DNA of 64,000 nucleotides from assembly GCA_021498125.1 (NCBI GenBank), contig JAIZWL010000006.1, forward strand, positions 62,001 to 126,000, in the 5' to 3' direction. Below the pieces are notes generated by a model that saw nothing but the letters and a program-made list of their open reading frames with translations, had not been told where the DNA came from and searched no databases. Of the stretch, positions 1 to 64,000 are shown one piece after another. The translations under genes were made by a program, and so were the position numbers. Numbering within the stretch: position 1 is the stretch's first letter; each line of letters starts with the position of its first letter. This stretch comes from Candidatus Thorarchaeota archaeon. GTDB lineage: Archaea; Asgardarchaeota; Thorarchaeia; Thorarchaeales; Thorarchaeaceae.

Positions 1-173
1 CCATTTTCAAACGACAGATCCGGAGGGTGATTTATCGAAATCTCTGCGATAACGTGACCGTTATTCGCTATCGAGATCTGTGGTATTCCAATGAACACAG
101 TAATTGCTGGTGATAGTACAACCCACGCAACGATGATACTAAAGGCCATTCTCCGAATCTGACGCGTAGACAT
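1..173 (-). CDS. Secreted or membrane-anchored protein, N-terminal fragment (runs off window)
   Basis: Reading leftwards from an ATG at 173 there is an open frame of 57 codons that reaches the window edge. It begins with a short basic stretch (STRQIRR) followed by a hydrophobic segment of about 20 residues (FSIIVAWVVLSPAITVF), which looks like a signal peptide or N-terminal membrane anchor. The remaining visible part is polar and strand-like. The body of the protein lies outside the window, so no function can be given. It is divergent from the zinc-ribbon gene at 495, with about 320 bp between the two starts. Confidence 0.5.
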   Translation of the reverse strand, partial: MSTRQIRRMAFSIIVAWVVLSPAITVFIGIPQISIANNGHVIAEISINHPPDLSFEN

Positions 174-494
174 TAAATCAGCTTCCCTTGAACGCGTTGA
201 CTGCCCGCCCGAACTCTGCCCTCTGGTTTTATACTCTTCGGTGCGATAGCGGTTGTACTGATGTTCTCATTTTATATGGTTCGTATTCAGTATCGCATTT
301 TCATTTTATATTTAGTTCTTAGTTTAGCACTTGGTCCTAATCATTCGTCCCTATGGTGCATTCTACCAAAATGGTCATTCTTCTACTCCGCTCCTAGGAG
401 GCTTGTCTACTCTAGGCCTACTGCTAAGCAAATCCCACATAAGATATTAAGTGATGATGCGGTATTTGTATTAATTCTTGGAACCGTGACTGAG

Positions 495-1436
495 ATGCCA
501 AAAGAGATGCATGCAATTTGGTGGGACGACAATCTGGGACCGATGATTGGGCGTTCTTATCCTGAAGGTGCTTCTCTCACGATAGAAGAGGCCCTTCGGA
601 TATTCATGGGGCATGGGATCAATCAAGAGGCCAAAATAGGCTATACCAACCTCTCGCGTGGTCTTGTGATTTCTTTACTCTCCACGCCCAATTGTATTGC
701 GGTCTTGTTGGACGAGCACGAAGATCCACAGCTTGTAGAGCGAAATCTCATCCGACTCGTAGATGAAATCGATTTCAACTCTTCAGACTGGGACTCGGAG
801 ATTGCTCAGGCGTTTCAGCGTATCAATCAATTGTCGCAGAGTTCATCACGCGACCAATTGCTCAAGCGGGAAGATGTTCGTCGTCTTGTTAACGATATGA
901 TTGATGGCCGGGTAGGAAAGATCGAGCCCTTGCACATCCTTAAGGCTGCGGATCGATATCCCAAGGCTGCGGAATATCTCACCGGGTCAGATGAAGAGAT
1001 TGCTCGTACTCTCAACGATCTTGTTTCCGTGGGGATTCTTGTTCCCAAGAGTCACGGGCGCAAACTTGTCTGTACAAAATGTGGCGGGACCGAGGTGGCT
1101 CTCACGCTCAGCTGTCCGAATTGTCATTCCACTGATCTCTACAAAGTCTACATGCTTCACTGCCCCGCCTGTGGAAAGATTACTCATGGCGTCATCATGG
1201 ATGATATGGAAGAGATCTCATGCCAGCATTGCAAGACGGCTATTCCTGTAGGCAAGATTAAAGTTCTGGGTATCGAGCTTCTCTGTAACAGTTGCTCCAC
1301 AGTCACACCTGATCCTCTCATAGTTCTGACCTGTGTCTCCTGCGGCAAACGTTTCTCTTCACTTGATCTTCTTGCTGGGACTGGCCTGTCCTTTGAGATC
1401 AATCCTGCTGGACTCAAAAAGCACAGTGAGGGATAG
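495..1436 (+). CDS. Zinc-ribbon array protein with longin/roadblock-like N-terminus (TackOD1-like)
   Basis: A 313-residue protein if translation starts at the ATG at 495. The open frame extends upstream to 261, but that part is low in protein character and overlaps two TATA-like tracts (near 268-276 and 303-313), so the later start is preferred. Residues 5-95 (HAIWWDDNLGPMIG onward) resemble the small alpha/beta longin/roadblock-like domains common in Asgard proteins. The middle is helical and may be a winged helix (120-185). The C-terminal third has six CxxC pairs, at about 193/196, 207/210, 223/226, 243/246, 264/267 and 280/283, enough for three zinc sites. The arrangement recalls the archaeal TackOD1 output domain. 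A regulatory or signalling role is inferred only. Confidence 0.75.
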   Translation: MPKEMHAIWWDDNLGPMIGRSYPEGASLTIEEALRIFMGHGINQEAKIGYTNLSRGLVISLLSTPNCIAVLLDEHEDPQLVERNLIRLVDEIDFNSSDWDSEIAQAFQRINQLSQSSSRDQLLKREDVRRLVNDMIDGRVGKIEPLHILKAADRYPKAAEYLTGSDEEIARTLNDLVSVGILVPKSHGRKLVCTKCGGTEVALTLSCPNCHSTDLYKVYMLHCPACGKITHGVIMDDMEEISCQHCKTAIPVGKIKVLGIELLCNSCSTVTPDPLIVLTCVSCGKRFSSLDLLAGTGLSFEINPAGLKKHSEG

Positions 1437-1518
1437 TTCGATCTATCCGTATCCGGTGCACTTTTTCACCGGAAGCATTTTGAGTTAGGCCTTTGGTCAA
1501 ATTCATGGAGATTCTGCG

Positions 1519-2403
1519 ATGTCTAGTGAGAGGATCAAGATTGGCATTCTTAAACTTGGATGCATTGGGGCAGTCCCTTTTGCAGATGTTATGCTTGATG
1601 AGCGTGCAGAACGGAATGATATTGAAACCCGTGCATTTACAAGTGGTTCGAAGATGGATCCGGATATCTGCCTCGCGACTCTTGGATCTCTTCTTGAATA
1701 CGGCCCTGATTTGGTGGTTGTCGTTAGTCCCAATGCTTCATTACCCGGGCCGACCAAAGTGCGTGAACAGCTTCATGCTACTGGGATACCCACGCTCAAT
1801 GTTTCTGATGGTCCTGCTGAGAAGACGTTCTATACAAAGGATGAGGCGGGCAAAAAAATCCCCTCTGTACTTGACAGGCAAGGATTCGTGATACTGCCAA
1901 TGGATCCTATGATAGGAGCACGACGCGAGTTCCTAGACCCCTCTGAGATGGTCTTGTTTAATGCACATCTCCTACAGGTCTTTGCAGCAACGGGTGTCAC
2001 TCGCCTACTCACATCCATCATTGATGATATCATCACGAGTCTACAAGAAAACAGACCTCCATCTCTCCCCACTATGAAGGTCTCGGCGGAGGACGTGATC
2101 GCTTCTGGTGACTTCTCAAATCCCTATGCAGCCGCAAAGGCTTATGCGGCCATTAAGATCTTGGAGGGAATTGCAAAGGTCACAACGACCGCCTCTTTCA
2201 AGGTCAAGAAGAAAAAACGGTATGTGCCTATGGTCACGGCTGGTCATGAGATGATGCGGGCTGCTGCTATCTTGGCAGATGAGGCCCGGGAGATTGAGAA
2301 GTCTAACGACTCGCTCCTGAGGACCCCTCATAGTCCGGCAGGGCTAACCCTCCGAAAGCGAGGTCTTCTAGGTCCGTACGACTCTACTGATCAAACTTCC
2401 TGA
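1519..2403 (+). CDS. mtd: F420-dependent methylenetetrahydromethanopterin dehydrogenase
   Basis: Mtd reversibly oxidises methylene-H4MPT to methenyl-H4MPT with coenzyme F420 in the archaeal C1 (Wood-Ljungdahl or methanogenesis-type) pathway. The 294-residue length fits the family. Family segments are visible: the N-terminal IKIGILKLGCIG strand-loop, the LLDERAERNDIETR segment, the VSPNASLPGPTKVRE loop, and the highly conserved DPMIGARREFLDPSEMVLFNA stretch near residues 129-149. The cytosolic enzyme is a homo-oligomer in methanogens. The gene stands alone, 82 bp after the zinc-ribbon gene, and its 3' end overlaps the convergent membrane-protein gene by 20 bp. Its presence implies F420 and a methanopterin-like C1 carrier in the host. 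Confidence 0.93.
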   Translation: MSSERIKIGILKLGCIGAVPFADVMLDERAERNDIETRAFTSGSKMDPDICLATLGSLLEYGPDLVVVVSPNASLPGPTKVREQLHATGIPTLNVSDGPAEKTFYTKDEAGKKIPSVLDRQGFVILPMDPMIGARREFLDPSEMVLFNAHLLQVFAATGVTRLLTSIIDDIITSLQENRPPSLPTMKVSAEDVIASGDFSNPYAAAKAYAAIKILEGIAKVTTTASFKVKKKKRYVPMVTAGHEMMRAAAILADEAREIEKSNDSLLRTPHSPAGLTLRKRGLLGPYDSTDQTS

Positions 2404-3994
2404 GGATCTCTCTCACTCGTTTACGGGTTGCGCTAAGGATCTTCTTGGCTCTGTCTTTACTGAGGCCCGGGACTTTGGAGGCTAGGCGTTGTGGCGTCTC
2501 TCCAGCAAGCTGGGCCGCGCTCTTGTATCCTGCTTTCTTGAGTCGTGACTCCATGGACTCGCCGACCCCGGGAATACTCCGGAACGGTAGGATTTTGTTA
2601 AAGTCCTCACTCATCACATCAATGGTCCCCTCAGGGGTCTTGATCTTTCCATCCCCGATGTCCAGTTGGCTCTGGATCGACTCAAAATCATCAGCACCTA
2701 CAAAGGCGCCTACCGTGTCCTCAATGAGTTCCTCATCAAAGTTGAGTTCTAGGGCCTCAACCTCGACCTCTCGATTAAGAATCTCGGGAACATTAGATGT
2801 CAAATATGAGGCAATAAGTGCAAGCAGAATTGCAAACTCTCGACCATACACTCCTACAACATCAGGAATGACCCAACCAAAGGCACCAAGTTGTACAGCC
2901 CAGAACAATGCCATATATCCCAAGAAGAATGACCATACTATAGCGATTCTTAGAGCTCGCGTCTTCGGAGACCCCATCTCCGACCAGATTAGCATCACAA
3001 GGAGTACAAGCATAAAGCCTTCCACAAAGCGCTCAAAGATCAGCAATGGTGCCGCATTTAGGATCACAGCGGTCTTGTAGATTCCTGGTGCGATTTCTTG
3101 TCTCTCAATGCCGTAAAACGTCGAACCAAATATCGCAAGCAGTCCAGTGAGCAAGACAAGAAGGTTGAATCCCACTTTGCGCCCCCTCATGTCAGAAACA
3201 AGCCCCGCTATGATTCCACCCGCAGCGAGCATGAGCGGCTCAAACGCTCCTAGGCCACTAAATGTCCCAAGGCTTATAAACTGTTCACCTGCAATGGAGA
3301 ATATATTTGCTATATTCTTTTGAGTTGAGAAATACCAGAGCATGTATGCAATAAGAATGAAGAGAGTCGGTCTGAAATATTGCTTCGAATCTTCAGCCAC
3401 AGCGAGTGGGTGACGATCCCATTTCCAGGGGGAAGTGAAAAAGCTGACGGCTATGCTTACAATCACTAAAATATCAGTGATTGAATTTGCAGGTTCCCAA
3501 CTTGGGTACCCGATAAGTGCGAGCAGATTGGATACCAGTACGATAAGAAGCATAATCACGATCATGAGTGCAACTGTACGGCCACGATAGCGAATGACTA
3601 TGGTCTGGTTCATGAATACGGTTACAGCAGCCAGCGTGAATACAAGGCCCACAAAGAGGATAATCACACCGGCTATTGAAAATCCTGAAATGTAATTTGT
3701 CTGTAGTCCGAAGAGATTCCCTATCAAGAACAGTAGTGGAACTGGAAAACTGAATCCATAGATGATGAGTGTGGGGTTGTGAATTCTGTCCAATATCAAT
3801 GCCAATGCAAGTAATGAGAGAATCGCAGCGACCAGTCCTATTCCCAGAAGAAAGAGGTGGTCGCCTATTGTCAGTCCGGAAAACAATGTTCCCATGGAGA
3901 GCGCATAGATCGAATTCGTTACAAACGCAAAAAAGGGCGCAAGACAAATGAGGGTCAGTGCCTTCTTTATAGGGTACTCTCTGTATTCAAGCAT
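2384..3994 (-). CDS. MFS-like 12-TM membrane protein with C-terminal helix-hairpin-helix domain
   Basis: A 536-residue protein with about twelve hydrophobic segments across residues 10-405. The loop GLVSDMRGRKVGF near the middle matches the major facilitator superfamily loop motif (GxxxDrxGRr), so a transporter fold is likely; the substrate is unknown. A linker of about 60 acidic residues follows. The last 70 residues carry two helix-hairpin-helix-like units (IPGVGESMESRLKKAG and VPGLSKDRAKKIL), of the kind found in Rad51 N-termini and other DNA-binding or oligomerising proteins. This domain would be cytoplasmic. A transporter fused to HhH modules is unusual. The start ATG at 3994 is clear. 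The 3' end overlaps mtd, which is convergent. Confidence 0.82.
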   Translation of the reverse strand: MLEYREYPIKKALTLICLAPFFAFVTNSIYALSMGTLFSGLTIGDHLFLLGIGLVAAILSLLALALILDRIHNPTLIIYGFSFPVPLLFLIGNLFGLQTNYISGFSIAGVIILFVGLVFTLAAVTVFMNQTIVIRYRGRTVALMIVIMLLIVLVSNLLALIGYPSWEPANSITDILVIVSIAVSFFTSPWKWDRHPLAVAEDSKQYFRPTLFILIAYMLWYFSTQKNIANIFSIAGEQFISLGTFSGLGAFEPLMLAAGGIIAGLVSDMRGRKVGFNLLVLLTGLLAIFGSTFYGIERQEIAPGIYKTAVILNAAPLLIFERFVEGFMLVLLVMLIWSEMGSPKTRALRIAIVWSFFLGYMALFWAVQLGAFGWVIPDVVGVYGREFAILLALIASYLTSNVPEILNREVEVEALELNFDEELIEDTVGAFVGADDFESIQSQLDIGDGKIKTPEGTIDVMSEDFNKILPFRSIPGVGESMESRLKKAGYKSAAQLAGETPQRLASKVPGLSKDRAKKILSATRKRVREILRKFDQ

Positions 3995-4136
3995 AGACTC
4001 ACCTGTTTATACACACATGGGTCTACCACAAATTCATCCAAATAAGATATTCTTGTGTCCATACCTATAATGCAGAAAACGATATGCCTTAAATGTGAAC
4101 TTTTCCCCATGACAATGAAGGAGAGCGAATGAATAA

Positions 4137-5042
4137 TTGTCCGGCCGACTGAAAGTACATGAATTCATGGTGATCGCATCAGGTGGAGTACCCATTTTCC
4201 ATTACTCGTTCACAGGCGAACGACGCTTGAACGAACTGCTCTCGGGTTTTCTCAGTGCGATCACTAGTTTTGCAAGTGAATTTGGGGAACGTTCGGTGCA
4301 GAGTCTCTCGTTTAAAGGCTCCGAGATTCTTTATGAGCAGGCGGACAAAGATACTATCTTTATCATGTTAGTTGATGCGGGTGCTCCCATTCATATCCTT
4401 CGTGCAGTCTTGCGCGATCTCAGTAAAAAGTTCCTCAACAACTATTCCACAGAGCTTGGCGGTGTATTAATCGTCAAGGAGTTATTTGATGACTTTGAAA
4501 CCGAAGTTCATCGGGCCATCAACTATTATGAGGCACTCTTGTTGGTGACCGGCAAACTGGGGCCCTTTGTTGTACCCGAGATCAATCCGGATGCACTTGA
4601 TCTCTTCTTACAGTCCACCGATCTTCTAAATGAGTTTCATCGGACCTTTGCCGGAGGGCGGAGTGTCATTGATATGATAAATGGCCAACTGACAATTCGC
4701 GATATCGGTGAGAAGCTAGGGTTGGAAGTCGACCAGCTGTTGCGTATTATTGAATTCCTTGCAATCTGGGGCGTTGTCCGTGTCTATCGCTTGTGTCCTC
4801 TTGTTCGGAAAGATGATGCGCGGTTTGATACATTTTTAGATATTATTGGTCTTCCAGAGAAAGATTACCGGTTATTGCGACGCGCTCGAATGCTCTGTAA
4901 TGGTTCTCGGTCTATAGAGGACATCAGCAGGAGACTTGATGTGCTTCCCGATCGACTGTATTCGGTGCTTGTCAAACTTGGTGATCAAGTCGTTTGGGAA
5001 CGGCTAGAGATCAGTGGTGTAAGCAGGCCTCGCACTCTGTAA
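4137..5042 (+). CDS. Longin/roadblock-like domain protein with C-terminal winged-helix region
   Basis: A 301-residue protein starting at TTG 4137, preceded by GGAGAG. An ATG at 4167 is the alternative, but the longer start keeps a first strand that aligns with the paralogue at 17880-19184. Residues 1-130 form an alpha/beta domain with a VPIFHYSF motif, of the type seen in longin/roadblock folds of Asgard and eukaryotic trafficking and GTPase-regulating proteins. Residues 160-290 hold two helical repeats that look like winged helices (LTIRDIGEKLGLEVDQLLRIIEF, SIEDISRRLDVLPDRLYSVL). The same C-terminal design occurs in the paralogue, including a shared RxDxRFxxxLxIIGxPxKDY segment. Possibly a sensor or GTPase partner coupled to a DNA- or protein-binding module; this is inference. 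Confidence 0.8.
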   Translation: MSGRLKVHEFMVIASGGVPIFHYSFTGERRLNELLSGFLSAITSFASEFGERSVQSLSFKGSEILYEQADKDTIFIMLVDAGAPIHILRAVLRDLSKKFLNNYSTELGGVLIVKELFDDFETEVHRAINYYEALLLVTGKLGPFVVPEINPDALDLFLQSTDLLNEFHRTFAGGRSVIDMINGQLTIRDIGEKLGLEVDQLLRIIEFLAIWGVVRVYRLCPLVRKDDARFDTFLDIIGLPEKDYRLLRRARMLCNGSRSIEDISRRLDVLPDRLYSVLVKLGDQVVWERLEISGVSRPRTL

Positions 5043-5192
5043 GTTATTTTGCGCTATAGTATCAGACGATAAGACTTACGTATCTTACATACTTTTTATT
5101 AGTCAATAATCCATATCGCTTTTGACCACGACGTGCAGCATCAGTATTCTCATCTGGTTTGAAGCGATAAAAAAAGAGAGGCTGTGATACTC

Positions 5193-7007
5193 ATGGCTCG
5201 AGATCGATCTACTACTTCCATCTCTTCCCGATTGAGAGATGTATTAGATGCCAATGTGCAAATGGTCGATGACTTGGGCCTACTTTTACTTGGCCTCGAT
5301 CCAGATGGAATCATTCGTGTTGCAAATGAATGGTTTTTCACGGTTCTGCAACTGAACCACAGTGATGTTATTGGTCATTCTTTTCAGGACTTTATTTCAA
5401 GAGTTCCTGATGCAGTTGATCTTGAAGATGTGAGGCAACAGTTGGTCTCGGGAAAACTTGAGCGGTATGAACTTGTCACCAAGATGCATGGTGAGAAAGA
5501 TGGTATAATCAAATGGGTTCTCTCCCCAATCGTTTCAGAATCCCTGATAATTGGCATTCGGGCTACTGGTGTTGTTGTTGATGATGTCATTCAATTGATC
5601 ACCGACTGTTGTGATGACCCGTTTGTCTACAGAGGTATCATCGAGCAGATTCCAACGGGAGTATTGTTGGTTGATAAAGACGAACGGATTCTGTACGCAA
5701 ACCCAGTTGCCTCCCAGATCTTGGACAAGTCTCTTGATGAATTAATTCATACGAAGTTTACGGACTTGGTGCTTGATGAGGATAAGCATATAGTAGGCGA
5801 GCAGACCCAGAAACGGTTACGGGGCGAGGTCTCTTCCTATACCGTGCGCATCGCTGATGGGCAGGGCGACATTCGTTATATCCAGATCGAGGCCGCACCT
5901 TACAAGAATTCTCAGGGCATCATCGAATACACACTCGGATATATTGTAGATGTCACGTCTATGATCCAGGCTCAGAAGACTATTGACGCTGAACGTGGAA
6001 AATTAAGAATTATTGCCGAAGCCTCAAATGACGCAATTGTCATAATTGATGATGACTTCAGAGTAGTGTTTTGGAATAAGGCCGCCTCTGCTCTCTTTGG
6101 TTATGACGCGGAAGAGGTGCTTTTCAAGAGGGTCGTCGATATTGTTTCCAGCAAGCAGACTAAACAAGTCGTAAAGCGTGCAATGAAACTTGTTGGATCG
6201 ACCACAGTTCCCAAGCGTCTTCAAAATATACGAATCCCCCGACGAGATGGGACGTTTGTCGATGTCCAGATTAACATGGGCCATCTTGAGCTTGAGGGTA
6301 CGCGTTACACCATCGGAATCTTTCGAGATGTTACCGACAAGTTGAAGTCCGAGAAGATGCAAGAACAACAGCACCGTGAGCTTCAGCTCTATGCATCTCT
6401 CCTACGACATGATCTACGTAATGAGATAGGGTTGATACTCTCTAACATTGACATTGCAAGAGTTCTACTGAACGATGAAATGAGCCCGGAACTGATCGAA
6501 GTCTTCGAATCGACTGAGAGTGTATGTTCTCGAATTCTTCGAATCCTCTCGACCTTTGGGAAGCCGCGTGAGAGCGGATCTGGTGATCTACGCGATATAA
6601 TTAACAAGTTAGTCGAGAGTCAGCTCAGTACTTACCCCCGACTGACCATAACCGTGACCGGTCTTTCTGAGAATCAAGAGCTTCCAGTTGTTGGAACCAC
6701 ACTTCTTCCAATGGTGTTTGAAAACCTTATCCGAAATACTGTGACCTATGTCGGGGATGATGCACATATCACCTTTCAAGTGAAGAAGAATGATGAGGAT
6801 GTGGAAATAATTGTGAAGGACGACGGTTCGGGGATTTCCAAGGGGATTCGTGAACGCCTATTTCAGAGAGGGGTCACAACACGAGGGACCGGACTGGGAC
6901 TCTATCTCATTCGTGAGATCATCACAATGTTGGGTGGTACCATTGAGCTTCTAGACTCAGGTCCTGGGGAGGGTGCGGTATTCCGGATTAGAGTGCCTCT
7001 TCTCTAG
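5193..7007 (+). CDS. Soluble histidine kinase with three PAS domains
   Basis: About 604 residues. The ATG at 5193 is preferred over the GTG at 5184 because the AGAGAGG sequence at 5175-5181 is well spaced only for the ATG. No membrane segment is evident, so it is probably cytoplasmic. Three PAS domains are seen, at about residues 20-130 (GLDPDGIIRVANEWF), 155-265 (VDKDERILYANPVA) and 275-395 (IDDDFRVVFWNKAASALFGY). The phosphoacceptor region follows (LLRHDLRNEIGLI, near 410), then an intact HATPase domain with an N-box (ENLIRNTVTYV), a G1 box (VKDDGSGIS) and a G2 box (TRGTGLGLYLIREI). No receiver gene is adjacent, so it is an orphan kinase here. The signal is unknown. Confidence 0.92.
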   Translation: MARDRSTTSISSRLRDVLDANVQMVDDLGLLLLGLDPDGIIRVANEWFFTVLQLNHSDVIGHSFQDFISRVPDAVDLEDVRQQLVSGKLERYELVTKMHGEKDGIIKWVLSPIVSESLIIGIRATGVVVDDVIQLITDCCDDPFVYRGIIEQIPTGVLLVDKDERILYANPVASQILDKSLDELIHTKFTDLVLDEDKHIVGEQTQKRLRGEVSSYTVRIADGQGDIRYIQIEAAPYKNSQGIIEYTLGYIVDVTSMIQAQKTIDAERGKLRIIAEASNDAIVIIDDDFRVVFWNKAASALFGYDAEEVLFKRVVDIVSSKQTKQVVKRAMKLVGSTTVPKRLQNIRIPRRDGTFVDVQINMGHLELEGTRYTIGIFRDVTDKLKSEKMQEQQHRELQLYASLLRHDLRNEIGLILSNIDIARVLLNDEMSPELIEVFESTESVCSRILRILSTFGKPRESGSGDLRDIINKLVESQLSTYPRLTITVTGLSENQELPVVGTTLLPMVFENLIRNTVTYVGDDAHITFQVKKNDEDVEIIVKDDGSGISKGIRERLFQRGVTTRGTGLGLYLIREIITMLGGTIELLDSGPGEGAVFRIRVPLL

Positions 7008-7018
7008 TTTCATCTTTT

Positions 7019-7167
7019 CTATAGTTGGGAGCTGTGTGAAAAGTCTACAGACATAGATCATTCAAGTCAGAATGAATCCCGAAGAGTTTTGGATTCGAAC
7101 AGAAAAAAGTGATCATTTGGTTCACACTCACTATGTTTCCGAATTTTCACACAGAGCCCTATAGTTG
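7019..7167. mobile_element. 131-bp MITE, copy 1, with 9-bp target site duplication
   Basis: The element spans 7028-7158, starts GGAGCTGTGTGAAAA and ends TTTTCACACAGAGCC, so its ends form imperfect terminal inverted repeats of about 15 bp. It is directly flanked by perfect 9-bp repeats CTATAGTTG at 7019-7027 and 7159-7167, the duplicated target. It has no coding capacity. Two further 131-bp copies lie at 28311-28441 and 31508-31638. This copy keeps the first 70 bp well but has diverged in the second half, so it is probably the oldest. It sits just after the histidine kinase stop codon and before the gene at 7240. Confidence 0.88.
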
Positions 7168-7239
7168 GTAAAGTATAAAGGTGGCTTTCATAGGCGAATT
7201 ACATACTCTCTAGGAATGATAAAATTGGTAGTGCTGACA

Positions 7240-7551
7240 ATGACTGAGCGGACGAAGAAGGGATTAATGCTTGCGATTGCTGGTGCTCTTCTCTTTGTGT
7301 TCTCCTTCTTCCTTGTTCTACCTGTTGAAACTCTCTATATTGCCGCTCTGTTTCTTCTGTTTGTTGCAGTAATTCTAATCGGAGTTGGAGGTGCCTTGGC
7401 ATTGGGTTTTGATAGGAGCATTGATATTCCCTCTGAGGCCTGCTACTTCTGTAATGGTACTGGAATGGTTGATGCGCCGGACGGCGGACGGATGCCCTGT
7501 CCACGATGTGGGGGGACAGGAATCTCTCCAGATAGTTATACTGACGAATGA
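7240..7551 (+). CDS. Small membrane protein with DnaJ-type zinc motif
   Basis: A 103-residue protein from the ATG at 7240. The open frame extends upstream to a TTG at 7165, but that codon lies inside the MITE target duplication, so the extension is unlikely to be coding. Two transmembrane helices (about residues 10-30 and 33-55) are followed by a cytosolic tail with CYFCNGTGMV and CPRCGGTGIS. This is a single pair of CxxCxGxG repeats like half of the DnaJ cysteine-rich zinc domain. A role as a membrane-bound redox or chaperone-like protein is possible but not established. The stop overlaps an ATG in the downstream gene (ATGA at 7548), suggesting co-transcription with the phosphodiesterase. 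Confidence 0.75.
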   Translation: MTERTKKGLMLAIAGALLFVFSFFLVLPVETLYIAALFLLFVAVILIGVGGALALGFDRSIDIPSEACYFCNGTGMVDAPDGGRMPCPRCGGTGISPDSYTDE

Positions 7552-7568
7552 ACAGTGAGGCGAAATAT

Positions 7569-8270
7569 ATGCGTGATCGGTTGGTCATTGGTCATCGAGG
7601 TGCTTCTGCACATGCACCCGAGAATACGCTCAAAAGTTTTGAGACCGCGTGGAAGATGGGCGCCGATATGGTCGAACTCGATATTCAATTTACGAGTGAC
7701 GGCCAGATCATCTGTGCTCACGACTACGACCTGTCCCGAGTCTGTGGTCTTGATGCACTCATTCATGATACTGATTATGATACGATACGGTCTCTCGATG
7801 CTGGGAGCGGAGAACATATTCCCCTTCTCTCAGAGGTCCTTGATTTTTGCAAGGGGAAAGTGGGTATAAATATAGAAATAAAAGAGCCCGGTGTCGAAGA
7901 ACCAGCCTATCGCCTAGTCCAAGAACGTAACATGCTTGATGACGTGCTCTTCTCGTCATTTTTCCATGACACGCTCAAGAATATCCGCGAGATCGACAGC
8001 AAGGCGAAGACAGGAATATTGTATAATGACCCTCCCGAAAATACCATTCAGTACGCAATCGATCTCAAGGCCAACGCCATCAACCCCTTATTTTTCACGA
8101 TCACTCCTGAACTGGTGGAGGCCGCTCACAAGGCCGGGATCAAGGTCTATCCATGGACCGTCAACGATGAGGACATGATGACCGAGTTCCTGCAGATAGG
8201 TGTCGATGGCATCATCACAGACCTTCCTGACATTGCAGCCCGTGTTGTAGATGCCTTTCTACAGAAGTAG
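7569..8270 (+). CDS. Glycerophosphodiester phosphodiesterase (GDPD family)
   Basis: Hydrolyses glycerophosphodiesters to an alcohol and glycerol phosphate using a TIM-barrel fold and a divalent metal. The N-terminus has the family signature IGHRGASAHAPENTLKSF followed by GADMVELDIQFTSDG and AHD, which supply the catalytic histidines and the metal-binding Glu-Asp pair. Later blocks (INIEIKEP, VYPWTVNDEDMM, GVDGIITDLP) complete the barrel, and the length of about 233 residues is normal. GTGAGG at 7555-7560 favours the ATG at 7569; an ATG at 7548 overlapping the upstream stop is the alternative. No signal peptide is present, so it is cytosolic. In an archaeon the substrate may be glycerol-1-phosphate-derived ether-lipid head groups (inference). 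Confidence 0.9.
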   Translation: MRDRLVIGHRGASAHAPENTLKSFETAWKMGADMVELDIQFTSDGQIICAHDYDLSRVCGLDALIHDTDYDTIRSLDAGSGEHIPLLSEVLDFCKGKVGINIEIKEPGVEEPAYRLVQERNMLDDVLFSSFFHDTLKNIREIDSKAKTGILYNDPPENTIQYAIDLKANAINPLFFTITPELVEAAHKAGIKVYPWTVNDEDMMTEFLQIGVDGIITDLPDIAARVVDAFLQK

Positions 8271-8280
8271 AGATCTCCTG

Positions 8281-9033
8281 TCACTCTAAGGCGTGTTGTC
8301 TGATCCAATCCATGATGAGAGGATATGCCTCACTGCGTTTAGGATGGCATGTGATAACATGCTCTGCGCCTTCGATATAATGTAGCTCTTTGTCTTCTAT
8401 CCCGATGCGGTCATAGATCAGCTTCGCACCTTCAGGATTGACAGTCTTATCCGCTCCCGATTGGATGATGAGAGTTGGCGTCTTGATCTCTGGTAATTTC
8501 TCTTGCATTCTCTTGGCATAGGCGATAAGTCGTTGGATTGCAATAAGTGGCTCTCGTTCATAGCGTCTACGTGGGAGATCATAAAGCTCTGTCAAATATG
8601 AGGTGTCGATGGTCCTATAGGGGTGGAATCGCCTGATCAATGGTACGAGCTTTCCAAGAAAGCCCCCTACTTTTATTGCGGGCGAGAGCAAGACAATTCC
8701 CTCAAGTTGTGGCTGTCGATATGCAAGGTCTAGGGTGACAAGGCCTCCCAAAGATAGACCTGCAACGTAGATGTGTTTCAGGCTCCACGTTCTGACATAC
8801 TCAAGGGCTGCCGCTGCGGACTGGTACCAGTCCTCAATAGTTGTCTTTGCTAAATCTTCAGGACTGGTCTCATGTCCCGCCAAGATCATGGTAAAGCTGG
8901 CAATCCCATTTTCTTCGAGGAATTCTCCAAGGCTCTTCATGTCCAGGGGATTCCCACAGAAGCCATGGACTAACAAAAATCCGATCTCTGCTTCATCTGG
9001 TCGTCGCTCAACGCCGCGAGGTTTTTCAGTCAT
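8281..9033 (-). CDS. Alpha/beta hydrolase, carboxylesterase-like
   Basis: A 250-residue serine hydrolase. The oxyanion-hole strand (GFLLVHGFCGNP) is near residue 20. The nucleophile elbow is GLSLGG (Ser near 94), the acid lies in QSGADKTVNPEGA, and the histidine is in EGAEHVITCHPKR near the C-terminus. Length and motif spacing match the monoglyceride lipase/Est30-type carboxylesterases, with a small lid containing tyrosine- and arginine-rich helices. It is cytosolic. The gene is convergent with the GDPD gene, with 10 bp between the stops. Both could act on lipid-derived esters, but that link is only inferred. Substrate unknown. Confidence 0.87.
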   Translation of the reverse strand: MTEKPRGVERRPDEAEIGFLLVHGFCGNPLDMKSLGEFLEENGIASFTMILAGHETSPEDLAKTTIEDWYQSAAAALEYVRTWSLKHIYVAGLSLGGLVTLDLAYRQPQLEGIVLLSPAIKVGGFLGKLVPLIRRFHPYRTIDTSYLTELYDLPRRRYEREPLIAIQRLIAYAKRMQEKLPEIKTPTLIIQSGADKTVNPEGAKLIYDRIGIEDKELHYIEGAEHVITCHPKRSEAYPLIMDWIRQHALE

Positions 9034-9073
9034 ACCTTTTACCTTCTGTGTTTTTATTGCTGTAATGGTATAA

Positions 9074-9111
9074 GATAAAGAAAAGAAAAAGGAAGGGGTA
9101 GTACACCCCTT
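9074..9111 (-). terminator. Hairpin plus T-tract terminator for the 18-TM gene
   Basis: On the minus strand downstream of the gene ending at 9121, a 7-bp perfect stem (AAGGGGT/ACCCCTT, 9093-9111, loop of 5) is followed by a T-rich run (complement of 9075-9092). Confidence 0.7.
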
Positions 9112-9120
9112 AGAGATGTA

Positions 9121-11103
9121 CTACTGTAATCCTTTGTACTTGAAGCCACCCTTCATGAGGCCCAAACGAATACCTGCCGATAGCCAAGTGATCAGATTCA
9201 GAATCTCAAGGCCCACAACGAGTGTAAGCACGATTGTGATCACGCTTGCTACTTCCAGTGGTGTTGGGAATCCCGAAAAGAGTGCAAATGCATAGAGTGC
9301 AATCCCTGCACCGATGATCAGTCCTGACAAAGCTGACATTCGGATGAGGTTACCCTCAAGTTCATGTCCCTGCTTCAGAATTCTGCTCCCAAGACTCAGG
9401 TTCAATGAGATGACCAACACAAAGCTGATCGTGTAGAGCATGAATATGACCGCTGCTGCTGTGAGGGCCTGATGGGTCATATCTTTCGCATCACCAAAGG
9501 TAACCACCATGAATGCGAAGAGGAGGCTCAGGATTCCAATGATCGGACTTCCACTACCCTCTGTACCGCGAGTGTACCCAACAACTGCTACGTTACGTAC
9601 GATGAGTGTGAGTAGCACGAGGGTCAGGACTGTCGGGGCCTGTACTGCCATTGGCACATTTGGAAACATTGCTATGTTGAACCAGACGTATGCTGGCCAA
9701 ATAGCTGGTGGGCCTGTGCCAAACGCTCCCAGCATGAATGCGATAAATGCAATGGAGCTTATCCCTGTGACGATCACAGTCAGGATTGTCTGGGCGAACA
9801 TGGCCTCGCCACGAATCTTGGTCTCAATCATCAATGCAAATTGAGTGATGATGATCAGAATCCATGGAATCGTAACAAATGGTGCCAGTGTGTATGGTGA
9901 CACCATGAGAAAGATTGAGGTCACGACAAGTGGTAGTCCAACTACCAGATCGTTCTTACTTGCATAGTTTGCTCCCACAAGGAACAAGATTGCGGCTGGG
10001 GATACTGTGATGAAGAATGCTAGAGCTGTTGATTGATGAGTCAAGGATGACCCAATGGTCGTACCAAAGATCCCTATTATTGCAAGGAAGACCATGAACC
10101 ATTTCATTCCACCACTTATGATGTCACCAGATGCTTCGCTCGTAGATAGTTCGACAGATCCCAGTCGAGGTGCCAACATTACCCAAATTATTATTGCGGC
10201 CAAGAAGCCTTGCACTAGCCATGGTGCAGTGATCCATGAGGAGAAGTAGACCTTCTCGTTTACAGTGACTGACTCGTATGTTGACCAAGGTATCCAAACT
10301 ATCGTATTGCCTTTTGCGGTCAATGGTCCAGTGAATACTGCTACTGAGCCGATTATGAATGTCATCAGTCCAGCAATACCAAATCCAAATCTTGCAGTCG
10401 GGGTGCTTCTGGCATATTCTCGAATATGTGTTTCAGGCATCCACCAATACATGGCAGTAAAAAGTTGACCCACGAGTAGAACAACAAAAGCTGCTGTGAC
10501 CCCAACTCCATACAATGCTGGAGTTGAAAACGCGATTGCGTAGATGGGCCAGAAGAATCCATTAAGCAGACCCGCAAGCATTCCTATGTATGATTTGCTT
10601 GTGTCAATATAAATCACTGAAGTAAGCTGCCACATGATCACAACGAATGCGGTGATCAGTGCCATATTACTGATATAATCCTCAACATCAATCAGTCGGG
10701 TAGTGTCTATTCCCAAACCGCTCACAACTACTGCTGCAACTCCAGCAAGTACCAAGCCTGTCACCCAGAAGATACTGGGGTAACCGGATTCGAGAAGCCG
10801 ACCAAGTCTCTTTGCTGCTGTCGCCTGCAAAAGAGCCCCAATGGCTAGAAGCCCTAAGAACAATGCACTTAGAGTGATGCTCAAAGGATACTCCAATAGG
10901 TACTGCTGCGCTTGGAACGGAAGTTGAACTAACGATCCCGCCGGCAATGTTCCAGGAAGAATAATCGTCACGATGCCCACGAGGGCAGCGAACACACCAA
11001 GTAGACCTCCAAAGCCAGCAATCCTACTGATAGGTTTGTATCTCTGGCCCTGAGAATCTGTCTGTGTGAAAACAGACTTGAAGGTATCAACCGTCTGTGC
11101 CAT
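9121..11103 (-). CDS. Polytopic membrane protein, about 18 TM segments, unknown function
   Basis: A 660-residue protein consisting almost entirely of hydrophobic helices; about eighteen can be counted. One extramembrane loop sits near the middle (around residues 265-300, rich in Thr, Trp and Tyr). A short hydrophilic N-terminus precedes the first helix. No transporter, respiratory or secretion motif was recognised, and there are no conserved charged residues in the helices that would point to proton-pumping subunits. It is divergent from the small gene at 11232 and followed by its own terminator, so it is probably monocistronic. A transporter or membrane scaffold is possible; no function is assigned. 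Confidence 0.8.
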   Translation of the reverse strand: MAQTVDTFKSVFTQTDSQGQRYKPISRIAGFGGLLGVFAALVGIVTIILPGTLPAGSLVQLPFQAQQYLLEYPLSITLSALFLGLLAIGALLQATAAKRLGRLLESGYPSIFWVTGLVLAGVAAVVVSGLGIDTTRLIDVEDYISNMALITAFVVIMWQLTSVIYIDTSKSYIGMLAGLLNGFFWPIYAIAFSTPALYGVGVTAAFVVLLVGQLFTAMYWWMPETHIREYARSTPTARFGFGIAGLMTFIIGSVAVFTGPLTAKGNTIVWIPWSTYESVTVNEKVYFSSWITAPWLVQGFLAAIIIWVMLAPRLGSVELSTSEASGDIISGGMKWFMVFLAIIGIFGTTIGSSLTHQSTALAFFITVSPAAILFLVGANYASKNDLVVGLPLVVTSIFLMVSPYTLAPFVTIPWILIIITQFALMIETKIRGEAMFAQTILTVIVTGISSIAFIAFMLGAFGTGPPAIWPAYVWFNIAMFPNVPMAVQAPTVLTLVLLTLIVRNVAVVGYTRGTEGSGSPIIGILSLLFAFMVVTFGDAKDMTHQALTAAAVIFMLYTISFVLVISLNLSLGSRILKQGHELEGNLIRMSALSGLIIGAGIALYAFALFSGFPTPLEVASVITIVLTLVVGLEILNLITWLSAGIRLGLMKGGFKYKGLQ

Positions 11104-11231
11104 CTGTCAATCCTCACTAAGGATGGTCTCTGAACGACTTGTGAGAACTTTGCGGGTTATATATGCATATCGTTTTCCGTGTTTTGAACGAATTGCGGGT
11201 TAACTTTCGTAACACCTACAGGACTGGAAAC

Positions 11232-11519
11232 ATGTATGTGGAATATATAAAATTCTATAAGATAAAGACACTCAATGTATCACGAGAATACGCCAAGTCC
11301 TTCAGGACTCTATTAGACTCTCTTCCACCACTTGAACAACTAACAACTGAGTGGATTCTTACACGTCTTAATTCTAAAAAGAGTGAACATTCAAAGTTCT
11401 ATCGTCTAGCTCAGATAAAGATGGTCTTACGTTTCTATGATCGGTCAGACTGTGAGTGGGTATCGGACAGTATGTCATCGAATGACCATATAGTACAAAA
11501 GTTAGTTCTTGACAGATAG
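11232..11519 (+). CDS. Small uncharacterised protein (95 aa)
   Basis: From the ATG at 11232 the product is 95 residues, basic and mixed alpha/beta, with no cysteine pairs except a single Cys and no membrane segment. The open frame extends back to 11163, but that part overlaps the promoter region between divergent genes. Nothing in it was recognised. It lies 14 bp upstream of the 48-aa gene, which precedes the aldehyde ferredoxin oxidoreductase, so the three may be transcribed together. Moderate confidence that it is coding. Confidence 0.45.
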   Translation: MYVEYIKFYKIKTLNVSREYAKSFRTLLDSLPPLEQLTTEWILTRLNSKKSEHSKFYRLAQIKMVLRFYDRSDCEWVSDSMSSNDHIVQKLVLDR

Positions 11520-11533
11520 CTGTGGTGTTAAAC

Positions 11534-11680
11534 ATGAGCGTACTTGAAGTCTATGTCAAGGGGAAAAAGATCGCCACAAACCGATTTGTTCGTGATGTCT
11601 TGAGAGATATTCTTCTTGCGGTATTGAACAATCTACACGATGTTGAGGTCGGCGAGATCTCCAAGATCGAGATATCCTGA
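11534..11680 (+). CDS. 48-aa conserved-looking small protein ahead of the AOR gene
   Basis: An ATG at 11534 opens a 48-codon frame ending in TGA at 11678-11680, below the usual ORF length cut-off. The sequence has a strand-helix-strand design: SVLEVYVKGKKIATNRF, then a helix VRDVLRDILLAVLNNLHDV, then EISKIEIS. The regular alternation and the position 29 bp before the oxidoreductase start argue that it is real. Small archaeal proteins of similar pattern (a short strand, N-x-F-V, an amphipathic helix, a final strand) exist, but none could be named with certainty. It may assist the cofactor or oligomer of the AOR; this is inference. Confidence 0.7.
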   Translation: MSVLEVYVKGKKIATNRFVRDVLRDILLAVLNNLHDVEVGEISKIEIS

Positions 11681-11709
11681 CCAACAGGTCATTGAGAGAG
11701 GGCTGAGTC

Positions 11710-13527
11710 GTGGACCGTTGCAGAAATGGAAGGATTCTCTGGGTCGATTTGACGACTGGGACAACTCGCAGTGAGACCCTTGCCCCGGAAGTCTATCATG
11801 ATTTTATCGGTGGTAAGGGGCTTGGTGCCTATCTTCTGTTCACGCATCTCAGTGCAGGCGTGGATCCTCTTGGTCCCGAGAACATGCTCATCTTTCTAAC
11901 AGGCCCCCTCCAAGCCCTTCCCGGTCCCAGTGTAGGTCGATGGAGCATGGTCACAAAATCTCCTCTCACCGGACTCTTTCTAGACTCTCATTGCGGTGGA
12001 CCGCTGGGCCGGGAGATCAAACGAGCTGGATACGATGCGGTCTGTGTGACTGGAGTCGCCTCTTCTCCGAGTGTTCTTGTCTTGTCTGATGATGGTGTTT
12101 CGATAGATGATGCGCCCTCTCTCTGGGGCGAGGGGATCTATACAACAACGCGTCGGCTTCATGAGCAATATGGTTCTCAGGCAGCGGTCTATACGATCGG
12201 TCCTGCCGGAGAAGATCAAATCCCCTTTGCCACTGGTGCCTGTGAGATCGCACATCAGACCGGGCGAGGTGGAGTTGGAGCAGTCCTTGGTTCCAAGCGT
12301 CTAAAGGCGGTGGTCGCTCACGGAACGATCAAATTCGAAGCATCTGATCCCGATGAGCTACGTGCTGTGAACCGTGAAGTGACTGCCACGTGGCGTGAGA
12401 ACACGGAGGGCTTCAAGTCAATTGGAACCGCCGCCCTTGTTGAGATCGCAAACGAACTTGGACAGTTCCCGTCACGAAACTGGAAGGCCGGATTCTTTGA
12501 GAAGTACGAAGATCTCGATATGCATGACCTTCACAAGACGAACGCTCTCGGAGATCACTTTTCGTGTCCGCATTGCATCATGCGCTGTACACATGCCTAT
12601 CGAGCTCAAGACCCACGTAATCCCACAGAAGAGATCGAATCGACTGTGGAATACGAGACCTTAGGTCTCATGGGCGGCAACCTTGGGATATCTGATCCGG
12701 AGACCGTTCTTCAACTCAACTATCTCTGTGATGATCTCGGACTCGATACGATCAGTTGTGGAAGTGTGATCGGTTTTGCTATGGAGTGCTTTGAACGTGG
12801 TTTCATTACACGTGACGATCTGGGATTTGATCTCCGATTTGGTGATGCTGCAGCAGCGCTCCGGCTCGTACCAATGATTGCGAAACGTGAGAGGATTGGT
12901 GCGACCTTGGCGCTTGGAGTACGGCGTGCGGCCGAGGTGATCGGACATGGCAGTGCCGATCTTGCAGTCCATGTAAAAGGACTTGAGTGCGCTGCGTGGG
13001 ATCCCCGAGGCAGAAGAGGTATGGGTCTGTCATACGCCACTGCTGAGGTGGGTGCAAGTCATCTACGTGGCTGGCCTGCAACGACGGAACCTCCCGATTC
13101 TTCAGCGGTGGACATGGTGGAATCCATGGTTCGTTCCCGTGATGAAAAAGTCCTGACCGACTCGTTGATCGTCTGTCACTTCACGTACCATCTGCCTCTC
13201 AAACTCGAGCAGAAGATCCGGTTGCTTAATGCAGCGACCGGGGCGAGCTATACGCAAGAGGACATATTCCGATTTGCTCATCGTGTGGCGACTCTTACCC
13301 GGCTGTTCAATATCAGAGAGGGCGTGACTCGTAAGGATGATGATCTGCCGAAGCGGTTCTGGGAACCCCAGACACAAGGTCCACGTAAGGGACTTGCTGC
13401 ATACATAGATCGTAATGACTTCGAGCAGAGCCTTGATCGATTCTACGAGATTCGTGGTTGGAGTAAGGATGGTGTTCCACTGACTGAGACCGTCAAGCAA
13501 TTAGGACTGGACTCGATGAGCCTCTGA
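11710..13527 (+). CDS. aor: Aldehyde ferredoxin oxidoreductase family protein
   Basis: A tungsten- or molybdenum-bis-pterin enzyme that oxidises aldehydes to carboxylates with ferredoxin as acceptor. It starts at GTG 11710 behind GAGAGG and is 605 residues, the usual family length. The N-terminal domain shows the typical GRILWVDLTTG and FIGGKGLGAYLL motifs and GRWSMVTKSPLTG; the cofactor-binding region follows. The [4Fe-4S] cluster motif is CPHCIMRC, near residue 292, with a later cysteine in LIVCHF as the fourth ligand. It is cytosolic. The closest AOR-family member (AOR, FOR, GOR or WOR types) cannot be decided by eye. Together with ADP-forming acetate-CoA ligase in the same window it fits peptide or aldehyde fermentation. 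Confidence 0.93.
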   Translation: MDRCRNGRILWVDLTTGTTRSETLAPEVYHDFIGGKGLGAYLLFTHLSAGVDPLGPENMLIFLTGPLQALPGPSVGRWSMVTKSPLTGLFLDSHCGGPLGREIKRAGYDAVCVTGVASSPSVLVLSDDGVSIDDAPSLWGEGIYTTTRRLHEQYGSQAAVYTIGPAGEDQIPFATGACEIAHQTGRGGVGAVLGSKRLKAVVAHGTIKFEASDPDELRAVNREVTATWRENTEGFKSIGTAALVEIANELGQFPSRNWKAGFFEKYEDLDMHDLHKTNALGDHFSCPHCIMRCTHAYRAQDPRNPTEEIESTVEYETLGLMGGNLGISDPETVLQLNYLCDDLGLDTISCGSVIGFAMECFERGFITRDDLGFDLRFGDAAAALRLVPMIAKRERIGATLALGVRRAAEVIGHGSADLAVHVKGLECAAWDPRGRRGMGLSYATAEVGASHLRGWPATTEPPDSSAVDMVESMVRSRDEKVLTDSLIVCHFTYHLPLKLEQKIRLLNAATGASYTQEDIFRFAHRVATLTRLFNIREGVTRKDDDLPKRFWEPQTQGPRKGLAAYIDRNDFEQSLDRFYEIRGWSKDGVPLTETVKQLGLDSMSL

Positions 13528-13647
13528 TCCATATGAACGGGCTGTCGATCGGTCTTGGCTCATTGAGTTCTTCAGGATTCTTTTGAACTAATACTCATAC
13601 GTGAAATTGATATACCTTCGTGACTTAGTACTCATGGGCTTATAGTA

Positions 13648-13785
13648 ATGAGCGACATGGCATATTCGTATCCGCGATATCGATCAAAAGACAGTCTGTT
13701 ACTAATTGTCTTAGTGATCTCTCTAATTCTCCTACTCTCGGCACTGGCAATCATGTACATTCCCGATATGATCACCAGTCCCTAG
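13648..13785 (+). CDS. 45-aa single-pass membrane protein
   Basis: An ATG at 13648 opens a 45-codon frame ending at TAG 13783-13785. A short polar, tyrosine-rich N-terminus (SDMAYSYPRYRSKD) is followed by one transmembrane helix (SLLLIVLVISLILLLSALAIMYI) and a short tail. Only 8 bp separate its stop from the 3' end of the convergent MinD-like gene. The composition is typical of small archaeal membrane proteins, but no homologue was recognised. Confidence 0.55.
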   Translation: MSDMAYSYPRYRSKDSLLLIVLVISLILLLSALAIMYIPDMITSP

Positions 13786-13793
13786 CAGTAGTC

Positions 13794-14552
13794 TCATTTG
13801 GCAAATATGCGATAGAGGTCTTCCATCTTTTTAGTGAACACACTATCCGGGTGCCGTAAGGTCACCACGTATCTACTTCCAGCCTCGATCAGTAGAGGGA
13901 GCAATGGGATAATGGTTGCCACCTTTGCCTTGAACTTCTGTTCGACTTGTCTGATGATGTCCTTGTCCTCGTAGATCTTCGGTTTTTTATTAATTACTAT
14001 ATGAATGTCGGGGACCTGCAATTTTCTTGCAACGCTTAGAGTGGCCGCCGTCCCCAGCAGGTCCTGCTCATCAACCCTCGCAACGACAAAGAGATAATCT
14101 GCGGTGGCCATTGAGAGTAGGGTCTCCCGGTCGAGACCCGGGTGAGTGTCAATAATAAGATAGTCCAATTTTTTCTGTTTGATCACGTCGTGGAACCCAT
14201 TTCTCAGATCACTGACCTCGTAGCCTTCACGAAGGATGCGAGTAATGTCTGAGGCACTCATCGATGATGGTATGAGAAAGAGTTTTCCCTTTTTGATCCC
14301 AAGTTCTTCTGTGAGGTCGAGACACGTGTCACCGATGTCACACTCTCCTCTGAGATAGTCGTTGAGTGTGTACTCTAGTCTTTGACGACCCTTACCGAAT
14401 ATGATGTGAATCCCCGGGCTTGCCATATCGGTGTCCATGACTGCAACACGTTTTCCTTCAAGGGCCGCAGTTGCTGACAGATTAGCCGCTATGTTTGATT
14501 TTCCTGTACCGCCTCTAAACGAATGAATGCTTACTATCTTTCCTTTCACCAT
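13794..14552 (-). CDS. MinD/ParA-family ATPase with atypical Walker A
   Basis: A 252-residue deviant-Walker P-loop ATPase of the MinD/ParA class, which in other organisms positions proteins, DNA or membrane machinery. The N-terminus reads KIVSIHSFRGGTGKSNIAAN. The canonical KGGxGKTT is altered: the signature lysine is arginine and the two threonines are Ser and Asn, while the catalytic P-loop lysine remains. The switch I-like DTDMASPG and the Walker B LIIDTHPGLD are present, as is a NKK segment for adenine binding. No obvious C-terminal amphipathic helix like that of bacterial MinD is seen. It is monocistronic with a long 622-bp upstream region. Cargo unknown. Confidence 0.86.
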   Translation of the reverse strand: MVKGKIVSIHSFRGGTGKSNIAANLSATAALEGKRVAVMDTDMASPGIHIIFGKGRQRLEYTLNDYLRGECDIGDTCLDLTEELGIKKGKLFLIPSSMSASDITRILREGYEVSDLRNGFHDVIKQKKLDYLIIDTHPGLDRETLLSMATADYLFVVARVDEQDLLGTAATLSVARKLQVPDIHIVINKKPKIYEDKDIIRQVEQKFKAKVATIIPLLPLLIEAGSRYVVTLRHPDSVFTKKMEDLYRIFAK

Positions 14553-15174
14553 TGAACACCTTTCAGTCGCATTCCCTTAGATCTCTTTAGGTTCTCCATG
14601 TCACAAGGTTACCAAGCCTTTCAGGATTTCTATGTTTTTCAAAGTGGGGATTCAAGTGTTTTGCTCAGTTTCCATGAGTAATGTTTTGGCATCACAGTAG
14701 TTTCATATTTGGTTTAGGGCCTCATAATCCCTCTTATCCATTCCGATTAATTATTGTTCTCTCTTAAATATATTTAAACCAAAAGATGGCAAACCGAGTC
14801 TTTGTCAAGCGTACAGGTAAAGACTTTGATTCATCCTTCCTTTGATTGTCACACTTGATATCAATGGAGTGTTTAATAGTCTTTGTGCCATATATTTTGA
14901 TTTTCCCTTAACATTGCATTGGCGTCATTGGACTTGAACTCGCAGACCTGACTTTGTACTGCTCTGATGGTCCGACATTCATTGGGGATCATCATAATTA
15001 CATTTTTTTGATGTAACTGTCGAAATTCTCCGGTGCTCTCTCAGGCTTCCTAATATCAGATTATCAAAATCATAATTTAATCATTTAATAGTAGTAAGCA
15101 AAATTTATTAATTAACTGCGAGAATGCCGCACAGTTACACTTCAGATGTGCTACTAAAAGGAGAGAGACTCTGG
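14553..15174. other. Long intergenic region between divergent genes
   Basis: An A/T-rich stretch of 622 bp between the MinD-like gene and the surface-protein gene. It contains a palindromic TATA-like sequence TTAAATATATTTAA at 14764-14777 and another T/A-rich block near 15075-15115 that could serve the downstream gene. No ORF above about 40 codons with protein-like composition, no tRNA and no repeat were found. Confidence 0.5.
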
Positions 15175-17775
15175 ATGAAGGCAAAAATGTTTTCACTGAT
15201 GATCCTAAGTTTTTTGCTGGCTAGTTTAGTGCCTTTGGGAAATAATGTAGTTGTTTTTCAAAATGGAGCGATGAGCGAGACCCCTTCTCAGGATGGAGCG
15301 TCGAGCGTGATCGCTTCGGGGTTACCCTCACGAAATGTTCGTGTTGCCCTCTTCTACGATGATGACATTGCGACTGGTGTTTCATACAGTGCAACCGGGA
15401 CATATTCAAGTGACTTTACAGGATTAAAGAATCTCTTTGTAGGTGCTGGTTATACTGTGACCACACTAACACGATCCATGATCCTCAACCATGAACTGCA
15501 ACCGACAAATTATGATGTTCTAGTGTTGCCGGATATGCTTCCGGATGACGATATTGTCAATCACACATTGGAGTTTTGGCTGGGCGGTGGTGGCATCCTA
15601 TCGATAGATGGCTCTATCAATTTCATAGTCTATGCGGGGATCTTTCCACAGGACACCGCTGGAGATAATGGCTTTGGGAACTACTGGAATTTCAAATGCG
15701 GCTCAGTGGTCACTGTGGCCAATATCCAGCCCCCGACAAAATCTAAGGCTCTAAATGAAGAGCTGAATATTGCTGACACTGATTATGCCACCTTTAATTG
15801 GTCGGTTATTTCCTCCCTTGCAAATGCCAAGTATATGACACCTATATTAAAAGATAAAAATGATCCGAATAACATTGCAGGTCTCACGTATGACTCACCA
15901 TATCAAGGTGGACGTACCGTGCAGATCGTTGGCAGTGTCCATGTCGTACCTGACTCGTTGAAACAGATCTATTTGGATTCGGTCGAGTGGTTGGCACCTC
16001 GACCTAGAGGTCGTATTGGATTTGATCTCTCTCATCGACCACGTTTGGGTGTAGATGCTTGGGATGATCTCTCCAAGTTCCCTGGAGAATATAAGACGGC
16101 TCGCAACCTGTGGGTCCATCATGGGTACATCTTTGAGAAGATATATCCACGCACCTCTGGTAATCTGACCTTAGAGCGGTTGAGCAAGTATGACATGGTG
16201 ATCATTGTTGTACCCGATTATAATTATACAGACGCCGAGATCGATGCGCTCATCACTTGGGTCAATGGCGGCGGTTCCTTATTTGTTGCAGCTGATGGTC
16301 CGCTCGCCAGCTTTGTTAAACCTGTGGCCCAGTTGAATCGATTTCTGACCACTTTTAGCATTCCCGTTGATGCTAATGCGTCTTTAACCTTCGAAAGCGC
16401 GTATCGGATCCCCCATCTTGTTAATGATGAGATTAACCAACTAAACAAATTGTACGGCGCCCGAATTTTGCCTACAGGTGATAATGCATTTTCATTATGG
16501 GAATATAATTCGACTGTCACAGTTATTGGAGGCACAACCTATGGAAAGGGCCGACTGATAGTGTCTGGTGACATGAATTGGTTTGCAGAGATCTCCTTTA
16601 CTTTTTTGGGATACAAGTCGGAACGCAAACTGGTTCTTAATATCGCAAATTGGCTGATAAACTATGGCTCTCCAATATTGTTGTATTACGGCGACATCGA
16701 TGTCGATCAGCACCTTTCACCCGCAGGTTATGCACTATTGGAACTCGGTCTTCGATTCTGTATTATCCATGACAGTATCTGGTTGGCTCCCACTATTGAA
16801 GATGTAGAACCTGAACTGTTGGTCGTCGATGCGCCAATGGGTTTTAGCTTCTGGGAAAATGCCTTTGACGCGATAAAGTATCACATTGATCACGGACACA
16901 AGCTTGTGCTGAGTACCTTTGGCATTGATATTTACAAGGATCATCCGATATGGCCCGACATTGGGGTCTCATTCTCTGAGGATTCTGAAGACTTTCCTGT
17001 GATACACTTCTGGGATACAGCCAACCCGATATTCAATCAGCCATTCAAATTTGGCCTCTCTTACACTACGGGCAAGTCAAATTATGTCGATAACAGCGAT
17101 ACGGTCCATGTCCTATCGAACGCTACTGCGATTGCAGGTCGAACTTCTCACACAACCGATGGTGAGGCATTCATTACAGTTCGCAATGATGGACTGGTAG
17201 TATGCAACAGTGTCCTCATTAGTGAGCTGAATGATACTGACCAATCAGGGTACTCCGATTCGTTTGAGCTGTACATCAATGAGATCGCCTACGTGATGAA
17301 GACGATCGTGGATCATCCCCCTGACATTTGTTATACAGTAGGTTCGACTGGGAATTCTATTACATGGACCATTGTAGGCTATACTACTCTGACATATCAG
17401 ATCAAATTGAATGGAACAGTTGTAGCAGCGGATATCTGGAATGGCAGACCCATCTCCTATAGTGTGGATGGTCTAGGAGTCGGAACGTACATCTTTGTTC
17501 TAACAGTGTCCGATCAGTATGGTACTGTTACTTCTGATGAGGTTGTTGTCACAGTCACCAATACATCATCCGGCTCTACAACTACCACGACTACTACAGG
17601 AACTACTGGGACTACCACAACCACTACAGAAGGAACTGTGACTACAGGTGGTTCCGACCTACCGGGCCCACCGGGATTGTCGGACATCTCGCAGTTTATC
17701 CAAGATAATATGCTATTCGTGATCATCCTCTTGGGTGTTGTTGTTATAGTTGCGGTTGCAATAACCCGACGATAA
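15175..17775 (+). CDS. Large secreted surface protein with Ig-like domain, Thr-rich stalk and C-terminal anchor
   Basis: The product is about 866 residues from the ATG at 15175, which has GGAGAGA 10 bp upstream; the open frame runs back to 15124. The N-terminus is a signal peptide (KAKMFSLMILSFLLASLVPLG). The ectodomain holds repeated glutamine-amidotransferase-like alpha/beta units, recognisable by NYDVLVLPDML and YDMVIIVVPDYNYTDAEI followed by a Gly-rich GGGSLFVAADG turn; similar units are found in archaeal surface proteins. Near the C-terminus comes an Ig-like domain resembling those in the protein at 40802-42694, then a threonine-rich probably glycosylated linker, a transmembrane helix and a short basic tail. 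It is an S-layer-associated or adhesive protein by inference. Confidence 0.82.
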   Translation: MKAKMFSLMILSFLLASLVPLGNNVVVFQNGAMSETPSQDGASSVIASGLPSRNVRVALFYDDDIATGVSYSATGTYSSDFTGLKNLFVGAGYTVTTLTRSMILNHELQPTNYDVLVLPDMLPDDDIVNHTLEFWLGGGGILSIDGSINFIVYAGIFPQDTAGDNGFGNYWNFKCGSVVTVANIQPPTKSKALNEELNIADTDYATFNWSVISSLANAKYMTPILKDKNDPNNIAGLTYDSPYQGGRTVQIVGSVHVVPDSLKQIYLDSVEWLAPRPRGRIGFDLSHRPRLGVDAWDDLSKFPGEYKTARNLWVHHGYIFEKIYPRTSGNLTLERLSKYDMVIIVVPDYNYTDAEIDALITWVNGGGSLFVAADGPLASFVKPVAQLNRFLTTFSIPVDANASLTFESAYRIPHLVNDEINQLNKLYGARILPTGDNAFSLWEYNSTVTVIGGTTYGKGRLIVSGDMNWFAEISFTFLGYKSERKLVLNIANWLINYGSPILLYYGDIDVDQHLSPAGYALLELGLRFCIIHDSIWLAPTIEDVEPELLVVDAPMGFSFWENAFDAIKYHIDHGHKLVLSTFGIDIYKDHPIWPDIGVSFSEDSEDFPVIHFWDTANPIFNQPFKFGLSYTTGKSNYVDNSDTVHVLSNATAIAGRTSHTTDGEAFITVRNDGLVVCNSVLISELNDTDQSGYSDSFELYINEIAYVMKTIVDHPPDICYTVGSTGNSITWTIVGYTTLTYQIKLNGTVVAADIWNGRPISYSVDGLGVGTYIFVLTVSDQYGTVTSDEVVVTVTNTSSGSTTTTTTTGTTGTTTTTTEGTVTTGGSDLPGPPGLSDISQFIQDNMLFVIILLGVVVIVAVAITRR

Positions 17776-17791
17776 AGCCTGTAGAATATAC

Positions 17792-17828
17792 TGGCCTCAA
17801 AAGAGGCCATCTTTTTCTTTTTTATTAT
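17792..17828 (+). terminator. Terminator after the surface-protein gene
   Basis: A perfect 7-bp stem (TGGCCTC/GAGGCCA, loop AAAA, 17792-17809) is followed by the T-rich tract at 17810-17828, directly after the stop of the surface protein. Confidence 0.8.
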
Positions 17829-17879
17829 GGTCATTTACACAGCAGGTACTGTTCAGAGTTCCTATGAATTCCGATTGGC

Positions 17880-19184
17880 TCAGTCAGTATGACTAAGAGA
17901 CCTCTCTGTCTTCCATTCTACTTGGTTTCCCAGAGCTCTGAGAACTTCCAGTATTCTGGAGGTTGGGATATTTGTCTTGTTGGAGATCTCTAAGATCGAA
18001 AAGCTGCCATCACAATATTTCCATATTGCATTAATTATATCATAGTCCTTTTTGGGCATCCCAATGATCTCTAGGTACGCGGTAAACCGCTCATCACGCG
18101 ATACCAATTGTGGATATACTCTACTGACTCGCACTATTCCACGTGCAACAAGAATTGCCAATACTTCTGATATCTGGTTCTTATTTAGACCTGTCACATC
18201 ACTCAGGTCACCGACCATGATCTCAGAAGTGATTTTCCCGAGTACACGTAGCACGGTGCTGCGGATCGACTCGTCAAGTCCTGAGAAATGGACACGTGCG
18301 TTCTCAATGATGTCTGCGGTGTCGTGTAGAGGCTTGACAATATCGAGGTCATGGAATGCCACAAAGTTTTCTGATGCCTCGAGGTCTACTCTTTTTGCTG
18401 AGGCAAATGAGAGTCCCTCCAACACATGGATACAGGGCGATATATTCTCAAAATACTCCTCGCCACTTAGTCCGACACGGCCAACAAATGCACAGACACA
18501 TTCAGGTAATTTATAAACAATAAATGTTGTCTTGGGATCAAGGCACGCATGTCCTATTAGCATTGGTTTCTTTGGTTCCCATTTCTGTTCCAAGATCGTC
18601 GGAAGCATATCCAAGACGGCCTCGATTTCATAGACGCGCAAGTTCGAGACCACAATGTACCCATCATATGTGACCGCTGCCCCACGGAAGATTATGTTCC
18701 CCTCTGTCTTCCCAAGGGCTTTTTTCAAGATGCTTGTGGTCTGAGTTGGAAGCAGGAGCGTCTTGTGTCTACGGGTCAGCCCCGGGATTCCGTCGAATCT
18801 CCGAAGTATTCTCTCAATACTGTCGGCAAAGTCGTCAAATTTGTGTAAGGTCGATCTGACTCCATCCATGTCCAGATTGCGTAGAATGTCGTAGTATTGG
18901 CCGATGAACTGTTCGGCTATCTCTTGAAGGATGACGTAATAGATCTCAGCGCTGTCTTCCACAGCAACGAAGGCGATGAAGTATATGTCTCCTTTCTGGA
19001 CCCAGATGAACTTGTTTGATGCAAATGAGATCACGCGCAACTGTTGATCACTGGCCTCTTGAGCGAATGACCCAATGGCAGAGAGAAATGCCGCGACGAT
19101 CTCATCGACCTTCCGCGTTCCATCAAAACTGTAGTGGAAGAGTGGAATGCCGGTGTCCCGCAGCACGAGGATTTCTTTGACCAA
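17880..19184 (-). CDS. Longin/roadblock-like two-domain protein with C-terminal winged-helix region
   Basis: A 434-residue cytosolic protein starting at TTG 19184. The first 140 residues (VLRDTGIPLFHYSFDGTRKVDEI onward) match the alpha/beta domain of the protein at 4137-5042, including the FHYSF motif. A second region (about 165-270, FRGAAVTYDGYIVVSNL to KLPECVCAFVGRVG) looks like another strand-rich longin-like domain absent from the shorter paralogue. The C-terminal 150 residues share the paralogue's winged-helix design (SDVTGLNKNQISEVLAILVARGIVRVSRVYPQLV and a second helical unit). It could be a homologue with a duplicated sensor domain. It is convergent with the surface-protein gene and divergent from the methyltransferase. 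Function unknown; links to GTPase regulation or trafficking-like roles are inferred from fold resemblance only. Confidence 0.78.
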   Translation of the reverse strand: MVKEILVLRDTGIPLFHYSFDGTRKVDEIVAAFLSAIGSFAQEASDQQLRVISFASNKFIWVQKGDIYFIAFVAVEDSAEIYYVILQEIAEQFIGQYYDILRNLDMDGVRSTLHKFDDFADSIERILRRFDGIPGLTRRHKTLLLPTQTTSILKKALGKTEGNIIFRGAAVTYDGYIVVSNLRVYEIEAVLDMLPTILEQKWEPKKPMLIGHACLDPKTTFIVYKLPECVCAFVGRVGLSGEEYFENISPCIHVLEGLSFASAKRVDLEASENFVAFHDLDIVKPLHDTADIIENARVHFSGLDESIRSTVLRVLGKITSEIMVGDLSDVTGLNKNQISEVLAILVARGIVRVSRVYPQLVSRDERFTAYLEIIGMPKKDYDIINAIWKYCDGSFSILEISNKTNIPTSRILEVLRALGNQVEWKTERSLSHTD

Positions 19185-19380
19185 CTGTCACACGACCTTA
19201 CATCACTATCTGAGAACTGCCACGTTGATGGCTCTTATACCTATGCTCACAAGTCTATGTTGATCTATTGTGGGCAAGATAAGAGGGCACTTGGAATGCT
19301 CATTTATTTATCGGCTTCGTACAATGTTCCCGTGTGCTTGATCACAGAGTCGAGTAACTATCTATGACTGGTGGTTCTCC

Positions 19381-20013
19381 TTGCAAAGTATTGAGGTATT
19401 CGAAAAGAATGCACAGGAATATGATGAATGGTTCAAGGCAAATCGTTTCGTCTACGAGTCAGAGATCAAAACAGTGCGGCGCGTTCTTCCAGCAAGTGGC
19501 CGAGGTCTTGAGATTGGTGTTGGTACCGGAAGATTTGCAGAGCCTCTCGGAATTAGGGTTGGTGTTGAACCTGCGCGAGAGATGGCCGAGATTGCGCAGA
19601 GTCGTGGAATTGAAGTCCTTGGGGCAACTGCTGAGCGCCTTCCTTTTCGGGATGCCTCTTTTGATTTTGTTGTGATGGTCGTGACCATTTGTTTTGTACA
19701 AGATCCCCTTCGAGCTATCAGAGAGGCCGCGAGAGTTCTTGTTCCCGGTGGAACGATAATTGTTGGTCTGGTCGATCGAGATAGTTTCTTGGGCCGACAG
19801 TACGAATCGAGGAAGAATCAGAGCAAGTTTTACCAGCCTGCAACGTTTTATTCTGCAAGTGAGGTCTCATCGTGGCTTAGCGAGACAGGGTTTACTCATG
19901 TAGAGAGCTTTCAGACGCTCTTCAAGGATCTCTCAAAAATTACTGCGGTTGAACCGTTCAGATCCGGGCATGGTCAAGGTGGTTTTGTTGTCTTCTCCGC
20001 TCAAATTCCATAA
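19381..20013 (+). CDS. SAM-dependent methyltransferase (type 11)
   Basis: A class I methyltransferase of 210 residues, probably initiated at TTG 19381. The SAM-binding motif I is GLEIGVGTGRFAEPLG, motif II GVEPAREM, and the motif IV/post region is RDASFDFVVMVVTICFV followed by EAARVLVPGGTIIVG. The substrate cannot be told; members of this group act on small molecules, quinones or lipids. Upstream genes are divergent and the next gene starts 95-120 bp later, so it is probably its own transcription unit. Confidence 0.87.
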   Translation: MQSIEVFEKNAQEYDEWFKANRFVYESEIKTVRRVLPASGRGLEIGVGTGRFAEPLGIRVGVEPAREMAEIAQSRGIEVLGATAERLPFRDASFDFVVMVVTICFVQDPLRAIREAARVLVPGGTIIVGLVDRDSFLGRQYESRKNQSKFYQPATFYSASEVSSWLSETGFTHVESFQTLFKDLSKITAVEPFRSGHGQGGFVVFSAQIP

Positions 20014-20135
20014 AATCCTGCATAGATGATTGGATAGTATGGTATGTGTGTTCTTTGATTTTCTTGACATCATAGCAATGCTAATATTGTATAGTATCAA
20101 ATAGGTAGGTGGATACAGGGAATTGTTGGGCCGAG

Positions 20136-21218
20136 ATGACAAAAATGGATGATTCAAGTTGGTGTATGGACTTCGTTGAAATTACACCTGATCTTGTCGG
20201 AGTCGTAGATAGAGAGGGCACTATACTTTTTATCAATCCCTCTTTTGCATCATTGCTTGGTTATTCGTCTACTGACCTGATGCGCAAGAACATTGAAACC
20301 CTTCTTACAGAACCCACCTCATCTTGGGACATTCTCTCGCTAGGGCTTGATGAAACGAATACTTCGAAAAAGGTAGTGTTCTCTCTCAAGAGATCCGATG
20401 GTACAAAGATAGTGACGAGTGGCCACCTGTGTTCTTGGCTGGGCGAAACGGGCGTACGTGGTTTCTTTATTCATCTGATCAGTCCCACTATCGCAGGTGC
20501 GCCTCTCAAGCTTGATAGTTCTCGTTTAGAGGAGCTACTTGGCATCCTAAGTCACGACCTCACCTCAATTCATCAGGAGGTTCTTTCTGCAATCGAACTT
20601 GCGATTGCCCAAGATGTCTTACCCGAATCGATTGCGAATCTGCTTGCTGATGCACTGGAGGAGATCAATCGCGGAGAGCGGATCGTCACAAATATTGTGA
20701 AGCTTGCTCATGTCGGACGAGCGGACTTGGAACTGAGTGAGGTCAATATCTCAACGCTCTTTGAACAGGCCCTAGAAGGGATATGGTCCGAGTTTGGCAA
20801 AGATGCTTTGGAACTGGTTGATTTTCCGAGCCTCTCATATTCGGTCCAAGGTATGGATCAATTGGTCGAAGTTTTTCGAGCTATATTGATGACGGCTATT
20901 GTTCTAAATCGCCCTGAGAAGGCTGTTGTTCGACTTGATGTGAACGAAGAGCCGGAACGATCCCATTTCACAATGATTTTTTCCATTCCCGGGAACGGTA
21001 TCTCGGATATTGAAAAACAGAGATTACTGGCCGAACCAGCAGAGGGGATCAATAGAACAATGGGTCGCCTACTCACTCTTGCGGATTTGATCGTGAAACG
21101 CATCGGTGGGCATTTTCATGTTCACGATCTCGTTAAGGGCGAGCCATCGCGTGGGGTCCAGTTTACTTTGAGACTACCCTATACCATGTCTTTGAAAAAT
21201 CAAGGGGGTGCGGAGTAA
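20136..21218 (+). CDS. PAS-domain histidine-kinase-like protein with degenerate ATPase domain
   Basis: About 360 residues from the ATG at 20136 (a GTG at 20109 is possible). A PAS domain spans the first 110 residues (VVDREGTILFINPSFASLLGY). A dimerisation/phosphoacceptor-like helix with LSHDLTSIHQEV is near residue 140. The C-terminal third has the shape of an HATPase domain, but the N-box asparagine is missing where FRAILMTAIVLNRPEK stands, and the G1 box is only PGNGISD. ATP binding is therefore doubtful. It ends 3 bp before a CheY-type receiver, so the pair is surely cotranscribed. It may be a pseudokinase or phosphatase-type partner of the receiver (inference). Confidence 0.82.
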   Translation: MTKMDDSSWCMDFVEITPDLVGVVDREGTILFINPSFASLLGYSSTDLMRKNIETLLTEPTSSWDILSLGLDETNTSKKVVFSLKRSDGTKIVTSGHLCSWLGETGVRGFFIHLISPTIAGAPLKLDSSRLEELLGILSHDLTSIHQEVLSAIELAIAQDVLPESIANLLADALEEINRGERIVTNIVKLAHVGRADLELSEVNISTLFEQALEGIWSEFGKDALELVDFPSLSYSVQGMDQLVEVFRAILMTAIVLNRPEKAVVRLDVNEEPERSHFTMIFSIPGNGISDIEKQRLLAEPAEGINRTMGRLLTLADLIVKRIGGHFHVHDLVKGEPSRGVQFTLRLPYTMSLKNQGGAE

Positions 21219-21221
21219 CTA

Positions 21222-21587
21222 ATGCCAAAAGTGATGATAGTTGATGATGATGAGTTTTTACATCGTGTGATGACTCGAATTCTCTCTCTGGGGGGATATG
21301 AGGTCATTGCACATGCCTACAATGGCCGAGAGGCCGTGGATATGTACAAGGCAATGAATGACAAGCCTGACGTGGTCATTATGGATCATCGAATGCCCAT
21401 CATGAGTGGGACACAGGCTACTCAAGAGATTCTCCGTTATAATTCCAAAGCGAAAATTTTGTTCGTGAGCGCTGACGAGTCTGCTATGGCAGAGGCTATC
21501 TCCATTGGTGCAGCGGGTTTCCTTATCAAGCCTGTACGAAGTACGAATCTATTTAATACTCTAAAGAAGCTCTTTGGGGGAAGCTAA
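21222..21587 (+). CDS. Single-domain response regulator (CheY-like)
   Basis: A stand-alone receiver domain of 121 residues. The acidic pocket (Asp8-10), the phosphoacceptor Asp55 in VVIMDHRMP, the conserved Ser83 in LFVSADES and Lys103 in LIKP are all present, so phosphorylation is expected. There is no output domain, so it acts by protein-protein contact. It follows the PAS kinase-like gene by 3 bp. The intact three-PAS kinase at 5193 could be an alternative phosphodonor. Confidence 0.93.
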   Translation: MPKVMIVDDDEFLHRVMTRILSLGGYEVIAHAYNGREAVDMYKAMNDKPDVVIMDHRMPIMSGTQATQEILRYNSKAKILFVSADESAMAEAISIGAAGFLIKPVRSTNLFNTLKKLFGGS

Positions 21588-21685
21588 TTCGGCTAAAACT
21601 GAGTTTCAATTGAGAACAAGAAGAGATAATAACCAACAAGGATACACTGCCAGCAAAGGAGTGGCAGAATTTGTCCGGTAAAGAT

Positions 21686-22594
21686 ATGTCTGATGTGTTT
21701 TCTCGGTATGCCCGTATATATGCAAAGTCAAGGGCGAAAGAAGTCGTTCCTCCTGGGGCTTTTACGCGGCAGTTTGTTGACATACCTGATCAGGGTTTCG
21801 ATGTGGGTATTTTCTTCAAGTCTAGGCGTTCAAAGGATCCTCGACAGATATACATCAACAATCCCATTCTGCCGGAGATATCCAAGCATGAGGGTCTTCT
21901 TGAGGTCGAAAATAAGACGTATCTGAGTAGGACCATACTCAAAAATGTAAAGGGCCTCCAATATCTGCGTGTTGTGGTGGGTGCAGGAAAGCTATTGGAT
22001 TCCGGTTCAGAACGCATCAACTTTCTCAAGCGATGCCAGAGGATCATTGATGTTTTGATCAGGAAGGCAAAGAATATCGTTCACCAGGGTGACTTCTCTC
22101 CATTCCGTGTGGACAAAAAGATCAAGACGCTCAATACGTTTTTAGAAAAGGACCTCAAGTTCGATGAGGTCACAATAGAGGCGGCCTCAATCCCATTCAA
22201 CGTGGCAAATCCGGACTATCTACTCCTGACTGGTGACGACATGATCATCATTGACGACGTACCTGCTATTCCACATGTGGTCTATTACATTGTGGGGGGG
22301 ATCGGCTACAGATTCGACAAGACAATTGGAGCTGTTCATGAGGAACGATTGTTCCGCGTCGGTCAGAATATAGAGGCACTCGGGATAGATGAGGCATACT
22401 CGGAAACGATGATCTCACGTGTGACGGCCGACTTTCAGAATAATGTACACTCATTGATCTTTGCAGATCTGTGGAAAAAGAGCACTGCCCAGCCTCTTGG
22501 TGTTGGGTTCAGTGATCTCCTCATCAAGATCGGTCCCGAGAGCGATATCTGGTCCGGTGTCTTTGAGGTCTATGTTCGTCCTCCTAAAACATGA
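21686..22594 (+). CDS. Uncharacterised protein (302 aa)
   Basis: A cytosolic protein of about 302 residues from the ATG at 21686 (TTG 21671 is an alternative). It is a mix of helices and strands with several charged stretches, no cysteine clusters and no membrane segment. Features that may be conserved are PRQIYINNPILPE, a YLLLTGDDMIIIDDVPAIPHVVYYI stretch and a C-terminal strand region SDIWSGVFEVYVRPP. The family was not recognised. It starts about 100 bp after the CheY-like gene on the same strand and could belong to that unit. The 3' end overlaps the convergent membrane-protein gene by 11 bp. Confidence 0.75.
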   Translation: MSDVFSRYARIYAKSRAKEVVPPGAFTRQFVDIPDQGFDVGIFFKSRRSKDPRQIYINNPILPEISKHEGLLEVENKTYLSRTILKNVKGLQYLRVVVGAGKLLDSGSERINFLKRCQRIIDVLIRKAKNIVHQGDFSPFRVDKKIKTLNTFLEKDLKFDEVTIEAASIPFNVANPDYLLLTGDDMIIIDDVPAIPHVVYYIVGGIGYRFDKTIGAVHEERLFRVGQNIEALGIDEAYSETMISRVTADFQNNVHSLIFADLWKKSTAQPLGVGFSDLLIKIGPESDIWSGVFEVYVRPPKT

Positions 22595-24146
22595 TTCCAT
22601 CAAATGAATCTATGGCCAGGGTCACAGCCCGGAATGCATAGATACGGAATGTGTACGTGACAGGAACGAACTGTGAAACATCGACGAGCCCGGTCAGGTC
22701 GGAGAGCGCGTCGTCGCCCAGAGCGATGAGACCCTGAAGTGACTCGATCGTGACCCGTTGGACGCCACAACCTCCTGCTAGTGCCATATCGCTGCCGATT
22801 CCTTCAATTGACCTGTAGCCGGTACTATTGACTGACGGATCAACCGTTCCTAGTCGGAGGCTCCATTTGTCATCTGCAAGCGATCCCATAGTTCTTGCGT
22901 AACTGAAGACGAGATATTCTCCAACATCTCCAAGCATGGCATTTGAGAACTTTGTGCGTGATGCGTCAACTTCGATTCGTGAAACGTTATTGATAAGATT
23001 TGGAGTCATCCCACACGCAAGCATGAGAGTTCCGTCCCCGTCAAGATAATCGTCAAAGGCAATAGTATCGATTACGACCCCTGTATCAAATCCACTCTCT
23101 TGAGCGTTTGAGAGCAGAGATGTGAGTCCCTGCTGGATCGCAGTGTGATCCGTGCTGTCCACCGTGGCACGTATCAATGCTGCGAAGTTCATTATGTTGA
23201 GAGTTCGGGTGTTGGTCATCAGCGTATTCCATTCGGTCGAGGACAGACGCAGATCAAACATTATTGTGATCTTAGAAATTCCCGTGCTGATATTGTCTAC
23301 GACATTTCTAATCCTATCGATATCCGCTGACATCGTGTTGTAGATGCTTGCAAAGAGTGCGTTAGACCCCAGCGCAATTGAGCTTGCAACATTTTCTCGA
23401 TCTGGACTGATCGTGATACTGACCTGAGTATTATGGCCGCTCATGTTTGATAGCCAGTCTGTCAGAGACTCCCATGATTGAGGTAGGTAGTCGAAGAGGT
23501 GGAGATTGGCTTCCACACCAGCCGATTCTAACATCTGGATTGTCTTGTTCGTGGGTGTATTATTTGACAAGAGTGGAATGTCAATGCCTATGTGTGCTGG
23601 TGCTGTGGCGTCAACAGAGGCGATTGGGGACTGCCCCATCACATACACTGCGGCTGGGAACCCTGCGCCCAGAACGTTCAGAATGATTATCCATGCTATG
23701 CCTTTACGTCCCGCATCTCTCCAGCTGGTCTTGGCTCGAATTGTTCCTACTAATGGTATGATGATGACGGCAGCTATATCCAGAATTGCAAGGGCAATGA
23801 ATCCCCTGACGAGGATCGATACGAGGCCGAAGACAAGCCCTGTTATCAGTAGAATAAAGATCGCCCCAAGGCCAACATGTGTCAGGTAGTATCCTCTCAG
23901 TATCGAAAACAGTATGACGATCAATGGAAGGATGTACAAGAGCAACGGTAACGAGTCGAGGAGTGGCATGCCTCCAGAGGTCATTCTACCGATCAGTGTG
24001 AGCACTGTATAGAAGATGAGCAGTGTATTTACAACAAGCATGAGCAAGACATATCGCACAAGTATCTTGGTCATCCCTTCTCTCTCGGTCACGGACTCTC
24101 GCAAAAGTGTAAGACGATTGTTCAATCTCTCTCTAAGGTTTGACAA
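22584..24146 (-). CDS. Membrane protein with five N-terminal TM helices and large external domain
   Basis: A 520-residue protein. After a basic N-terminal helix (LRERLNNRLTLLRESV) come five transmembrane helices between residues 28 and 175. The C-terminal 340 residues are soluble and probably outside the cell: asparagine- and serine-rich with many N-x-S/T sites (NMSG, NNTPTNKT, NVSR) and repeated strand-helix blocks that may form a barrel (FDLRLSSTEW, DTGVVIDTIAFDDYL). No enzyme motif was recognised. A cell-surface or membrane-remodelling role is possible; no function is claimed. It is convergent with the gene ending at 22594 and divergent from the FAD reductase. Confidence 0.78.
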   Translation of the reverse strand: MSNLRERLNNRLTLLRESVTEREGMTKILVRYVLLMLVVNTLLIFYTVLTLIGRMTSGGMPLLDSLPLLLYILPLIVILFSILRGYYLTHVGLGAIFILLITGLVFGLVSILVRGFIALAILDIAAVIIIPLVGTIRAKTSWRDAGRKGIAWIIILNVLGAGFPAAVYVMGQSPIASVDATAPAHIGIDIPLLSNNTPTNKTIQMLESAGVEANLHLFDYLPQSWESLTDWLSNMSGHNTQVSITISPDRENVASSIALGSNALFASIYNTMSADIDRIRNVVDNISTGISKITIMFDLRLSSTEWNTLMTNTRTLNIMNFAALIRATVDSTDHTAIQQGLTSLLSNAQESGFDTGVVIDTIAFDDYLDGDGTLMLACGMTPNLINNVSRIEVDASRTKFSNAMLGDVGEYLVFSYARTMGSLADDKWSLRLGTVDPSVNSTGYRSIEGIGSDMALAGGCGVQRVTIESLQGLIALGDDALSDLTGLVDVSQFVPVTYTFRIYAFRAVTLAIDSFDGIMF

Positions 24147-24263
24147 TTGGGTGATGGCCTCCGTCTTATTTTACAGGAGGTCGCTTTTAATCCTCTCGAC
24201 AGGTCTATGCACTAAATCACTACTCTGAAATAGAGGACTGGACTGTTGTTCCTCGATTGGACG

Positions 24264-25457
24264 ATGTATGATGTAATTGTTGTTGGTGCTGGGCCTGCTG
24301 GGGCTACGGCTGCATATTATCTCGCACGACTCGGGCATTCTGTGGCACTTGTAGACAAAGCGATCTTCCCCCGGGACAAACCATGCGGTGGAGGCATAAA
24401 TCCCAAACTGGCCTCTGATTTTCCTCATTTGAGACCGAGGCTTGGTGACTTTATTGAGGTTTCCAGTCATTCGGCTGTCCTGCATTCGCCTAACCGTCTC
24501 ATCGCTATGCGTAGCGACACTGACCTCGATATGGTCCTGAGAACAAAATTCGACGCTGCTCTCTATGAGACCGCTGTGGAGCAGGGGGCCACCCCGATCG
24601 TGGGCGAGCGCGTGCGGAGTGTCATATTCGGTAAGCAGTCCGTCAAAGTGACCCTTGCAGGAGGGACGGGTATAGAGGGTGCCGCGATCATTGGGGCAGA
24701 TGGTGTTGGGAGCATCATTGCTCGTGAGGCGGGTCTCCATAAGCGATGGCCCTCGACGGCAATAACTGCCTGCTGGGTCGCGGAGGTTCCCATGTCTGAG
24801 TCGGACATCATTACGGCATACACCGAGGACCGCGAGACCCATTTCTTCGCCAATTTTGGAGGTCTTCCCGGCTATGCTTGGATCTTTCCAAAGCGGACCA
24901 CGGTGAATGTAGGTCTTGGTATTGTGGGAACGCACGCAGCCGGGCTCCCCGAACGATTTCGTGGCTTCGTGAAGTTTCTCGTCAAGACCGATCGCTTGCC
25001 CCGGAATCCTGATCTCGCCTCTGCTCGTGGTGCTCTTGTACCGACAGGTGGACCCATCGCGCAGACGTATGCTCATAGAACTCTTCTCGTCGGCGATTCG
25101 GCTGGTATGGTCAATCCGATCACTGGTGGAGGAATACACTATGCTATGGTCGCGGCCAAATATGCTGCGTTCGTTCTCTCTAGGGGGTTGGAACTGGGCG
25201 ACCTTACTGATTCTGCGCTCGCAGTCTATCAACGGCTTTGGATGCAGGATTTTGGAAATGACTTCTCTTCTCTCTTGAAAGTGCAGAAGGTAGTGACCAG
25301 TGATTTTATCGACGTGTTGCTGGAGATCGGCAATCGTGATGAAAGACTTCAACATATGGTCTCTCAGGCCATGGCGGGGCATGAGCAGTCCGAGATCAGT
25401 GTGTCGCGTCTTCTCTTAAGGGCCATACATGTGATTCTGCGAGAGGCTCTTACGTAG
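24264..25457 (+). CDS. Geranylgeranyl reductase family FAD-dependent oxidoreductase
   Basis: This family saturates the double bonds of isoprenoid chains of archaeal ether lipids, or of related isoprenoids. The 397-residue product begins with the FAD dinucleotide-binding motif VGAGPAGATAAYYLARLG and DKAIFPRDKPCGGGINP, where PCGGG is typical of the family. A second FAD block is LLVGDSAGMVNPITGGGI. The start is the ATG at 24264; a TTG at 24246 would add six residues. Weak membrane association is expected. It is divergent from the membrane protein ending at 24146 and followed by a gap of about 200 bp. The exact substrate is inferred from the family. Confidence 0.9.
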   Translation: MYDVIVVGAGPAGATAAYYLARLGHSVALVDKAIFPRDKPCGGGINPKLASDFPHLRPRLGDFIEVSSHSAVLHSPNRLIAMRSDTDLDMVLRTKFDAALYETAVEQGATPIVGERVRSVIFGKQSVKVTLAGGTGIEGAAIIGADGVGSIIAREAGLHKRWPSTAITACWVAEVPMSESDIITAYTEDRETHFFANFGGLPGYAWIFPKRTTVNVGLGIVGTHAAGLPERFRGFVKFLVKTDRLPRNPDLASARGALVPTGGPIAQTYAHRTLLVGDSAGMVNPITGGGIHYAMVAAKYAAFVLSRGLELGDLTDSALAVYQRLWMQDFGNDFSSLLKVQKVVTSDFIDVLLEIGNRDERLQHMVSQAMAGHEQSEISVSRLLLRAIHVILREALT

Positions 25458-25662
25458 TCGTGTATCTATCTCTGCGGGGTTATGACATATGGTCTTACTA
25501 GAGTGATAGTTGTCTTATTGTCATTCTCCTCTCGATTTTGGTACGAAGAGAGCACAATCGTAGAAAAATATGCTCAAGAACGGTCATACGCAAAGAATAA
25601 ATGTATGCAAGCAGAAAGGGATTGTATTCCGTAAAAATAACTTAAGAGGAGAGAATAACAAA

Positions 25663-27339
25663 TTGGATAGGCCGTGGTACAATTTCTACGTTCCCGGCAC
25701 GCCTCAGGATATCGAACTTGATGATGCTCCACTATGGGAGCAACTGGATCGTTCGGTTAAGGAGTTCCCTGATAACATTGCCATGCATTTTAGAGGACTC
25801 GAAATAACCTATCGCGAGCTTGGAGAACTTGTTGACAAAGCAGCATACGCATTTACAAAGTTGGGTGTTAAGAAGGGTGACACAGTAGCTCTTATGCTCC
25901 CTAATGTACCTCAATTTGTCATAGCGTATTATGGTGCTATGAAGTGTGGAGCAGTCATTGCTCCAATTAATCCCCTTAGCATGCCTAAGGAACTCAGAAT
26001 CTACCTTCAGGATACTGGTGCAAAGACACTTGTCGTCCTTAACCTCTTCTATGGTATCGTTGAAGCAATCCGTGATGAGACCAATCTTGAGAATGTCATT
26101 GTCGCAGCAGCTTGGGATATGCTCAGTAAGGTCATGCAAGTCCTTGCAAAGAAGGTCGTCTATAGAAAAGCTCTGAAGAAAGTACCTCCGATGCGCGAGG
26201 GTGATATCACTTGGCAAGAGTTCATGGCCGATGCACTGCCCGAACCGCCGACAGTCACAGTTGATCCTCATGAAGATCTCGTTGTCTATCAATTCACAGG
26301 TGGTACGACTGGTATCCCCAAGGCTGCAATGCTCACACATAATAATCTCAAGGCTAATTGTGCGCAGTGCGGCGCGTGGATGGAATGGATGGCCGATCGT
26401 GGTAAGGAAATCTTTGTTGCGGCATTACCGTTGCAGCATATCTTTGGACAGACCGTGACCATGAACCTGAGCATTCTATGGGGGTCAAAGCTACTCATGG
26501 TGGTGGATCCCCGTGACATCAAGGGTCTGCTCAAGTTGATTCACAAGGAGAAACCGACATTCTTCCCGATCGTCGCAACCTTGGCGATCTCTATCTATTC
26601 GCATCCTGAAGTGTCCAAGTACGATCTGACCTCCCTAAAGATGGCCATTGCAGGAGCAATGGCACTACCTGTGGAAGTCACTCGCAGGTGGGAGGCCGTG
26701 ACCAACTCGATCATTATTGAGGGGTATGGTCTCTCTGAGGCAAGTCCTGTGACTCATGCCAATCCGCTGGACAAGGACCTTCGAAAGGTTGGTGCTATTG
26801 GACTTCCAATGCCCAGTACTGATTGTCGTATCGTGGATCTTGATGACCACTCAAAGATACTTCCACCCGGTGAGGTCGGAGAGCTTGCGGTCAAGGGGCC
26901 ACAGGTGATGAAGGGCTATCACAATCGTCCTGATGAAACCGCTGACGTGCTCACGCCTGATGGTTGGCTCTTCACTGGTGACATTGCTAAGATGGATGAA
27001 GAAGGTTGGACGTACATTGTTGATCGTAAGAAAGACCTGATCAACGCGAGCGGCTACAAGGTCTGGCCACGAGATGTAGAAGAGGTACTCTTCGAGCATC
27101 CGAAGGTTCGGGAAGCGGCAGTCATTGGAGTCCCTCACGAGACCCGTGGTGAGACCGTGAAGGCCTATATTGTTCTTGAGCCTGGTGAGACCGCCACTCT
27201 TGAGGAGATCCGTGCCTTCTGTAAGGAACGCATGTCTGCTTACAAGGTTCCAACCGATGTCGAGTTCGTCGATGAGCTTCCAAAGTCCGCAGTTGGCAAA
27301 ATCCTTCGAAGAGAACTTCGTGACCGAGAGCAAGACTAG
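25663..27339 (+). CDS. AMP-forming acyl-CoA synthetase (long-chain fatty acid-CoA ligase family)
   Basis: Activates a carboxylic acid to acyl-AMP and then acyl-CoA. The best start is TTG 25663, preceded by GAGGAGA, giving about 558 residues; the open frame continues back to 25570. Motifs: P-loop VYQFTGGTTGIPKAAML, YGLSEASPV, the hinge/ATP-binding TGDIAKMDEEGW and VDRKKDLINASGYKVWP, and the C-terminal lysine in SAVGKILRRELRD. The acid chain length cannot be set by eye. It is cytosolic or membrane-peripheral. A hairpin terminator follows directly, so the gene is monocistronic. Fatty-acid turnover would also fit the enoyl-CoA hydratase homologue near 62 kb. Confidence 0.92.
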   Translation: MDRPWYNFYVPGTPQDIELDDAPLWEQLDRSVKEFPDNIAMHFRGLEITYRELGELVDKAAYAFTKLGVKKGDTVALMLPNVPQFVIAYYGAMKCGAVIAPINPLSMPKELRIYLQDTGAKTLVVLNLFYGIVEAIRDETNLENVIVAAAWDMLSKVMQVLAKKVVYRKALKKVPPMREGDITWQEFMADALPEPPTVTVDPHEDLVVYQFTGGTTGIPKAAMLTHNNLKANCAQCGAWMEWMADRGKEIFVAALPLQHIFGQTVTMNLSILWGSKLLMVVDPRDIKGLLKLIHKEKPTFFPIVATLAISIYSHPEVSKYDLTSLKMAIAGAMALPVEVTRRWEAVTNSIIIEGYGLSEASPVTHANPLDKDLRKVGAIGLPMPSTDCRIVDLDDHSKILPPGEVGELAVKGPQVMKGYHNRPDETADVLTPDGWLFTGDIAKMDEEGWTYIVDRKKDLINASGYKVWPRDVEEVLFEHPKVREAAVIGVPHETRGETVKAYIVLEPGETATLEEIRAFCKERMSAYKVPTDVEFVDELPKSAVGKILRRELRDREQD

Positions 27340-27348
27340 TGACATGAT

Positions 27349-27386
27349 GCTGCCGGTCAATATCGGCAGCACTTCTCTTTATTTTT
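27349..27386 (+). terminator. Terminator after acyl-CoA synthetase
   Basis: A 7-bp stem GCTGCCG/CGGCAGC (27349-27370, 8-nt loop) is followed by a T-rich tract to 27386, immediately after the stop codon. Confidence 0.78.
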
Positions 27387-27400
27387 AGTATCTTTTTCAT

Positions 27401-27592
27401 ACGTGTACTCACATAGTGCTAGTAAAACGAGATTGTCGCTAGTACACGTGAGTTTCTGCCAGCAAGACCTATGCCTCAAAACAACGGTTTCAAGCTAAAA
27501 AACGCCGTCAAAATAATGCTCGTTGTCGGATATATGAGTTATACGTGTACTCTCCAAGATCATACGTGTACTAGTGCAGTACCAGTACACGT
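27401..27592. repeat. Cluster of five ACGTGTACT motifs between convergent genes
   Basis: The 9-mer ACGTGTACT occurs at 27401-27409, 27543-27551 and 27564-27572, and its reverse complement AGTACACGT at 27441-27449 and 27584-27592. The copies at 27564 and 27584 form a perfect 9-bp stem with an 11-nt loop; the copies at 27401 and 27441 form an inverted pair 31 bp apart. No further copy was seen in the window. The surrounding 260 bp hold no ORF. The motif may be a regulator binding site or a structured RNA, but its location after two convergent genes argues against an ordinary operator. Confidence 0.75.
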
Positions 27593-27649
27593 GAATAATA
27601 GAAAAGGTGCAGTTCGCATATTAACGAACTGCATGTGATACTATCTGAT

Positions 27650-28210
27650 TCATTCAGTGGTTGAAAACTTGTCCATCTCGAAATTTTCAATGAGTGAGTG
27701 AATCTCTGGTCTACCCAATAGTTTTCTGCGGGTCTCTGTGAGATTATTGATCACACACGCAACACCCACAACTGTTGCCCCGAGCTTTTCAACGATCTTC
27801 TGGACTGCAAGAACTGTTGTACCCTGTGTGATCCAGTCGTCGACGATAATGAGGCGGTCACCCGGATCAACTGATTCGGAAACAAGTGCAAGGCGATGGT
27901 CTGCGAATCTACTAGATGGTAGAAGCTCCACTGGGCGATGATAGTCCTCTGGAAGATACGCTATTGATCTTGCAGGAACGACACCACACCCAAGATAATA
28001 CGCAATAGCACTACCAAGAGCAAGTCCACGTTGTTCAATTCCAATGACCTTGTTAGGTCTCAATTCTACAATGGGTTTTGCTAGTTTGACAACAGCCTCG
28101 TGAAAGACTGTTGGGTCCTCTAGAAGCATACTGATATCACATACGGCCATTCCGGGCTCGGGCCAATCAGGGATTACCTCAACGTAGTTAGCGAAGTTAA
28201 TGTCTGTCAT
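27650..28210 (-). CDS. apt: Adenine/purine phosphoribosyltransferase-like protein
   Basis: Type I phosphoribosyltransferase of 186 residues from the ATG at 28210, which has GGGAGA 8 bp upstream (a start at 28246 is also open). The N-terminus (IPDWPEPGMAVCDISMLLEDP) follows the pattern of adenine phosphoribosyltransferase, and the PRPP-binding loop is LIIVDDWITQGTTVLA, where APRT usually has VDDxxATGGT. The base could be adenine or another purine; the altered loop leaves this open. Salvages free purine base with PRPP in the cytosol. A 131-bp MITE now lies 101 bp upstream of this start, and its 9-bp target lies just in front of the element, so the gene's upstream region has been rebuilt. Confidence 0.78.
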   Translation of the reverse strand: MTDINFANYVEVIPDWPEPGMAVCDISMLLEDPTVFHEAVVKLAKPIVELRPNKVIGIEQRGLALGSAIAYYLGCGVVPARSIAYLPEDYHRPVELLPSSRFADHRLALVSESVDPGDRLIIVDDWITQGTTVLAVQKIVEKLGATVVGVACVINNLTETRRKLLGRPEIHSLIENFEMDKFSTTE

Positions 28211-28301
28211 CTCGTATCTCCCACATTGGACTATTTTGTTTAGCATGATATTTCTTTCTGTCGGATACTTCGTATGATCATTTCATGCTTTTTTAATCTC
28301 C

Positions 28302-28441
28302 GATTTGATGGGAGCTGTGTGAAAAGTCCACAGACATAGATCGTTCAAGTCAGAATGGATCCCGAAACGTTTTGAATTCAATCGCAAAGTGGTGTTCATG
28401 CTTCTCATAATCACTATTTCACTGACTTTTCACACAGCTCC
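28302..28441. mobile_element. 131-bp MITE, copy 2, with split 9-bp target sequence
   Basis: The element spans 28311-28441, begins GGAGCTGTGTGAAAA and ends with the perfect inverse TTTTCACACAGCTCC. It is non-coding. It matches copy 3 (read in reverse complement) at 128 of 131 positions by my count. The 9 bp to its left, GATTTGATG (28302-28310), do not repeat on its right side (GGCTGACAT) but reappear as the reverse complement CATCAAATC next to copy 3 at 31499-31507. This pattern marks the two copies as products of one rearrangement. Confidence 0.88.
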
Positions 28442-28631
28442 GGCTGACATAAGCTTGTACAATTGATTTATGAGGTTGACAGCATAGTAGTGTTGCTAAA
28501 AATTACGGCTGGTAAAATCCTTCTGATGCATCAGATAGCGAACTTAATTGATGAGCTCAGTTCTATAAAACGAAGATTTATCACTGGATGAGAACATCTA
28601 CACCGATAGAATACCATCGAGAAAGAGAGAG
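28442..28631. other. Junction-proximal intergenic DNA after MITE copy 2
   Basis: 190 bp between copy 2 and the gene at 28632, A/T-rich and without an ORF. It forms one end of the presumed inverted segment (28442-31507). Confidence 0.4.
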
Positions 28632-29273
28632 ATGAATAGCACTAATCTTGAGATGGCGTACGAATTCTTCAGCAAGAAAGGATTTGCCGCTGGGGGAATA
28701 CTGACGGTGATAATACTGATATTGCAGTCCCAGTTGGGCTTTCCTTCAATCTGGCAAGACAACCCCGCCGGGTATATGACCTTCGTTATTGTATCGGCCA
28801 TAATTGTTGGGATCGCATCAGGCAGCGTCCTTGTGTATCTTATCCCTCCAGATCAAGATGTCATTGGTGTGGCCGGACTAGGGAGTGATTCAATCTCCCA
28901 ACATATTGCCCTGTTCCTCGTTATTCTTGCCTTGATTCAGCCTGAGTTCTCAGGCTTCGTTCTCTTCTTTGATTATTTCGGCATCGACCCCTTTGCGCCA
29001 TTGTGGGTGTTGCTAGCGTTTGCCGCACCCAGTGCAGGATTTGCCACTGCCATGTATGATAGAATGGGGGCGATTGCTCGTGATCTTCGGGAGTACTTCA
29101 AAGATCATACTCGTCTCGACTTGGTGACACTAGACTGGCTCCATCAATACGGTGCACGGACAGCAATCTATCGAATGGGTATGCTCGAGAGCGCAGCTGC
29201 AAAAATACCGGGCCTCGTTGTCAGAGGTCACATGATCATTCGTGAAACCAAGATGTTTTCTGTCACGGAATAA
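28632..29273 (+). CDS. Four-TM membrane protein, unknown function
   Basis: A 213-residue protein from ATG 28632 behind GAGAGAGAG. Four hydrophobic helices (about residues 18-38, 48-72, 88-112, 120-142) are followed by a cytosolic tail of about 70 residues with a helix rich in aromatic and basic residues (MGAIARDLREYFKDH). The family was not recognised. It lies at the left end of the MITE-bounded segment, on the strand opposite to the two other genes of the segment. If the segment was inverted, its former neighbours were different. Confidence 0.72.
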   Translation: MNSTNLEMAYEFFSKKGFAAGGILTVIILILQSQLGFPSIWQDNPAGYMTFVIVSAIIVGIASGSVLVYLIPPDQDVIGVAGLGSDSISQHIALFLVILALIQPEFSGFVLFFDYFGIDPFAPLWVLLAFAAPSAGFATAMYDRMGAIARDLREYFKDHTRLDLVTLDWLHQYGARTAIYRMGMLESAAAKIPGLVVRGHMIIRETKMFSVTE

Positions 29274-29344
29274 CTCTCAAAAAAAAAAAACAGCATTAAA
29301 ATTATTTATGGGAAATGGGAGAACACACTTGGAAAAGTTCAAAA

Positions 29345-29662
29345 TCAGGTACTATGATGCTTCTTCATATGGACAGCCAGTCCCTCCTCAGTCCATGCGA
29401 CCCACGAACATTTGAGGCAGGTAAAACTTTTGCTACCTAGTCCAAAACGGGGTGGTGACTTAGGTTCGAGTTCATAGATGGTACCACCATAGCCACTGCT
29501 CTTACGTGTGATAACTTTGAAACGCCTTTCAAAACATTCACGGCATAATGATAATTTACGTTGCTCTTCTTGAATAAAATTCTCCTCTAGCGTCTTTGGT
29601 GGCGGACCTTGCACAATTTCTTTCCCACAGCTCTCACAGAAGTCCGGTATCGTTATCACCAA
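29345..29662 (-). CDS. Small zinc protein with a canonical C2H2 finger
   Basis: A 105-residue protein. The N-terminal half has CxxC at Cys9/Cys12 and another CxxC at Cys40/Cys43, which together could hold one zinc. The C-terminus is a textbook C2H2 finger, CX2CX12HX3H, with Cys82, Cys85, His98 and His102; a further His follows. Such classical fingers are frequent in eukaryotes and occur sporadically in archaea. It is likely cytosolic, and nucleic-acid or protein binding is a reasonable inference. A run of 12 A (29279-29290 region) downstream supplies a T-tract terminator on the minus strand. Located inside the MITE-bounded segment, 166 bp downstream of the GTPase-domain gene. Confidence 0.8.
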   Translation of the reverse strand: MVITIPDFCESCGKEIVQGPPPKTLEENFIQEEQRKLSLCRECFERRFKVITRKSSGYGGTIYELEPKSPPRFGLGSKSFTCLKCSWVAWTEEGLAVHMKKHHST

Positions 29663-29828
29663 CGTCCCAATTTGGGTATTGAACAGTGAAATTATTTCTA
29701 CAAACGTAGTATTTGAATCGATTGATTATGGTGTTATACTGGTATAAACTCTATTGTACTACAAAAAATGTAAAAAATACGTGCGCTTTCATTCGGTGCG
29801 AATGTACACTGCAACATAATACAATAGA

Positions 29829-31337
29829 TCAGTGACCTTTCGACATGAGCCAAAGCTTTGCAGCGGTCACAAAGACACTATCAACACCAGCTCCTGAGAG
29901 ACAGGAGGTCTCAACAAAACCAATAGGATGCAACTTGCCCTCCGACCCGAATCTATTTGCAAGTTCCTCGGCAAGTTTGTAGCCCTCGTCTTGACTCACA
30001 GGGGGTTCATCATTATCAACACCAGCAGCACGAAGATCCATCTTGTTTCCAACAAGGATTATCGGAGGAGTGTATCCCAGAGAGTTTGTGGACTCCTTGA
30101 TCCAAAAGTCAACACTCTCAAAAGACCAACGATCAGTAACAGAATAGACGATAATCACAACCCCAGTGTCCTCATAGAACTCTGTCCGACTGACATGCGC
30201 CTTTGCAGCATCGTCGAAACACCAAGACTGCAGATGCACCCTGTGTGTGGCCAGCTCGTATATGTTCTCGTAGATATGAACCTGCTCGACACCATCCAGT
30301 TTAGGATGGCCCATCTTAGCCTTCTCAAGAAGCGATTTTTTCCCGACACCCTCTTCGCCTAAGACGATGACCTTTGCGGTGACAATGGGCTTGATGATAT
30401 GGTCCTTAGTGTCAGCAGCCTTATCAGATGCAGGTACGGTGGCCTCTGAGACTTCGGGCTCCTTAGCCGCTTCAGCACTAGCCTCTTCAACAAGCGTTTC
30501 GGGTTCAACATGGGGTGTCTTGTCCGCTTCGGCTGCATAGGTCTTTTGTGAGGCGCGGAGCTCTTCAGCTCCTGATACACTGATTCGGATTTGCGGACGC
30601 GCGGGTTTGGATGGCTGCTCCTCTGTAGGAGGCACAAAATCATCACTTAGACTCTCAACAGCAGCAAGTGCATCCATAATGTCTGAGAAATCGTTCCCTG
30701 AGAGGAACTTTATTCCAGTCGCATCGATCGCGTCAGTGGTAGTGACCGAGGTGGAGACCGCTTTATCAGGAGGAGGACTGGTAGCCGTTGCGGATTCGGA
30801 TGTAGGCTTCGCGGCCGCCTTTTCGGAAGGTGTCATCTGATCAGTGGAAACACTCTCTTCTTGGACATTTCTATGCTCTGATTTAGATGACGAGGCTGGT
30901 ACCGATTCCCTCGTTGTGGCGGAGGCCGTAGAAGGACTCTGTGTATCAATCTTAGAAGGAACAGGGGTTTCGGATTCTTCAGCCGTAGGTGTAACCTTCT
31001 CAACAGGAGCCGCGGGTTTGGAAGCATCAGACTTTGCTTTCTGCTTGGCCGCACTTTTCGATGGGGGCTTCCGCGTTTCTTCATCCTCATCAGGTGGACC
31101 TACAAGTATTGAGCGGGCACGTGGAACACCAATACGAGTCAATGTTTCTTCTATAATCCCCGGTGCAAGCCGTTTTCCACGTGCTTTAAAGAACACCTCA
31201 AGATCTTTGACCACTTCATCAAAAGAGCGGCTCTTCGCTTTTATCTTCTTGAGTATGATCCCTTTGTCTCGTATCTCTATGTATCCTAATGCGAGTGTGA
31301 CCGCAATAGTTGTTCCGGGGACAATCACAGGAAGCAT
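29829..31337 (-). CDS. Atypical Ras-superfamily GTPase with long N-terminal extension
   Basis: A 502-residue protein. Residues 1-85 form a small alpha/beta domain (TTIAVTLALGYIEIRDKGIIL and a helical part). Residues 90-320 are a low-complexity Ser/Thr/Pro/Ala/Glu linker. Residues 325-500 are a Ras/Rab-like GTPase domain. Its P-loop is GEEGVGKKS: the Ser/Thr that normally follows GK and binds Mg2+ is Lys. The G3 motif DxxG is not present (WCFDDAAKAH aligns with Ras WDTAGQE), so the catalytic Gln is missing. The G4 NKMD (near 430) and a G5-like ETSC remain. No prenylation motif is seen at the C-terminus. It is probably nucleotide-binding but weakly hydrolytic, or a pseudo-GTPase (inference). 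Confidence 0.85.
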   Translation of the reverse strand: MLPVIVPGTTIAVTLALGYIEIRDKGIILKKIKAKSRSFDEVVKDLEVFFKARGKRLAPGIIEETLTRIGVPRARSILVGPPDEDEETRKPPSKSAAKQKAKSDASKPAAPVEKVTPTAEESETPVPSKIDTQSPSTASATTRESVPASSSKSEHRNVQEESVSTDQMTPSEKAAAKPTSESATATSPPPDKAVSTSVTTTDAIDATGIKFLSGNDFSDIMDALAAVESLSDDFVPPTEEQPSKPARPQIRISVSGAEELRASQKTYAAEADKTPHVEPETLVEEASAEAAKEPEVSEATVPASDKAADTKDHIIKPIVTAKVIVLGEEGVGKKSLLEKAKMGHPKLDGVEQVHIYENIYELATHRVHLQSWCFDDAAKAHVSRTEFYEDTGVVIIVYSVTDRWSFESVDFWIKESTNSLGYTPPIILVGNKMDLRAAGVDNDEPPVSQDEGYKLAEELANRFGSEGKLHPIGFVETSCLSGAGVDSVFVTAAKLWLMSKGH

Positions 31338-31498
31338 ATCTCCAAACTGCTGTGGCTTCGTGTCTTGGCGATAGGTAGGGGGGATAGATAACTGTTTTGC
31401 AGGATATTACTGTAAAACCAGATAGCAATGGTGAGACATGTTCACAAACACGGCGGATTGAGAAGTTCCACGATCACAGATCCACAAAAAACGACATA

Positions 31499-31638
31499 CA
31501 TCAAATCGGCTCTGTGTGAAAAGTCAGTGAAATAGTGATTATGAGAAGCATGAACACCATTTTGCGATTGAATTCAAAACGTTTCGGGATCCATTCTGAC
31601 TTGAACGATCTATGTCTGTGGACTTTTCACACAGCTCC
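31499..31638. mobile_element. 131-bp MITE, copy 3, inverted relative to copy 2
   Basis: The element spans 31508-31638 on the plus strand, starting GGCTCTGTGTGAAAAGTC and ending GACTTTTCACACAGCTCC; it is in opposite orientation to copies 1 and 2. It differs from copy 2 at one internal base and at two bases in the terminal repeat. Its left flank CATCAAATC (31499-31507) is the reverse complement of the left flank of copy 2. Its right flank (GCAAGAATG) is unrelated. It lies about 90 bp past the 3' end of the broken radical-SAM gene. Confidence 0.87.
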
Positions 31639-31729
31639 GCAAGAATGACTCCAATTATATCTGGGATCAGGATTTCTTGCATCATCACGATCAATCCAAC
31701 TATCGAATGTACTGGTGCTGAATATACTG

Positions 31730-32551
31730 TTACATCACTCGAAATATGAGTCCTACATAATCTACGTTCCCTGATTTGATTTGCTTCAATATGTAGGCTG
31801 GACGAAAATAGAACTTTAAATATGCTTTATGTAGGAGATGTTTAATGGTTTCTATGGTCATCCCCGGAGGTGACATGACCGCTCCCAATACTGAGAAATC
31901 TTTCCAAGATTTTACTCGAATCCACTTTTCTTGTTTGGCCTGATCATAAAGTGGTGTGCCTGGATATGGTGTACAAATAGTAAACTGTGCTAACTCTGGG
32001 TCCAATCTACATGCAAGATCAATAGTTTCATTTGCTTCTAATTCTGTTTCGGTAGGATATCCAACCATGAAGGAGAGAACCAGTTCTAATCCAGCTTTCT
32101 TTGCGATTTCCACTGCCTGATTGACCTGTTCAATTGTTATGCCCTTCTTCATAGCATTCAATACTCGTTGGCTTCCAGATTCCACTCCCATATACAGTGT
32201 ATGACACCCAGCTGAATGCAGCCACTCGGCTATCTCAGGATGACGCGATAGGATATTGGCTCTTGTAGAACAAGTCCATCCAATCTTGAAACCTTCCTCC
32301 CTGAATTCTTTGCATATTGCACGGACCCTTTTAGTGTCAAATGTGAAAAGATCATCAATGAACTCAATTTCTCTCACACCATACTTGTTTTCAAGGAGCT
32401 TGACCTCACGAATAACATTTTCTGGAGACCTACCTCTCCATCTCTTACCTGTAATCCTGGAAGATGAACAGAAAGTACAGCTATATGGACACCTTGAGAA
32501 AAATAGATCCCATCCAACACGACAAACATTTTTTTTCTGATTCTCCCGCCA
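31730..32551 (-). pseudogene. Radical SAM protein, 5'-truncated remnant
   Basis: The frame has the radical SAM cluster motif CPYSCTFC (32468-32491, minus strand) followed by typical core segments: VREIEFIDDLFTFDTKRV, TCSTRANIL, GCHTLYMGVESGSQRVLNAMKKGI, LSFMVGYPTET and a C-terminal FRPAYILK. This is the catalytic core of the B12-binding radical SAM (BchE/MiaB-like) group. Upstream the frame ends at TAA 32552-32554 without any ATG, GTG or TTG before the cluster motif, and the expected N-terminal cobalamin-binding domain is missing. An A8 tract at 32529-32536 could be a frameshift site, but the neighbouring frames also show no recognisable N-terminal domain. The first in-frame GTG lies after the cluster motif and would give a dead protein. 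Confidence 0.7.
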
Positions 32552-33098
32552 TTAAATCGAGCGACCGCAGCAGGACAGATGTTCCATCACTGCTTGATTT
32601 CGAAGTAAACCAGTTAGTTGCATATCTGAACAATCGGTTCTTGGACAGGGATTCCAAAGCTGCGACTTGATTTTCCTCAGAACTTTGAAGAGTTGTTAGA
32701 TTCTCCGTATCGCTTCCGTGAAACCTGAGATTATTTTTTTTCTTTTCTCTCTCATTCGTTTTTGTCAAGCGGCCTTTGCTGTTTATGGATAATGATTCAT
32801 AGAGATATTTAAATCAGTCGATATATCTATGCATATTTTTTTCTATTATAGATTCAGCTTATTGCTTTTCAAGTAACTATTTTTGATTATATTTGGTATG
32901 CACAAAGAATTCAAATATAGAGTTATCTCGAATAACAAATAATTTATTGGAAACATTTATGATGGCCAAAGAAATAAAAAATTAAGTCATGAATCTGTGA
33001 TTTATACTTGCAATGGTGCGTTTTCTACAACAGGATTATGTCAGCCGAATAGTTTATCTATAAACTTGTAATGTTAAACAAGACCGACATTTGGTTAG
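32552..33098. other. A/T-rich region before the ABC/FtsX operon
   Basis: 547 bp. The part up to about 32770 is the decayed upstream region of the radical-SAM remnant. From 32770 to 33098 the DNA is very A/T-rich with several TATA-like tracts (for example near 32810 and 32935) and should hold the operon promoter. No RNA gene or repeat was seen. Confidence 0.4.
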
Positions 33099-33809
33099 GT
33101 GGAGAGATTGAATTCAGACGCTATTGTCGATTTACATTCTATTTCGCGAGTGTATCGAATGGGGCTGGTGGAAGTCCATGCTCTTCGTGGTATTGATATG
33201 CAGATAAAGCGCGGCGAGCGGATTGCGATCATGGGTCCTAGTGGCTCCGGCAAGACCACTTGCCTCAATATCATTGGTGCTCTTGATAAACCGACTTCTG
33301 GAACTGTTTACATTGATGGAATCGACATCACCCAAAAGAGCGAAAAGGAACTGACAAAGATTCGTCGGGATAAGATCAGTTTTATCTTTCAGTTTTTCAA
33401 TCTCCTTCCCGTCCTAACTGCATTTGAGAATGTAGAGATCCCCCTATTGATTGCTGGCGTTGATGAGGCTGAACGAAAAGAGGAAGTCGAACGCCTGCTT
33501 GAACTTGTTGGGTTGAGCGATCGGGCCACTCATCACCCCGATGAATTATCAGGCGGCGAACAGCAACGAGTTGCTATTGCACGGGCTCTCGCCAAGCCTC
33601 CCGGTTCGACAAGCTCGATTATCATTCTTGCAGATGAGCCGACTGGCGATCTTGATACGAGCACTGGCGAAGAGGTCATGGACGTTCTTCTCAAGAGCAC
33701 TCAGAAAGAGAATAGCACACTCATAGTTGTCACGCATGATGCGGATGTTGGTGCAAAGTTGGATCGGATCTTGACAATGCGTGATGGTCTGATCGTGAGC
33801 GATTCGTGA
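33099..33809 (+). CDS. ABC transporter ATPase (LolD/MacB type)
   Basis: A 236-residue ATPase of the group that pairs with FtsX-like permeases. The start is GTG 33099, or TTG 33108. Walker A is GPSGSGKTT, the Q-loop is IFQFFNLLP, the signature is [15 protein letters not shown], Walker B is [13 protein letters not shown], and the H-loop is VVTHDADVG. It drives mechanotransmission by the two large permeases encoded downstream. The next gene starts 2 bp after its stop, so it is the first gene of a four-gene operon. Cargo could be lipids, lipoproteins or peptides at the cell surface; none can be chosen from sequence. Confidence 0.92.
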
Positions 33810-33810
33810 G

Positions 33811-36621
33811 GTGTTTATCGTGGCATTAGCACCGGTAGAACGTGATGCCTTTCAAGGCGCCCGTCGTAAAGGAGTAACTCTGCTCTGTCTGCTTATGGGG
33901 TCTGCCATTTTTTCTGGCATGTTCATCTATATCGATTCGTACTCTGTGTATAGATGGAATGACTTTATTTCTGATGATGCCCCTGCTATGATCGTTACCG
34001 GCCCTCACTCAACTCAGGCTCTGTCGCGCGTTAAAAGCTATAGTGCGGTCACTAGACTTACAGCCTTTTGGACTGGGGAGGCCTCTTATGAAGTACCCTC
34101 AGATGGTTCGACGCCTTGGTCTCGATATGCAACAGTGATTGCTTACAATAAGACTAGTTTCCAACAATATTCCGACTTTGCGACTCTGACGCTCGGTCGT
34201 TTTCCCGGTAGTGTGACTGAGGTGGCTGTAGGTATCTGGAGAGCCCAATACGAAAATATTAGAATTAATGATTATCTTAATCTGACCCTCTCCTATCAGG
34301 GCATTCAAACAAGTAACTTTACTGTTCGAGTTGTAGGGTTATACACTACCAATATGCTCTCTGATATTAATTTTTATTCGTATAACCAATATTTAGGAGA
34401 TTTGATCGTAGATCAAGGGTTGTTCACTGGTCATTATTGTTCAATTAATAGGGATACCGTTCTTATCGATATCGACAGGTCGCCCCTGTCCCCTCTAGAT
34501 AGGAGTGCCTCCTATTCCTACGTGAAGAAGATAGAGAACAATGTCATGGAGAAGTTCGATCCCAACTATGATCCGACACGGTCATGGAATTCAGATTACA
34601 GCATGAGCCCCATCCTCTCCTCATCGATAGCTTCCTATACACAATGGATAATGATGACACGTTTTAGTGAGCTCTTGCGGAATACGGGAGTCCTTCTTCT
34701 CTTCATCTTGACCATTATGATTGCCGTGAGATACAATGTTAATGATCGACGGTATGAATCGGAGATGCTCATTGCGCGGGGTGCTTCCTTGGCCTCGACG
34801 CAGATGATGACCTATAAGGAGATCATGGCGCTCTCGGTGATCGCAAGTATCGGAGGTCTCGGAGTTGGGGTTGTCCTGAGTAGGTTCGGTCTCATCAGTC
34901 CGGGCTTTCTCATGTACGACCTGTCGCTGTTTACCTCCACACCGCTCTTGATCTCGATGGACTCTATCATCCTCTCAGTTATCCTTACGGTGTTGTTGTC
35001 TTTCTTTGGTATTACTGGTTATCTCATTGTCCTTGCGCCCAAGCCTCGAAAAGAAGAGCGTGTGAGCAAGCTTGCTAAACTCGGACGCTTCCTGACCTTG
35101 ATTCGATGGGATGTACTGACTATTATTCTGACATCCCTGTTCATGCTATCACTCTATCAAAGTGGCAATACAATTCTCTCCTATGGATTCTTGGCGCTCT
35201 TTATCTACATCGGTATTGGGCTAACACCGCTCATCCTCTTCCTTGCAGTCACGAACTTGTATATGAAATGGATCAGAGGTATCTCCTATCGCCTATCTCT
35301 TTTCCTAAAACGTGTATTTGGCAAGATTCCATCGATGATCGGTGTGCGCAGGGTCGGGCGTCGCTCCTCTTCGGCAGTGCCTGTCACTATGATCATTGTC
35401 CTTGCGATCAGTATCGCTTGGACCAATGCCGTTGTGAATTCCTCGCTGCCTGCTACAAAGATGTCACAGGCGCATTATGCATTTGGATCGGACCTGTCAT
35501 TCCAACTGGATTCCTTCGCACAGGCCAATTGGACCAATTTCATAGGTAACCTTAGCACGTATGAGGGTATTGAGTCATTCACTCAGATCTCGTGTTTCTC
35601 AGTCTCGCTTGATTCGGACCAGCAGCATAGTGCATCAGTTGTTGGAATGAAACCCCCCGAATTTATTGAGACCGGATATGATACGAATGGGCAGCCGATG
35701 AAGACCTCTCCACTTCGACCTGTCTTGGAACGGCTCGCCAAGACCCCACACGGCGCGATCATAACGGAGAACCTTGCATCAACATTGTCATTGAGCGAGG
35801 GCAATATTATCCGCGGGTTCACCTCCAGCTCCGGTAACACTACTGTGACCTCTTGGTCCGTGATTGGGATCGCAGACGCTCTGTCACCTCTCACTTTGAC
35901 TGATACTGGGACGGAGATATACGGATGGAGCCCCTACACGTATAGGCTCGTCGGCTTGAATACTATATGGGCCAATTGGGACTATGTGCAGACCCTTGCA
36001 AATAGCAGCTGGGATGTGACGTACAAAGTTCTTGTGCACTCCTCGTCCGGTGTGAACAGTACTGAACTTGCGGAACGAATAGTAGATGATTGGCAGGGCG
36101 TTCTACAATTGACCACTCCCTATGTGAGTGACGATGTAGAGTTGCAGAACTACAAGTATCATTCTACCTACATGTTTGATGGTGCGATTGATACTATCAG
36201 TGTCATCGGTTCTATTGTTGTGCTCTTTGTCGTTTTCATACTATATGGGACTGAAGATATCCATAACCGTAGACGAGAGATTGCACTTCTTCGAGCCATG
36301 GGCACTGGGCAAAAGGGAGTTCAGCGTGTGCAGGTTGCTGAGATGCTCACTATTCTCTTGACTTCTACTCTACTGCTTCTGTTATTTGCGCCGATCTTCA
36401 TTTACAATGCAATGCTGAACACTTCGCCCTCGTTTTATCAGTGGCCATTTCTGTCCACCATTACCCTGCCTGTCTGGCATCTTGTTGGTATCTTCTTCAC
36501 ATTTGTGATCTCGATTGTTCTCTTTGTGATTCTTGTGGCACGCTATGGTGCCAAGATCAATTTGGCTGAATCCTTGAACACGACATGGACAGGTGTGACG
36601 CCATTAGGAGGAGAATTGTGA
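33811..36621 (+). CDS. FtsX-like ABC permease, large (936 aa)
   Basis: A membrane protein of 936 residues with about ten transmembrane helices and two large external domains (about 45-285 and 550-770). One TM precedes the first ectodomain; the cytosolic DRRYESEMLIARGASLASTQMMTYKE stretch and, near the C-terminus, HNRRREIALLRAMGTGQKGVQRVQVAEM are the two coupling segments typical of FtsX/MacB permeases, so the protein carries a duplicated FtsX unit. The ectodomains are rich in Asn, Ser, Thr and Tyr. GTG 33811 is the likely start; GTG 33820 is also open. It follows the ATPase by 1 bp and is followed 1 bp later by a second permease. Confidence 0.87.
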   Translation: MFIVALAPVERDAFQGARRKGVTLLCLLMGSAIFSGMFIYIDSYSVYRWNDFISDDAPAMIVTGPHSTQALSRVKSYSAVTRLTAFWTGEASYEVPSDGSTPWSRYATVIAYNKTSFQQYSDFATLTLGRFPGSVTEVAVGIWRAQYENIRINDYLNLTLSYQGIQTSNFTVRVVGLYTTNMLSDINFYSYNQYLGDLIVDQGLFTGHYCSINRDTVLIDIDRSPLSPLDRSASYSYVKKIENNVMEKFDPNYDPTRSWNSDYSMSPILSSSIASYTQWIMMTRFSELLRNTGVLLLFILTIMIAVRYNVNDRRYESEMLIARGASLASTQMMTYKEIMALSVIASIGGLGVGVVLSRFGLISPGFLMYDLSLFTSTPLLISMDSIILSVILTVLLSFFGITGYLIVLAPKPRKEERVSKLAKLGRFLTLIRWDVLTIILTSLFMLSLYQSGNTILSYGFLALFIYIGIGLTPLILFLAVTNLYMKWIRGISYRLSLFLKRVFGKIPSMIGVRRVGRRSSSAVPVTMIIVLAISIAWTNAVVNSSLPATKMSQAHYAFGSDLSFQLDSFAQANWTNFIGNLSTYEGIESFTQISCFSVSLDSDQQHSASVVGMKPPEFIETGYDTNGQPMKTSPLRPVLERLAKTPHGAIITENLASTLSLSEGNIIRGFTSSSGNTTVTSWSVIGIADALSPLTLTDTGTEIYGWSPYTYRLVGLNTIWANWDYVQTLANSSWDVTYKVLVHSSSGVNSTELAERIVDDWQGVLQLTTPYVSDDVELQNYKYHSTYMFDGAIDTISVIGSIVVLFVVFILYGTEDIHNRRREIALLRAMGTGQKGVQRVQVAEMLTILLTSTLLLLLFAPIFIYNAMLNTSPSFYQWPFLSTITLPVWHLVGIFFTFVISIVLFVILVARYGAKINLAESLNTTWTGVTPLGGEL

Positions 36622-36622
36622 A

Positions 36623-39457
36623 ATGTTTCTATCAACTCGTCTGCGCGCCGGAGCACCTCAGATCGTGCTCACATTGGTCGTCTTTGCCATGGCCTCTGGA
36701 ATCCTTGGTGGTCTGATCTTCTATGTGGATAACACGACCCCTCAGGTCTATGAAGAAGTCACTTCAGATGTCTCCATAGATCTAATGGTCGATGCGTCCT
36801 ATTCTCTACAGAATTCAAACATGTCCATCTATGATATCCAAAAGATTGTGCAACAAGAGGATCTTGTAAGTTCGACAGCGGTGGTCTATTATCGTCAAGA
36901 ATGGCGTTGGAGTCAGGAGCATCCTGTAGATACTGTGATCTCCTATTTGGGTATTGATACCAACTTTTTCAAAGCATTTCCAGGAGCACTGGACCTTCCC
37001 CCTGATAATGGTCCACTTATAGCAAACACCTGTTGGGTCAGTAGTTCCGAGCTGAGTTACAACTCGTTGAATATTGGAGATAATTATACTATTGAGTACG
37101 AGACGTGGGGGATAAATGGTCACGAGATTCATACGTACGTTCTCAAAATTGTAGGGACCTTCACCTCCACACTCTTTAAGGAACGTATTCAGTGGGATGA
37201 GCCTGCTGTGAGCACGCTAGGTGTGATCACCGATAATGTTACCATCCATAAGATTTGGAGCGAAGTGCCAGAATATGGCTCTTACCAGTACAGGATTACT
37301 ACTTCTGTCTGGGCGCGTTTGGACAAGACATCCTTGCTGGCAAGTGATCCGGCTAAAGTCGATGAGACCTTAAGTTCATTGGAAGTTCGAATTGAGCAGG
37401 CTGTCCTGCCATATGCCTCTGTTGACTGGTCTGGGTTCCCATTGCGTACTGCATTGCAGGGGTATATTGCATGGGCAGTGGCTATGAGATTCGTATCGAT
37501 CGCGTTCTCCATTCCCACGATCATGATGGGCGTCTTACTTGTCTACTATGATTCAACTCTGGGTAGTGATGAGATCCACCGCGACTCGAGTACGCTGAAG
37601 ACAAGAGGTGCCTCCGGAAAACAGGTCTTTCTCTGGATCATGACTCGATCCTCAGTGGTAGCTATCTTGGGAGGTTTTGGTGCACTACTTACAGGTGTTC
37701 TTGCATCATTTTTCGCAGGGACGGTTCGGACGTTTTTAGAATTTGATCTGTCCCGCTTGGCCACGTTGACCTTTTTTGTAGAACCAACCACGGTGGTCAT
37801 TGCATTTTTGTTCTCATTCATGTTGGGCCTTTTCGCGAGCGTTCCGATTGCATATCATTCACTGACCCAATCCATCGCTGAAGCACATCAGATCATTAAC
37901 AGACGTGTGCTGTTAGGTCGCGAGTTCATGAACGCCCCTGTTGCAGAGGTCGCATTTTTTGCAGTGACGCTGTATTGTCTTGTTCCTCTTCTGCTACTAA
38001 GCGGATATGCCATGTATAACCCATCGTCCTTCTTTGGTGTGATGACCATTCTCACGCCCATATTGATCATATTCATAGTGACCGGTACCAGATTGGCCTC
38101 TCGCCCCACTTCTGGACTGAAGGGCCGAGTCTTGAATCGCCTGCGACTTGGAAGACTCAGAGTCAGTATGACGGTCCTAGCAAAATCCGTCCGGATGCAC
38201 AAGAAGACCGAGGCAACCGCCGTTATGTTTGTGGCAATGGTCTTTGCAGCCAGTACGCTGGCCTCGGTGTCTGCGACTACTGGCTATAATCATGTCACGA
38301 GTCTAATACGTTTTAAAGTCGGGGCGGACATCTCACTCGAGGTCTCGCAGACCGCGACAAATATCACACTTGATCTGGTTGATAAAATCAGGAATATCTC
38401 CGGAGTCGCTGATGCATCCGGAGTTGTCAGAGTCGTAGGTCACGCATTATACAGGCAGTCGGACTTTACTGGATACAAAGGTAATGTGAATCGCACGGTG
38501 ACTGTGTGGGGGATCGAAGCATCATCGTGGTTGCGTACAGCTTTTCTATTGCCCTATTTCACATTGTGGAATGATCCTACTACTGCGTTCAACATGGTCG
38601 CTCAAGACAATACGAGTATCATCTCTTCATTTCGACCCATCGATCATTACGAACTTCAAGGATATAGACAAATCCCTGTCTACTCGAATCAGATGAAGAT
38701 TCAGTTACGTCACACTAACAAGAGTCTTGATCAGACAAATACCTCAGAGTGCACTATTGTGGATCTCATGACCACCAATATGGGCTATCCCACATTCTTC
38801 CCCGGCCAGCCCAGTGAAAATCAATTTGTCATTATGAATCTTGACTATGTGGTTGCTGTCACAAATCAGACGCAAGTTCAAAAATTCTATATCTCACTTA
38901 AGCCTGATGCCAACATTACTCAGGTCAAACACGATTTAATTGGGTTGTCCCCCAAGTCTTTCTCTAAGGTTGAAGTCGTGCAAGAATATCTTGATGAGGC
39001 ATTAGAGAGTAGAGCGGGGCAGGTTGTGTATGGTATCTATACACTCGATGTTGTCTTTTCAATGCTATTCCTTGTTGTAGGGATTGTTATTGTTACGACA
39101 TTACGAACGAGAAAACTACGCAGATCATTTTCGATCTTGCGTGCCCTTGGTGCTGACACCTCTCCTATGGGTGTGACTCTGATCATTGACACTGCGCTCA
39201 CATTGCTCGTGTCCCTGGTCATAGGGTCGCTGCTTGGCCTATTTTTAGGTTGGGCCTTTAGTAATATCCAGTTGGTGTACACTGGTATAAACAGCAACCT
39301 TGCTTGGAATCGGCTGTACATTCAATTGACAATACCATATACGCTTCTAGGAGCGATTATCATAGGCGCTTTCATTATCTCATTGGCTGCGAACTTTATG
39401 GTAAATCGACTTAGTCTGAATCGGAACATCGCAGAGGAGATCCAATATTCGGAGTGA
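36623..39457 (+). CDS. FtsX-like ABC permease, large (944 aa)
   Basis: A paralogue of the preceding permease, with a clear start ATG at 36623 behind AGGAGGA. It has the same layout: an N-terminal TM, an external domain (about 35-285), a central TM bundle with the RDSSTLKTRGASGKQVFLWIMTRS coupling segment, a second external domain (about 560-780), and a C-terminal bundle beginning near TLRTRKLRRSFSILRALGADTSPMG. The two permeases probably form a heterodimer like LolC/LolE, served by one or both ATPases of the operon. Substrate unknown. Confidence 0.87.
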   Translation: MFLSTRLRAGAPQIVLTLVVFAMASGILGGLIFYVDNTTPQVYEEVTSDVSIDLMVDASYSLQNSNMSIYDIQKIVQQEDLVSSTAVVYYRQEWRWSQEHPVDTVISYLGIDTNFFKAFPGALDLPPDNGPLIANTCWVSSSELSYNSLNIGDNYTIEYETWGINGHEIHTYVLKIVGTFTSTLFKERIQWDEPAVSTLGVITDNVTIHKIWSEVPEYGSYQYRITTSVWARLDKTSLLASDPAKVDETLSSLEVRIEQAVLPYASVDWSGFPLRTALQGYIAWAVAMRFVSIAFSIPTIMMGVLLVYYDSTLGSDEIHRDSSTLKTRGASGKQVFLWIMTRSSVVAILGGFGALLTGVLASFFAGTVRTFLEFDLSRLATLTFFVEPTTVVIAFLFSFMLGLFASVPIAYHSLTQSIAEAHQIINRRVLLGREFMNAPVAEVAFFAVTLYCLVPLLLLSGYAMYNPSSFFGVMTILTPILIIFIVTGTRLASRPTSGLKGRVLNRLRLGRLRVSMTVLAKSVRMHKKTEATAVMFVAMVFAASTLASVSATTGYNHVTSLIRFKVGADISLEVSQTATNITLDLVDKIRNISGVADASGVVRVVGHALYRQSDFTGYKGNVNRTVTVWGIEASSWLRTAFLLPYFTLWNDPTTAFNMVAQDNTSIISSFRPIDHYELQGYRQIPVYSNQMKIQLRHTNKSLDQTNTSECTIVDLMTTNMGYPTFFPGQPSENQFVIMNLDYVVAVTNQTQVQKFYISLKPDANITQVKHDLIGLSPKSFSKVEVVQEYLDEALESRAGQVVYGIYTLDVVFSMLFLVVGIVIVTTLRTRKLRRSFSILRALGADTSPMGVTLIIDTALTLLVSLVIGSLLGLFLGWAFSNIQLVYTGINSNLAWNRLYIQLTIPYTLLGAIIIGAFIISLAANFMVNRLSLNRNIAEEIQYSE

Positions 39458-39463
39458 TAAAAC

Positions 39464-40369
39464 ATGACTGAAGATCTTGAACAACTAGCTCAGGAATACA
39501 AGATTGTCATTCGTGACCTCATGAAGGTCTACAAGCGTGGATCCACAGAGGTCATAGCATTACGTGGTGTGGATTTTGAAGTTCATGAGGGTGAATTCCT
39601 CTCCATTATTGGTCCAAGCGGATCGGGAAAGACCACGCTCTTACGGATGATCGGTGCACTTGATAGACCCACTGCTGGACTGGTCCTCTTTGAAGGCCAT
39701 AATATTACCCTGCTGAATGACTATCATGCTATGCTCTATCGACGGAAAAAGGTAGGCTTTGTCTGGCAGACTGGTAATCTTGTGCCCGGACTGACCGCTA
39801 TCAAAAATGTGATGCTCCCTATGCGATTGGCTGGTGCTCCCAAGCGTGCTGCTGAGAAACGGGCTAAGATGTTGCTTGCAGCAGTCGGCCTTGAGTTGCG
39901 ACTGAACCATCGGCCTCATCAACTCAGTGGTGGTGAAAATCAACGAGTGGCGATCTGTGTTGCTCTTGCCAACAAGCCAGAACTCCTACTTGCTGATGAG
40001 ATTACTGGCGAACTTGATACTGAGACCGCCGATGTTGTCATGCAAATGCTCAAAGAGATGAATGAGGAGTTTAACACCACCGTCATCAATGTGACTCACA
40101 ACCCTAATGTCACCAAGTATGCAGATCGTGTCCTGCGTATCCGTGATGGCCTGATCGAGGGGCAACGACATGTTCTCTTCGGGGACATCTCGGAGATCGA
40201 CGCGAAGGGCCGTCTGGTCATTCCCGAGTCGGTACGGCGCTTAGCAAACTTGGGTAAACGTGTCGTACTTAGTGTGACACCTGAGGGTCTGCTTATCAAA
40301 CCATTAGATGAGTCAGCAACGGAGGTCCCGCAGGCATCAGAAGAAGGAGAAGAGATGGCAAATACATAG
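39464..40369 (+). CDS. ABC ATPase fused to C-terminal AbrB-like domain
   Basis: A 301-residue protein. Residues 15-235 are a LolD/MacB-like ATPase: Walker [10 protein letters not shown], signature LSGGENQRVAICVAL, Walker B LLLADEITGELD (with Ile in place of the usual Pro), and NVTHNP as H-loop. Residues 237-290 read DISEIDAKGRLVIPESVRR and RVVLSVTPEGLLIKPL, the swapped-hairpin pattern of SpoVT/AbrB domains, which usually bind DNA. A short acidic tail ends the protein. It is the last gene of the ABC/FtsX operon, 6 bp after the second permease. The fusion suggests a dimerisation or regulatory role for the AbrB unit; which is not clear. Confidence 0.88.
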   Translation: MTEDLEQLAQEYKIVIRDLMKVYKRGSTEVIALRGVDFEVHEGEFLSIIGPSGSGKTTLLRMIGALDRPTAGLVLFEGHNITLLNDYHAMLYRRKKVGFVWQTGNLVPGLTAIKNVMLPMRLAGAPKRAAEKRAKMLLAAVGLELRLNHRPHQLSGGENQRVAICVALANKPELLLADEITGELDTETADVVMQMLKEMNEEFNTTVINVTHNPNVTKYADRVLRIRDGLIEGQRHVLFGDISEIDAKGRLVIPESVRRLANLGKRVVLSVTPEGLLIKPLDESATEVPQASEEGEEMANT

Positions 40370-40437
40370 ACGACTTTATTTATTGCCTATATCTGAAAAG
40401 TTCTATAAACGGTCAAGCACGTAATTATACGATAAAT

Positions 40438-40731
40438 ATGACCGAGACTAAGATGCCCTGGTCGTTTTATGCAGTAATCATCTCTTTTGGCGTGTTTTTT
40501 GCAAGCCTCAATATCTACATCATATCCGAGTTGATATGTCATCCAATCCCAAATGAACCATGGCTCTTTGGTATAGTTGGTGGATTTATCGCGCTTCTCT
40601 ATTCTATTCATATGGTGCGGGTCCATCAGCGTGAACTCATCGAACGAAAAAGGCAACGCGATCTTGAGGCTCTCGAAAAAATGCATGAGACCATTAAGCG
40701 TGAGAGGATTTCAAAGACCAATAAAAAATAG
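40438..40731 (+). CDS. Small two-TM membrane protein with coiled-coil tail
   Basis: A 97-residue protein with two transmembrane helices (about 10-33 and 42-60) and a highly charged C-terminal helix (RELIERKRQRDLEALEKMHETIKRER), probably a coiled coil in the cytosol. It starts 68 bp after the ABC/FtsX operon on the same strand, so read-through transcription is possible. No family was recognised. Confidence 0.65.
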   Translation: MTETKMPWSFYAVIISFGVFFASLNIYIISELICHPIPNEPWLFGIVGGFIALLYSIHMVRVHQRELIERKRQRDLEALEKMHETIKRERISKTNKK

Positions 40732-40801
40732 ACTGCGAGAGAGCTGAGTCAAAAAAGAGGGGGGAGGCGACGGCGCAGTGGCCGCCGCATTCTTGGTTCC
40801 A

Positions 40802-42694
40802 TTATCGGTTCTTCAGATAGAGGTAGATTCCCGCGATTAGAAGAACAATGGTCATACTACCACCCACCACGATGCCAAAGGCAACCAGTAATGGTGGGTT
40901 CACGGTGACATAGACACTTGAACTAGCGGTGTTACCTCCAAGGTCTGTGACAGTCAGTATAATCACATGTTGCCCTTGGGAGAGGCCTCCAAAGTCAAAC
41001 CATATGTTCTCATCGACCCAATCGCCCTCTTCGACAACCAGTCCATCAACAGTAATGGTGTATGTGTCCTTGAAGTCATCAGTCACTGTCCAATTATAGC
41101 GGAGCCCAAGATCTCCAATGAAGCACGAGAAGTTCTTGGGCGTGTACACAATGACCGGGGCTATGTCATCCGCCTTGACGGTGACGATCACACTATCGTT
41201 GGCGGTGTTCCCACTTGTGTCATTGACAGAGATGAGGTATGTGTATACGCCGATCTCAAGATCATTCAGTGAGACTGTGATCACTGGGTTTTCAGGATTA
41301 ATAGTCCCATCTACCACTTTATCCCCGTTTCGTGTGACCATGTATTTGTTGATGTGTTCGTCAGTCGCATTCCATTGGATCTGATTGCCGGACTCGGTGT
41401 AATAGAATGTCACATCATCGGGGTGTGAGATCTCAGGAGTGACGTTCTCAAGTATGCGCAGAGTGATTGTGTCTTCGGATATATGCTGGTTTTGATCCTC
41501 GGCCTCAAGACGAATCGTGTAGGCTCCAAGATCATAGTCGGACACATTCAGTAGATAGTCAAAGCTGGAATTAGTCCATGTGTCTTGTTCTAGCAAGGTG
41601 TCATCACGATACACACGAATCTCTTTTGGATATTCATCATAGACATGCCATGTGATGGTGAGATTTGCGGGGCCTTCGAGGAACTCCTGATCACCCGGAC
41701 TGGTAATCACAGGAGAACGTACATCATATGTTTGAGCAGTGAGATTTCTGCTGTACATTCCATCACCGACCGGTTCGCCTCCATAAGTGATGGTCCAGTT
41801 GACAAAAGATATTGGGAGATCCACAAACAGAACTGTGCCATTGCTCTCAGTCACCTTCGAGTCAATCGCAGTTCCATTCTTGAACATGAGATTGATCGTG
41901 GCCCCCGTTACGGGGTCGTTTGAGGTCTCGAATGCTACAAAGATCTCAAGATCATAATAGTCCATGTCGCCTGCAAGAAGCCCGACTATCTGATGAGCAA
42001 TGATGAGAGTGCCATCTGCTGTAAAGTTTGCCTCTATGAGTACCTCACCAGCAAAGGGGCCAGAGATCACAGTCACCTTCCATGTATAGTTCCCATCTGG
42101 GATATCTGTGATATCTGCTACACCACTACTTCCTAAGACTAACTGTGTGTAGATGCTATTATTCTCTCTGAAGTGGATCGAGAAATTGAGACCTTCAGCC
42201 GGATTGCCTGTCACATCTAAGACTGTGGCATTGAGGTCATCATCATCATTCTCGAGATCTAGATTGCCGACTTCCCAATTTACAGTGGCCTCGGGGCCGT
42301 CCGACACGATCTGGCCCTCCTTGACAGTACCCGGAGCCGCGGACCAGGTCACATTCCATTTGTAGGTCCCATTTGGCAGGTTGTAGAAGATGGCATAACC
42401 TGTTCCATCGGTCACCTTCGAATCATACTTTGTGCCATCTGTTGAATTCCACAGGGTCACATTCGCGCCTTGAACTTCATATGTGTAGTTCCACACACGG
42501 AACTCGAAATCATCATCATTAAACTCCTCTTGGTAATTGAAAACACGAACGTTGACACGAAGATCCGTGGCGGCAGGAATCGCCTTCGTCTGGGTCACAG
42601 TGATCTTGTTCGGGTTTAGATGCATAGAACTCATTGACCCTGCAATTACCAGTGTCAATATGAGAAACGCAACTGCTCCTTGTAGTCGTCTCAT
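40802..42694 (-). CDS. Secreted Ig-like multi-domain surface protein with C-terminal TM anchor
   Basis: A 630-residue extracellular protein with a signal peptide (RRLQGAVAFLILTLVIAGS). The first half has three domains of the carboxypeptidase-regulatory (CarboxypepD-reg) type, each with a YTVxxxN/GNYTWKVT-like motif. The second half has three tandem Ig-like domains of about 85 residues (beginning near VITSPGDQEFLEG, ISHPDDVTFYY, VYTPKNFSCF), each ending in a T/S-x-xVxVTV strand and similar to the Ig-like domain of the protein at 15175-17775. Many N-glycosylation sites are present. A C-terminal TM helix and a basic tail (YLKNR) anchor it. Probably a surface-layer or adhesion component. Confidence 0.85.
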   Translation of the reverse strand: MRRLQGAVAFLILTLVIAGSMSSMHLNPNKITVTQTKAIPAATDLRVNVRVFNYQEEFNDDDFEFRVWNYTYEVQGANVTLWNSTDGTKYDSKVTDGTGYAIFYNLPNGTYKWNVTWSAAPGTVKEGQIVSDGPEATVNWEVGNLDLENDDDDLNATVLDVTGNPAEGLNFSIHFRENNSIYTQLVLGSSGVADITDIPDGNYTWKVTVISGPFAGEVLIEANFTADGTLIIAHQIVGLLAGDMDYYDLEIFVAFETSNDPVTGATINLMFKNGTAIDSKVTESNGTVLFVDLPISFVNWTITYGGEPVGDGMYSRNLTAQTYDVRSPVITSPGDQEFLEGPANLTITWHVYDEYPKEIRVYRDDTLLEQDTWTNSSFDYLLNVSDYDLGAYTIRLEAEDQNQHISEDTITLRILENVTPEISHPDDVTFYYTESGNQIQWNATDEHINKYMVTRNGDKVVDGTINPENPVITVSLNDLEIGVYTYLISVNDTSGNTANDSVIVTVKADDIAPVIVYTPKNFSCFIGDLGLRYNWTVTDDFKDTYTITVDGLVVEEGDWVDENIWFDFGGLSQGQHVIILTVTDLGGNTASSSVYVTVNPPLLVAFGIVVGGSMTIVLLIAGIYLYLKNR

Positions 42695-42796
42695 GAATGG
42701 TCACTCTCAAAGGCCCAGCATACCTAATGCTGGCTCTGTCTAAGGCGCCTCCACCTTTGTGGTCAATAAAAGCGTTTCTCAGGATGTATCTTCGTA

Positions 42797-43651
42797 CTAT
42801 TCTCCTGTGTTGAGATGTTTTTCGACCCATTCGACTGCATCTATGAGTGTCTGCTCTCCTCCTTCCTCTTCAAATGGTTCATGATACAACTCTTCATAGC
42901 TGCGCCATGTCTTATCCGCCGAGGCTAACTTCTCATAGAACTCCTTGGTCTTCTCCGGTAGGACAATAAGATCTTCTTCGGACTGTTGGACGAGTGCTGG
43001 TATTGCGATCTCTACTGCCATGTCCATCGCTCGTTCAACACTGGCAAAACCCTCAGCGGCCAGACGGGGGGTCGCAAAGTCAAATCGCAGTGGGTCCTCC
43101 TTATTACGCTGAACAGTTCTGGGATCCCGTGAGATCAATTCCAAGTCAAGCCCATTGCTGAACAGCTTCTTGACATTAAGGGCTGATAGAAACTTGACGA
43201 TCCCTCTGACAAATGAGCTGACCTCCAACCGTTCACCGAGGCCCGGGTTAATAATTATAAATCCGTCAATCTCATGTTGATGTGCGGCGCAATACAAGAC
43301 TGTCATCAGGCCTCCAAAGGAATGTCCCCACAAGAACACATTCAGGTCCGGGTGCTTCTCTCGCACAAGTTGAATGAGATGATTTGTGTCCTCAACAATC
43401 TCATCAATGCTCTCGACATGACCCTTTACCCCTGACCAGTGACCAAAACCCCTTAGATCAGGTGCATAGACGATGTATCCCGCGGACGCAAAGTATTCTC
43501 CTACTGGGGATATCAGCCCGCTGTGGCTTCCCAGACCATGTAGGCAGACGATTGCTGCTTTTGGTGTACCGTCAGGCTTCCAGACTCTCAGGAACATCTT
43601 TGAACCATCATACCCTGTATATTCGCTCTCTTCCATTGTCACAGTTGTCAC
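42797..43651 (-). CDS. Alpha/beta hydrolase of the monoacylglycerol-lipase / lysophospholipase type
   Basis: A 284-residue serine hydrolase. The oxyanion-hole motif is CLHGLGSHSGLI, the nucleophile elbow GHSFGG (near Ser119), the acid lies near SEEDLIVLPEKT, and the catalytic His is in LYHEPFEEEG. The DLRGFGHWSGVKGH stretch is typical of the MGL/lysophospholipase group. It is predicted cytosolic, no signal peptide. It hydrolyses monoacylglycerol-like esters or lysophospholipids in other organisms; in an archaeon with ether lipids the substrate may be dietary or bacterial lipid (inference). It lies about 100 bp upstream, in transcription order, of the surface-protein gene on the same strand. 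Confidence 0.88.
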   Translation of the reverse strand: MTTVTMEESEYTGYDGSKMFLRVWKPDGTPKAAIVCLHGLGSHSGLISPVGEYFASAGYIVYAPDLRGFGHWSGVKGHVESIDEIVEDTNHLIQLVREKHPDLNVFLWGHSFGGLMTVLYCAAHQHEIDGFIIINPGLGERLEVSSFVRGIVKFLSALNVKKLFSNGLDLELISRDPRTVQRNKEDPLRFDFATPRLAAEGFASVERAMDMAVEIAIPALVQQSEEDLIVLPEKTKEFYEKLASADKTWRSYEELYHEPFEEEGGEQTLIDAVEWVEKHLNTGE

Positions 43652-43868
43652 CTTTTAGCAAACCCAATGCATTCTGTAATCACTAACTGAATAAGGCTTT
43701 TTTTATTGAATGTGGAAGAATTGTGAGAATAAAAAACTGTGTACTGAGCGTACAGGTCCCATAAATATTCAGTGATCTTTTTCTGGATACGTTTGTCCAT
43801 GTTGATGTTCCTGATACGTGGCTTGAGTGCCTCTGACGATCGCTTTTGAAATGCATGACATAGTGCCA

Positions 43869-43953
43869 TTTATAAGAATCTTATAACGGAAATCGCGCCA
43901 CATGGCACCATTTATAAGGCGATTTATATAGGACCCTACAGTCCTTTATAAAG
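43869..43953 (+). promoter_or_regulatory. Four TATA-like elements upstream of tbp
   Basis: Upstream of the TBP start (ATG 43970) are TTTATAAG at 43869-43876 and again at 43911-43918, TTTATATA at 43923-43930 and the palindrome CTTTATAAAG at 43944-43953. The first two lie in a repeated context CCATTTATAAG. The last box ends 17 bp before the ATG, a position compatible with a leaderless or very short transcript start; the others are 40-100 bp upstream. Confidence 0.6.
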
Positions 43954-43969
43954 GGGCAGGAGGAGCATT

Positions 43970-44581
43970 ATGCCTCGACCAAAGCCTAAGACAAAGATTG
44001 AGAATGTCGTCGCCTCAGTTATATTGAACCAACGGTTGGATCTCGACGAGATCGCGGCTACTATGCCAAATATCGAATTCGATCCCGAGCAATTCCCTGG
44101 TCTTGTGTATCGGCTCAAGAAACCAAAGACCGCCACACTGATCTTCAACAGCGGTAAGATGGTGTGTACTGGTGCCAAGTCCGAAAAAGAATCACGGCGA
44201 GCAGTCCACAAGATCGTCAAGAACCTTCGAGAGGCCGGAATCGAGATCATTGGTCGTCCGATTATCGTTGTACAGAATATTGTAGCCAGTGCCAGCCTCG
44301 GAGCCGAACTCAATCTTGAGCTTGCGGCAATGAAACTCGAAAATACTCTCTACGAACCAGAACAATTTCCTGGTCTGATCTATCGAATGCGTGATCCGAA
44401 GGTCGTTATTCTCCTCTTTGGTTCTGGGAAACTGGTGATCACCGGAGCCAAGTTCGAGCCTCAGATCGATGAGGCTGCGGAGAAGGTCATGGATCGGCTT
44501 ATCGAACTGGGAGTCATGCGTATTCCAGAGGGCGAAGATTGGGATGTTGTAGAAGACGATGAAGAAGAAGAGGATGACTGA
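43970..44581 (+). CDS. tbp: TATA-binding protein
   Basis: The archaeal general transcription factor TBP, which binds the TATA box and recruits TFB and RNA polymerase. The 203-residue protein has the two-repeat saddle: repeat 1 about residues 8-95 (IENVVASVILNQRLDLDEIA, EQFPGLVYRLKKPKTATLIF, GKMVCTGAKSEKE) and repeat 2 about 99-185 (VVQNIVASASLGAELNLE, EQFPGLIYRMRDPKVVILLF, GKLVITGAKFEPQIDEA). A clear SD (GGAGG, 43960-43964) and ATG 43970 fix the start. The C-terminus ends in a highly acidic tail of about 15 residues. It is monocistronic, with its own terminator. Confidence 0.96.
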   Translation: MPRPKPKTKIENVVASVILNQRLDLDEIAATMPNIEFDPEQFPGLVYRLKKPKTATLIFNSGKMVCTGAKSEKESRRAVHKIVKNLREAGIEIIGRPIIVVQNIVASASLGAELNLELAAMKLENTLYEPEQFPGLIYRMRDPKVVILLFGSGKLVITGAKFEPQIDEAAEKVMDRLIELGVMRIPEGEDWDVVEDDEEEEDD

Positions 44582-44623
44582 TCCTCACTTCATTTTGAGA
44601 AAACTGGTGAACTAAATCTACTA

Positions 44624-44660
44624 CGGAGTCCGGCCGATCCCGGACTTCCGTCTTGTTTTT
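44624..44660 (+). terminator. Terminator after tbp
   Basis: A stem of about 10 bp with one bulge (CGGAGTCCGG/CCGGACTTCCG, 44624-44650) is followed by a T-rich tract from 44651. It stands directly between tbp and the convergent protease gene. Confidence 0.72.
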
Positions 44661-44682
44661 CTCTTTGCTTTTCAGGCAAATC

Positions 44683-45846
44683 TTAGAAGAATGAAAAGCT
44701 CAACGGTGGAATACATAAGACCAGCACTATCATTGCGATCACGAACAGTACGATCCTGCTCCTAGAGATCGGTACTGTGTCATTCAAGGGACCGGGATGT
44801 TCCCCGCCACCAGAGAGCATGAACACAAGGATCGCCATCAGAAAGAATCCTGAAATGACCATCAACCCGAGAGCTGCCCACCCAATGTATTTGTGGATCT
44901 TGGGACCGACTATGGCTCGAAGTGCATGACCACCATCAAGTTGGCTTGCCGGAAATAGATTGAGCGCAGTGACTAAGCAACCGACCCACGCGGCAAAGGC
45001 AAGTGGATGTAGGAATAGAGTTCCGCCATCCGGGATGTATCCCTGAAATGCGATCTCAAGTAGCGTAAAGAGAAGTGGTACCGGAAGGGACCCCGTCATG
45101 TTCGGGAAAGCCTCGTCAATGGCCGTGAGCTCATCTGCTGTGACTGGGACCGAGAGAAAGAATCCCACAAAAAGCACTACTAGGGTGACAATGAAACCTG
45201 CAAACGGCCCTGCCAACCCCAGATCAAAGAGATCGGTTCGTTCTCTTGGTGGGCTCTTCTGTTTGATGAACGCTCCAAAAGTGCCTCCGATGTCGGGAAG
45301 TCCAGGAATAAAATATGGTGGTGTGGCCTCGATCTTTCGTCGTTTTGCGGTCAGATAATGTCCCATCTCATGAGTTCCAATGATGCCCATCAGACCAAGG
45401 AGGAATGTCCCCGTGACCAAAAACAAGTCCCAAGTGGTCCACCCCAACGGATAGAACAGAGAGAGGAACACTGGACTCACCGCCTGCATGAAACCCCCCA
45501 GCGAGATGGTTGCAAGGGTCGTGACGAAGAGTGCGTAATTGATCCTGATGTCCGACTCGCCCTCCTTCTGAATCGGGACAAATCTGACGATGTATACTCC
45601 TTCGTTCTTATCCTTCCAGCGGACTACTGGCCAGACACGTAGTTCCTCGGCTACCTCATCAAGTTCGTTGAATACCTGTTCTTGGACATCGCGGTGTGGG
45701 ATCTGCCCCCCGGGCCATCGGAACAGAAATGTTGGTTGTCCAAATTCGAGAGCACTGGCCAAGACCTCGAATCTACGTGTGAGAATTGCATCTAGTTCGG
45801 TAAAGGTCGGGTAGGAGATGACGCCGGAGAAACCACCAAGAGACAA
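44683..45846 (-). CDS. Site-2 protease family zinc metalloprotease (M50)
   Basis: An intramembrane metalloprotease of 387 residues, apparently started at TTG 45846. The first 100 residues are a soluble alpha/beta domain. The membrane part has the zinc-binding motif GTHEMGHYL and the third ligand region NLFPASQLDGGHALRA, both diagnostic for S2P. About six transmembrane helices follow the family layout, with a PPRERTDLFDLGLAGPFAG loop that is typical of archaeal and plant (EGY-like) members. It cleaves membrane-spanning regulators or signal peptides in the bilayer. Convergent with tbp. Alternative downstream starts cannot be excluded. Confidence 0.92.
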   Translation of the reverse strand: MSLGGFSGVISYPTFTELDAILTRRFEVLASALEFGQPTFLFRWPGGQIPHRDVQEQVFNELDEVAEELRVWPVVRWKDKNEGVYIVRFVPIQKEGESDIRINYALFVTTLATISLGGFMQAVSPVFLSLFYPLGWTTWDLFLVTGTFLLGLMGIIGTHEMGHYLTAKRRKIEATPPYFIPGLPDIGGTFGAFIKQKSPPRERTDLFDLGLAGPFAGFIVTLVVLFVGFFLSVPVTADELTAIDEAFPNMTGSLPVPLLFTLLEIAFQGYIPDGGTLFLHPLAFAAWVGCLVTALNLFPASQLDGGHALRAIVGPKIHKYIGWAALGLMVISGFFLMAILVFMLSGGGEHPGPLNDTVPISRSRIVLFVIAMIVLVLCIPPLSFSFF

Positions 45847-46031
45847 ATTTTAGAATCCTCCAATTTCAGGCTAGTTTTGCTCAAGATTTCGATTGCCTAT
45901 AAGGATACTGTCGCTGGCATACATACCTATTCGCCCCACCATTATCTAAAAATTACTTGCAGTCGTGCCATATCTATTCTACAATAAGGTTAAAACGATT
46001 TTATGAGAAATGATACAGGGGTTCATGATTT

Positions 46032-46322
46032 ATGGGCGAACATGATTCGAGTATGGGTTTGCTATATGTCGATGATGAAGAAGAGGAGCAGGAGCGTCTG
46101 CGTCGCAGAACCGAACTTAGAAAGACCGTTTCTAAGTACGTATGCGAGATATTGATATTGGTAATTCCAATTTTATTTTTCTCTTTTACAGCTACTACTC
46201 CATCAATTTCTGTTGAACAGATTTCGACCATTGCCGGATTTATCGTGTTTGCAATACTTTTGGAGCTATGTTGGCGAGGGGGTGTTAGATCTCCTGACGA
46301 ACACGTACGGACTCGCCAATAA
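46032..46322 (+). CDS. Small two-TM membrane protein (96 aa)
   Basis: A 96-residue protein with a charged N-terminus (DDEEEEQERLRRRTELRK) and two transmembrane helices (about 40-56 and 64-80), followed by a short basic tail. No family was recognised. It is divergent from the protease gene and stands alone, followed by 380 bp of apparently non-coding DNA. Confidence 0.6.
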   Translation: MGEHDSSMGLLYVDDEEEEQERLRRRTELRKTVSKYVCEILILVIPILFFSFTATTPSISVEQISTIAGFIVFAILLELCWRGGVRSPDEHVRTRQ

Positions 46323-46702
46323 CATATTGCGATAGATCTTATCAGGCGTTCTCGAAAATTTCATCGCACCGATTTATTTCTTTATTTTTGACCTTGCCTA
46401 GATGTGGTGTGACCGTTGATTGTAAGTTGGACAATAGTGGACAGTATGTCCAGAGTCCGCCCACCAACGGCAGTGGGTACTACCTACCTCACCATCATGG
46501 TTAAGGTCATGAATGAGATGTGGTTGGGAGTATATACACTCCTATTTTCAATGTCCCGAAATGTCCAAGTTTTCTGCGACTGTTGTCAACCCACTAGTAG
46601 TAGTGCATATGCTGGACTGAACTGTGAGCTGGCATAAACGAGATTTGAATAAATATTCCCGATGGTACATATCTAGTCACCTAGGCGTAAGGTGGTATAA
46701 TT
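46323..46702. other. Intergenic region with an inverted TGGACA motif
   Basis: 380 bp. A perfect 6-bp inverted repeat TGGACA-gta-TGTCCA stands at 46438-46452, with another half-site TTGGACA about 10 bp upstream; a possible operator. A 73-codon frame at 46416-46637 has composition unlike a protein and is not accepted. TATA-like sequence near 46650 may serve the gene at 46703. Confidence 0.4.
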
Positions 46703-47926
46703 ATGGCTGATGCAGTCTATGAAGAGGAAAAGATCAAGGTCTTTGACTGGAAGGTCATTGTTGCCGTGGCCGTGATCTATTCTCTTAATGCATTTCTTCT
46801 TGACAGCGCCAGCAGCCTCTTTCCCCACGATGAACGGATCGCCATCATGGTGCCGGCCTTTGCGTCGGTGATCTTTGGGCCGCTTATCGGAGGTCTAGGC
46901 ACTGGTTTCGGAAATCTACTCTTTGACATCTTCGACAAGATGGTTCTCTCCCACGAGGGTCTCGCAGCGCGTCATGTACTCGGGTTCTTCGCAAATATGA
47001 TTGGTGCAATGGTGACAGGTTTCTACTCGAGACGTATTGCCATGAAGGAGGATGATGCCATCTTTACAAGGGACAAGCTACTCTTGGTCATCCGCAATAC
47101 ATTTGCTTCCGTGCTCGGGCTGGCTGTCATAACCGGTGTCATGATCGGTTATGGGCGTTGGCTGCTCACGTTCGTGGGCCTTGACTCGTACACCTTGCAG
47201 AACGGCCTCTGGCTTGCGGGAATCATTGTGACAAGTAATGGATTTGTTCTTCTTGTATCCATGATTCCTCTCCAACTTGTTTTCATGTTCATCGAGCGAC
47301 GACGGATTGCTCTTTATAATAAATTACTGGAAGAATCTCGGAAGATGGTCGCCACGCATTGGCCCCACAAAGTCCCGTTCAGTATTGAAGAGTTTGAGGG
47401 GACCGGTCATGGTTTCGTACTTCGGAGTTGGTCAACGCTACGGCTCCGTGTTCGAAATAAACTTGACTTCCCGATGAGGTACCGCGTGGAGGTCCGAGGG
47501 CAGGATCATGTGGATCCGAATGTCTTCTATACCGAGAAGATTCCCCCCGGCGGTGTGGATGTTGTTGACTTGCAGCTCTATCCCTTTGATGATGCTGACC
47601 GCAAGATACAGCTCGTCTTTCGACCTTGGGTGGATCAGAGTGAGATACTCCGGAGAGTCTTTGAAGAGAATACCGAGTTCTTGTATGAATATTCGTATAG
47701 TGTGATGCTTCCCGGGAATAGGCGTTTCAGGGTATTGATTTCGCTCATAGGGATCATGGCTCTGATTGCCGGTATCGCTCAGGCTCTACGTAGTATCCAG
47801 AGCATTGCCGTTGGTGAGACCGGCGGCAGTTCATCGGCATTCTTTGCAACACTTGGTGTGGTGCTTGCCGAAGTCATCTTTGTGCTGTTGTGGTACTATC
47901 TGAAAAAGAAACAATTGGAGGTGTGA
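46703..47926 (+). CDS. ECF-S-like membrane protein with C-terminal Ig-like domain
   Basis: A 407-residue protein. The N-terminal half has five or six transmembrane helices with a stretch IFGPLIGGLGTGFGNLLFDIFDKM that resembles the substrate-binding (S) components of energy-coupling-factor transporters. After a short charged linker there is an Ig/CARDB-like beta domain (about 225-330), in the position of a cytosolic or external loop, then a final TM pair near the C-terminus. The neighbouring gene (47930) carries a similar beta domain between TM segments, and the two genes are separated by only 3 bp. Together they may form a membrane complex. Substrate unknown; the S-component assignment is tentative. 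Confidence 0.75.
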   Translation: MADAVYEEEKIKVFDWKVIVAVAVIYSLNAFLLDSASSLFPHDERIAIMVPAFASVIFGPLIGGLGTGFGNLLFDIFDKMVLSHEGLAARHVLGFFANMIGAMVTGFYSRRIAMKEDDAIFTRDKLLLVIRNTFASVLGLAVITGVMIGYGRWLLTFVGLDSYTLQNGLWLAGIIVTSNGFVLLVSMIPLQLVFMFIERRRIALYNKLLEESRKMVATHWPHKVPFSIEEFEGTGHGFVLRSWSTLRLRVRNKLDFPMRYRVEVRGQDHVDPNVFYTEKIPPGGVDVVDLQLYPFDDADRKIQLVFRPWVDQSEILRRVFEENTEFLYEYSYSVMLPGNRRFRVLISLIGIMALIAGIAQALRSIQSIAVGETGGSSSAFFATLGVVLAEVIFVLLWYYLKKKQLEV

Positions 47927-47929
47927 TAA

Positions 47930-48904
47930 ATGGACTTTGAAAGAGATAACAACCCATCCGATGAAGAAGACTGGACAGAAGACCTGACTCAACCAGAGCA
48001 GCCTGAGCCACGTGGGATCACACATGAAGACCTACAGCAGCAACCCACCTCTACTGAGACGCCCTCCGAGAGCGCTTCTGTCCCGACACCGCCTCCATCA
48101 CGTCACAGACCTTGGAGTGTCTTGGTTCATCTTCTGAATCTGGTGATGCTCGGATTTTCTGTGGCTATTGTCTATGTGTATTTTATGCAGGACGTTGATA
48201 GTGCTGTACGTGATGTCCTTGCAGTTGCAGCAGGCGTGCTTTTTGCTATACTGTTCCTTGCCATGCTGATCTCAATTCTTCTCAAGTCACCCTTTAGCAT
48301 AATGGGCGCAAAAACACATGAAGAGATGATCTCCCGTTACGGTCCAACAGCCAAGAGTAAGCCCATTATCGCAATTAATGTGGACGAGCCATTTGTGCAG
48401 TATCATGCCACGACTGTGAAGATCACGGTGCGGAACATCTCATCGAGCTTGGGTCTGCGTGTGCGTTTCCACTCAATGGATCATATCTCTCCCTCAAGTA
48501 TCGACCTGCCACTTGCACCTGGTGAGACCGAGGCCATTGAGATCCAGCTTGTGCCGATCGCTGTTGGAGAGCGTGAGATCTCGATTGAGTTTGCTGACCT
48601 CTTTGATGCGGACGGCAATCTGATACCAAAGTTCGAGGCCAATACGCTCGCAGTAGAACGTTTCAGATACATTGCCCGAGAACCAGCCTTTGGCGGGATA
48701 ACGGCAAGTCAAGTACGCATTCTGAAGACTGTGGTCTCAGTTGCGACTGCACTGGTCGTCGGCTCGGGATTCATCCTTGCATTCTTTGGGGATGCTCTAG
48801 GTGGGTTTGACCAGATCATCAAGACCTACATGCCGATGCTTGTGATCTTGCAGGTTCCCGTCTTCTATCTCTATTTTGCATTGATGAATCGATTGCCTTC
48901 ATAG
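47930..48904 (+). CDS. Membrane protein with disordered N-terminus and Ig-like domain
   Basis: A 324-residue protein. Residues 1-60 are acidic and Pro/Thr/Gln-rich, likely disordered. Two transmembrane helices follow (about 68-90 and 98-118). Residues 140-235 are an Ig-like beta domain (KPIIAINVDEPFVQYHATTVKITVRN and PSSIDLPLAPGETEAIEIQLVPIAVG). The last 80 residues have two more membrane segments. It follows the ECF-S-like gene with a 3-bp gap, so both are translated from one message. No family name can be given. A terminator follows the stop. Confidence 0.72.
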   Translation: MDFERDNNPSDEEDWTEDLTQPEQPEPRGITHEDLQQQPTSTETPSESASVPTPPPSRHRPWSVLVHLLNLVMLGFSVAIVYVYFMQDVDSAVRDVLAVAAGVLFAILFLAMLISILLKSPFSIMGAKTHEEMISRYGPTAKSKPIIAINVDEPFVQYHATTVKITVRNISSSLGLRVRFHSMDHISPSSIDLPLAPGETEAIEIQLVPIAVGEREISIEFADLFDADGNLIPKFEANTLAVERFRYIAREPAFGGITASQVRILKTVVSVATALVVGSGFILAFFGDALGGFDQIIKTYMPMLVILQVPVFYLYFALMNRLPS

Positions 48905-48914
48905 AACAAGATTG

Positions 48915-48957
48915 CGGGCCCTATACTCTTGTAGGGCCCGTCACACTCTTTTTTATT
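48915..48957 (+). terminator. Terminator after the Ig-like membrane pair
   Basis: A 9-bp perfect stem CGGGCCCTA/TAGGGCCCG (48915-48940) is followed by a T-run (48949-48957). Confidence 0.8.
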
Positions 48958-48978
48958 TCAGAGATATCTTGCGGTTCT

Positions 48979-49524
48979 CTACATGAACTCTCTAAATATT
49001 ATTCCTATAAATGATCCAAGCATGGACGCGAACAAGACAAAGAAGAAGTAGACTGCGGCCACAAAGGCTCCGGTGATGATAAATTCTCCAATGCCAATTT
49101 CAGGAACAAGCATGCCTGGCACCGCAAGGAACAGGATGAGCAGGATGACGAAGAATATTGAGGCAAGAATTGACGAGATTAGTGTGTGCTTTAATTGTGG
49201 CACTGTCATTCCGATGGGGATTGCAAGCGCAATAGGCAGATAAAACATGAAGACAGCCGTATCAGGAAGCGCGTCTATCACAATTGCGGCAAAAATCGCT
49301 GTATCAATAACGGCTATGAGTAGAGGCATCAGCAGCATGACGATTAAGTCGCGTCTGTCTTCTGGCATCGTCCAGAAAAGAAAACGCACCATGGGCACTC
49401 CTCTCTTACTGAGTTGCCGTTCTTCTCTCGGTAAGGGTCGTAGAAACGTCTTTGCTCTCTCTTCATCATCGTCTTCAATTGGGGGCTCTGTTCGATAACG
49501 TGATTCGTCGCTCATCTCTGCCAC
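48979..49524 (-). CDS. Four-TM membrane protein with acidic N-terminus
   Basis: A 181-residue protein. A charged cytosolic N-terminus of about 60 residues (EPPIEDDDEERAKTFLRPLPREERQ) precedes four or five hydrophobic helices to the end. No recognised motif. It is convergent with the Ig-like membrane pair and divergent from the isomerase gene, so it is monocistronic. Confidence 0.65.
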   Translation of the reverse strand: MAEMSDESRYRTEPPIEDDDEERAKTFLRPLPREERQLSKRGVPMVRFLFWTMPEDRRDLIVMLLMPLLIAVIDTAIFAAIVIDALPDTAVFMFYLPIALAIPIGMTVPQLKHTLISSILASIFFVILLILFLAVPGMLVPEIGIGEFIITGAFVAAVYFFFVLFASMLGSFIGIIFREFM

Positions 49525-49629
49525 TTGTACCCGGCAGGTGCTGATTTATAGGATAAAGTCTTCGCATAACGCAAATCTACCAAAACCTCTATCTATAAGC
49601 AGGGCTCTCTATATGTATTGGTTGCAACA

Positions 49630-50757
49630 ATGGCAGAAGGAGAGACTCGCAAGATGAAAAAGTCATCGGGTGGTCCCAGCGAGGCAGAATTGACTCGTCG
49701 AAGAAAACTCGAACATATTGAAATCTGTCTCCAAGAAGACGTACAATGTCATCGTTCCACAATGTTCGAGCATATCGATTTTATCCATAATGCTCTGCCA
49801 CGGATTGATAAAGACTCTATTGATCTGACCATCAATTTTCTTGGTCTCCGAGCGAATGCTCCAATTGTCATTGCGGGAATGACTGGTGGTCATCCTCAGA
49901 CGATCGAGATTAATCGGCGGCTTGCTGAGGCTGCGGAGGAACTCCGGATCCCTATTGGGGTTGGAAGCCAGCGGGCTGCTGTCGAAGACTCTTCCTTGGA
50001 GGACACGTTTCGCGTGGTTCGAGAGACCGCTCCGTCTGTTCCTCTCATTGCCAATATTGGTGCTACTCATGTTGACGCCGCTGAGGCCGCAGTAGACATG
50101 ATCGAGGCCGATGTTCTGGCGATTCACCTGAATCCACTTCAAGAGGCCTGCCAACCAGAGGGTGATTGTAACTCTATTGGCGTCCTTGAGAACATTGCTG
50201 CAATCATGGATGTCGTAGATGTTCCTATCATCATCAAGGAGACTGGTGCAGGTATCAGTGCCGAAGTCGCTCTCGCTCTTGAAGAGATCGGCATTGATGG
50301 GGTGGATGTTGGTGGTGTTGGCGGCACCAGTTGGGCGGCAGTCGAATATTATCGTGCTCTGCGAGATGGTGACGAGCTGAAGGCACAGCTTGGTCTTGAC
50401 TTCTGGGACTGGGGCATTCCCACTGCTCTCTCTGTCATAATGGTCACTAATGCCACTGACTTGGATGTCATCGCAACAGGCGGCATTCGTAGTGGACTTG
50501 ATGTTGCAAAGGCCCTCGCTCTTGGTGCAAACGCGGCCGGAGTCGCACATCCACTCCTCAAGTCCGCAGTAGAAGGGACGACAAAGGATGTGATTAACGA
50601 CCTGAAAAAACTCATCGAGGGTCTCAAGACTGTTATGTATCTTAATGGGTGCCGAACCGTTGATGACTTGTTTGAGCGATCCCTCATCCTCTCGCCTGAA
50701 CTCATATCAACACTGAGTTCGCTAGGAATCGATCCCGGTAAATATTCGAGGGCATGA
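49630..50757 (+). CDS. fni: Type 2 isopentenyl-diphosphate delta-isomerase
   Basis: FMN- and NADPH-dependent isomerase that interconverts IPP and DMAPP, an essential step before archaeal lipid synthesis. About 375 residues. Family blocks: IVIAGMTGGH, IPIGVGSQRAAVED, VLAIHLNPLQEACQPEGD, PIIIKETGAG, VDVGGVGGTSW, VIATGGIRSGLDVAKALALGA. The start could be TTG 49618, ATG 49630, or ATG 49654; the last has GGAGAG about 10 bp upstream. A TATA-like TCTATAAGC near 49590 fits transcription from about 49615. It is cytosolic. It is followed by a terminator overlapping its stop codon. Confidence 0.94.
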   Translation: MAEGETRKMKKSSGGPSEAELTRRRKLEHIEICLQEDVQCHRSTMFEHIDFIHNALPRIDKDSIDLTINFLGLRANAPIVIAGMTGGHPQTIEINRRLAEAAEELRIPIGVGSQRAAVEDSSLEDTFRVVRETAPSVPLIANIGATHVDAAEAAVDMIEADVLAIHLNPLQEACQPEGDCNSIGVLENIAAIMDVVDVPIIIKETGAGISAEVALALEEIGIDGVDVGGVGGTSWAAVEYYRALRDGDELKAQLGLDFWDWGIPTALSVIMVTNATDLDVIATGGIRSGLDVAKALALGANAAGVAHPLLKSAVEGTTKDVINDLKKLIEGLKTVMYLNGCRTVDDLFERSLILSPELISTLSSLGIDPGKYSRA

Positions 50758-50781
50758 GAGCCCTCGATTTCTGCTTTTTAT
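50746..50781 (+). terminator. Terminator overlapping the stop of fni
   Basis: The stem TCGAGGGC/GCCCTCGA (50746-50767) spans the stop codon TGA (50755-50757), followed by T-rich TTTCTGCTTTTTAT. The T-tract runs into the end of the convergent gene. Confidence 0.75.
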
Positions 50782-52193
50782 CTCCGTTTTAACAGTCCCT
50801 TTCTCATGAGATACTGCGATCTCTTCCAGATACCATTAAGCATCTGGACGGCCTCCTCGATAGTATCTCCCACAGGGATACCATTCAGTTCGAAACCTCT
50901 GATGATCACTTCGTACTTCTCCAAATCCGGGACATATGCTACTACTGTCTTCTCGTGTTGTTTTGCAACGTTCGCCACACGGGCTCCGATCTGTAATGAG
51001 ATGCCGGGCGCGTACGGTAGAAGCAAGAGCAGGGCTGCATCAATATATTCTACTTGAAGCATCTTGTCAAGGACCTGCTCATAATCAACATCTGATGCGC
51101 TTCCGGTGAGATCGCACGGGTTTCTGAATGACGCTATTGCCTGATATGCAGGGCTCATGACCGATCGCATAGCCTCTTGATCCTCCTCGTTGAACTTGGG
51201 GAATTTGAGACCATAGAAGTCAGCCTCATCGGTGGCAATGACTCCGTGACCACCACTAACGGTCAGGCACCCGATGTTCGGTCCGCTCATGAGTTTTGGT
51301 TGAAATGAGAACACCTTCGAATATGCCATGACCTCATCTTCATCGGTGGCCTCAATGACTCCGTATTGTTTGAATGCCGCTGTAGCGACCGCACCATTTC
51401 CAGCAAGGGATGAAGTGTGGCTCTGAGTCGCACGATGCCCCGCCTCGGACTGGCCACCCTTGAAGACAATGATTGGTTTCTTTGGTGCAATCTCATCACA
51501 TGCATCAACAAAGTCACGACCCTCTTCTTTTCCAAAACCTTCAATGTATGCGAGGATCGCTCTCACATTCTTATCTTTGCCAAAGAACCTGACAAAATCG
51601 GCGGTCTTTGTCTGTGCCTGATTTCCAATAGAGACTGCAGCCGCAATTCCCACATCGCGTTCAGCAAACTCTTCTAGTCGCTCTACCAGCCAGCCTCCGC
51701 TCTGGGATATGATCGCCACATGGCCTCTGCGTGGACGGGCAACTCGTTCAGATGGGAGAAAGAAGGTGTCCACGACATCCGGAACATAGACCCCGATACA
51801 GTTGGGGCCCACCATTGTCATATCATGCTTGTTGGCAATCTCAATGATCTCTTCCTGAAGAGTTGCTCCACTTGTACCGGTCTCACTAAAACCTCCAGAA
51901 ACAACAATGACTGATTTGATTCCTTTTTCGCCACACTGTTCAAGAACTCCCGGAACATATTTTGCAGGGACCGAGATGACCGCAAGGTCTATGTCATTGG
52001 GGGCCTCCTCGATGGACTTGTAGACCTTTTGGCCCTCAACTGTACCACCTTTGGGATTGATGGGATAGGTCTTGAGACCGTTCTCAAAACATAATTTTCG
52101 GAAGATCACATTTCCCGGCGAGAAGGGGTTTGATGTGGAAACACCCACGACCGCCGTCACATTTGGGTTAAGCATCTTATTGAGACCGCTCAC
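50778..52193 (-). CDS. ADP-forming acetate-CoA ligase, alpha-type subunit
   Basis: NDP-forming acyl-CoA synthetase that makes ATP from acetyl- or acyl-CoA in archaeal fermentation. The 471-residue protein has the CoA-binding Rossmann domain (VVGVSTSNPFSPGN), the second CoA-ligase domain, and the catalytic His in SHTSSLAGNGA. Typical family members have this as the alpha subunit; the beta (ATP-grasp) subunit is not in the window and must be encoded elsewhere. Cytosolic. It works with AOR-type enzymes upstream in the pathway (inference). Convergent with fni. Confidence 0.92.
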   Translation of the reverse strand: MSGLNKMLNPNVTAVVGVSTSNPFSPGNVIFRKLCFENGLKTYPINPKGGTVEGQKVYKSIEEAPNDIDLAVISVPAKYVPGVLEQCGEKGIKSVIVVSGGFSETGTSGATLQEEIIEIANKHDMTMVGPNCIGVYVPDVVDTFFLPSERVARPRRGHVAIISQSGGWLVERLEEFAERDVGIAAAVSIGNQAQTKTADFVRFFGKDKNVRAILAYIEGFGKEEGRDFVDACDEIAPKKPIIVFKGGQSEAGHRATQSHTSSLAGNGAVATAAFKQYGVIEATDEDEVMAYSKVFSFQPKLMSGPNIGCLTVSGGHGVIATDEADFYGLKFPKFNEEDQEAMRSVMSPAYQAIASFRNPCDLTGSASDVDYEQVLDKMLQVEYIDAALLLLLPYAPGISLQIGARVANVAKQHEKTVVAYVPDLEKYEVIIRGFELNGIPVGDTIEEAVQMLNGIWKRSQYLMRKGLLKRR

Positions 52194-52285
52194 TCTAATT
52201 CCCTCGGCTTGATAATTTTCACTAGCTCTCTCTACTTATATGCGATATGGCTGACCACTGTGGCACAGTTCAACGTGAACCGCGA

Positions 52286-53374
52286 CTAAGGCTTCATCAA
52301 TGCAAGGATCTCGCGAAGTCTTGGTTCGGCCAGCATGGCATGTTGGAGTTTGCAGAGCAATTTCGTTACTTCTGCATAGATTACTTTTCTATGGTCATCC
52401 GAGTCCGATTCCGCGTTCTGGAGTGCCTCTTGGCATCGCTGATTAATCCGCTTGATGATTCGCTTTTCTAGTTCGGGACCACCCCAGCCAAAGCCGTCAA
52501 AGGCAGTCTGGGCCTCAGAGATCTTGTCCTGAACTCGAAGGTCCTCGCCCTTCAGCAAGTTCTCCAGTCCCGTAAAGTATCGTGCGACTGCCCGTTCTAT
52601 TCGTTCAGTCTCGGATGGAGAGAGTTGCTTCTCCTGTGGTCTGTGTTTCATGAGGTCCTGTAGGAGTCGGGCGCCGGGTGCCTCTGTGAGAAGGCCCTTG
52701 ATGATCCGGGTCAGGAATTCCGAGGGAACTTGGATCACGTCGCCAATATACGGTGAGTCTGATTGATATCTGTGGATCTCCCGCATCACTTCGAACCAGA
52801 AGGTCGGAAGTAGGACATGACAACGGCGAGAGTATTGTTGGATGAGGCGATTCGCCTGTGATATGAGTCCCCACTCATCATCCTCCATATCGACCCGTTT
52901 AAAGGGCTCTCTTGCCTCTTCCTCTGCATGCTCATCGGGCAATAGTGGTACAAGACCAGCCGCCCTCTCTCCCGGAAGAGGAGCGGCAGTCGTTGTTGGT
53001 TCTGCACCTGCAGCTGGAGCAGTCTTTGCAGGGGTTGACCCTTCAAGCAATGAGAGGATCTCCGCAGCCGTACTTTGGGTCTCAACATCCTTTGCCTTCT
53101 GAGAGAGCTTGGGTAAGATGCTCTCCAGCTGGGCCATCCTCTTGACGATCAGGCTAAGAATGTTCGCGGTGGATGAAGGTGTTGCTTCGTTGGTGAGGGT
53201 CTCCTCGATCCATTTGCGTGTTCTCTTCAGTCCCTGAGTCAGCGAATCGACCCTGTCCGGGTCCACGTTCCCTGAGACCTGCGAACTGAGAATAAAATGG
53301 ATCAGTGTGGAATTAAGTGTCTCAATCAAGAGCAGCCTATCCACGAGATCCTCTATGCGAAACTCAGAACTCAA
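52286..53374 (-). CDS. Helical protein of the tubulin-like operon (362 aa)
   Basis: A 362-residue, largely alpha-helical protein with TTG 53374 as start, preceded by a strong Shine-Dalgarno GGAGGGG that lies just past the stop of the tubulin-like gene. An N-terminal helical bundle (residues 1-115) is followed by an Ala/Thr/Pro-rich linker (about 115-150) and a C-terminal helical domain with a short conserved-looking segment DDEWGLISQANRLIQQYSRRCHVLLPTFWFEV and FDGFGWGGPELEKR. No enzyme or DNA-binding motif is seen. It is the last gene of a three-gene operon with the tubulin-like protein and the 910-aa helical protein, so it is likely to be a partner of that GTPase. Confidence 0.8.
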   Translation of the reverse strand: MSSEFRIEDLVDRLLLIETLNSTLIHFILSSQVSGNVDPDRVDSLTQGLKRTRKWIEETLTNEATPSSTANILSLIVKRMAQLESILPKLSQKAKDVETQSTAAEILSLLEGSTPAKTAPAAGAEPTTTAAPLPGERAAGLVPLLPDEHAEEEAREPFKRVDMEDDEWGLISQANRLIQQYSRRCHVLLPTFWFEVMREIHRYQSDSPYIGDVIQVPSEFLTRIIKGLLTEAPGARLLQDLMKHRPQEKQLSPSETERIERAVARYFTGLENLLKGEDLRVQDKISEAQTAFDGFGWGGPELEKRIIKRINQRCQEALQNAESDSDDHRKVIYAEVTKLLCKLQHAMLAEPRLREILALMKP

Positions 53375-53387
53375 TCTTGCCCCTCCG

Positions 53388-54767
53388 TTATGCTACTGGT
53401 GTGCCTGATTCCATGTAGTAACTGAATAGCTCCCTGAAATCGTTGATCGCGTTCACCAATTCTTTTCGTGTTGTGCCCTTTGATCTCATGAACCAGCTCT
53501 GCTTCAGAGGTGAGGGTCCGCTGTGCAGGTTGACCAGTTGAGTTGCCTCATTGATCAGTTGCACCAGCTCTGGAATCTTTGGTAGGCCGAGTAGTACAAG
53601 CAGATCGACCGGGGCATCGGGATTGTCCTTCTGGACGTAGCACGGAGTGATTGCCGCACCCGGTGCAATGAACTTGTCAAGTGCCTCTTTGAGATGCATA
53701 CCATATTCAGCCTTTGAGATGTGTCTTGGTCCACTGAACACGTAATAGACACTCTCCGCATTTGGCTGGTCTCCGATGTCCGCGTATGACCATTCTCTGA
53801 TCGTGTAGTCGATCATGCTCTTGATCTGTTGGGGCATGCTGCCAGCATCAGGGATCAGTCCCACATCTGTATAGAGCGCAGGAACAACTACTGGGTCCAG
53901 CTTTCTTGCATAGTCCGCAAGGTCTGTTGTTGGAAAGACATCCTTGCCTGCCTCGTGTACTCCGGGTGAGAGCATGGCCTCGACCACATCCAACGCTAGC
54001 GGGTTGACGAGCTCAACAAATGCCTGCTCGGTCCTCTGTTCCAGTTCTCCTGACTCTTCCAATGTCGAGGGCACCATTCGCTCGATCTGTCCGATATCTG
54101 CGATATCCACGTTGAGCTCTCGCTGAAGGTAATCGACACTATCGGCTCTACGAGAATTGAGAATTCGTTTGAGCATGGTTCTGTTGCTCAATAAGATCGT
54201 CAGGTCCGCACCGCGTTCTTGAAGCTGAGCCCTGAGCAGTTTTGAGACCGCCCAGATCGAGTTGAGTGCCTCCGATGACTGTCCCTCAAACGGTAGGACT
54301 CCAATGACGTAGACGAAGATCCGTCTTCCCTCTTCTTCTTGGAATCGTTGCTTGAGGAGTTCGATCAGGGCAGGAGTGCCTCCACAGCCCGTCCCGCCTC
54401 CGAGGCTGGTAAAGATGCTGAAGCCAGAGACCCCTTCAAAACCGAGATTGCTAAGCTGGTCAAAGATGATGTCCTTCGATTCCATGACCGCGTTGTAGCC
54501 GTCCATGAACCGACCACCGACACCGATCTCACTGGCACCGTACAGCATTGTGTGTTCTTTTGGAATGTCATATTTTTCTCGGACCTTGGTCAGATCCGCT
54601 CTGTCCGTGTTCATGAGAAGATAGCCTCGGACACGCGAAGGCAGCCTCTTGTCATGGCTTGCCTTCAGGTACGAACCTACAATATTCGAACCACATTCAC
54701 CGATCCCGATTGCAAAGACCTCTGCGGCCTTTGTCGCCTCTTCTTCACTACCTCTTCCTCGTAGCAT
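53388..54767 (-). CDS. Divergent tubulin/FtsZ-superfamily GTPase
   Basis: A 459-residue GTPase of the tubulin/FtsZ superfamily. The nucleotide-binding T1 loop is GIGECGSNIV (residues 21-30), the signature (T4) is GGGTGCGG (123-130), and a T7-like segment is NPLALDVVEAM (N255, D260, E263), where the acidic residues would complete the active site of the next subunit in a polymer. This differs from canonical FtsZ (NxDxxD) and from CetZ or eukaryotic tubulin. Another G-rich loop (GASEIGVGGRFMDGYNAV) fits T3. The C-terminal extension is longer than in FtsZ. The protein is cytosolic and probably polymerises. It lies between the 910-aa helical protein (16 bp upstream) and the 362-aa protein (13 bp downstream). 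Confidence 0.9.
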   Translation of the reverse strand: MLRGRGSEEEATKAAEVFAIGIGECGSNIVGSYLKASHDKRLPSRVRGYLLMNTDRADLTKVREKYDIPKEHTMLYGASEIGVGGRFMDGYNAVMESKDIIFDQLSNLGFEGVSGFSIFTSLGGGTGCGGTPALIELLKQRFQEEEGRRIFVYVIGVLPFEGQSSEALNSIWAVSKLLRAQLQERGADLTILLSNRTMLKRILNSRRADSVDYLQRELNVDIADIGQIERMVPSTLEESGELEQRTEQAFVELVNPLALDVVEAMLSPGVHEAGKDVFPTTDLADYARKLDPVVVPALYTDVGLIPDAGSMPQQIKSMIDYTIREWSYADIGDQPNAESVYYVFSGPRHISKAEYGMHLKEALDKFIAPGAAITPCYVQKDNPDAPVDLLVLLGLPKIPELVQLINEATQLVNLHSGPSPLKQSWFMRSKGTTRKELVNAINDFRELFSYYMESGTPVA

Positions 54768-54783
54768 AGTTGTCGCCTCGTTC

Positions 54784-57471
54784 TTATCCGCTTTTTCGTG
54801 TCATTGAATCCGCAATCTCTCTTAGAGCCCATGATAGATATGAGCTGATGTCCTCTCTGCTGAAGGTCTCCTTGATTCGTTTTGTCTGATCCTCAAGAAA
54901 CTTCTCGCGAGCATCAGCACCCATTGTTGGACTGAATCCAGTCAGGTACATCTTGAGGGACTTGTGCCAGTCATCCATCTTCTCGACCTGTGCCAGCCAC
55001 CCCTCACGGACCTCTTTCAGCTTCTCGAAATACGTCAGTGCATCTTCAAGCACGGTCGTATCGGCAAGCTGTTTCTCCAAGTCGCTGATCTGGTTGACCG
55101 GATAGATGATCTTGGAAAAGTCCCTTGGGTGCTTCTCGATTACACGCTCAATTGTTGCGTAATAACTACTAGCTGCACGTAGTCTATTGTCGAACTGCTG
55201 GCTGTCCTTGGCGGCCACACTCTTCAGCACTGAGAGCATCTCCTCCTGAATATTCGCCAGTGTCAGACAGACTTCGAGAGCCTCGTTCACATGTTTCGAT
55301 TCGCTCTCTAACTGTTTTGGTACCTCTTCGAGAAGGATCTTGAGCCGTTGCACGAACTCGCTCATCCCTTGCTTCTCAAATATGTCAACAGCACCTTTGA
55401 TCTGCACATATGCCGTATTGGCCCTGTCTTTGATCTTGTTATGCAAGTTCGGTGAGGTCGTCAGTGCCATGATTTTGTCGAAGGCCTCCGCTGCCTCTTC
55501 GAGGTCTCTTGGGGGTGACTCGTGTACGGCCTTCAGTGTGATGAGTTCTGTGTCCACGTCGACACCAATGTTCTTTGCCTGCTGGAATCTCTCAATGAGT
55601 TCATCGACCTTGTCCATTAAGGTCTCGATGACCTTCTTACTGATCTTTTTCTCATACAGCTCTACCATCTTTCTTGCAATCGTTGGCAAGCTGAATACAT
55701 TGTCTGCGGCCACGCCAATACTGTTCAGTTCAGCAATGGCCTCCTGGACCTCAGAGGGAATCTCAAATCCGGCACCCATCAGCTTTGCCGCAGCAAGACG
55801 GATCTTAACACCAAGACGATATCTCATATTCTCAAGTGCCTCTTTGGCCTTGACCAAGATACCGTCCTTGAGCGCTTTCATCTCCGAACGAATGATACCG
55901 AAATCTTGGAGGGTCTTGATCTTTTCAGAACCCGCCTCAAGTTCTCCTGTGATTGGCATGAAGATGTCTGCATACGCTGGCTTGATTGTCTGAAGGTCTT
56001 GGATGATCGCATCTATCTCTTGGATGCATGCCTCTCTGAATGTGGCAACTCCGCTATCCACAGCGGTTCTGAGGCTGTTCAAAGACTCCATGAGGTAGAC
56101 AATGCCACCTTGGATGTCTTCGACCTTTGGAGCCTTCTTGCCCAACTGCGCATAGTCCAAGACTCTATCGGCCGATGTGGCGAGCTCATTGAATCTCGCT
56201 ATGTATTCCCGAATCTTGTCAGTGATGTGATTAATGGCATCGTCATGCATTGACTTGGCCTTTGTGTAAATCCGAATGAGATCATCAATTGGTGCCTTCT
56301 CCAGTTTGTCCCTCGACTCGGCAATGAACTTGCGTACCTCAATGACATCTTTGATCCCTGTGTCATCGGGGACATCAGTGGCCCGCTGGAGTTCTTCCAG
56401 TAGGTCCTCAAGCTTCCCTTTCAGTGAGATTCTGACCTGTCCCTCCCATTCCACCATTTTCTGGTAGGCGGATAATAATGGTGCGACATCATCGGTTTCT
56501 GTGCTGAGCGCTGGTGCTGGTGGGATGATATCAGAAGTTGTTGGAATTCCTCCGGCCACGATCTTTGAAGTGATCTCATGTTGCATGTTGATGATGCGGT
56601 CTCGGAGCATATGTGCCATCTGTTGCTTGGCCGAGAACAGTTGGTTCTCAAGGCTCAGCAGTGTTGTGAGATCAGTGGCTGCCGAGGCATCACGCGCAAG
56701 CAGTCGTAGCTTCTGGGTAAAGTCCATTGGAAGATCCAGCCCGAGTCTGGAGGCGGTGCTGATGGACGCCTGCAGGGACTCGATATCTGACATTAGTGAG
56801 GCACCGAGCATTCTCCCCACTTCGCCCTTTCGCCCATCTAGATAACCTCGTTCCTTTACGAGCTTCTCTCTAAGAATGATCAAGTCCGAGAGAGACAGGA
56901 GTGAGATATCATCAGTAGATACAGAGGTTGCAACCTCACCTCTGTCTATAGTAATATGGCGTTCGTAGGTCTCGACCATACCCTTGTTCTCATCTAGAAG
57001 ATTCTTTACCTCGCGCATCATCTCTTGATGTAGACTGGCGTACTTTTTCGTGAAGACATCAGCAAAATCGTACAGGGTTGCGGCATCTCCAAAATCTCCC
57101 GCTCCGATCGATGGAAAATTAGTCGCGGCGAGTGCTTTTGCCTCGTTGGGCTTTATTGCTTGAATCTTTGGTATGAGATTTACAACCTGTCGTTGTTCAC
57201 GGCGGAATAGATCCGCAAAGTCTCGAACAATCCGCATAAAGTCTTCTTCGAGTTCCTTATCTGCCTTCTCCAATACGGATTGGAGCTTCCTCTTCTTCAT
57301 GAATCCGGCGCTTCCGAGCTCGTTCTCGATTCGAGTGAGTTTTGCATAAGCATCATAGAGCTGGCGCAGCTGTCTATCTGTCTGCTCTTCGAGTTGGGGA
57401 TTGATAGTAATCAGCATTCCTTTCATCTCGGAGAGCTTGTCGAGCTCTCGTCGCCACTTGTGCGAGTCCAT
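54784..57471 (-). CDS. Long helical coiled-coil protein upstream of the tubulin-like gene
   Basis: About 895 residues from the ATG at 57471, which has GGAGGA 7 bp upstream (the open frame extends to 57516). The protein is almost all alpha-helical with many heptad-like runs and no membrane segment. Internal repeats are visible: three segments of similar design, near residues 235 (ASRLGLDLPMDF), 560 (KLMGAGFEIPSEV) and 625 (QQAKNIGVDVDTEL), each a helix ending in a glycine-acidic-hydrophobic turn and followed by a further helical pair of 40-50 residues. This recalls spectrin-like or structural scaffolds. It is the first gene of the operon. The composition and context suggest a partner or scaffold of the tubulin-like GTPase; this is inference. 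Confidence 0.82.
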   Translation of the reverse strand: MDSHKWRRELDKLSEMKGMLITINPQLEEQTDRQLRQLYDAYAKLTRIENELGSAGFMKKRKLQSVLEKADKELEEDFMRIVRDFADLFRREQRQVVNLIPKIQAIKPNEAKALAATNFPSIGAGDFGDAATLYDFADVFTKKYASLHQEMMREVKNLLDENKGMVETYERHITIDRGEVATSVSTDDISLLSLSDLIILREKLVKERGYLDGRKGEVGRMLGASLMSDIESLQASISTASRLGLDLPMDFTQKLRLLARDASAATDLTTLLSLENQLFSAKQQMAHMLRDRIINMQHEITSKIVAGGIPTTSDIIPPAPALSTETDDVAPLLSAYQKMVEWEGQVRISLKGKLEDLLEELQRATDVPDDTGIKDVIEVRKFIAESRDKLEKAPIDDLIRIYTKAKSMHDDAINHITDKIREYIARFNELATSADRVLDYAQLGKKAPKVEDIQGGIVYLMESLNSLRTAVDSGVATFREACIQEIDAIIQDLQTIKPAYADIFMPITGELEAGSEKIKTLQDFGIIRSEMKALKDGILVKAKEALENMRYRLGVKIRLAAAKLMGAGFEIPSEVQEAIAELNSIGVAADNVFSLPTIARKMVELYEKKISKKVIETLMDKVDELIERFQQAKNIGVDVDTELITLKAVHESPPRDLEEAAEAFDKIMALTTSPNLHNKIKDRANTAYVQIKGAVDIFEKQGMSEFVQRLKILLEEVPKQLESESKHVNEALEVCLTLANIQEEMLSVLKSVAAKDSQQFDNRLRAASSYYATIERVIEKHPRDFSKIIYPVNQISDLEKQLADTTVLEDALTYFEKLKEVREGWLAQVEKMDDWHKSLKMYLTGFSPTMGADAREKFLEDQTKRIKETFSREDISSYLSWALREIADSMTRKSG

Positions 57472-57720
57472 TCGATTTCCTCCATATAATGCGGCATTTT
57501 GCCATTTGAATTCCATTTCTTAAGTGTATTCTGGATACGTATGAATGGGTATCACAAGGTGTCAGATAAGTATACCATATATGCTTACTTAAGCGAGCGG
57601 CGAATGTCGGTTTCTTAACGAAAAATCGGCATATGTGACGAGATTTTTGAGACCAGAAAACGCCTTAAACGACTGTGGTCATTCGTCTTTAACCACAACA
57701 GGATAGTTAGGGACGATAAC

Positions 57721-59670
57721 ATGGCCGATGCTCCGGGAGGAACTGGTGACACATTACCACTGACTAGCAATCCGATCACGATACTTGAATCAGAAGCAGT
57801 AAGTATTACACATGACAGCGAGTTTCTCTATGCAGCCTGTCAAGACAACACTGTTCGAGTGTGGTCCAAGTCTGATTGGCAATTGGTCGCAACTCTTGGT
57901 GAGACAAGTACTCCACCTCTACGTGTTCACGTGGACAAGGAACACATCTATGCGACTTGTGAAAAGCGAGTCTATGTATGGAATCGAGTCTCCTGGGGGA
58001 TGGTGGGTTGGTTCGAACTCTCTTATGGCGCTCTTACTTCCGTTCTATATGAGGACAGTTTCTTAGTTGGTGCAAGAGAGGGCCGTCTGGTTTCCATTAA
58101 CAAGAACACTCACGAGACCTCTAGTTGGCAGCTCTACAAATCAGATGTCACTGCGATCTGGACCGACAATACCATTATCTGTACTGCTGCGCGAAAAGAT
58201 GAGAGTAGGGTCTGGACACGACAAGAGGGAAAGGCTCCAGTTGAGATCGCAAAGCTTGAGAAGAAAGGTCGATGTACCGCAATTGTAGGGACGAACGAGT
58301 ACGTCATCTTGGGAATGTCGGGGGGCGAGATCCAGATCTGGGACCGGCTCGAGTGGACCCTGATCAAGGCGTTGGAGTCGGTCAACTCCCATGCGGTCAC
58401 AAGTCTCTGGACAAATAATCACTATTTAATAATCGGGCTGTCCCAAAATATTGTATCCATTTATGATCTGAAGGGTGGTTCTGAGATCGGCCAGATCCAA
58501 CTGGATGGTCAAAAGATCGAGGCTGTGGATGCTGATCACGATCGAATCTATGTCGCCGCATCCGATGGTATTCATGTTGAACAATTACTGCTGGGCGGGT
58601 CAAGTGTTGATCTTGACACGGACGTTGGGATTGAGTTTGGTCGGAGCCTGTTGAAGACCTCGCCGTATGATGTACTTGAGATCGTGTTGACCCGCAAAAA
58701 AGAGGGTGATGTATTCCTTCAGGACGGACAATATCACGAGGCCGTTGCGGCCTACGAAAATGCATTGCAGCTCCTTATTGATAGCACCCACGCTCTATTA
58801 GAAGTCCCCAAAGAACGTGAAGAGATCACACAGGACGTGAACCGGCGTCTGGGCCGAGCATTGCTTCACTCCAAGATCATTGAGTTACAAGAACTTAGCA
58901 AACGGATTGAACAGATCTCTGATGAATTCGACATGCGTGGTAGAACGGAGATCGCAGAGTCTGAGATGAATGCTCTGTGGACTGAGACACGTCGTGCCAT
59001 CAAGGAGGCACGAGTGCTTGCCGAAGCGCAGGCTGGAGATATGCTCAGTTATCAGCTGACCTTCATTGCCGACACGCTCGATGATGATCTCGCGTCTGCT
59101 GAGGAGAAGGCCAATCGTTACAAGGAGAAGGTCAATCAGGCCCGAGCGATGGTCTCTAATATCATGGCCGAGTGGCGGTGGATGGAGCGACGCCGTACGA
59201 CACTTGAACAGCGTCAGTCTTTTCTCGAGTCGGCCATAAGTCGGATCGAACTTGCTTTGAAGGACACACCACAGGATGATCAAGAAGTGATCGGCATCCT
59301 GTCAAATGCAATCACCGAGTATAAACGGCTCCTTGATCAGATCTCCAGGATCATCAGTGCTGCTGACAGTAAGGAGGCAGAAGAATTACGAAGCCGTGAA
59401 GAAGCTCTCTCTGCGATCACAGGTCTATTACAGGTCATGCCCAAGAAGCGCGATGTACTGTTGGCGATCTCTGATATTGCTGAACGAAAACGCGAGTATG
59501 AACGGTTGATGAGCGCCCTGAAACAAGCTCTTGAGACCGCGAACAAGTTCAAACTCAAAGAGGAGGCCCGCAACATTATGAATGAGATCGAGGCGTTGGA
59601 AGGTCTCAATGGTTCAGTCGGGAACAATCTTGTCTCTGAAGCAAAATCCGTTGAGGGCGCTCCTGAGTGA
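57721..59670 (+). CDS. Beta-propeller protein with helical/coiled-coil C-terminal half
   Basis: A 649-residue protein. The first 285 residues form seven or so WD40-like blades, each with a core such as CQDNTVRVWSKSDWQLVATL, GGEIQIWDRLEWTLIKAL, or NIVSIYDLKGG; the tryptophans at the blade ends are visible. A helical segment follows (about 320-390, RKKEGDVFLQDGQYHEAVAAY), similar to a single TPR or MIT-like hairpin. Residues 390-640 are continuous coiled coil. It is divergent from the tubulin-like operon (250 bp between the starts) and convergent with the TPR gene. Eukaryotic-like in design; a scaffold role for the neighbouring system is a reasonable but unproven inference. Confidence 0.82.
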   Translation: MADAPGGTGDTLPLTSNPITILESEAVSITHDSEFLYAACQDNTVRVWSKSDWQLVATLGETSTPPLRVHVDKEHIYATCEKRVYVWNRVSWGMVGWFELSYGALTSVLYEDSFLVGAREGRLVSINKNTHETSSWQLYKSDVTAIWTDNTIICTAARKDESRVWTRQEGKAPVEIAKLEKKGRCTAIVGTNEYVILGMSGGEIQIWDRLEWTLIKALESVNSHAVTSLWTNNHYLIIGLSQNIVSIYDLKGGSEIGQIQLDGQKIEAVDADHDRIYVAASDGIHVEQLLLGGSSVDLDTDVGIEFGRSLLKTSPYDVLEIVLTRKKEGDVFLQDGQYHEAVAAYENALQLLIDSTHALLEVPKEREEITQDVNRRLGRALLHSKIIELQELSKRIEQISDEFDMRGRTEIAESEMNALWTETRRAIKEARVLAEAQAGDMLSYQLTFIADTLDDDLASAEEKANRYKEKVNQARAMVSNIMAEWRWMERRRTTLEQRQSFLESAISRIELALKDTPQDDQEVIGILSNAITEYKRLLDQISRIISAADSKEAEELRSREEALSAITGLLQVMPKKRDVLLAISDIAERKREYERLMSALKQALETANKFKLKEEARNIMNEIEALEGLNGSVGNNLVSEAKSVEGAPE

Positions 59671-59675
59671 GCGGA

Positions 59676-60296
59676 CTATGAGGCTATCTCAATATCAAAA
59701 TCTTCGATGGAGAGGGTCCCTGACTTGATGATGCTGATCCAGTCCTCGGCAAGAAACTCAAGCTCCGGGTCAATCGAGAAGGAGAGTTCCGCGGCTGCGA
59801 GTGCTTCTTGATACTCGCCTATGAAGAAATGGCAGATCGCATAGTTATACCATGCTGGTGCAGAGTTGGGGTTGAGAAGGATAGCCCGTTCAAGTGCAGC
59901 AATCGCCTCTTCAAAACTCTCCAATATCATGTACGCATTTGCAAGGAGCAACCACTTACGCTGATTTCGTGGTTCGAGTTTCAGACTCTTTTGCAGTGCC
60001 TCAATTCCCTCATCGCTCTCGTTCAGCAGCAGGTGTAGGTATGCCTTGTCAGTCCAAGCACGCTCTGACTTGGGATCTATCTGGATGATGTGTTCTAGGG
60101 CGGATATTGCATCCTTTGGTTTCTTCAGCGCTAGGCTCACAGCGACCATCTGTTCCCAGACACTCTTGTTTCGAGGATAGAGCGATGCACCTCTCTCAAG
60201 CGTCTTGCGTGCCTCATCATATCTGGCCTTTGAGATCAGTGAGGCTGCTTGTGATAGTATCTGTTTGATACCACTGCGCGAGGTGTGGTTGGTCAT
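59676..60296 (-). CDS. TPR-repeat protein
   Basis: A 206-residue protein with five tetratricopeptide repeats, visible as A-x(3)-G/A-x(2)-L/Y-P spacings, for instance KARYDEARKTLERGASLYPRN, KPKDAISALEHIIQIDPKS, ESDEGIEALQKSLKLEPRN, SFEEAIAALERAILLNPNS and EYQEALAAAELSFSIDPEL. No signal peptide and no enzyme domain. It mediates protein-protein contacts. The stop is 5 bp from the stop of the convergent beta-propeller gene. Confidence 0.88.
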   Translation of the reverse strand: MTNHTSRSGIKQILSQAASLISKARYDEARKTLERGASLYPRNKSVWEQMVAVSLALKKPKDAISALEHIIQIDPKSERAWTDKAYLHLLLNESDEGIEALQKSLKLEPRNQRKWLLLANAYMILESFEEAIAALERAILLNPNSAPAWYNYAICHFFIGEYQEALAAAELSFSIDPELEFLAEDWISIIKSGTLSIEDFDIEIAS

Positions 60297-60399
60297 TTTT
60301 GAGTGTCTCCAATCAGTGATATTTCATATTCACTACGTATATCTCAATAAAAATAACCAAGAAAAAGATTGTTCTGGTTGCAAATTGCCCTTTTTTTGA

Positions 60400-60780
60400 C
60401 TATTTTATGGCAATTGCCTCGATTTCGACACCTACGTCTTTGGGCAATCTGGCAACTTGTACCGCAGCCCGCGCCGGAGGGTTCTCGGGGAACCACTTTG
60501 CATATTCCTCGTTCATCTCTCCAAAATCGTTCATGTCACGCAGGAACACAGTGACCTTGACGACCTTGCTCATGGAGGTCCCTGCTGCCTTGAGCACTTC
60601 ACTGATGTTCTTGAGGGCTTGATGCGTCTGCTCGGTGATCGAGCCGGTGAGTAATTTACCGGTTTCAGGGTCCGCTGGGAGTTGGCCCGAACAGAAGACA
60701 AAATCTCCTGCGACGACTCCCTGCGAATAAGGGCCTATTGCCTTTGGAGCTTTGTCTGTTGCAACTACTTCTCGCTTCAT
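60400..60780 (-). CDS. RidA family reactive intermediate deaminase
   Basis: A 126-residue protein of the RidA/YjgF/UK114 family, which hydrolyses reactive 2-aminoacrylate/enamine intermediates. It has the typical GPYSQGVVAGDFVFCSGQLP segment, TVFLRDMNDFGEMNEEY and the C-terminal PARAAVQVARLPKDVGVEIEAIA, in which the conserved Arg of RidA (PARA) and Glu are present. Cytosolic trimer in the family. It stands alone. Confidence 0.93.
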   Translation of the reverse strand: MKREVVATDKAPKAIGPYSQGVVAGDFVFCSGQLPADPETGKLLTGSITEQTHQALKNISEVLKAAGTSMSKVVKVTVFLRDMNDFGEMNEEYAKWFPENPPARAAVQVARLPKDVGVEIEAIAIK

Positions 60781-60875
60781 AATTTAATCCCCTGCTCTTC
60801 TGGTGATACTATCCAGCCCTTTAATCTACCGAATAAGGTGATACTCTCTTTGACTTGTGATCTCAGACGATGAGT

Positions 60876-61946
60876 CTACATATTACTAATCTCTGACGCA
60901 AAGATCTCGTTGACCAGCTTGTACACGCGCTCGTATTTGATCGCCTCAACATGATCCTTCTCCAGGGCCTCCGAATAGACAAGCTGGAACTGTTGAGTAA
61001 AACTTCTGACCTTCTCAAGCAGGATCTTGTATGGTTTCTTGGTTATGAGCACTGTAGTGAACTTTTCCCCCTGCGTGAATAGAATGTGCTTGTCGCCCAC
61101 TGACATACTGCTCAGACCCTGATCGCTCTTGAGGATCTCTTTGAACAATGACTGGACCCCTGTAATTCCTGCGGCTGTGAGGTCCTCATTGGCCGTGGAA
61201 TCTTCCTTGAAACTCTCGTGAAAGATCAATAGGCCACTATAATGTATCACAAAGAGGTCGTATATTTGATTGTACCAGTCCAACTCGTCAAGGGCAGGTG
61301 ATGAGAGTAGTGTGATCCCCATGATTCCAAGGCCTGTGACAAGAAAGAGGGCTGCGAGGATGTATATGTTCGCTCCAAGCGTGTAGTATGCAAAATCACT
61401 TCTGCCAACGTACCCCAGAAAGCCAATGAAAAAGGCGATGAATATTATTTCCATGCTATGCCGTACCGTTCCCGAAGTGCTACGAACTGCATAGATGAGG
61501 AAGAGGCAAAGTACAAAGAACGCAATGAGGCTTGCCACTAAAGCCACTATTGTCAGAACATTATACGGGACGAAAATAGTTATGGCGACTAGTAGCAGTC
61601 CGGGGACAGATACCGCATGCTTTGGCAGATACGGAATGATCGCCTCCATCGCATAGTAGAACGCCAGCAGTGCGATCATCATGGCCAGGTAGCCTGCTTT
61701 TGTCATTAGAGACAGTAACGGATCTTCGATAAATATGAAATCTGACAGGATAAAGAAAAAGCTGTTAAGAGCCATCCCTAACATGAAGATCGACCAGCTG
61801 ATAGTACTGTCGGACCATCTGCGAATCGGACTTCGAAGCCATTGCACTAACAGCACAAACGCAAACAGTGAGGTATAGATGACTACTGCTGAATCCAAGA
61901 CAAGAATAATATCCCGAATGATATCCGTTGTTCCAAATAGTGGCAT
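60876..61946 (-). CDS. Seven/eight-TM membrane protein with C-terminal longin-like domain
   Basis: A 356-residue protein. About seven or eight transmembrane helices cover residues 10-230. The C-terminal 120 residues are soluble: YDLFVIHYSGLLIFHESFKED, then alternating strands and helices with GITGVQSLFKEI, DKHILFTQGEKFTTVLITKK, and a final helix. This layout (strand, G-L-x-I-F-H, helix, strands) resembles the longin/roadblock-like domain of the proteins at 4137-5042 and 17880-19184. The domain would face the cytosol. A membrane-bound sensor or recruiter is suggested; function unknown. Confidence 0.75.
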   Translation of the reverse strand: MPLFGTTDIIRDIILVLDSAVVIYTSLFAFVLLVQWLRSPIRRWSDSTISWSIFMLGMALNSFFFILSDFIFIEDPLLSLMTKAGYLAMMIALLAFYYAMEAIIPYLPKHAVSVPGLLLVAITIFVPYNVLTIVALVASLIAFFVLCLFLIYAVRSTSGTVRHSMEIIFIAFFIGFLGYVGRSDFAYYTLGANIYILAALFLVTGLGIMGITLLSSPALDELDWYNQIYDLFVIHYSGLLIFHESFKEDSTANEDLTAAGITGVQSLFKEILKSDQGLSSMSVGDKHILFTQGEKFTTVLITKKPYKILLEKVRSFTQQFQLVYSEALEKDHVEAIKYERVYKLVNEIFASEISNM

Positions 61947-62057
61947 CGAACTCGCCTGATCCTATCATGTTCAAGTTCAGTGTGAATAGGCTATACTGGC
62001 CCGTCTAATAATCATATCTTGCTTGGACCGATCTTGAATGGTATCGATTAGCCCCGT

Positions 62058-62789
62058 TCACGATTCTTCAAATTCGCGTATCCACTCGTCCGTGAACATC
62101 GACTCGACATCAGCAGCGTCTGCGAGTTCTCGGCCAGCCATCGTATCAAGTAGGTTCTTAGTCCGGATGAGAAGCTTTCTGTCCTTCTTGGCGAGTGTAT
62201 CTGCAAATGCCAAGGTCTCCTTCATTAGATCGGCCTGTGTGAATATCTTGTCTGCAAGTCCTATCTCTTTTGCCTCGCCCGCAGGAACGGTCCGTCCTGT
62301 GAGAAGGATATCCTTTGCAATTGAGACCGGTACCAGTCGCAAGAGTCCTGATGCTGCGCCCATCCCCGGAAAGATGGAGAGGTCAATCTCCGGAAGCTTG
62401 AAGGCGGCATTATCCGTGACGAAACGGAAGTCACATGCGGAGGCTATGATTGCACCGAAGCCCATTGCGTAGCCATTGATCGCGGCGATTGTGATACAGT
62501 TGCGTGCATCCCTGATCGTTGCGACGGTCTTTTCCAAGAGTTTGAAGAAGTCACGGTACTCGTCCTTTTTGAGACCCTTGACCGTGTCGATATCGAATCC
62601 TGCACTGAAGGCTCTCTCTCCCGCTCCTGTGAAAATGACGATGAAGACCTCTGGATCATTTAGTAATCGTGATGTCTTTTCCTCAAATGTTCGAAGCATG
62701 TCATAGGTGACAGCATTGAGCTTTTCCGGACGGTTGATCGTCACTATGGCAATACCGTCTTTCTGATCAGCAAGGATCTCACCAGTCAT
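62058..62789 (-). CDS. Enoyl-CoA hydratase/isomerase family protein
   Basis: A 243-residue crotonase-superfamily protein. The CoA-binding region ITINRPEKLNAVTYDM and the oxyanion-hole motif AFSAGFDID are clear, as is the second hole (AINGYAMGFGAIIASACD). In hydratases the loop carries GGGCELA with a catalytic Glu; here it is GFGAIIA, so that Glu is missing, while the second Glu (FKLPEIDLSIFP) is present. One acid only suggests isomerase, thioesterase, or another crotonase activity. Cytosolic, trimer-type fold. Confidence 0.9.
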   Translation of the reverse strand: MTGEILADQKDGIAIVTINRPEKLNAVTYDMLRTFEEKTSRLLNDPEVFIVIFTGAGERAFSAGFDIDTVKGLKKDEYRDFFKLLEKTVATIRDARNCITIAAINGYAMGFGAIIASACDFRFVTDNAAFKLPEIDLSIFPGMGAASGLLRLVPVSIAKDILLTGRTVPAGEAKEIGLADKIFTQADLMKETLAFADTLAKKDRKLLIRTKNLLDTMAGRELADAADVESMFTDEWIREFEES

Positions 62790-62916
62790 CTATCTTCACT
62801 CTCCCAGAGCAGGTGTTGCATTTCCAACTCACGCTGTATATATTCCTTCGGTCTTCCCTCAAATACCTACTGCGTCTATATTCTATCGTCGCGCGCAGTC
62901 TCTCCAACTGCTCTGA

Positions 62917-63375
62917 TCAGTCCATGCAAGCATGGCAATCGTCAGATACATGTTCTGCCTGTTGCCTGTGAACCTCGCATATGATTCCTGCGTCACGAAG
63001 AATCTTGATGAGGTGGATGATCTCGCGGGTCATGTCCTCATAGACCGCTGCATCACTTGTCCGATGATCCCACGCCTCCATGATGTTGTTCGCAGCCTTC
63101 TTTATGTACGGGATTATGTCATCGGGGAATTCAATGGTGTCGCCCCTCGATCTTGCGGTCTCCGACTTGCGGAGCTTGTACTGTGATACGGCTGGTTCTG
63201 TGATCCCCAACATCCGCGCTATGTCTTTCTGCCTCCGGCCAGCCTCGATCATGGCCCTCGCAAGTTCCCTCCGGATTGCTGGAAGAATGTACCAGACTTC
63301 TACTTCTTGCGGCATCATCCATGTTCTCTTCTTTGGACTGCCGTCTCTCTTTACTCCACGTGGCACTGCTGTCAC
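62917..63375 (-). CDS. HTH transcriptional regulator with C-terminal Cys/His cluster
   Basis: A 152-residue protein (or 133 residues from the internal ATG at 63318). The helix-turn-helix is ELARAMIEAGRRQKDIARMLGITEPAVSQYKLRK, of the archaeal COG2522 type, with the typical VWYILPAIRRELA helix in front. The C-terminus carries a metal- or cluster-like CEVHRQQAEHVSDDCHAC. It is divergent from the sirtuin gene (111 bp between the starts), whose promoter it may overlap. The effector is unknown. Confidence 0.85.
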   Translation of the reverse strand: MTAVPRGVKRDGSPKKRTWMMPQEVEVWYILPAIRRELARAMIEAGRRQKDIARMLGITEPAVSQYKLRKSETARSRGDTIEFPDDIIPYIKKAANNIMEAWDHRTSDAAVYEDMTREIIHLIKILRDAGIICEVHRQQAEHVSDDCHACMD

Positions 63376-63486
63376 TCACTTCGTCTATTGCTAACAATAG
63401 TGAAGATTTTAGATTAATAAGGCTGTTGCCACGTACATATTTCCTCACCGTCAGTATTATGTGGTTGTTCACATATTCTTCTCTCG

Positions 63487-64000
63487 ATGAACGACGACGA
63501 GATCAAAAGGGCGGCTGAGATCATTCGCCATGCAGAACATCTTATTGCATTGACCGGTGCAGGGGTGTCTCGTGAGTCCAACATCCCCACGTTCCGAGGA
63601 AAGGACGGGCTCTGGCGCAATTATGATCCAATGGACCTTGCCACTCCGTCCGCCTTCGCACGTGATTCGCAACTTGTCTGGGAATGGTACGAGTGGCGAC
63701 AGGGTCTCATTGCCTCCTGCGAGCCTAACCCCGCGCACTATATGCTTGCTGCGTGGGAACGCAAGGGCCTGCTGAAGACGGTGATCACTCAGAACGTCGA
63801 TGGTCTTCATAGGCGTGCTGGCTCTGAGCATGTGTTGGAAGTCCATGGAAATATCTGGGCTGTGAAGTGTGTGAACTGTTCCTATCACGCGTTGCTTGAT
63901 CGCCCCGCCGTGGGAGTCCCCCGATGTCCGGAGTGCGGCGATCTGCTTCGGCCGGATGTCGTCTGGTTCGGCGAGAGTCTGGACCCGGATGTGATCTCTA
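63487..64000 (+). CDS. Sirtuin (NAD-dependent protein deacylase), C-terminally cut by window edge
   Basis: 171 codons are visible. The sirtuin motifs [15 protein letters not shown] (NAD binding), [18 protein letters not shown] (catalytic His) and the zinc-binding CVNC...CPEC are intact, as is DVVWFGE. It removes acyl groups from lysine using NAD; the archaeal targets include Alba and other chromatin proteins. The start is ATG 63487; the C-terminal part lies beyond 64000. Divergent from the HTH regulator. Confidence 0.93.

Follow-up and report, generated by a model that had tools for sequence, protein, structure and literature searches.

Two near-identical MITEs in opposite orientation bound a short gene block in the genome of a Thorarchaeon, and a single 9-bp duplication is split between them, one half at each. 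The question raised by this locus is whether the block was turned in one step by intramolecular replicative transposition, as a preliminary description had it, or by recombination between two elements already in place. The window studied here is the whole 64-kb stretch of DNA (C6:62001-126000) from an assembly of 3.1 Mb in 14 contigs.

A MITE pair around a derived inversion

Copies 2 and 3 of the MITE (131 bp each) are identical at 128 of 131 positions, and neither has a direct duplication of its own; in element orientation, the left flank of copy 2 and the right flank of copy 3 together make up one 9-bp duplication (Table 1). The preliminary description had reported this identity, these flank sequences, and the lack of own duplications, all of which were found again, the split halves being exact. 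The GATTTGATG 9-mer occurs in the 64-kb window at these two places only, compared to 1.3 occurrences expected from shuffled sequences.

Table 1. Positions of the features discussed (window coordinates unless a contig is named)
Feature	Position	Strand	Remark
MITE copy 1	7028..7158	+	ordinary insertion, 9-bp duplication CTATAGTTG
Adenine phosphoribosyltransferase-like gene (APRT)	27650..28246	-	fixed left neighbor
T0, left half, GATTTGATG	28302..28310	+	outer half of the split 9-bp duplication
MITE copy 2	28311..28441	+	left part presumably from insertion E1; right terminus aberrant, CACAGCTCC
Inverted segment between the two MITEs	28442..31507	-	flipped compared to all relatives showing the genes
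S, inverted half, GGCTGACAT (reverse complement of ATGTCAGCC)	28442..28450	-	inner flank of copy 2
Membrane protein gene (TM), no Pfam family	28632..29273	+	ancestral orientation opposite
Zinc-finger-like protein gene (ZF)	29345..29662	-	
Ras-like GTPase gene, long N-terminal part	29829..31337	-	ancestrally divergent from APRT
T0, right half, CATCAAATC	31499..31507	-	inverted, exact
MITE copy 3	31508..31638	-	canonical ends; outer left-type end presumably of insertion E2
Rest of the presumed 1.53-kb older insertion	31639..33037	.	holds the radical-SAM fragment
S, direct half, ATGTCAGCC	33038..33046	+	52 bp before the ABC gene
ABC ATPase gene	33099..33809	+	fixed right neighbor; adjoins TM in most relatives
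4.77-kb unit	C2:162164-166936		outer 9-bp duplication TTGCATATC, exact
22.0-kb unit	C1:855807-877831		outer 9-bp duplication GTAGGTCTC, exact

The gene order of the window, APRT(-), TM(+), ZF(-), GTPase(-), a decayed radical-SAM gene(-), and ABC(+), differs from that of the relatives, where APRT(-) is followed by GTPase(+), ZF(+), and TM(-). In a recount of 30 loci (29 named loci plus L072; eight relatives were also compared, the genomes being partly the same), the ancestral relation was present in all loci showing the respective gene, i.e., 29/29 for GTPase, 26/26 for TM, and 27/27 for ZF, these genes being absent from one, four, and three loci, respectively. The named relatives were retrieved with the APRT protein, and nearly all are Candidatus Thorarchaeota. 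Since every relative showing the genes has them in the opposite orientation, the inversion of TM-ZF-GTPase is derived in the window, and its breakpoints are at the MITEs. Gene order in relatives, which the preliminary description had proposed as a check, thus bears out an inversion of the segment between the MITEs, and the contrary outcome, an ancestral orientation of the segment in the window, did not occur. No relative provided an empty site for the window locus at the nucleotide level, the intergenic DNA not being alignable. Among three same-genus genomes, TM was found in G002 only, where the TM-ABC neighborhood is rearranged, with an FtsX-like gene ~30 kb away.

The MITE family, its IS relative, and larger units

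With copy 2 as query, the genome produced 32 matches, of which 30 were retained as loci, and a census of facing ends 100 to 200 bp apart yielded 39 elements, with a 9-bp duplication that is perfect in 22, has one mismatch in 3 and two in 2, and has three or more in the remaining 12. The elements have the traits of MITEs: a length of 131 bp, too short for a transposase gene, 18-bp TIRs, many copies, and a duplication of constant length. Their ends are asymmetric (left, GGAGCTGTGTGAAAAGTC; right, as reverse complement, GGCTCTGTGTGAAAAGTC) and are also the ends of a 1,012-bp element (C1:1490102-1491113) that has the same 18-bp TIRs, with cores identical to those of the MITE, and contains DDE transposase fragments (Pfam DDE_Tnp_1). 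This IS is present as one full-length copy, in which the transposase frame is broken, and several partial copies. None of the 19 other genomes searched contained the MITE. Two further pairs of inverted MITE neighbors, 1.35 kb (C5) and 3.16 kb (C2) apart, have duplications that are intact or carry one mismatch; inverted pairs thus arise in this genome without inversion.

The nearest known elements are, we presume, those of the IS5 family, IS903 group. This likeness comes from the 1,012-bp relative with its shared TIRs, from the 9-bp duplications of the MITEs, and from a match of a transposase fragment to the IS5 profile NF033579 (E value, 8.6e-17). Because this match reaches 61.5 bits compared to a curated cut-off of 140, and concerns one fragment of a broken gene, with no full-transposase match above the cut-off, "IS5-type" and the group assignment designate a likeness only.

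An all-against-all comparison of the 109 TIR-like ends of the genome revealed four exact split-duplication partners outside one element, compared to 0.02 expected (5,886 end pairs x 4^-9, with uniform bases). One is the window pair, one comes from a duplicated segment, and two bound units of 4.77 and 22.0 kb. Flanks that coincide with one mismatch among the same ends, in four partner rows and in two same-flank rows, we took as chance background. The pair C1:990384/1333446, considered as a second inversion, was ruled out because its common flank lies within a duplicated segment (~1.25 kb, 83%).

Both larger units have family ends on each side, an outer 9-bp duplication, and an empty site in a relative. 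At the 4.77-kb site, M50 lies next to S6e and diverges from it in 27 of 29 relatives' loci, the other two being without an M50 match, and the joined flanks align across the junction with the same-genus locus L164, where the 9-mer is present. For the 22-kb unit, the neighboring FeS gene is found beside INO1 in 21 of 29 relatives' loci, and OB in 5 (four of the 29 hold an INO1 paralogue); here too, the joined flanks align across the junction with a same-genus locus, L134. Its cargo gave matches to Cmr1 (two genes), Cas10, Cmr3, Cmr4, Cmr6, a CARF protein, a DrmC-like protein, and an MkoA-like helicase and, as predicted from these matches, includes type III-B CRISPR-Cas genes. A simple repeat test for a CRISPR array in the unit found no 20-mer recurring at 50- to 90-bp spacing. 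Larger gene blocks, among them one with a CRISPR immune system, appear to have been moved within the genome by this MITE family.

Origin of the inversion

According to the preliminary description, the other two flanks of the pair do not match, but the inner flank of copy 2 has an exact partner, ATGTCAGCC, which lies 1.4 kb past copy 3 and is oriented as expected. If the element of copy 3 was the end of a larger insertion, the inner flank of copy 2 is expected to recur toward the ABC gene, which is where it was found. All four 9-mers of the two pairs are exact. The ATGTCAGCC 9-mer occurs twice in 64 kb, with 0.71 occurrences expected in shuffles of the window and ~0.008 on one strand of the 1.46-kb stretch. 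Most likely, the ATGTCAGCC pair would be the 9-bp duplication made by an older unit of 1.53 kb that inserted between TM and ABC. Excision of 1,530 bp and one 9-mer leaves a TM-ABC gap of 242 bp; this gap measures 150 to 296 bp in 17 of 21 relatives' loci, the four outliers being 630, 1,717, 1,797, and 3,036 bp. The radical-SAM gene inside the presumed insertion is decayed and N-terminally truncated (31730 to ~32500, minus strand) and had no match in the loci of eight relatives, and the DNA of the insertion, minus the MITE, occurs once in the genome. At its right end, 33037, the TIR score is not significant, 1,107 of 12,000 background positions scoring as well. Given this lack of a convincing TIR, the 1.53-kb unit would be one-ended, with a recognizable end on one side of its cargo only. 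An exact complement of GCAAGAATG at 33623-33631 was rejected as a flank partner and taken as chance, since it lies inside the ABC gene; exact 9-mers do therefore occur nearby by chance.

We propose a three-step scenario, to which we give about an even chance, with recombination between two inverted MITEs. The weights that we attach to this and to the competing explanations are judgements, not computed values. First, the older 1.53-kb unit, composed of MITE E2 and 1.4 kb with the radical-SAM fragment, would have entered between the divergent TM and ABC genes, with duplication of ATGTCAGCC. Second, a sister MITE, E1, oriented the other way, would have entered between APRT and GTPase, likewise divergent genes, with duplication of GATTTGATG. 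Third, the two near-identical inverted MITEs, ~3 kb apart, would have swapped strands by homologous recombination or an equivalent strand switch. Such an exchange would flip TM-ZF-GTPase, split the GATTTGATG pair, and separate the ATGTCAGCC pair. Re-inversion of the segment restores the GATTTGATG duplication of E1, and that of E2 only as part of the 1.53-kb unit (ATGTCAGCC at 33038).

We infer recombination as the joining step. All three differences (positions 79, 128, and 129, the changes being on copy 2 as judged from 12 young copies) fall in positions 79 to 129, which fits an exchange in the identical left part, the right parts keeping their own history. The right ends are also unlike, CTCC in copy 2 and AGCC in copy 3, the terminus of copy 2 being of the left type (CACAGCTCC, complement of the left end) where the family norm is CACAGAGCC. 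Both this disparity of the right ends and the concentration of differences in the right half speak mildly for an exchange between two elements. The simplest account of the CTCC end itself may be a template-switch correction of an imperfect inverted repeat. A TIR-to-TIR exchange with E2 oriented like E1 was ruled out as its source, since the body of copy 3 would then be reversed.

The main competitor is intramolecular replicative transposition in inversion mode, in which E2, as the terminal MITE of the 1.53-kb unit, would have attacked GATTTGATG; we consider it plausible at somewhat less than even probability. The new joints (left of copy 2 and right of copy 3, in element orientation) would then carry the target and the old joints would keep the flanks of E2, which never matched, E2 being one end only of a larger unit. 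Given the partner at 33038, no donor without its duplication has to be assumed, and the left and right ends at the two T0 joints are canonical. Moreover, copies 2 and 3 are sisters in a tree of 30 MITE copies (support, 0.76) and have in common the base combination 65A/70A/90G/99A, found in 0 of 10 other young copies. Both observations are expected of a single replicative event, which would account at once for sisterhood, proximity, orientation, and the one split duplication, whereas recombination needs local transposition or gene conversion. IS903-like elements do show replicative behavior. However, both right ends would have been copied from one donor end, so that CTCC compared to AGCC calls for a second event in copy 2. 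Replicative inversion should also recur, yet a single inversion signature is left among the 109 ends once C1:990384/1333446 is set aside, and the transposase frame is broken in the one full-length IS copy that was found. The variant with E1 as donor and a target on the TM/ABC side was ruled out, the inner flank of copy 2 and the outer flank of copy 3 not being complementary 9-mers.

One target inverted at two new joints, as replicative inversion predicts, is what GATTTGATG and CATCAAATC exactly display, but this is equally expected from recombination: both events give the same four joints, so that a single split duplication does not decide the mechanism. The preliminary description had weighed recombination down because the remaining flanks were unmatched. 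This argument does not hold, as replicative inversion from an intact donor also leaves two matching flank pairs, and the absence of a match weighs on the two models alike. Thus, of the original proposal, the MITE pair and the derived inversion of the segment between them stand and the flank argument falls; the inversion is real, an ordinary rearrangement of a known kind, for which the mechanism may be replicative. A wider proposition, which we regard as less likely than not, is that a transposase-less 131-bp MITE at the end of the one-ended 1.53-kb unit caused a replicative inversion, and that its family also moves blocks as transposase-less composites, including the 22-kb type III-B CRISPR-Cas unit.

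It is improbable that the inversion is an error of assembly or only one of two orientations that coexist. Inverted repeats of 131 bp can be joined either way, the copies differ at three positions only, contigs can end in repeats (e.g., an IS fragment at the end of C7), and a local inverted pair is harder to assemble than distant copies. On the other hand, where other identical copies lie on different contigs (L003/L004; L006/L008), every one retains a duplication that matches correctly, so assembly usually passes 131-bp repeats correctly, and the largest contig seen reaches 1.55 Mb. Two unrelated MITE insertions with flanks alike by chance, and an inversion from another cause, are scarcely credible: a given 9-mer such as GATTTGATG may be expected ~1.3 times per 64 kb in shuffles, but this match sits exactly at both element borders and has the duplication length of the family, the inversion, shown independently, has a MITE at either breakpoint, and 0.02 exact partner matches are expected among all ends.

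Relation to known systems

Inversions between inverted IS copies occur by homologous recombination or intramolecular transposition. The window locus resembles such IS-mediated inversions in its inverted copies at both breakpoints and its split target duplication, and differs from them in involving a MITE of 131 bp, with one of the two partners forming the end of what is presumed to be a larger insertion.

In the relevant passages of a review, prokaryotic MITEs are described as short non-coding elements with TIRs shared with IS, a target duplication of fixed length, and many copies, which serve as recombination sites (PMC10969869), and the Thorarchaeon family shares these traits. The archaeal hosts listed in those passages are Sulfolobus, Halobacterium, Haloquadratum, a Desulfurococcus, and several others, with no Asgard archaeon named among them (PMC10969869). 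As far as the descriptions of TIME-COMP go, these are MITE-bounded composite units in bacteria, derived from Tn3 (PMC4133298, PMC13367494). The 4.77- and 22-kb units resemble them in that two non-autonomous elements bound a cargo, here with outer 9-bp duplications; unlike them, these units are IS5-type by likeness and archaeal, and one has predicted type III-B CRISPR-Cas genes. The 1.53-kb unit of the window departs further from the TIME-COMP so described, with its one recognizable end. In the open-licence literature, we found no report of MITE-bounded composite units in Asgard archaea and no paper on insertion sequences, transposases, or mobile genetic elements of Thorarchaeota.

The locus is a polarized example, from a Thorarchaeon, of gene order reshaped by a MITE, with breakpoints, split duplication, and ancestral order all visible. 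It also sets apart two signatures that are often confused, as one split duplication cannot tell replicative inversion from recombination. Beyond the window, the perfect 9-bp duplications and same-genus empty sites of the larger units suggest that defence genes of these archaea can be mobilized by non-autonomous elements.

Units carrying CRISPR-Cas and exporter genes

The larger of two units in the source genome (G000) ends in an IS remnant (178 bp) on one side and a MITE (132 bp) on the other, and its cargo is a type III-B CRISPR-Cas system (Cas10, two copies of Cmr1, Cmr3, Cmr4, and Cmr6), with CARF, DrmC-like, and helicase genes also aboard; the same-genus locus L134 presents the empty site. 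The smaller unit, for which the empty site is found at L164, carries an AsnC-type regulator and an ABC exporter, its insertion point being flanked by M50 and S6e genes. On the right it is bounded by an older MITE, inside which a second MITE is nested.

Features in the source genome
Feature	Position	Remark
22.0-kb unit (L110, L111)	G000:C1:855807-877831	outer 9-bp duplication GTAGGTCTC
4.77-kb unit (L112)	G000:C2:162164-166936	outer duplication TTGCATATC
Two old MITEs (L113)	G000:C1:1357263-1360351	same orientation, 2.8 kb apart
Repeated stretch	L031:57-646 and 1327-1916 (G000:C1 ~1488056 and ~1489326)	adjoins full-length IS copy
MITEs adjoining duplicated segment	G000:C1:990384-990515 and C1:1333446-1333577	

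Old MITE pair and other repeats

Both MITEs of the L113 pair are without duplications of their own, and the flanks on their outer sides, TATGACTCG and CATGACTCA, agree in 7 of the 9 positions; the pair may represent a decayed composite unit. The repeat beside the full-length IS copy measures ~0.6 kb, with an offset of 1,270 bp. Near both MITEs of the last row lies an inverted duplicated segment (~1.25 kb, 83% identical), relative to which MITE orientation is not the same at the two loci.

Copy 2 and the APRT-GTPase neighborhood

The right end (window 28424-28441) of copy 2, the MITE at the left border of the inverted segment, exactly complements the left end of that copy and differs from the family, probably as a result of inverted-repeat correction via template switching. 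In a same-genus relative (L066, G002:C6), APRT lies ~3.9 kb from GTPase, and ZF ~2 kb from TM, which points to more than one disturbance of this neighborhood within the genus.

Follow-up and report, generated by a model that had tools for sequence, protein, structure and literature searches.

The question raised by this locus is whether three closely spaced genes of a Candidatus Thorarchaeota archaeon (GCA_021498125.1; 3.1 Mb, 98% complete) encode a cytoskeletal module built around a tubulin-like GTPase other than the FtsZ of cell division, as had been proposed from the DNA letters alone (the sequence-only reading). The window, i.e. the whole stretch of DNA analysed, comprises 64,000 nt of contig JAIZWL010000006.1. 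Three ORFs succeed one another on its minus strand in the order H910-TLP-H362, with gaps of 16 bp (H910/TLP) and 13 bp (TLP/H362), so that the arrangement described in that reading, a GTPase flanked by a long helical protein of about 900 aa and a helical protein of 362 aa, was recovered. TLP, the tubulin-superfamily GTPase (53388..54767, minus strand), has 459 aa. H910 (54784..57516, minus strand), a long helical-repeat protein predicted to be a rod or scaffold, has 910 aa from the first ATG; an alternative start at Met16 (base 57471) would give 895 aa, in line with the 895-896 aa found in some relatives. H362 (52286..53374, minus strand), the helical protein of 362 aa, starts with TTG, and the strong Shine-Dalgarno sequence that had been noticed in front of it, CGGAGGGGCAAGA (also given as CGGAGGGG), is present; TTG or GTG is the start of this gene in most relatives sampled as well. 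Upstream lies a divergent gene on the plus strand (57721..59670). The 204-bp intergenic region between it and H910 (57517..57720), delimited by the ORF coordinates, is the probable promoter region of the operon, since it is the sole sizeable gap upstream.

The assignment of TLP to the tubulin superfamily is based on profile searches, a structure model and conserved motifs. The PF00091 profile matched with 70.5 bits (cut-off 33), and the cut-offs of TIGR00065, the FtsZ equivalog (31.5 bits, cut-off 295.2), and of PF13809, Tubulin_2 (17.1 bits, cut-off 27), were missed. The AF2 model (pLDDT 82.7, pTM 0.84) predicts a full tubulin/CetZ fold that includes core helix H7 and the C-terminal domain; it ends in a short tail of low confidence, and a long linker is absent. 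In a Foldseek search against the PDB this model gave 891 matches at E <= 0.001, of which the best was CetZ2 (1.1e-18), and the top structures were CetZ2, CetZ1, OdinTubulin and AtubA. The tubulin signature reported earlier, GGGTGCGG, is present; T1 reads GIGECGSN (residues 21-28) and T4 reads GGGTGCG (123-129), and the T1, T4 and T6-type motifs are invariant in 33 sequences. Identity amounts to 78-93% inside the Thorarchaeota family; copies from six further Asgard families are 42-63% identical, which puts the observation far beyond chance. In dN/dS comparisons synonymous sites were saturated. A contig search with the single TLP protein found Thorarchaeota records plus one whose label was only 'archaeon'.

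Trees were calculated with TLP, Asgard FtsZ, bacterial FtsZ, five CetZ, OdinTubulin as the sole tubulin and T408, a haloarchaeal plasmid protein. TLP formed a clade of its own in both trees (support 100/100 in one, 95/96 in the other), outside the FtsZ clade (100/99) and outside the five CetZ (100/98), and in the tree with 95/96 each of FtsZ, CetZ, T408 and TLP occupied one side of a branch. OdinTubulin joined TLP in one tree at a support of 54/10 and did not do so in the other; the TLP clade has a long stem, long branches were flagged, and the deep order was not resolved by these trees. TLP is supported as a distinct clade of the tubulin superfamily outside FtsZ and CetZ, and placement inside these clades beside normal division neighbours, which would have spoken against the earlier proposal, was not found. 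The source genome possesses two further tubulin homologues, called FtsZ1 and FtsZ2 because of their tree position, which makes TLP the third. One of their genes adjoins rpL4 and the other Spt5/L11/L1, SepF and two ESCRT-III genes are located elsewhere, away from the TLP locus, and the TLP gene is adjacent to neither ftsZ1, ftsZ2 nor sepF, in agreement with the claim that this GTPase is distinct from cell-division FtsZ.

TLP could nevertheless be a third FtsZ of the division ring; H362 and H910 would then be additional divisome proteins. SepF is present in the source genome, at least one FtsZ was found in every TLP-bearing genome sampled, and in the sampled genomes of families f20 and f21 it was only one, so that TLP could share the job of FtsZ there. 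Against this stand the separate clade with its long stem, the distance of the gene from ftsZ1, ftsZ2 and sepF, the score far below the TIGR00065 cut-off and the short C-terminal tail, and we regard a divisome role as improbable compared with a filament system outside division. In Asgard genomes without TLP, two very divergent tubulin-like proteins with long tree branches were also encountered (L110 in G062 and L111 in G054; motifs SGGGTGSAG and GSGGTGVG).

Among the closest known systems is CetZ (Haloferax CetZ1/CetZ2, PDB 4b46 and 4b45), providing the best Foldseek and sequence matches of TLP in the PDB and, like TLP, coexisting with FtsZ1/FtsZ2 as a tubulin-superfamily GTPase. It nonetheless forms a separate clade at about 16-18% identity, and the H362 and H910 genes were found only with TLP. 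Asgard FtsZ1/FtsZ2 share the GTP site, T4 and probably a DxxD-type T7 motif with TLP, but belong to their own clade, and the source genome carries both in addition. OdinTubulin and AtubA/B (PDB 7evb, 9hxc; PMC13394414) likewise exhibit an Asgard tubulin fold with tubulin-like C-terminal helices, with a TM-score of about 0.65 normalised by TLP, whereas identity is about 15% and TLP is a single gene with non-tubulin partners instead of an AtubA/B pair; the published account concerns AtubA/B/C of Loki- and Heimdallarchaeia (PMC13394414, 2026). FtsZl1/FtsZl2 (PF13809; PMC2875224, Makarova & Koonin, 2010) are divergent tubulin-superfamily proteins in an operon of uncharacterised partners as well; in contrast, no vWA, kinase or OmpA neighbours were seen at TLP loci, and the coiled coil of FtsZl1 lies within the tubulin-like protein itself.

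The word 'new' has to be qualified for TLP, because CetZ-like clades 'Asg.Tub' (Asgard) and 'Halo.Tub' (Halobacterota), with coiled-coil neighbours without known function, are mentioned in PMC9871819 (Santana-Molina et al., 2023), and Asg.Tub may be TLP. The main text of that paper contains no description of a conserved three-gene set, a T7 loop or a repeat rod, and neither the three-gene set nor the T7 pair nor the repeat rod is described in the accessible parts of PMC9871819 and PMC13394414. A full-length alignment of T408 with TLP was obtained at E=1.8e-23. Halobacterium salinarum plasmid PHS2 (L131:372-15646) and a Natrinema plasmid (L129) carry several tubulin-like genes together with secreted or membrane proteins, and the tubulin-like protein of 407-408 aa from this cluster aligns with TLP in full length. 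Halo.Tub, for which quasi-tandem copies are reported in PMC9871819, resembles the haloarchaeal plasmid cluster of T408, and the cluster is probably the published Halo.Tub. Its secreted or membrane neighbours were compared with H362 and H910 as possible homologues and gave no signal.

Of particular interest is the T7 loop, as the sequence-only reading had named a 'T7-like' NPLALDVVEAM. This sequence exists, but most likely it is not T7: it sits inside helix H7 (residues 241-269) of the AF2 model, in the guanine-binding region, where F250 and N255 correspond, with a register shift of one residue, to the guanine-contacting Phe and Asn of FtsZ H7, and the position of its Asp (D260) varies between lineages, with D, E, R, Q or H. 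The likelier T7 loop, including the start of H8, is FPTTDLADY (residues 278-286; 53910..53936, minus strand). All 33 sequences compared retain its D282 and D285, which coincide with D209 and D212 of Escherichia coli FtsZ in the E-INS-i alignment, in which the region also coincides with VIDIKDY of T408 and NMDLMEM of OdinTubulin; compared with the FtsZ motif NxDxxD, Asn is replaced by Thr, and the alignment of the Asp pair comes from E-INS-i only. In the AF2 model the order is H7-T7-H8-S7, with FPTTDLADY forming a loop and a short helix before strand S7. The assignment, which combines one of four MAFFT modes with the predicted order of secondary structures, appears well supported and falls short of proof because the other three modes mis-registered the region; a short-segment profile alignment of TLP H7-S7 with FtsZ gave no signal.

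Conservation also bears on whether TLP polymerises at all. It could act as a GTP-binding switch, or be a member that does not polymerise, and build a complex with H362 and H910 but no filaments; some tubulin-superfamily proteins polymerise poorly, and the partners are linked to TLP as tightly as subunits of a complex. Yet the nucleotide face is invariant and so is the presumed opposite one with T7 and its two Asp, for which head-to-tail contacts are the easiest explanation, and such a switch seems just as improbable as a third division FtsZ. A GTP-driven filament is preferred here.

The second pillar of this reading is the conservation of the gene set, and the alternative finding, three genes not co-conserved in relatives, did not materialise. 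TLP was detected in 72 of 228 Asgard genomes from seven families (75 matches at E <= 0.001 minus three weak ones in G038, G051 and G215), and the corresponding numbers for H362 and H910 are 68 and 70, in the identical seven families, with H362 and TLP together in 68 genomes. Because of shared ancestry these counts are not independent. The sole genome with a partner but without TLP has its H910 at a contig end. H910 lies upstream of TLP in 34/34 loci showing H910 and H362 downstream in 31/31, usually within tens of bases, and the order H910-TLP-H362 is kept in all seven families, while clustering of all neighbouring genes yielded no other gene common to the seven. In locus L051 TLP and H362 are now 8.2 kb apart, and in L072 4.3 kb separate H910 from TLP, with intact order in both; the former gap (L051:10642-18856) contains HEAT-repeat, TPR and esterase-like genes, the latter (L072:10637-14905) a single ORF of 1202 aa.

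It might be argued that the three proteins share an operon without a common machine, TLP alone being cytoskeletal, for the partner sequences diverge quickly. This we consider quite improbable, given that the three genes stayed linked in seven families whereas every other neighbour was exchanged, and that their order was retained even where several kilobases came to lie between two genes. One machine of filament and partners remains the favoured reading. A second copy in family f20 (L062, L064, L077) consists of a 311-aa gene and paralogues of H910 and TLP; its lack of H362 is a point against the favoured reading. It adjoins genes of a cluster containing small GTPase-like proteins; the 311-aa gene (c44) was considered as a hidden H362 and gave no signal. 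A coiled-coil-like protein of 297 aa directly 3' of H362 (L061:11958-12851) occurs in f20 loci only, and its profile is unrelated to the module proteins.

Both partners evolve much faster than TLP: outside the family, identity to the copy in the window is 15-27% for H910 and 22-30% for H362, compared with 42-61% for TLP, which likewise speaks against a joint module. None of the three proteins showed transmembrane segments by hydropathy. For H910 no convincing relatives were obtained in Pfam or PDB. Its profile self-aligns at an offset of about 138 positions, hydrophobicity has a period of 3.4-3.6 residues, and lengths of about 900, 1025, 1140-1170 and 1311 aa differ by added units of about 120 aa; owing to this offset, period and unit length, the sequences suggest a helical-repeat rod of variable length. 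H362, recognised by its AF2 model and its co-occurrence with TLP, comprises N-terminal helices (7-110), a disordered linker (112-151) and a compact C-terminal helical domain (160-362), with a mean pLDDT of 84 and blocks of 92-99 in the C-terminal domain. The model had no fold match in the PDB below E=0.28, and weak PDB matches of the profile (Bardet-Biedl protein, E=0.028; beta-tubulin cofactor A, E=0.19) were taken as chance. Although operons of a filament and an adaptor are typical of DNA-segregation systems, a TubZ-like system with one partner as adaptor is highly improbable in view of a chromosomal housekeeping neighbourhood and the lack of any DNA-binding domain found in H362 or H910. Moreover, searches with TLP gave nothing in phage records or in viral contigs, and among plasmids a single weak match (28% identity, 38% coverage); a viral or plasmid origin was rejected.

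Overall, we consider it rather probable that TLP forms a GTP-driven filament outside division, with H910 as rod-like cross-linker and H362 as adaptor. The separate clade, the order and co-occurrence of the genes, the GTP-site motifs, the invariant Asp pair, the repeat architecture and the predicted tubulin fold were obtained by computation; polymerisation, hydrolysis, physical interaction and cellular role are what we infer here: the three genes would be one operon for a cytoskeletal module, in which TLP would bind GTP and polymerise head to tail as CetZ, FtsZ and tubulin do. The T7 loop (PTTDLADY, D282/D285) would enter the adjacent subunit at its GTP site and trigger hydrolysis there, resulting in a dynamic filament. 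H910 may be a soluble helical-repeat rod which bridges or spaces filaments or ties them to another structure, and H362, as adaptor or regulator, may bind filament or rod via its well-folded C-terminal domain. Because FtsZ1/FtsZ2/SepF and ESCRT-III would operate alongside it, the system would more likely serve the shape of the cell or its internal organisation than division. More tentatively, and with somewhat greater doubt than confidence, it could represent an undescribed third Asgard filament system that combines a GTPase of its own with a cross-linking repeat rod adjustable in length and a dedicated adaptor of new fold, separate from FtsZ, CetZ and tubulin and predating the split of the seven families. 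With its conserved tubulin-like GTPase and the two partners dedicated to it, the module would be a compact, expressible and directly testable three-protein system. TLP, as a putative deep branch of the superfamily distinct from those of FtsZ, CetZ and tubulin, bears together with its haloarchaeal relative on the origin of tubulin.

The divergent gene next to H910 encodes, as had been read from the sequence, a WD40-like propeller followed by a coiled coil (649 aa; WD40/TPR Pfam matches), but its membership in the module was not upheld: most of the Thorarchaeota loci examined have it next to the module, the loci of the six other families gave no match, and it is regarded as a lineage-specific neighbour. 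A TPR protein and membrane proteins flank the region in the window (59676-60296 and 47930-49524), in a synteny kept in Thorarchaeota only.
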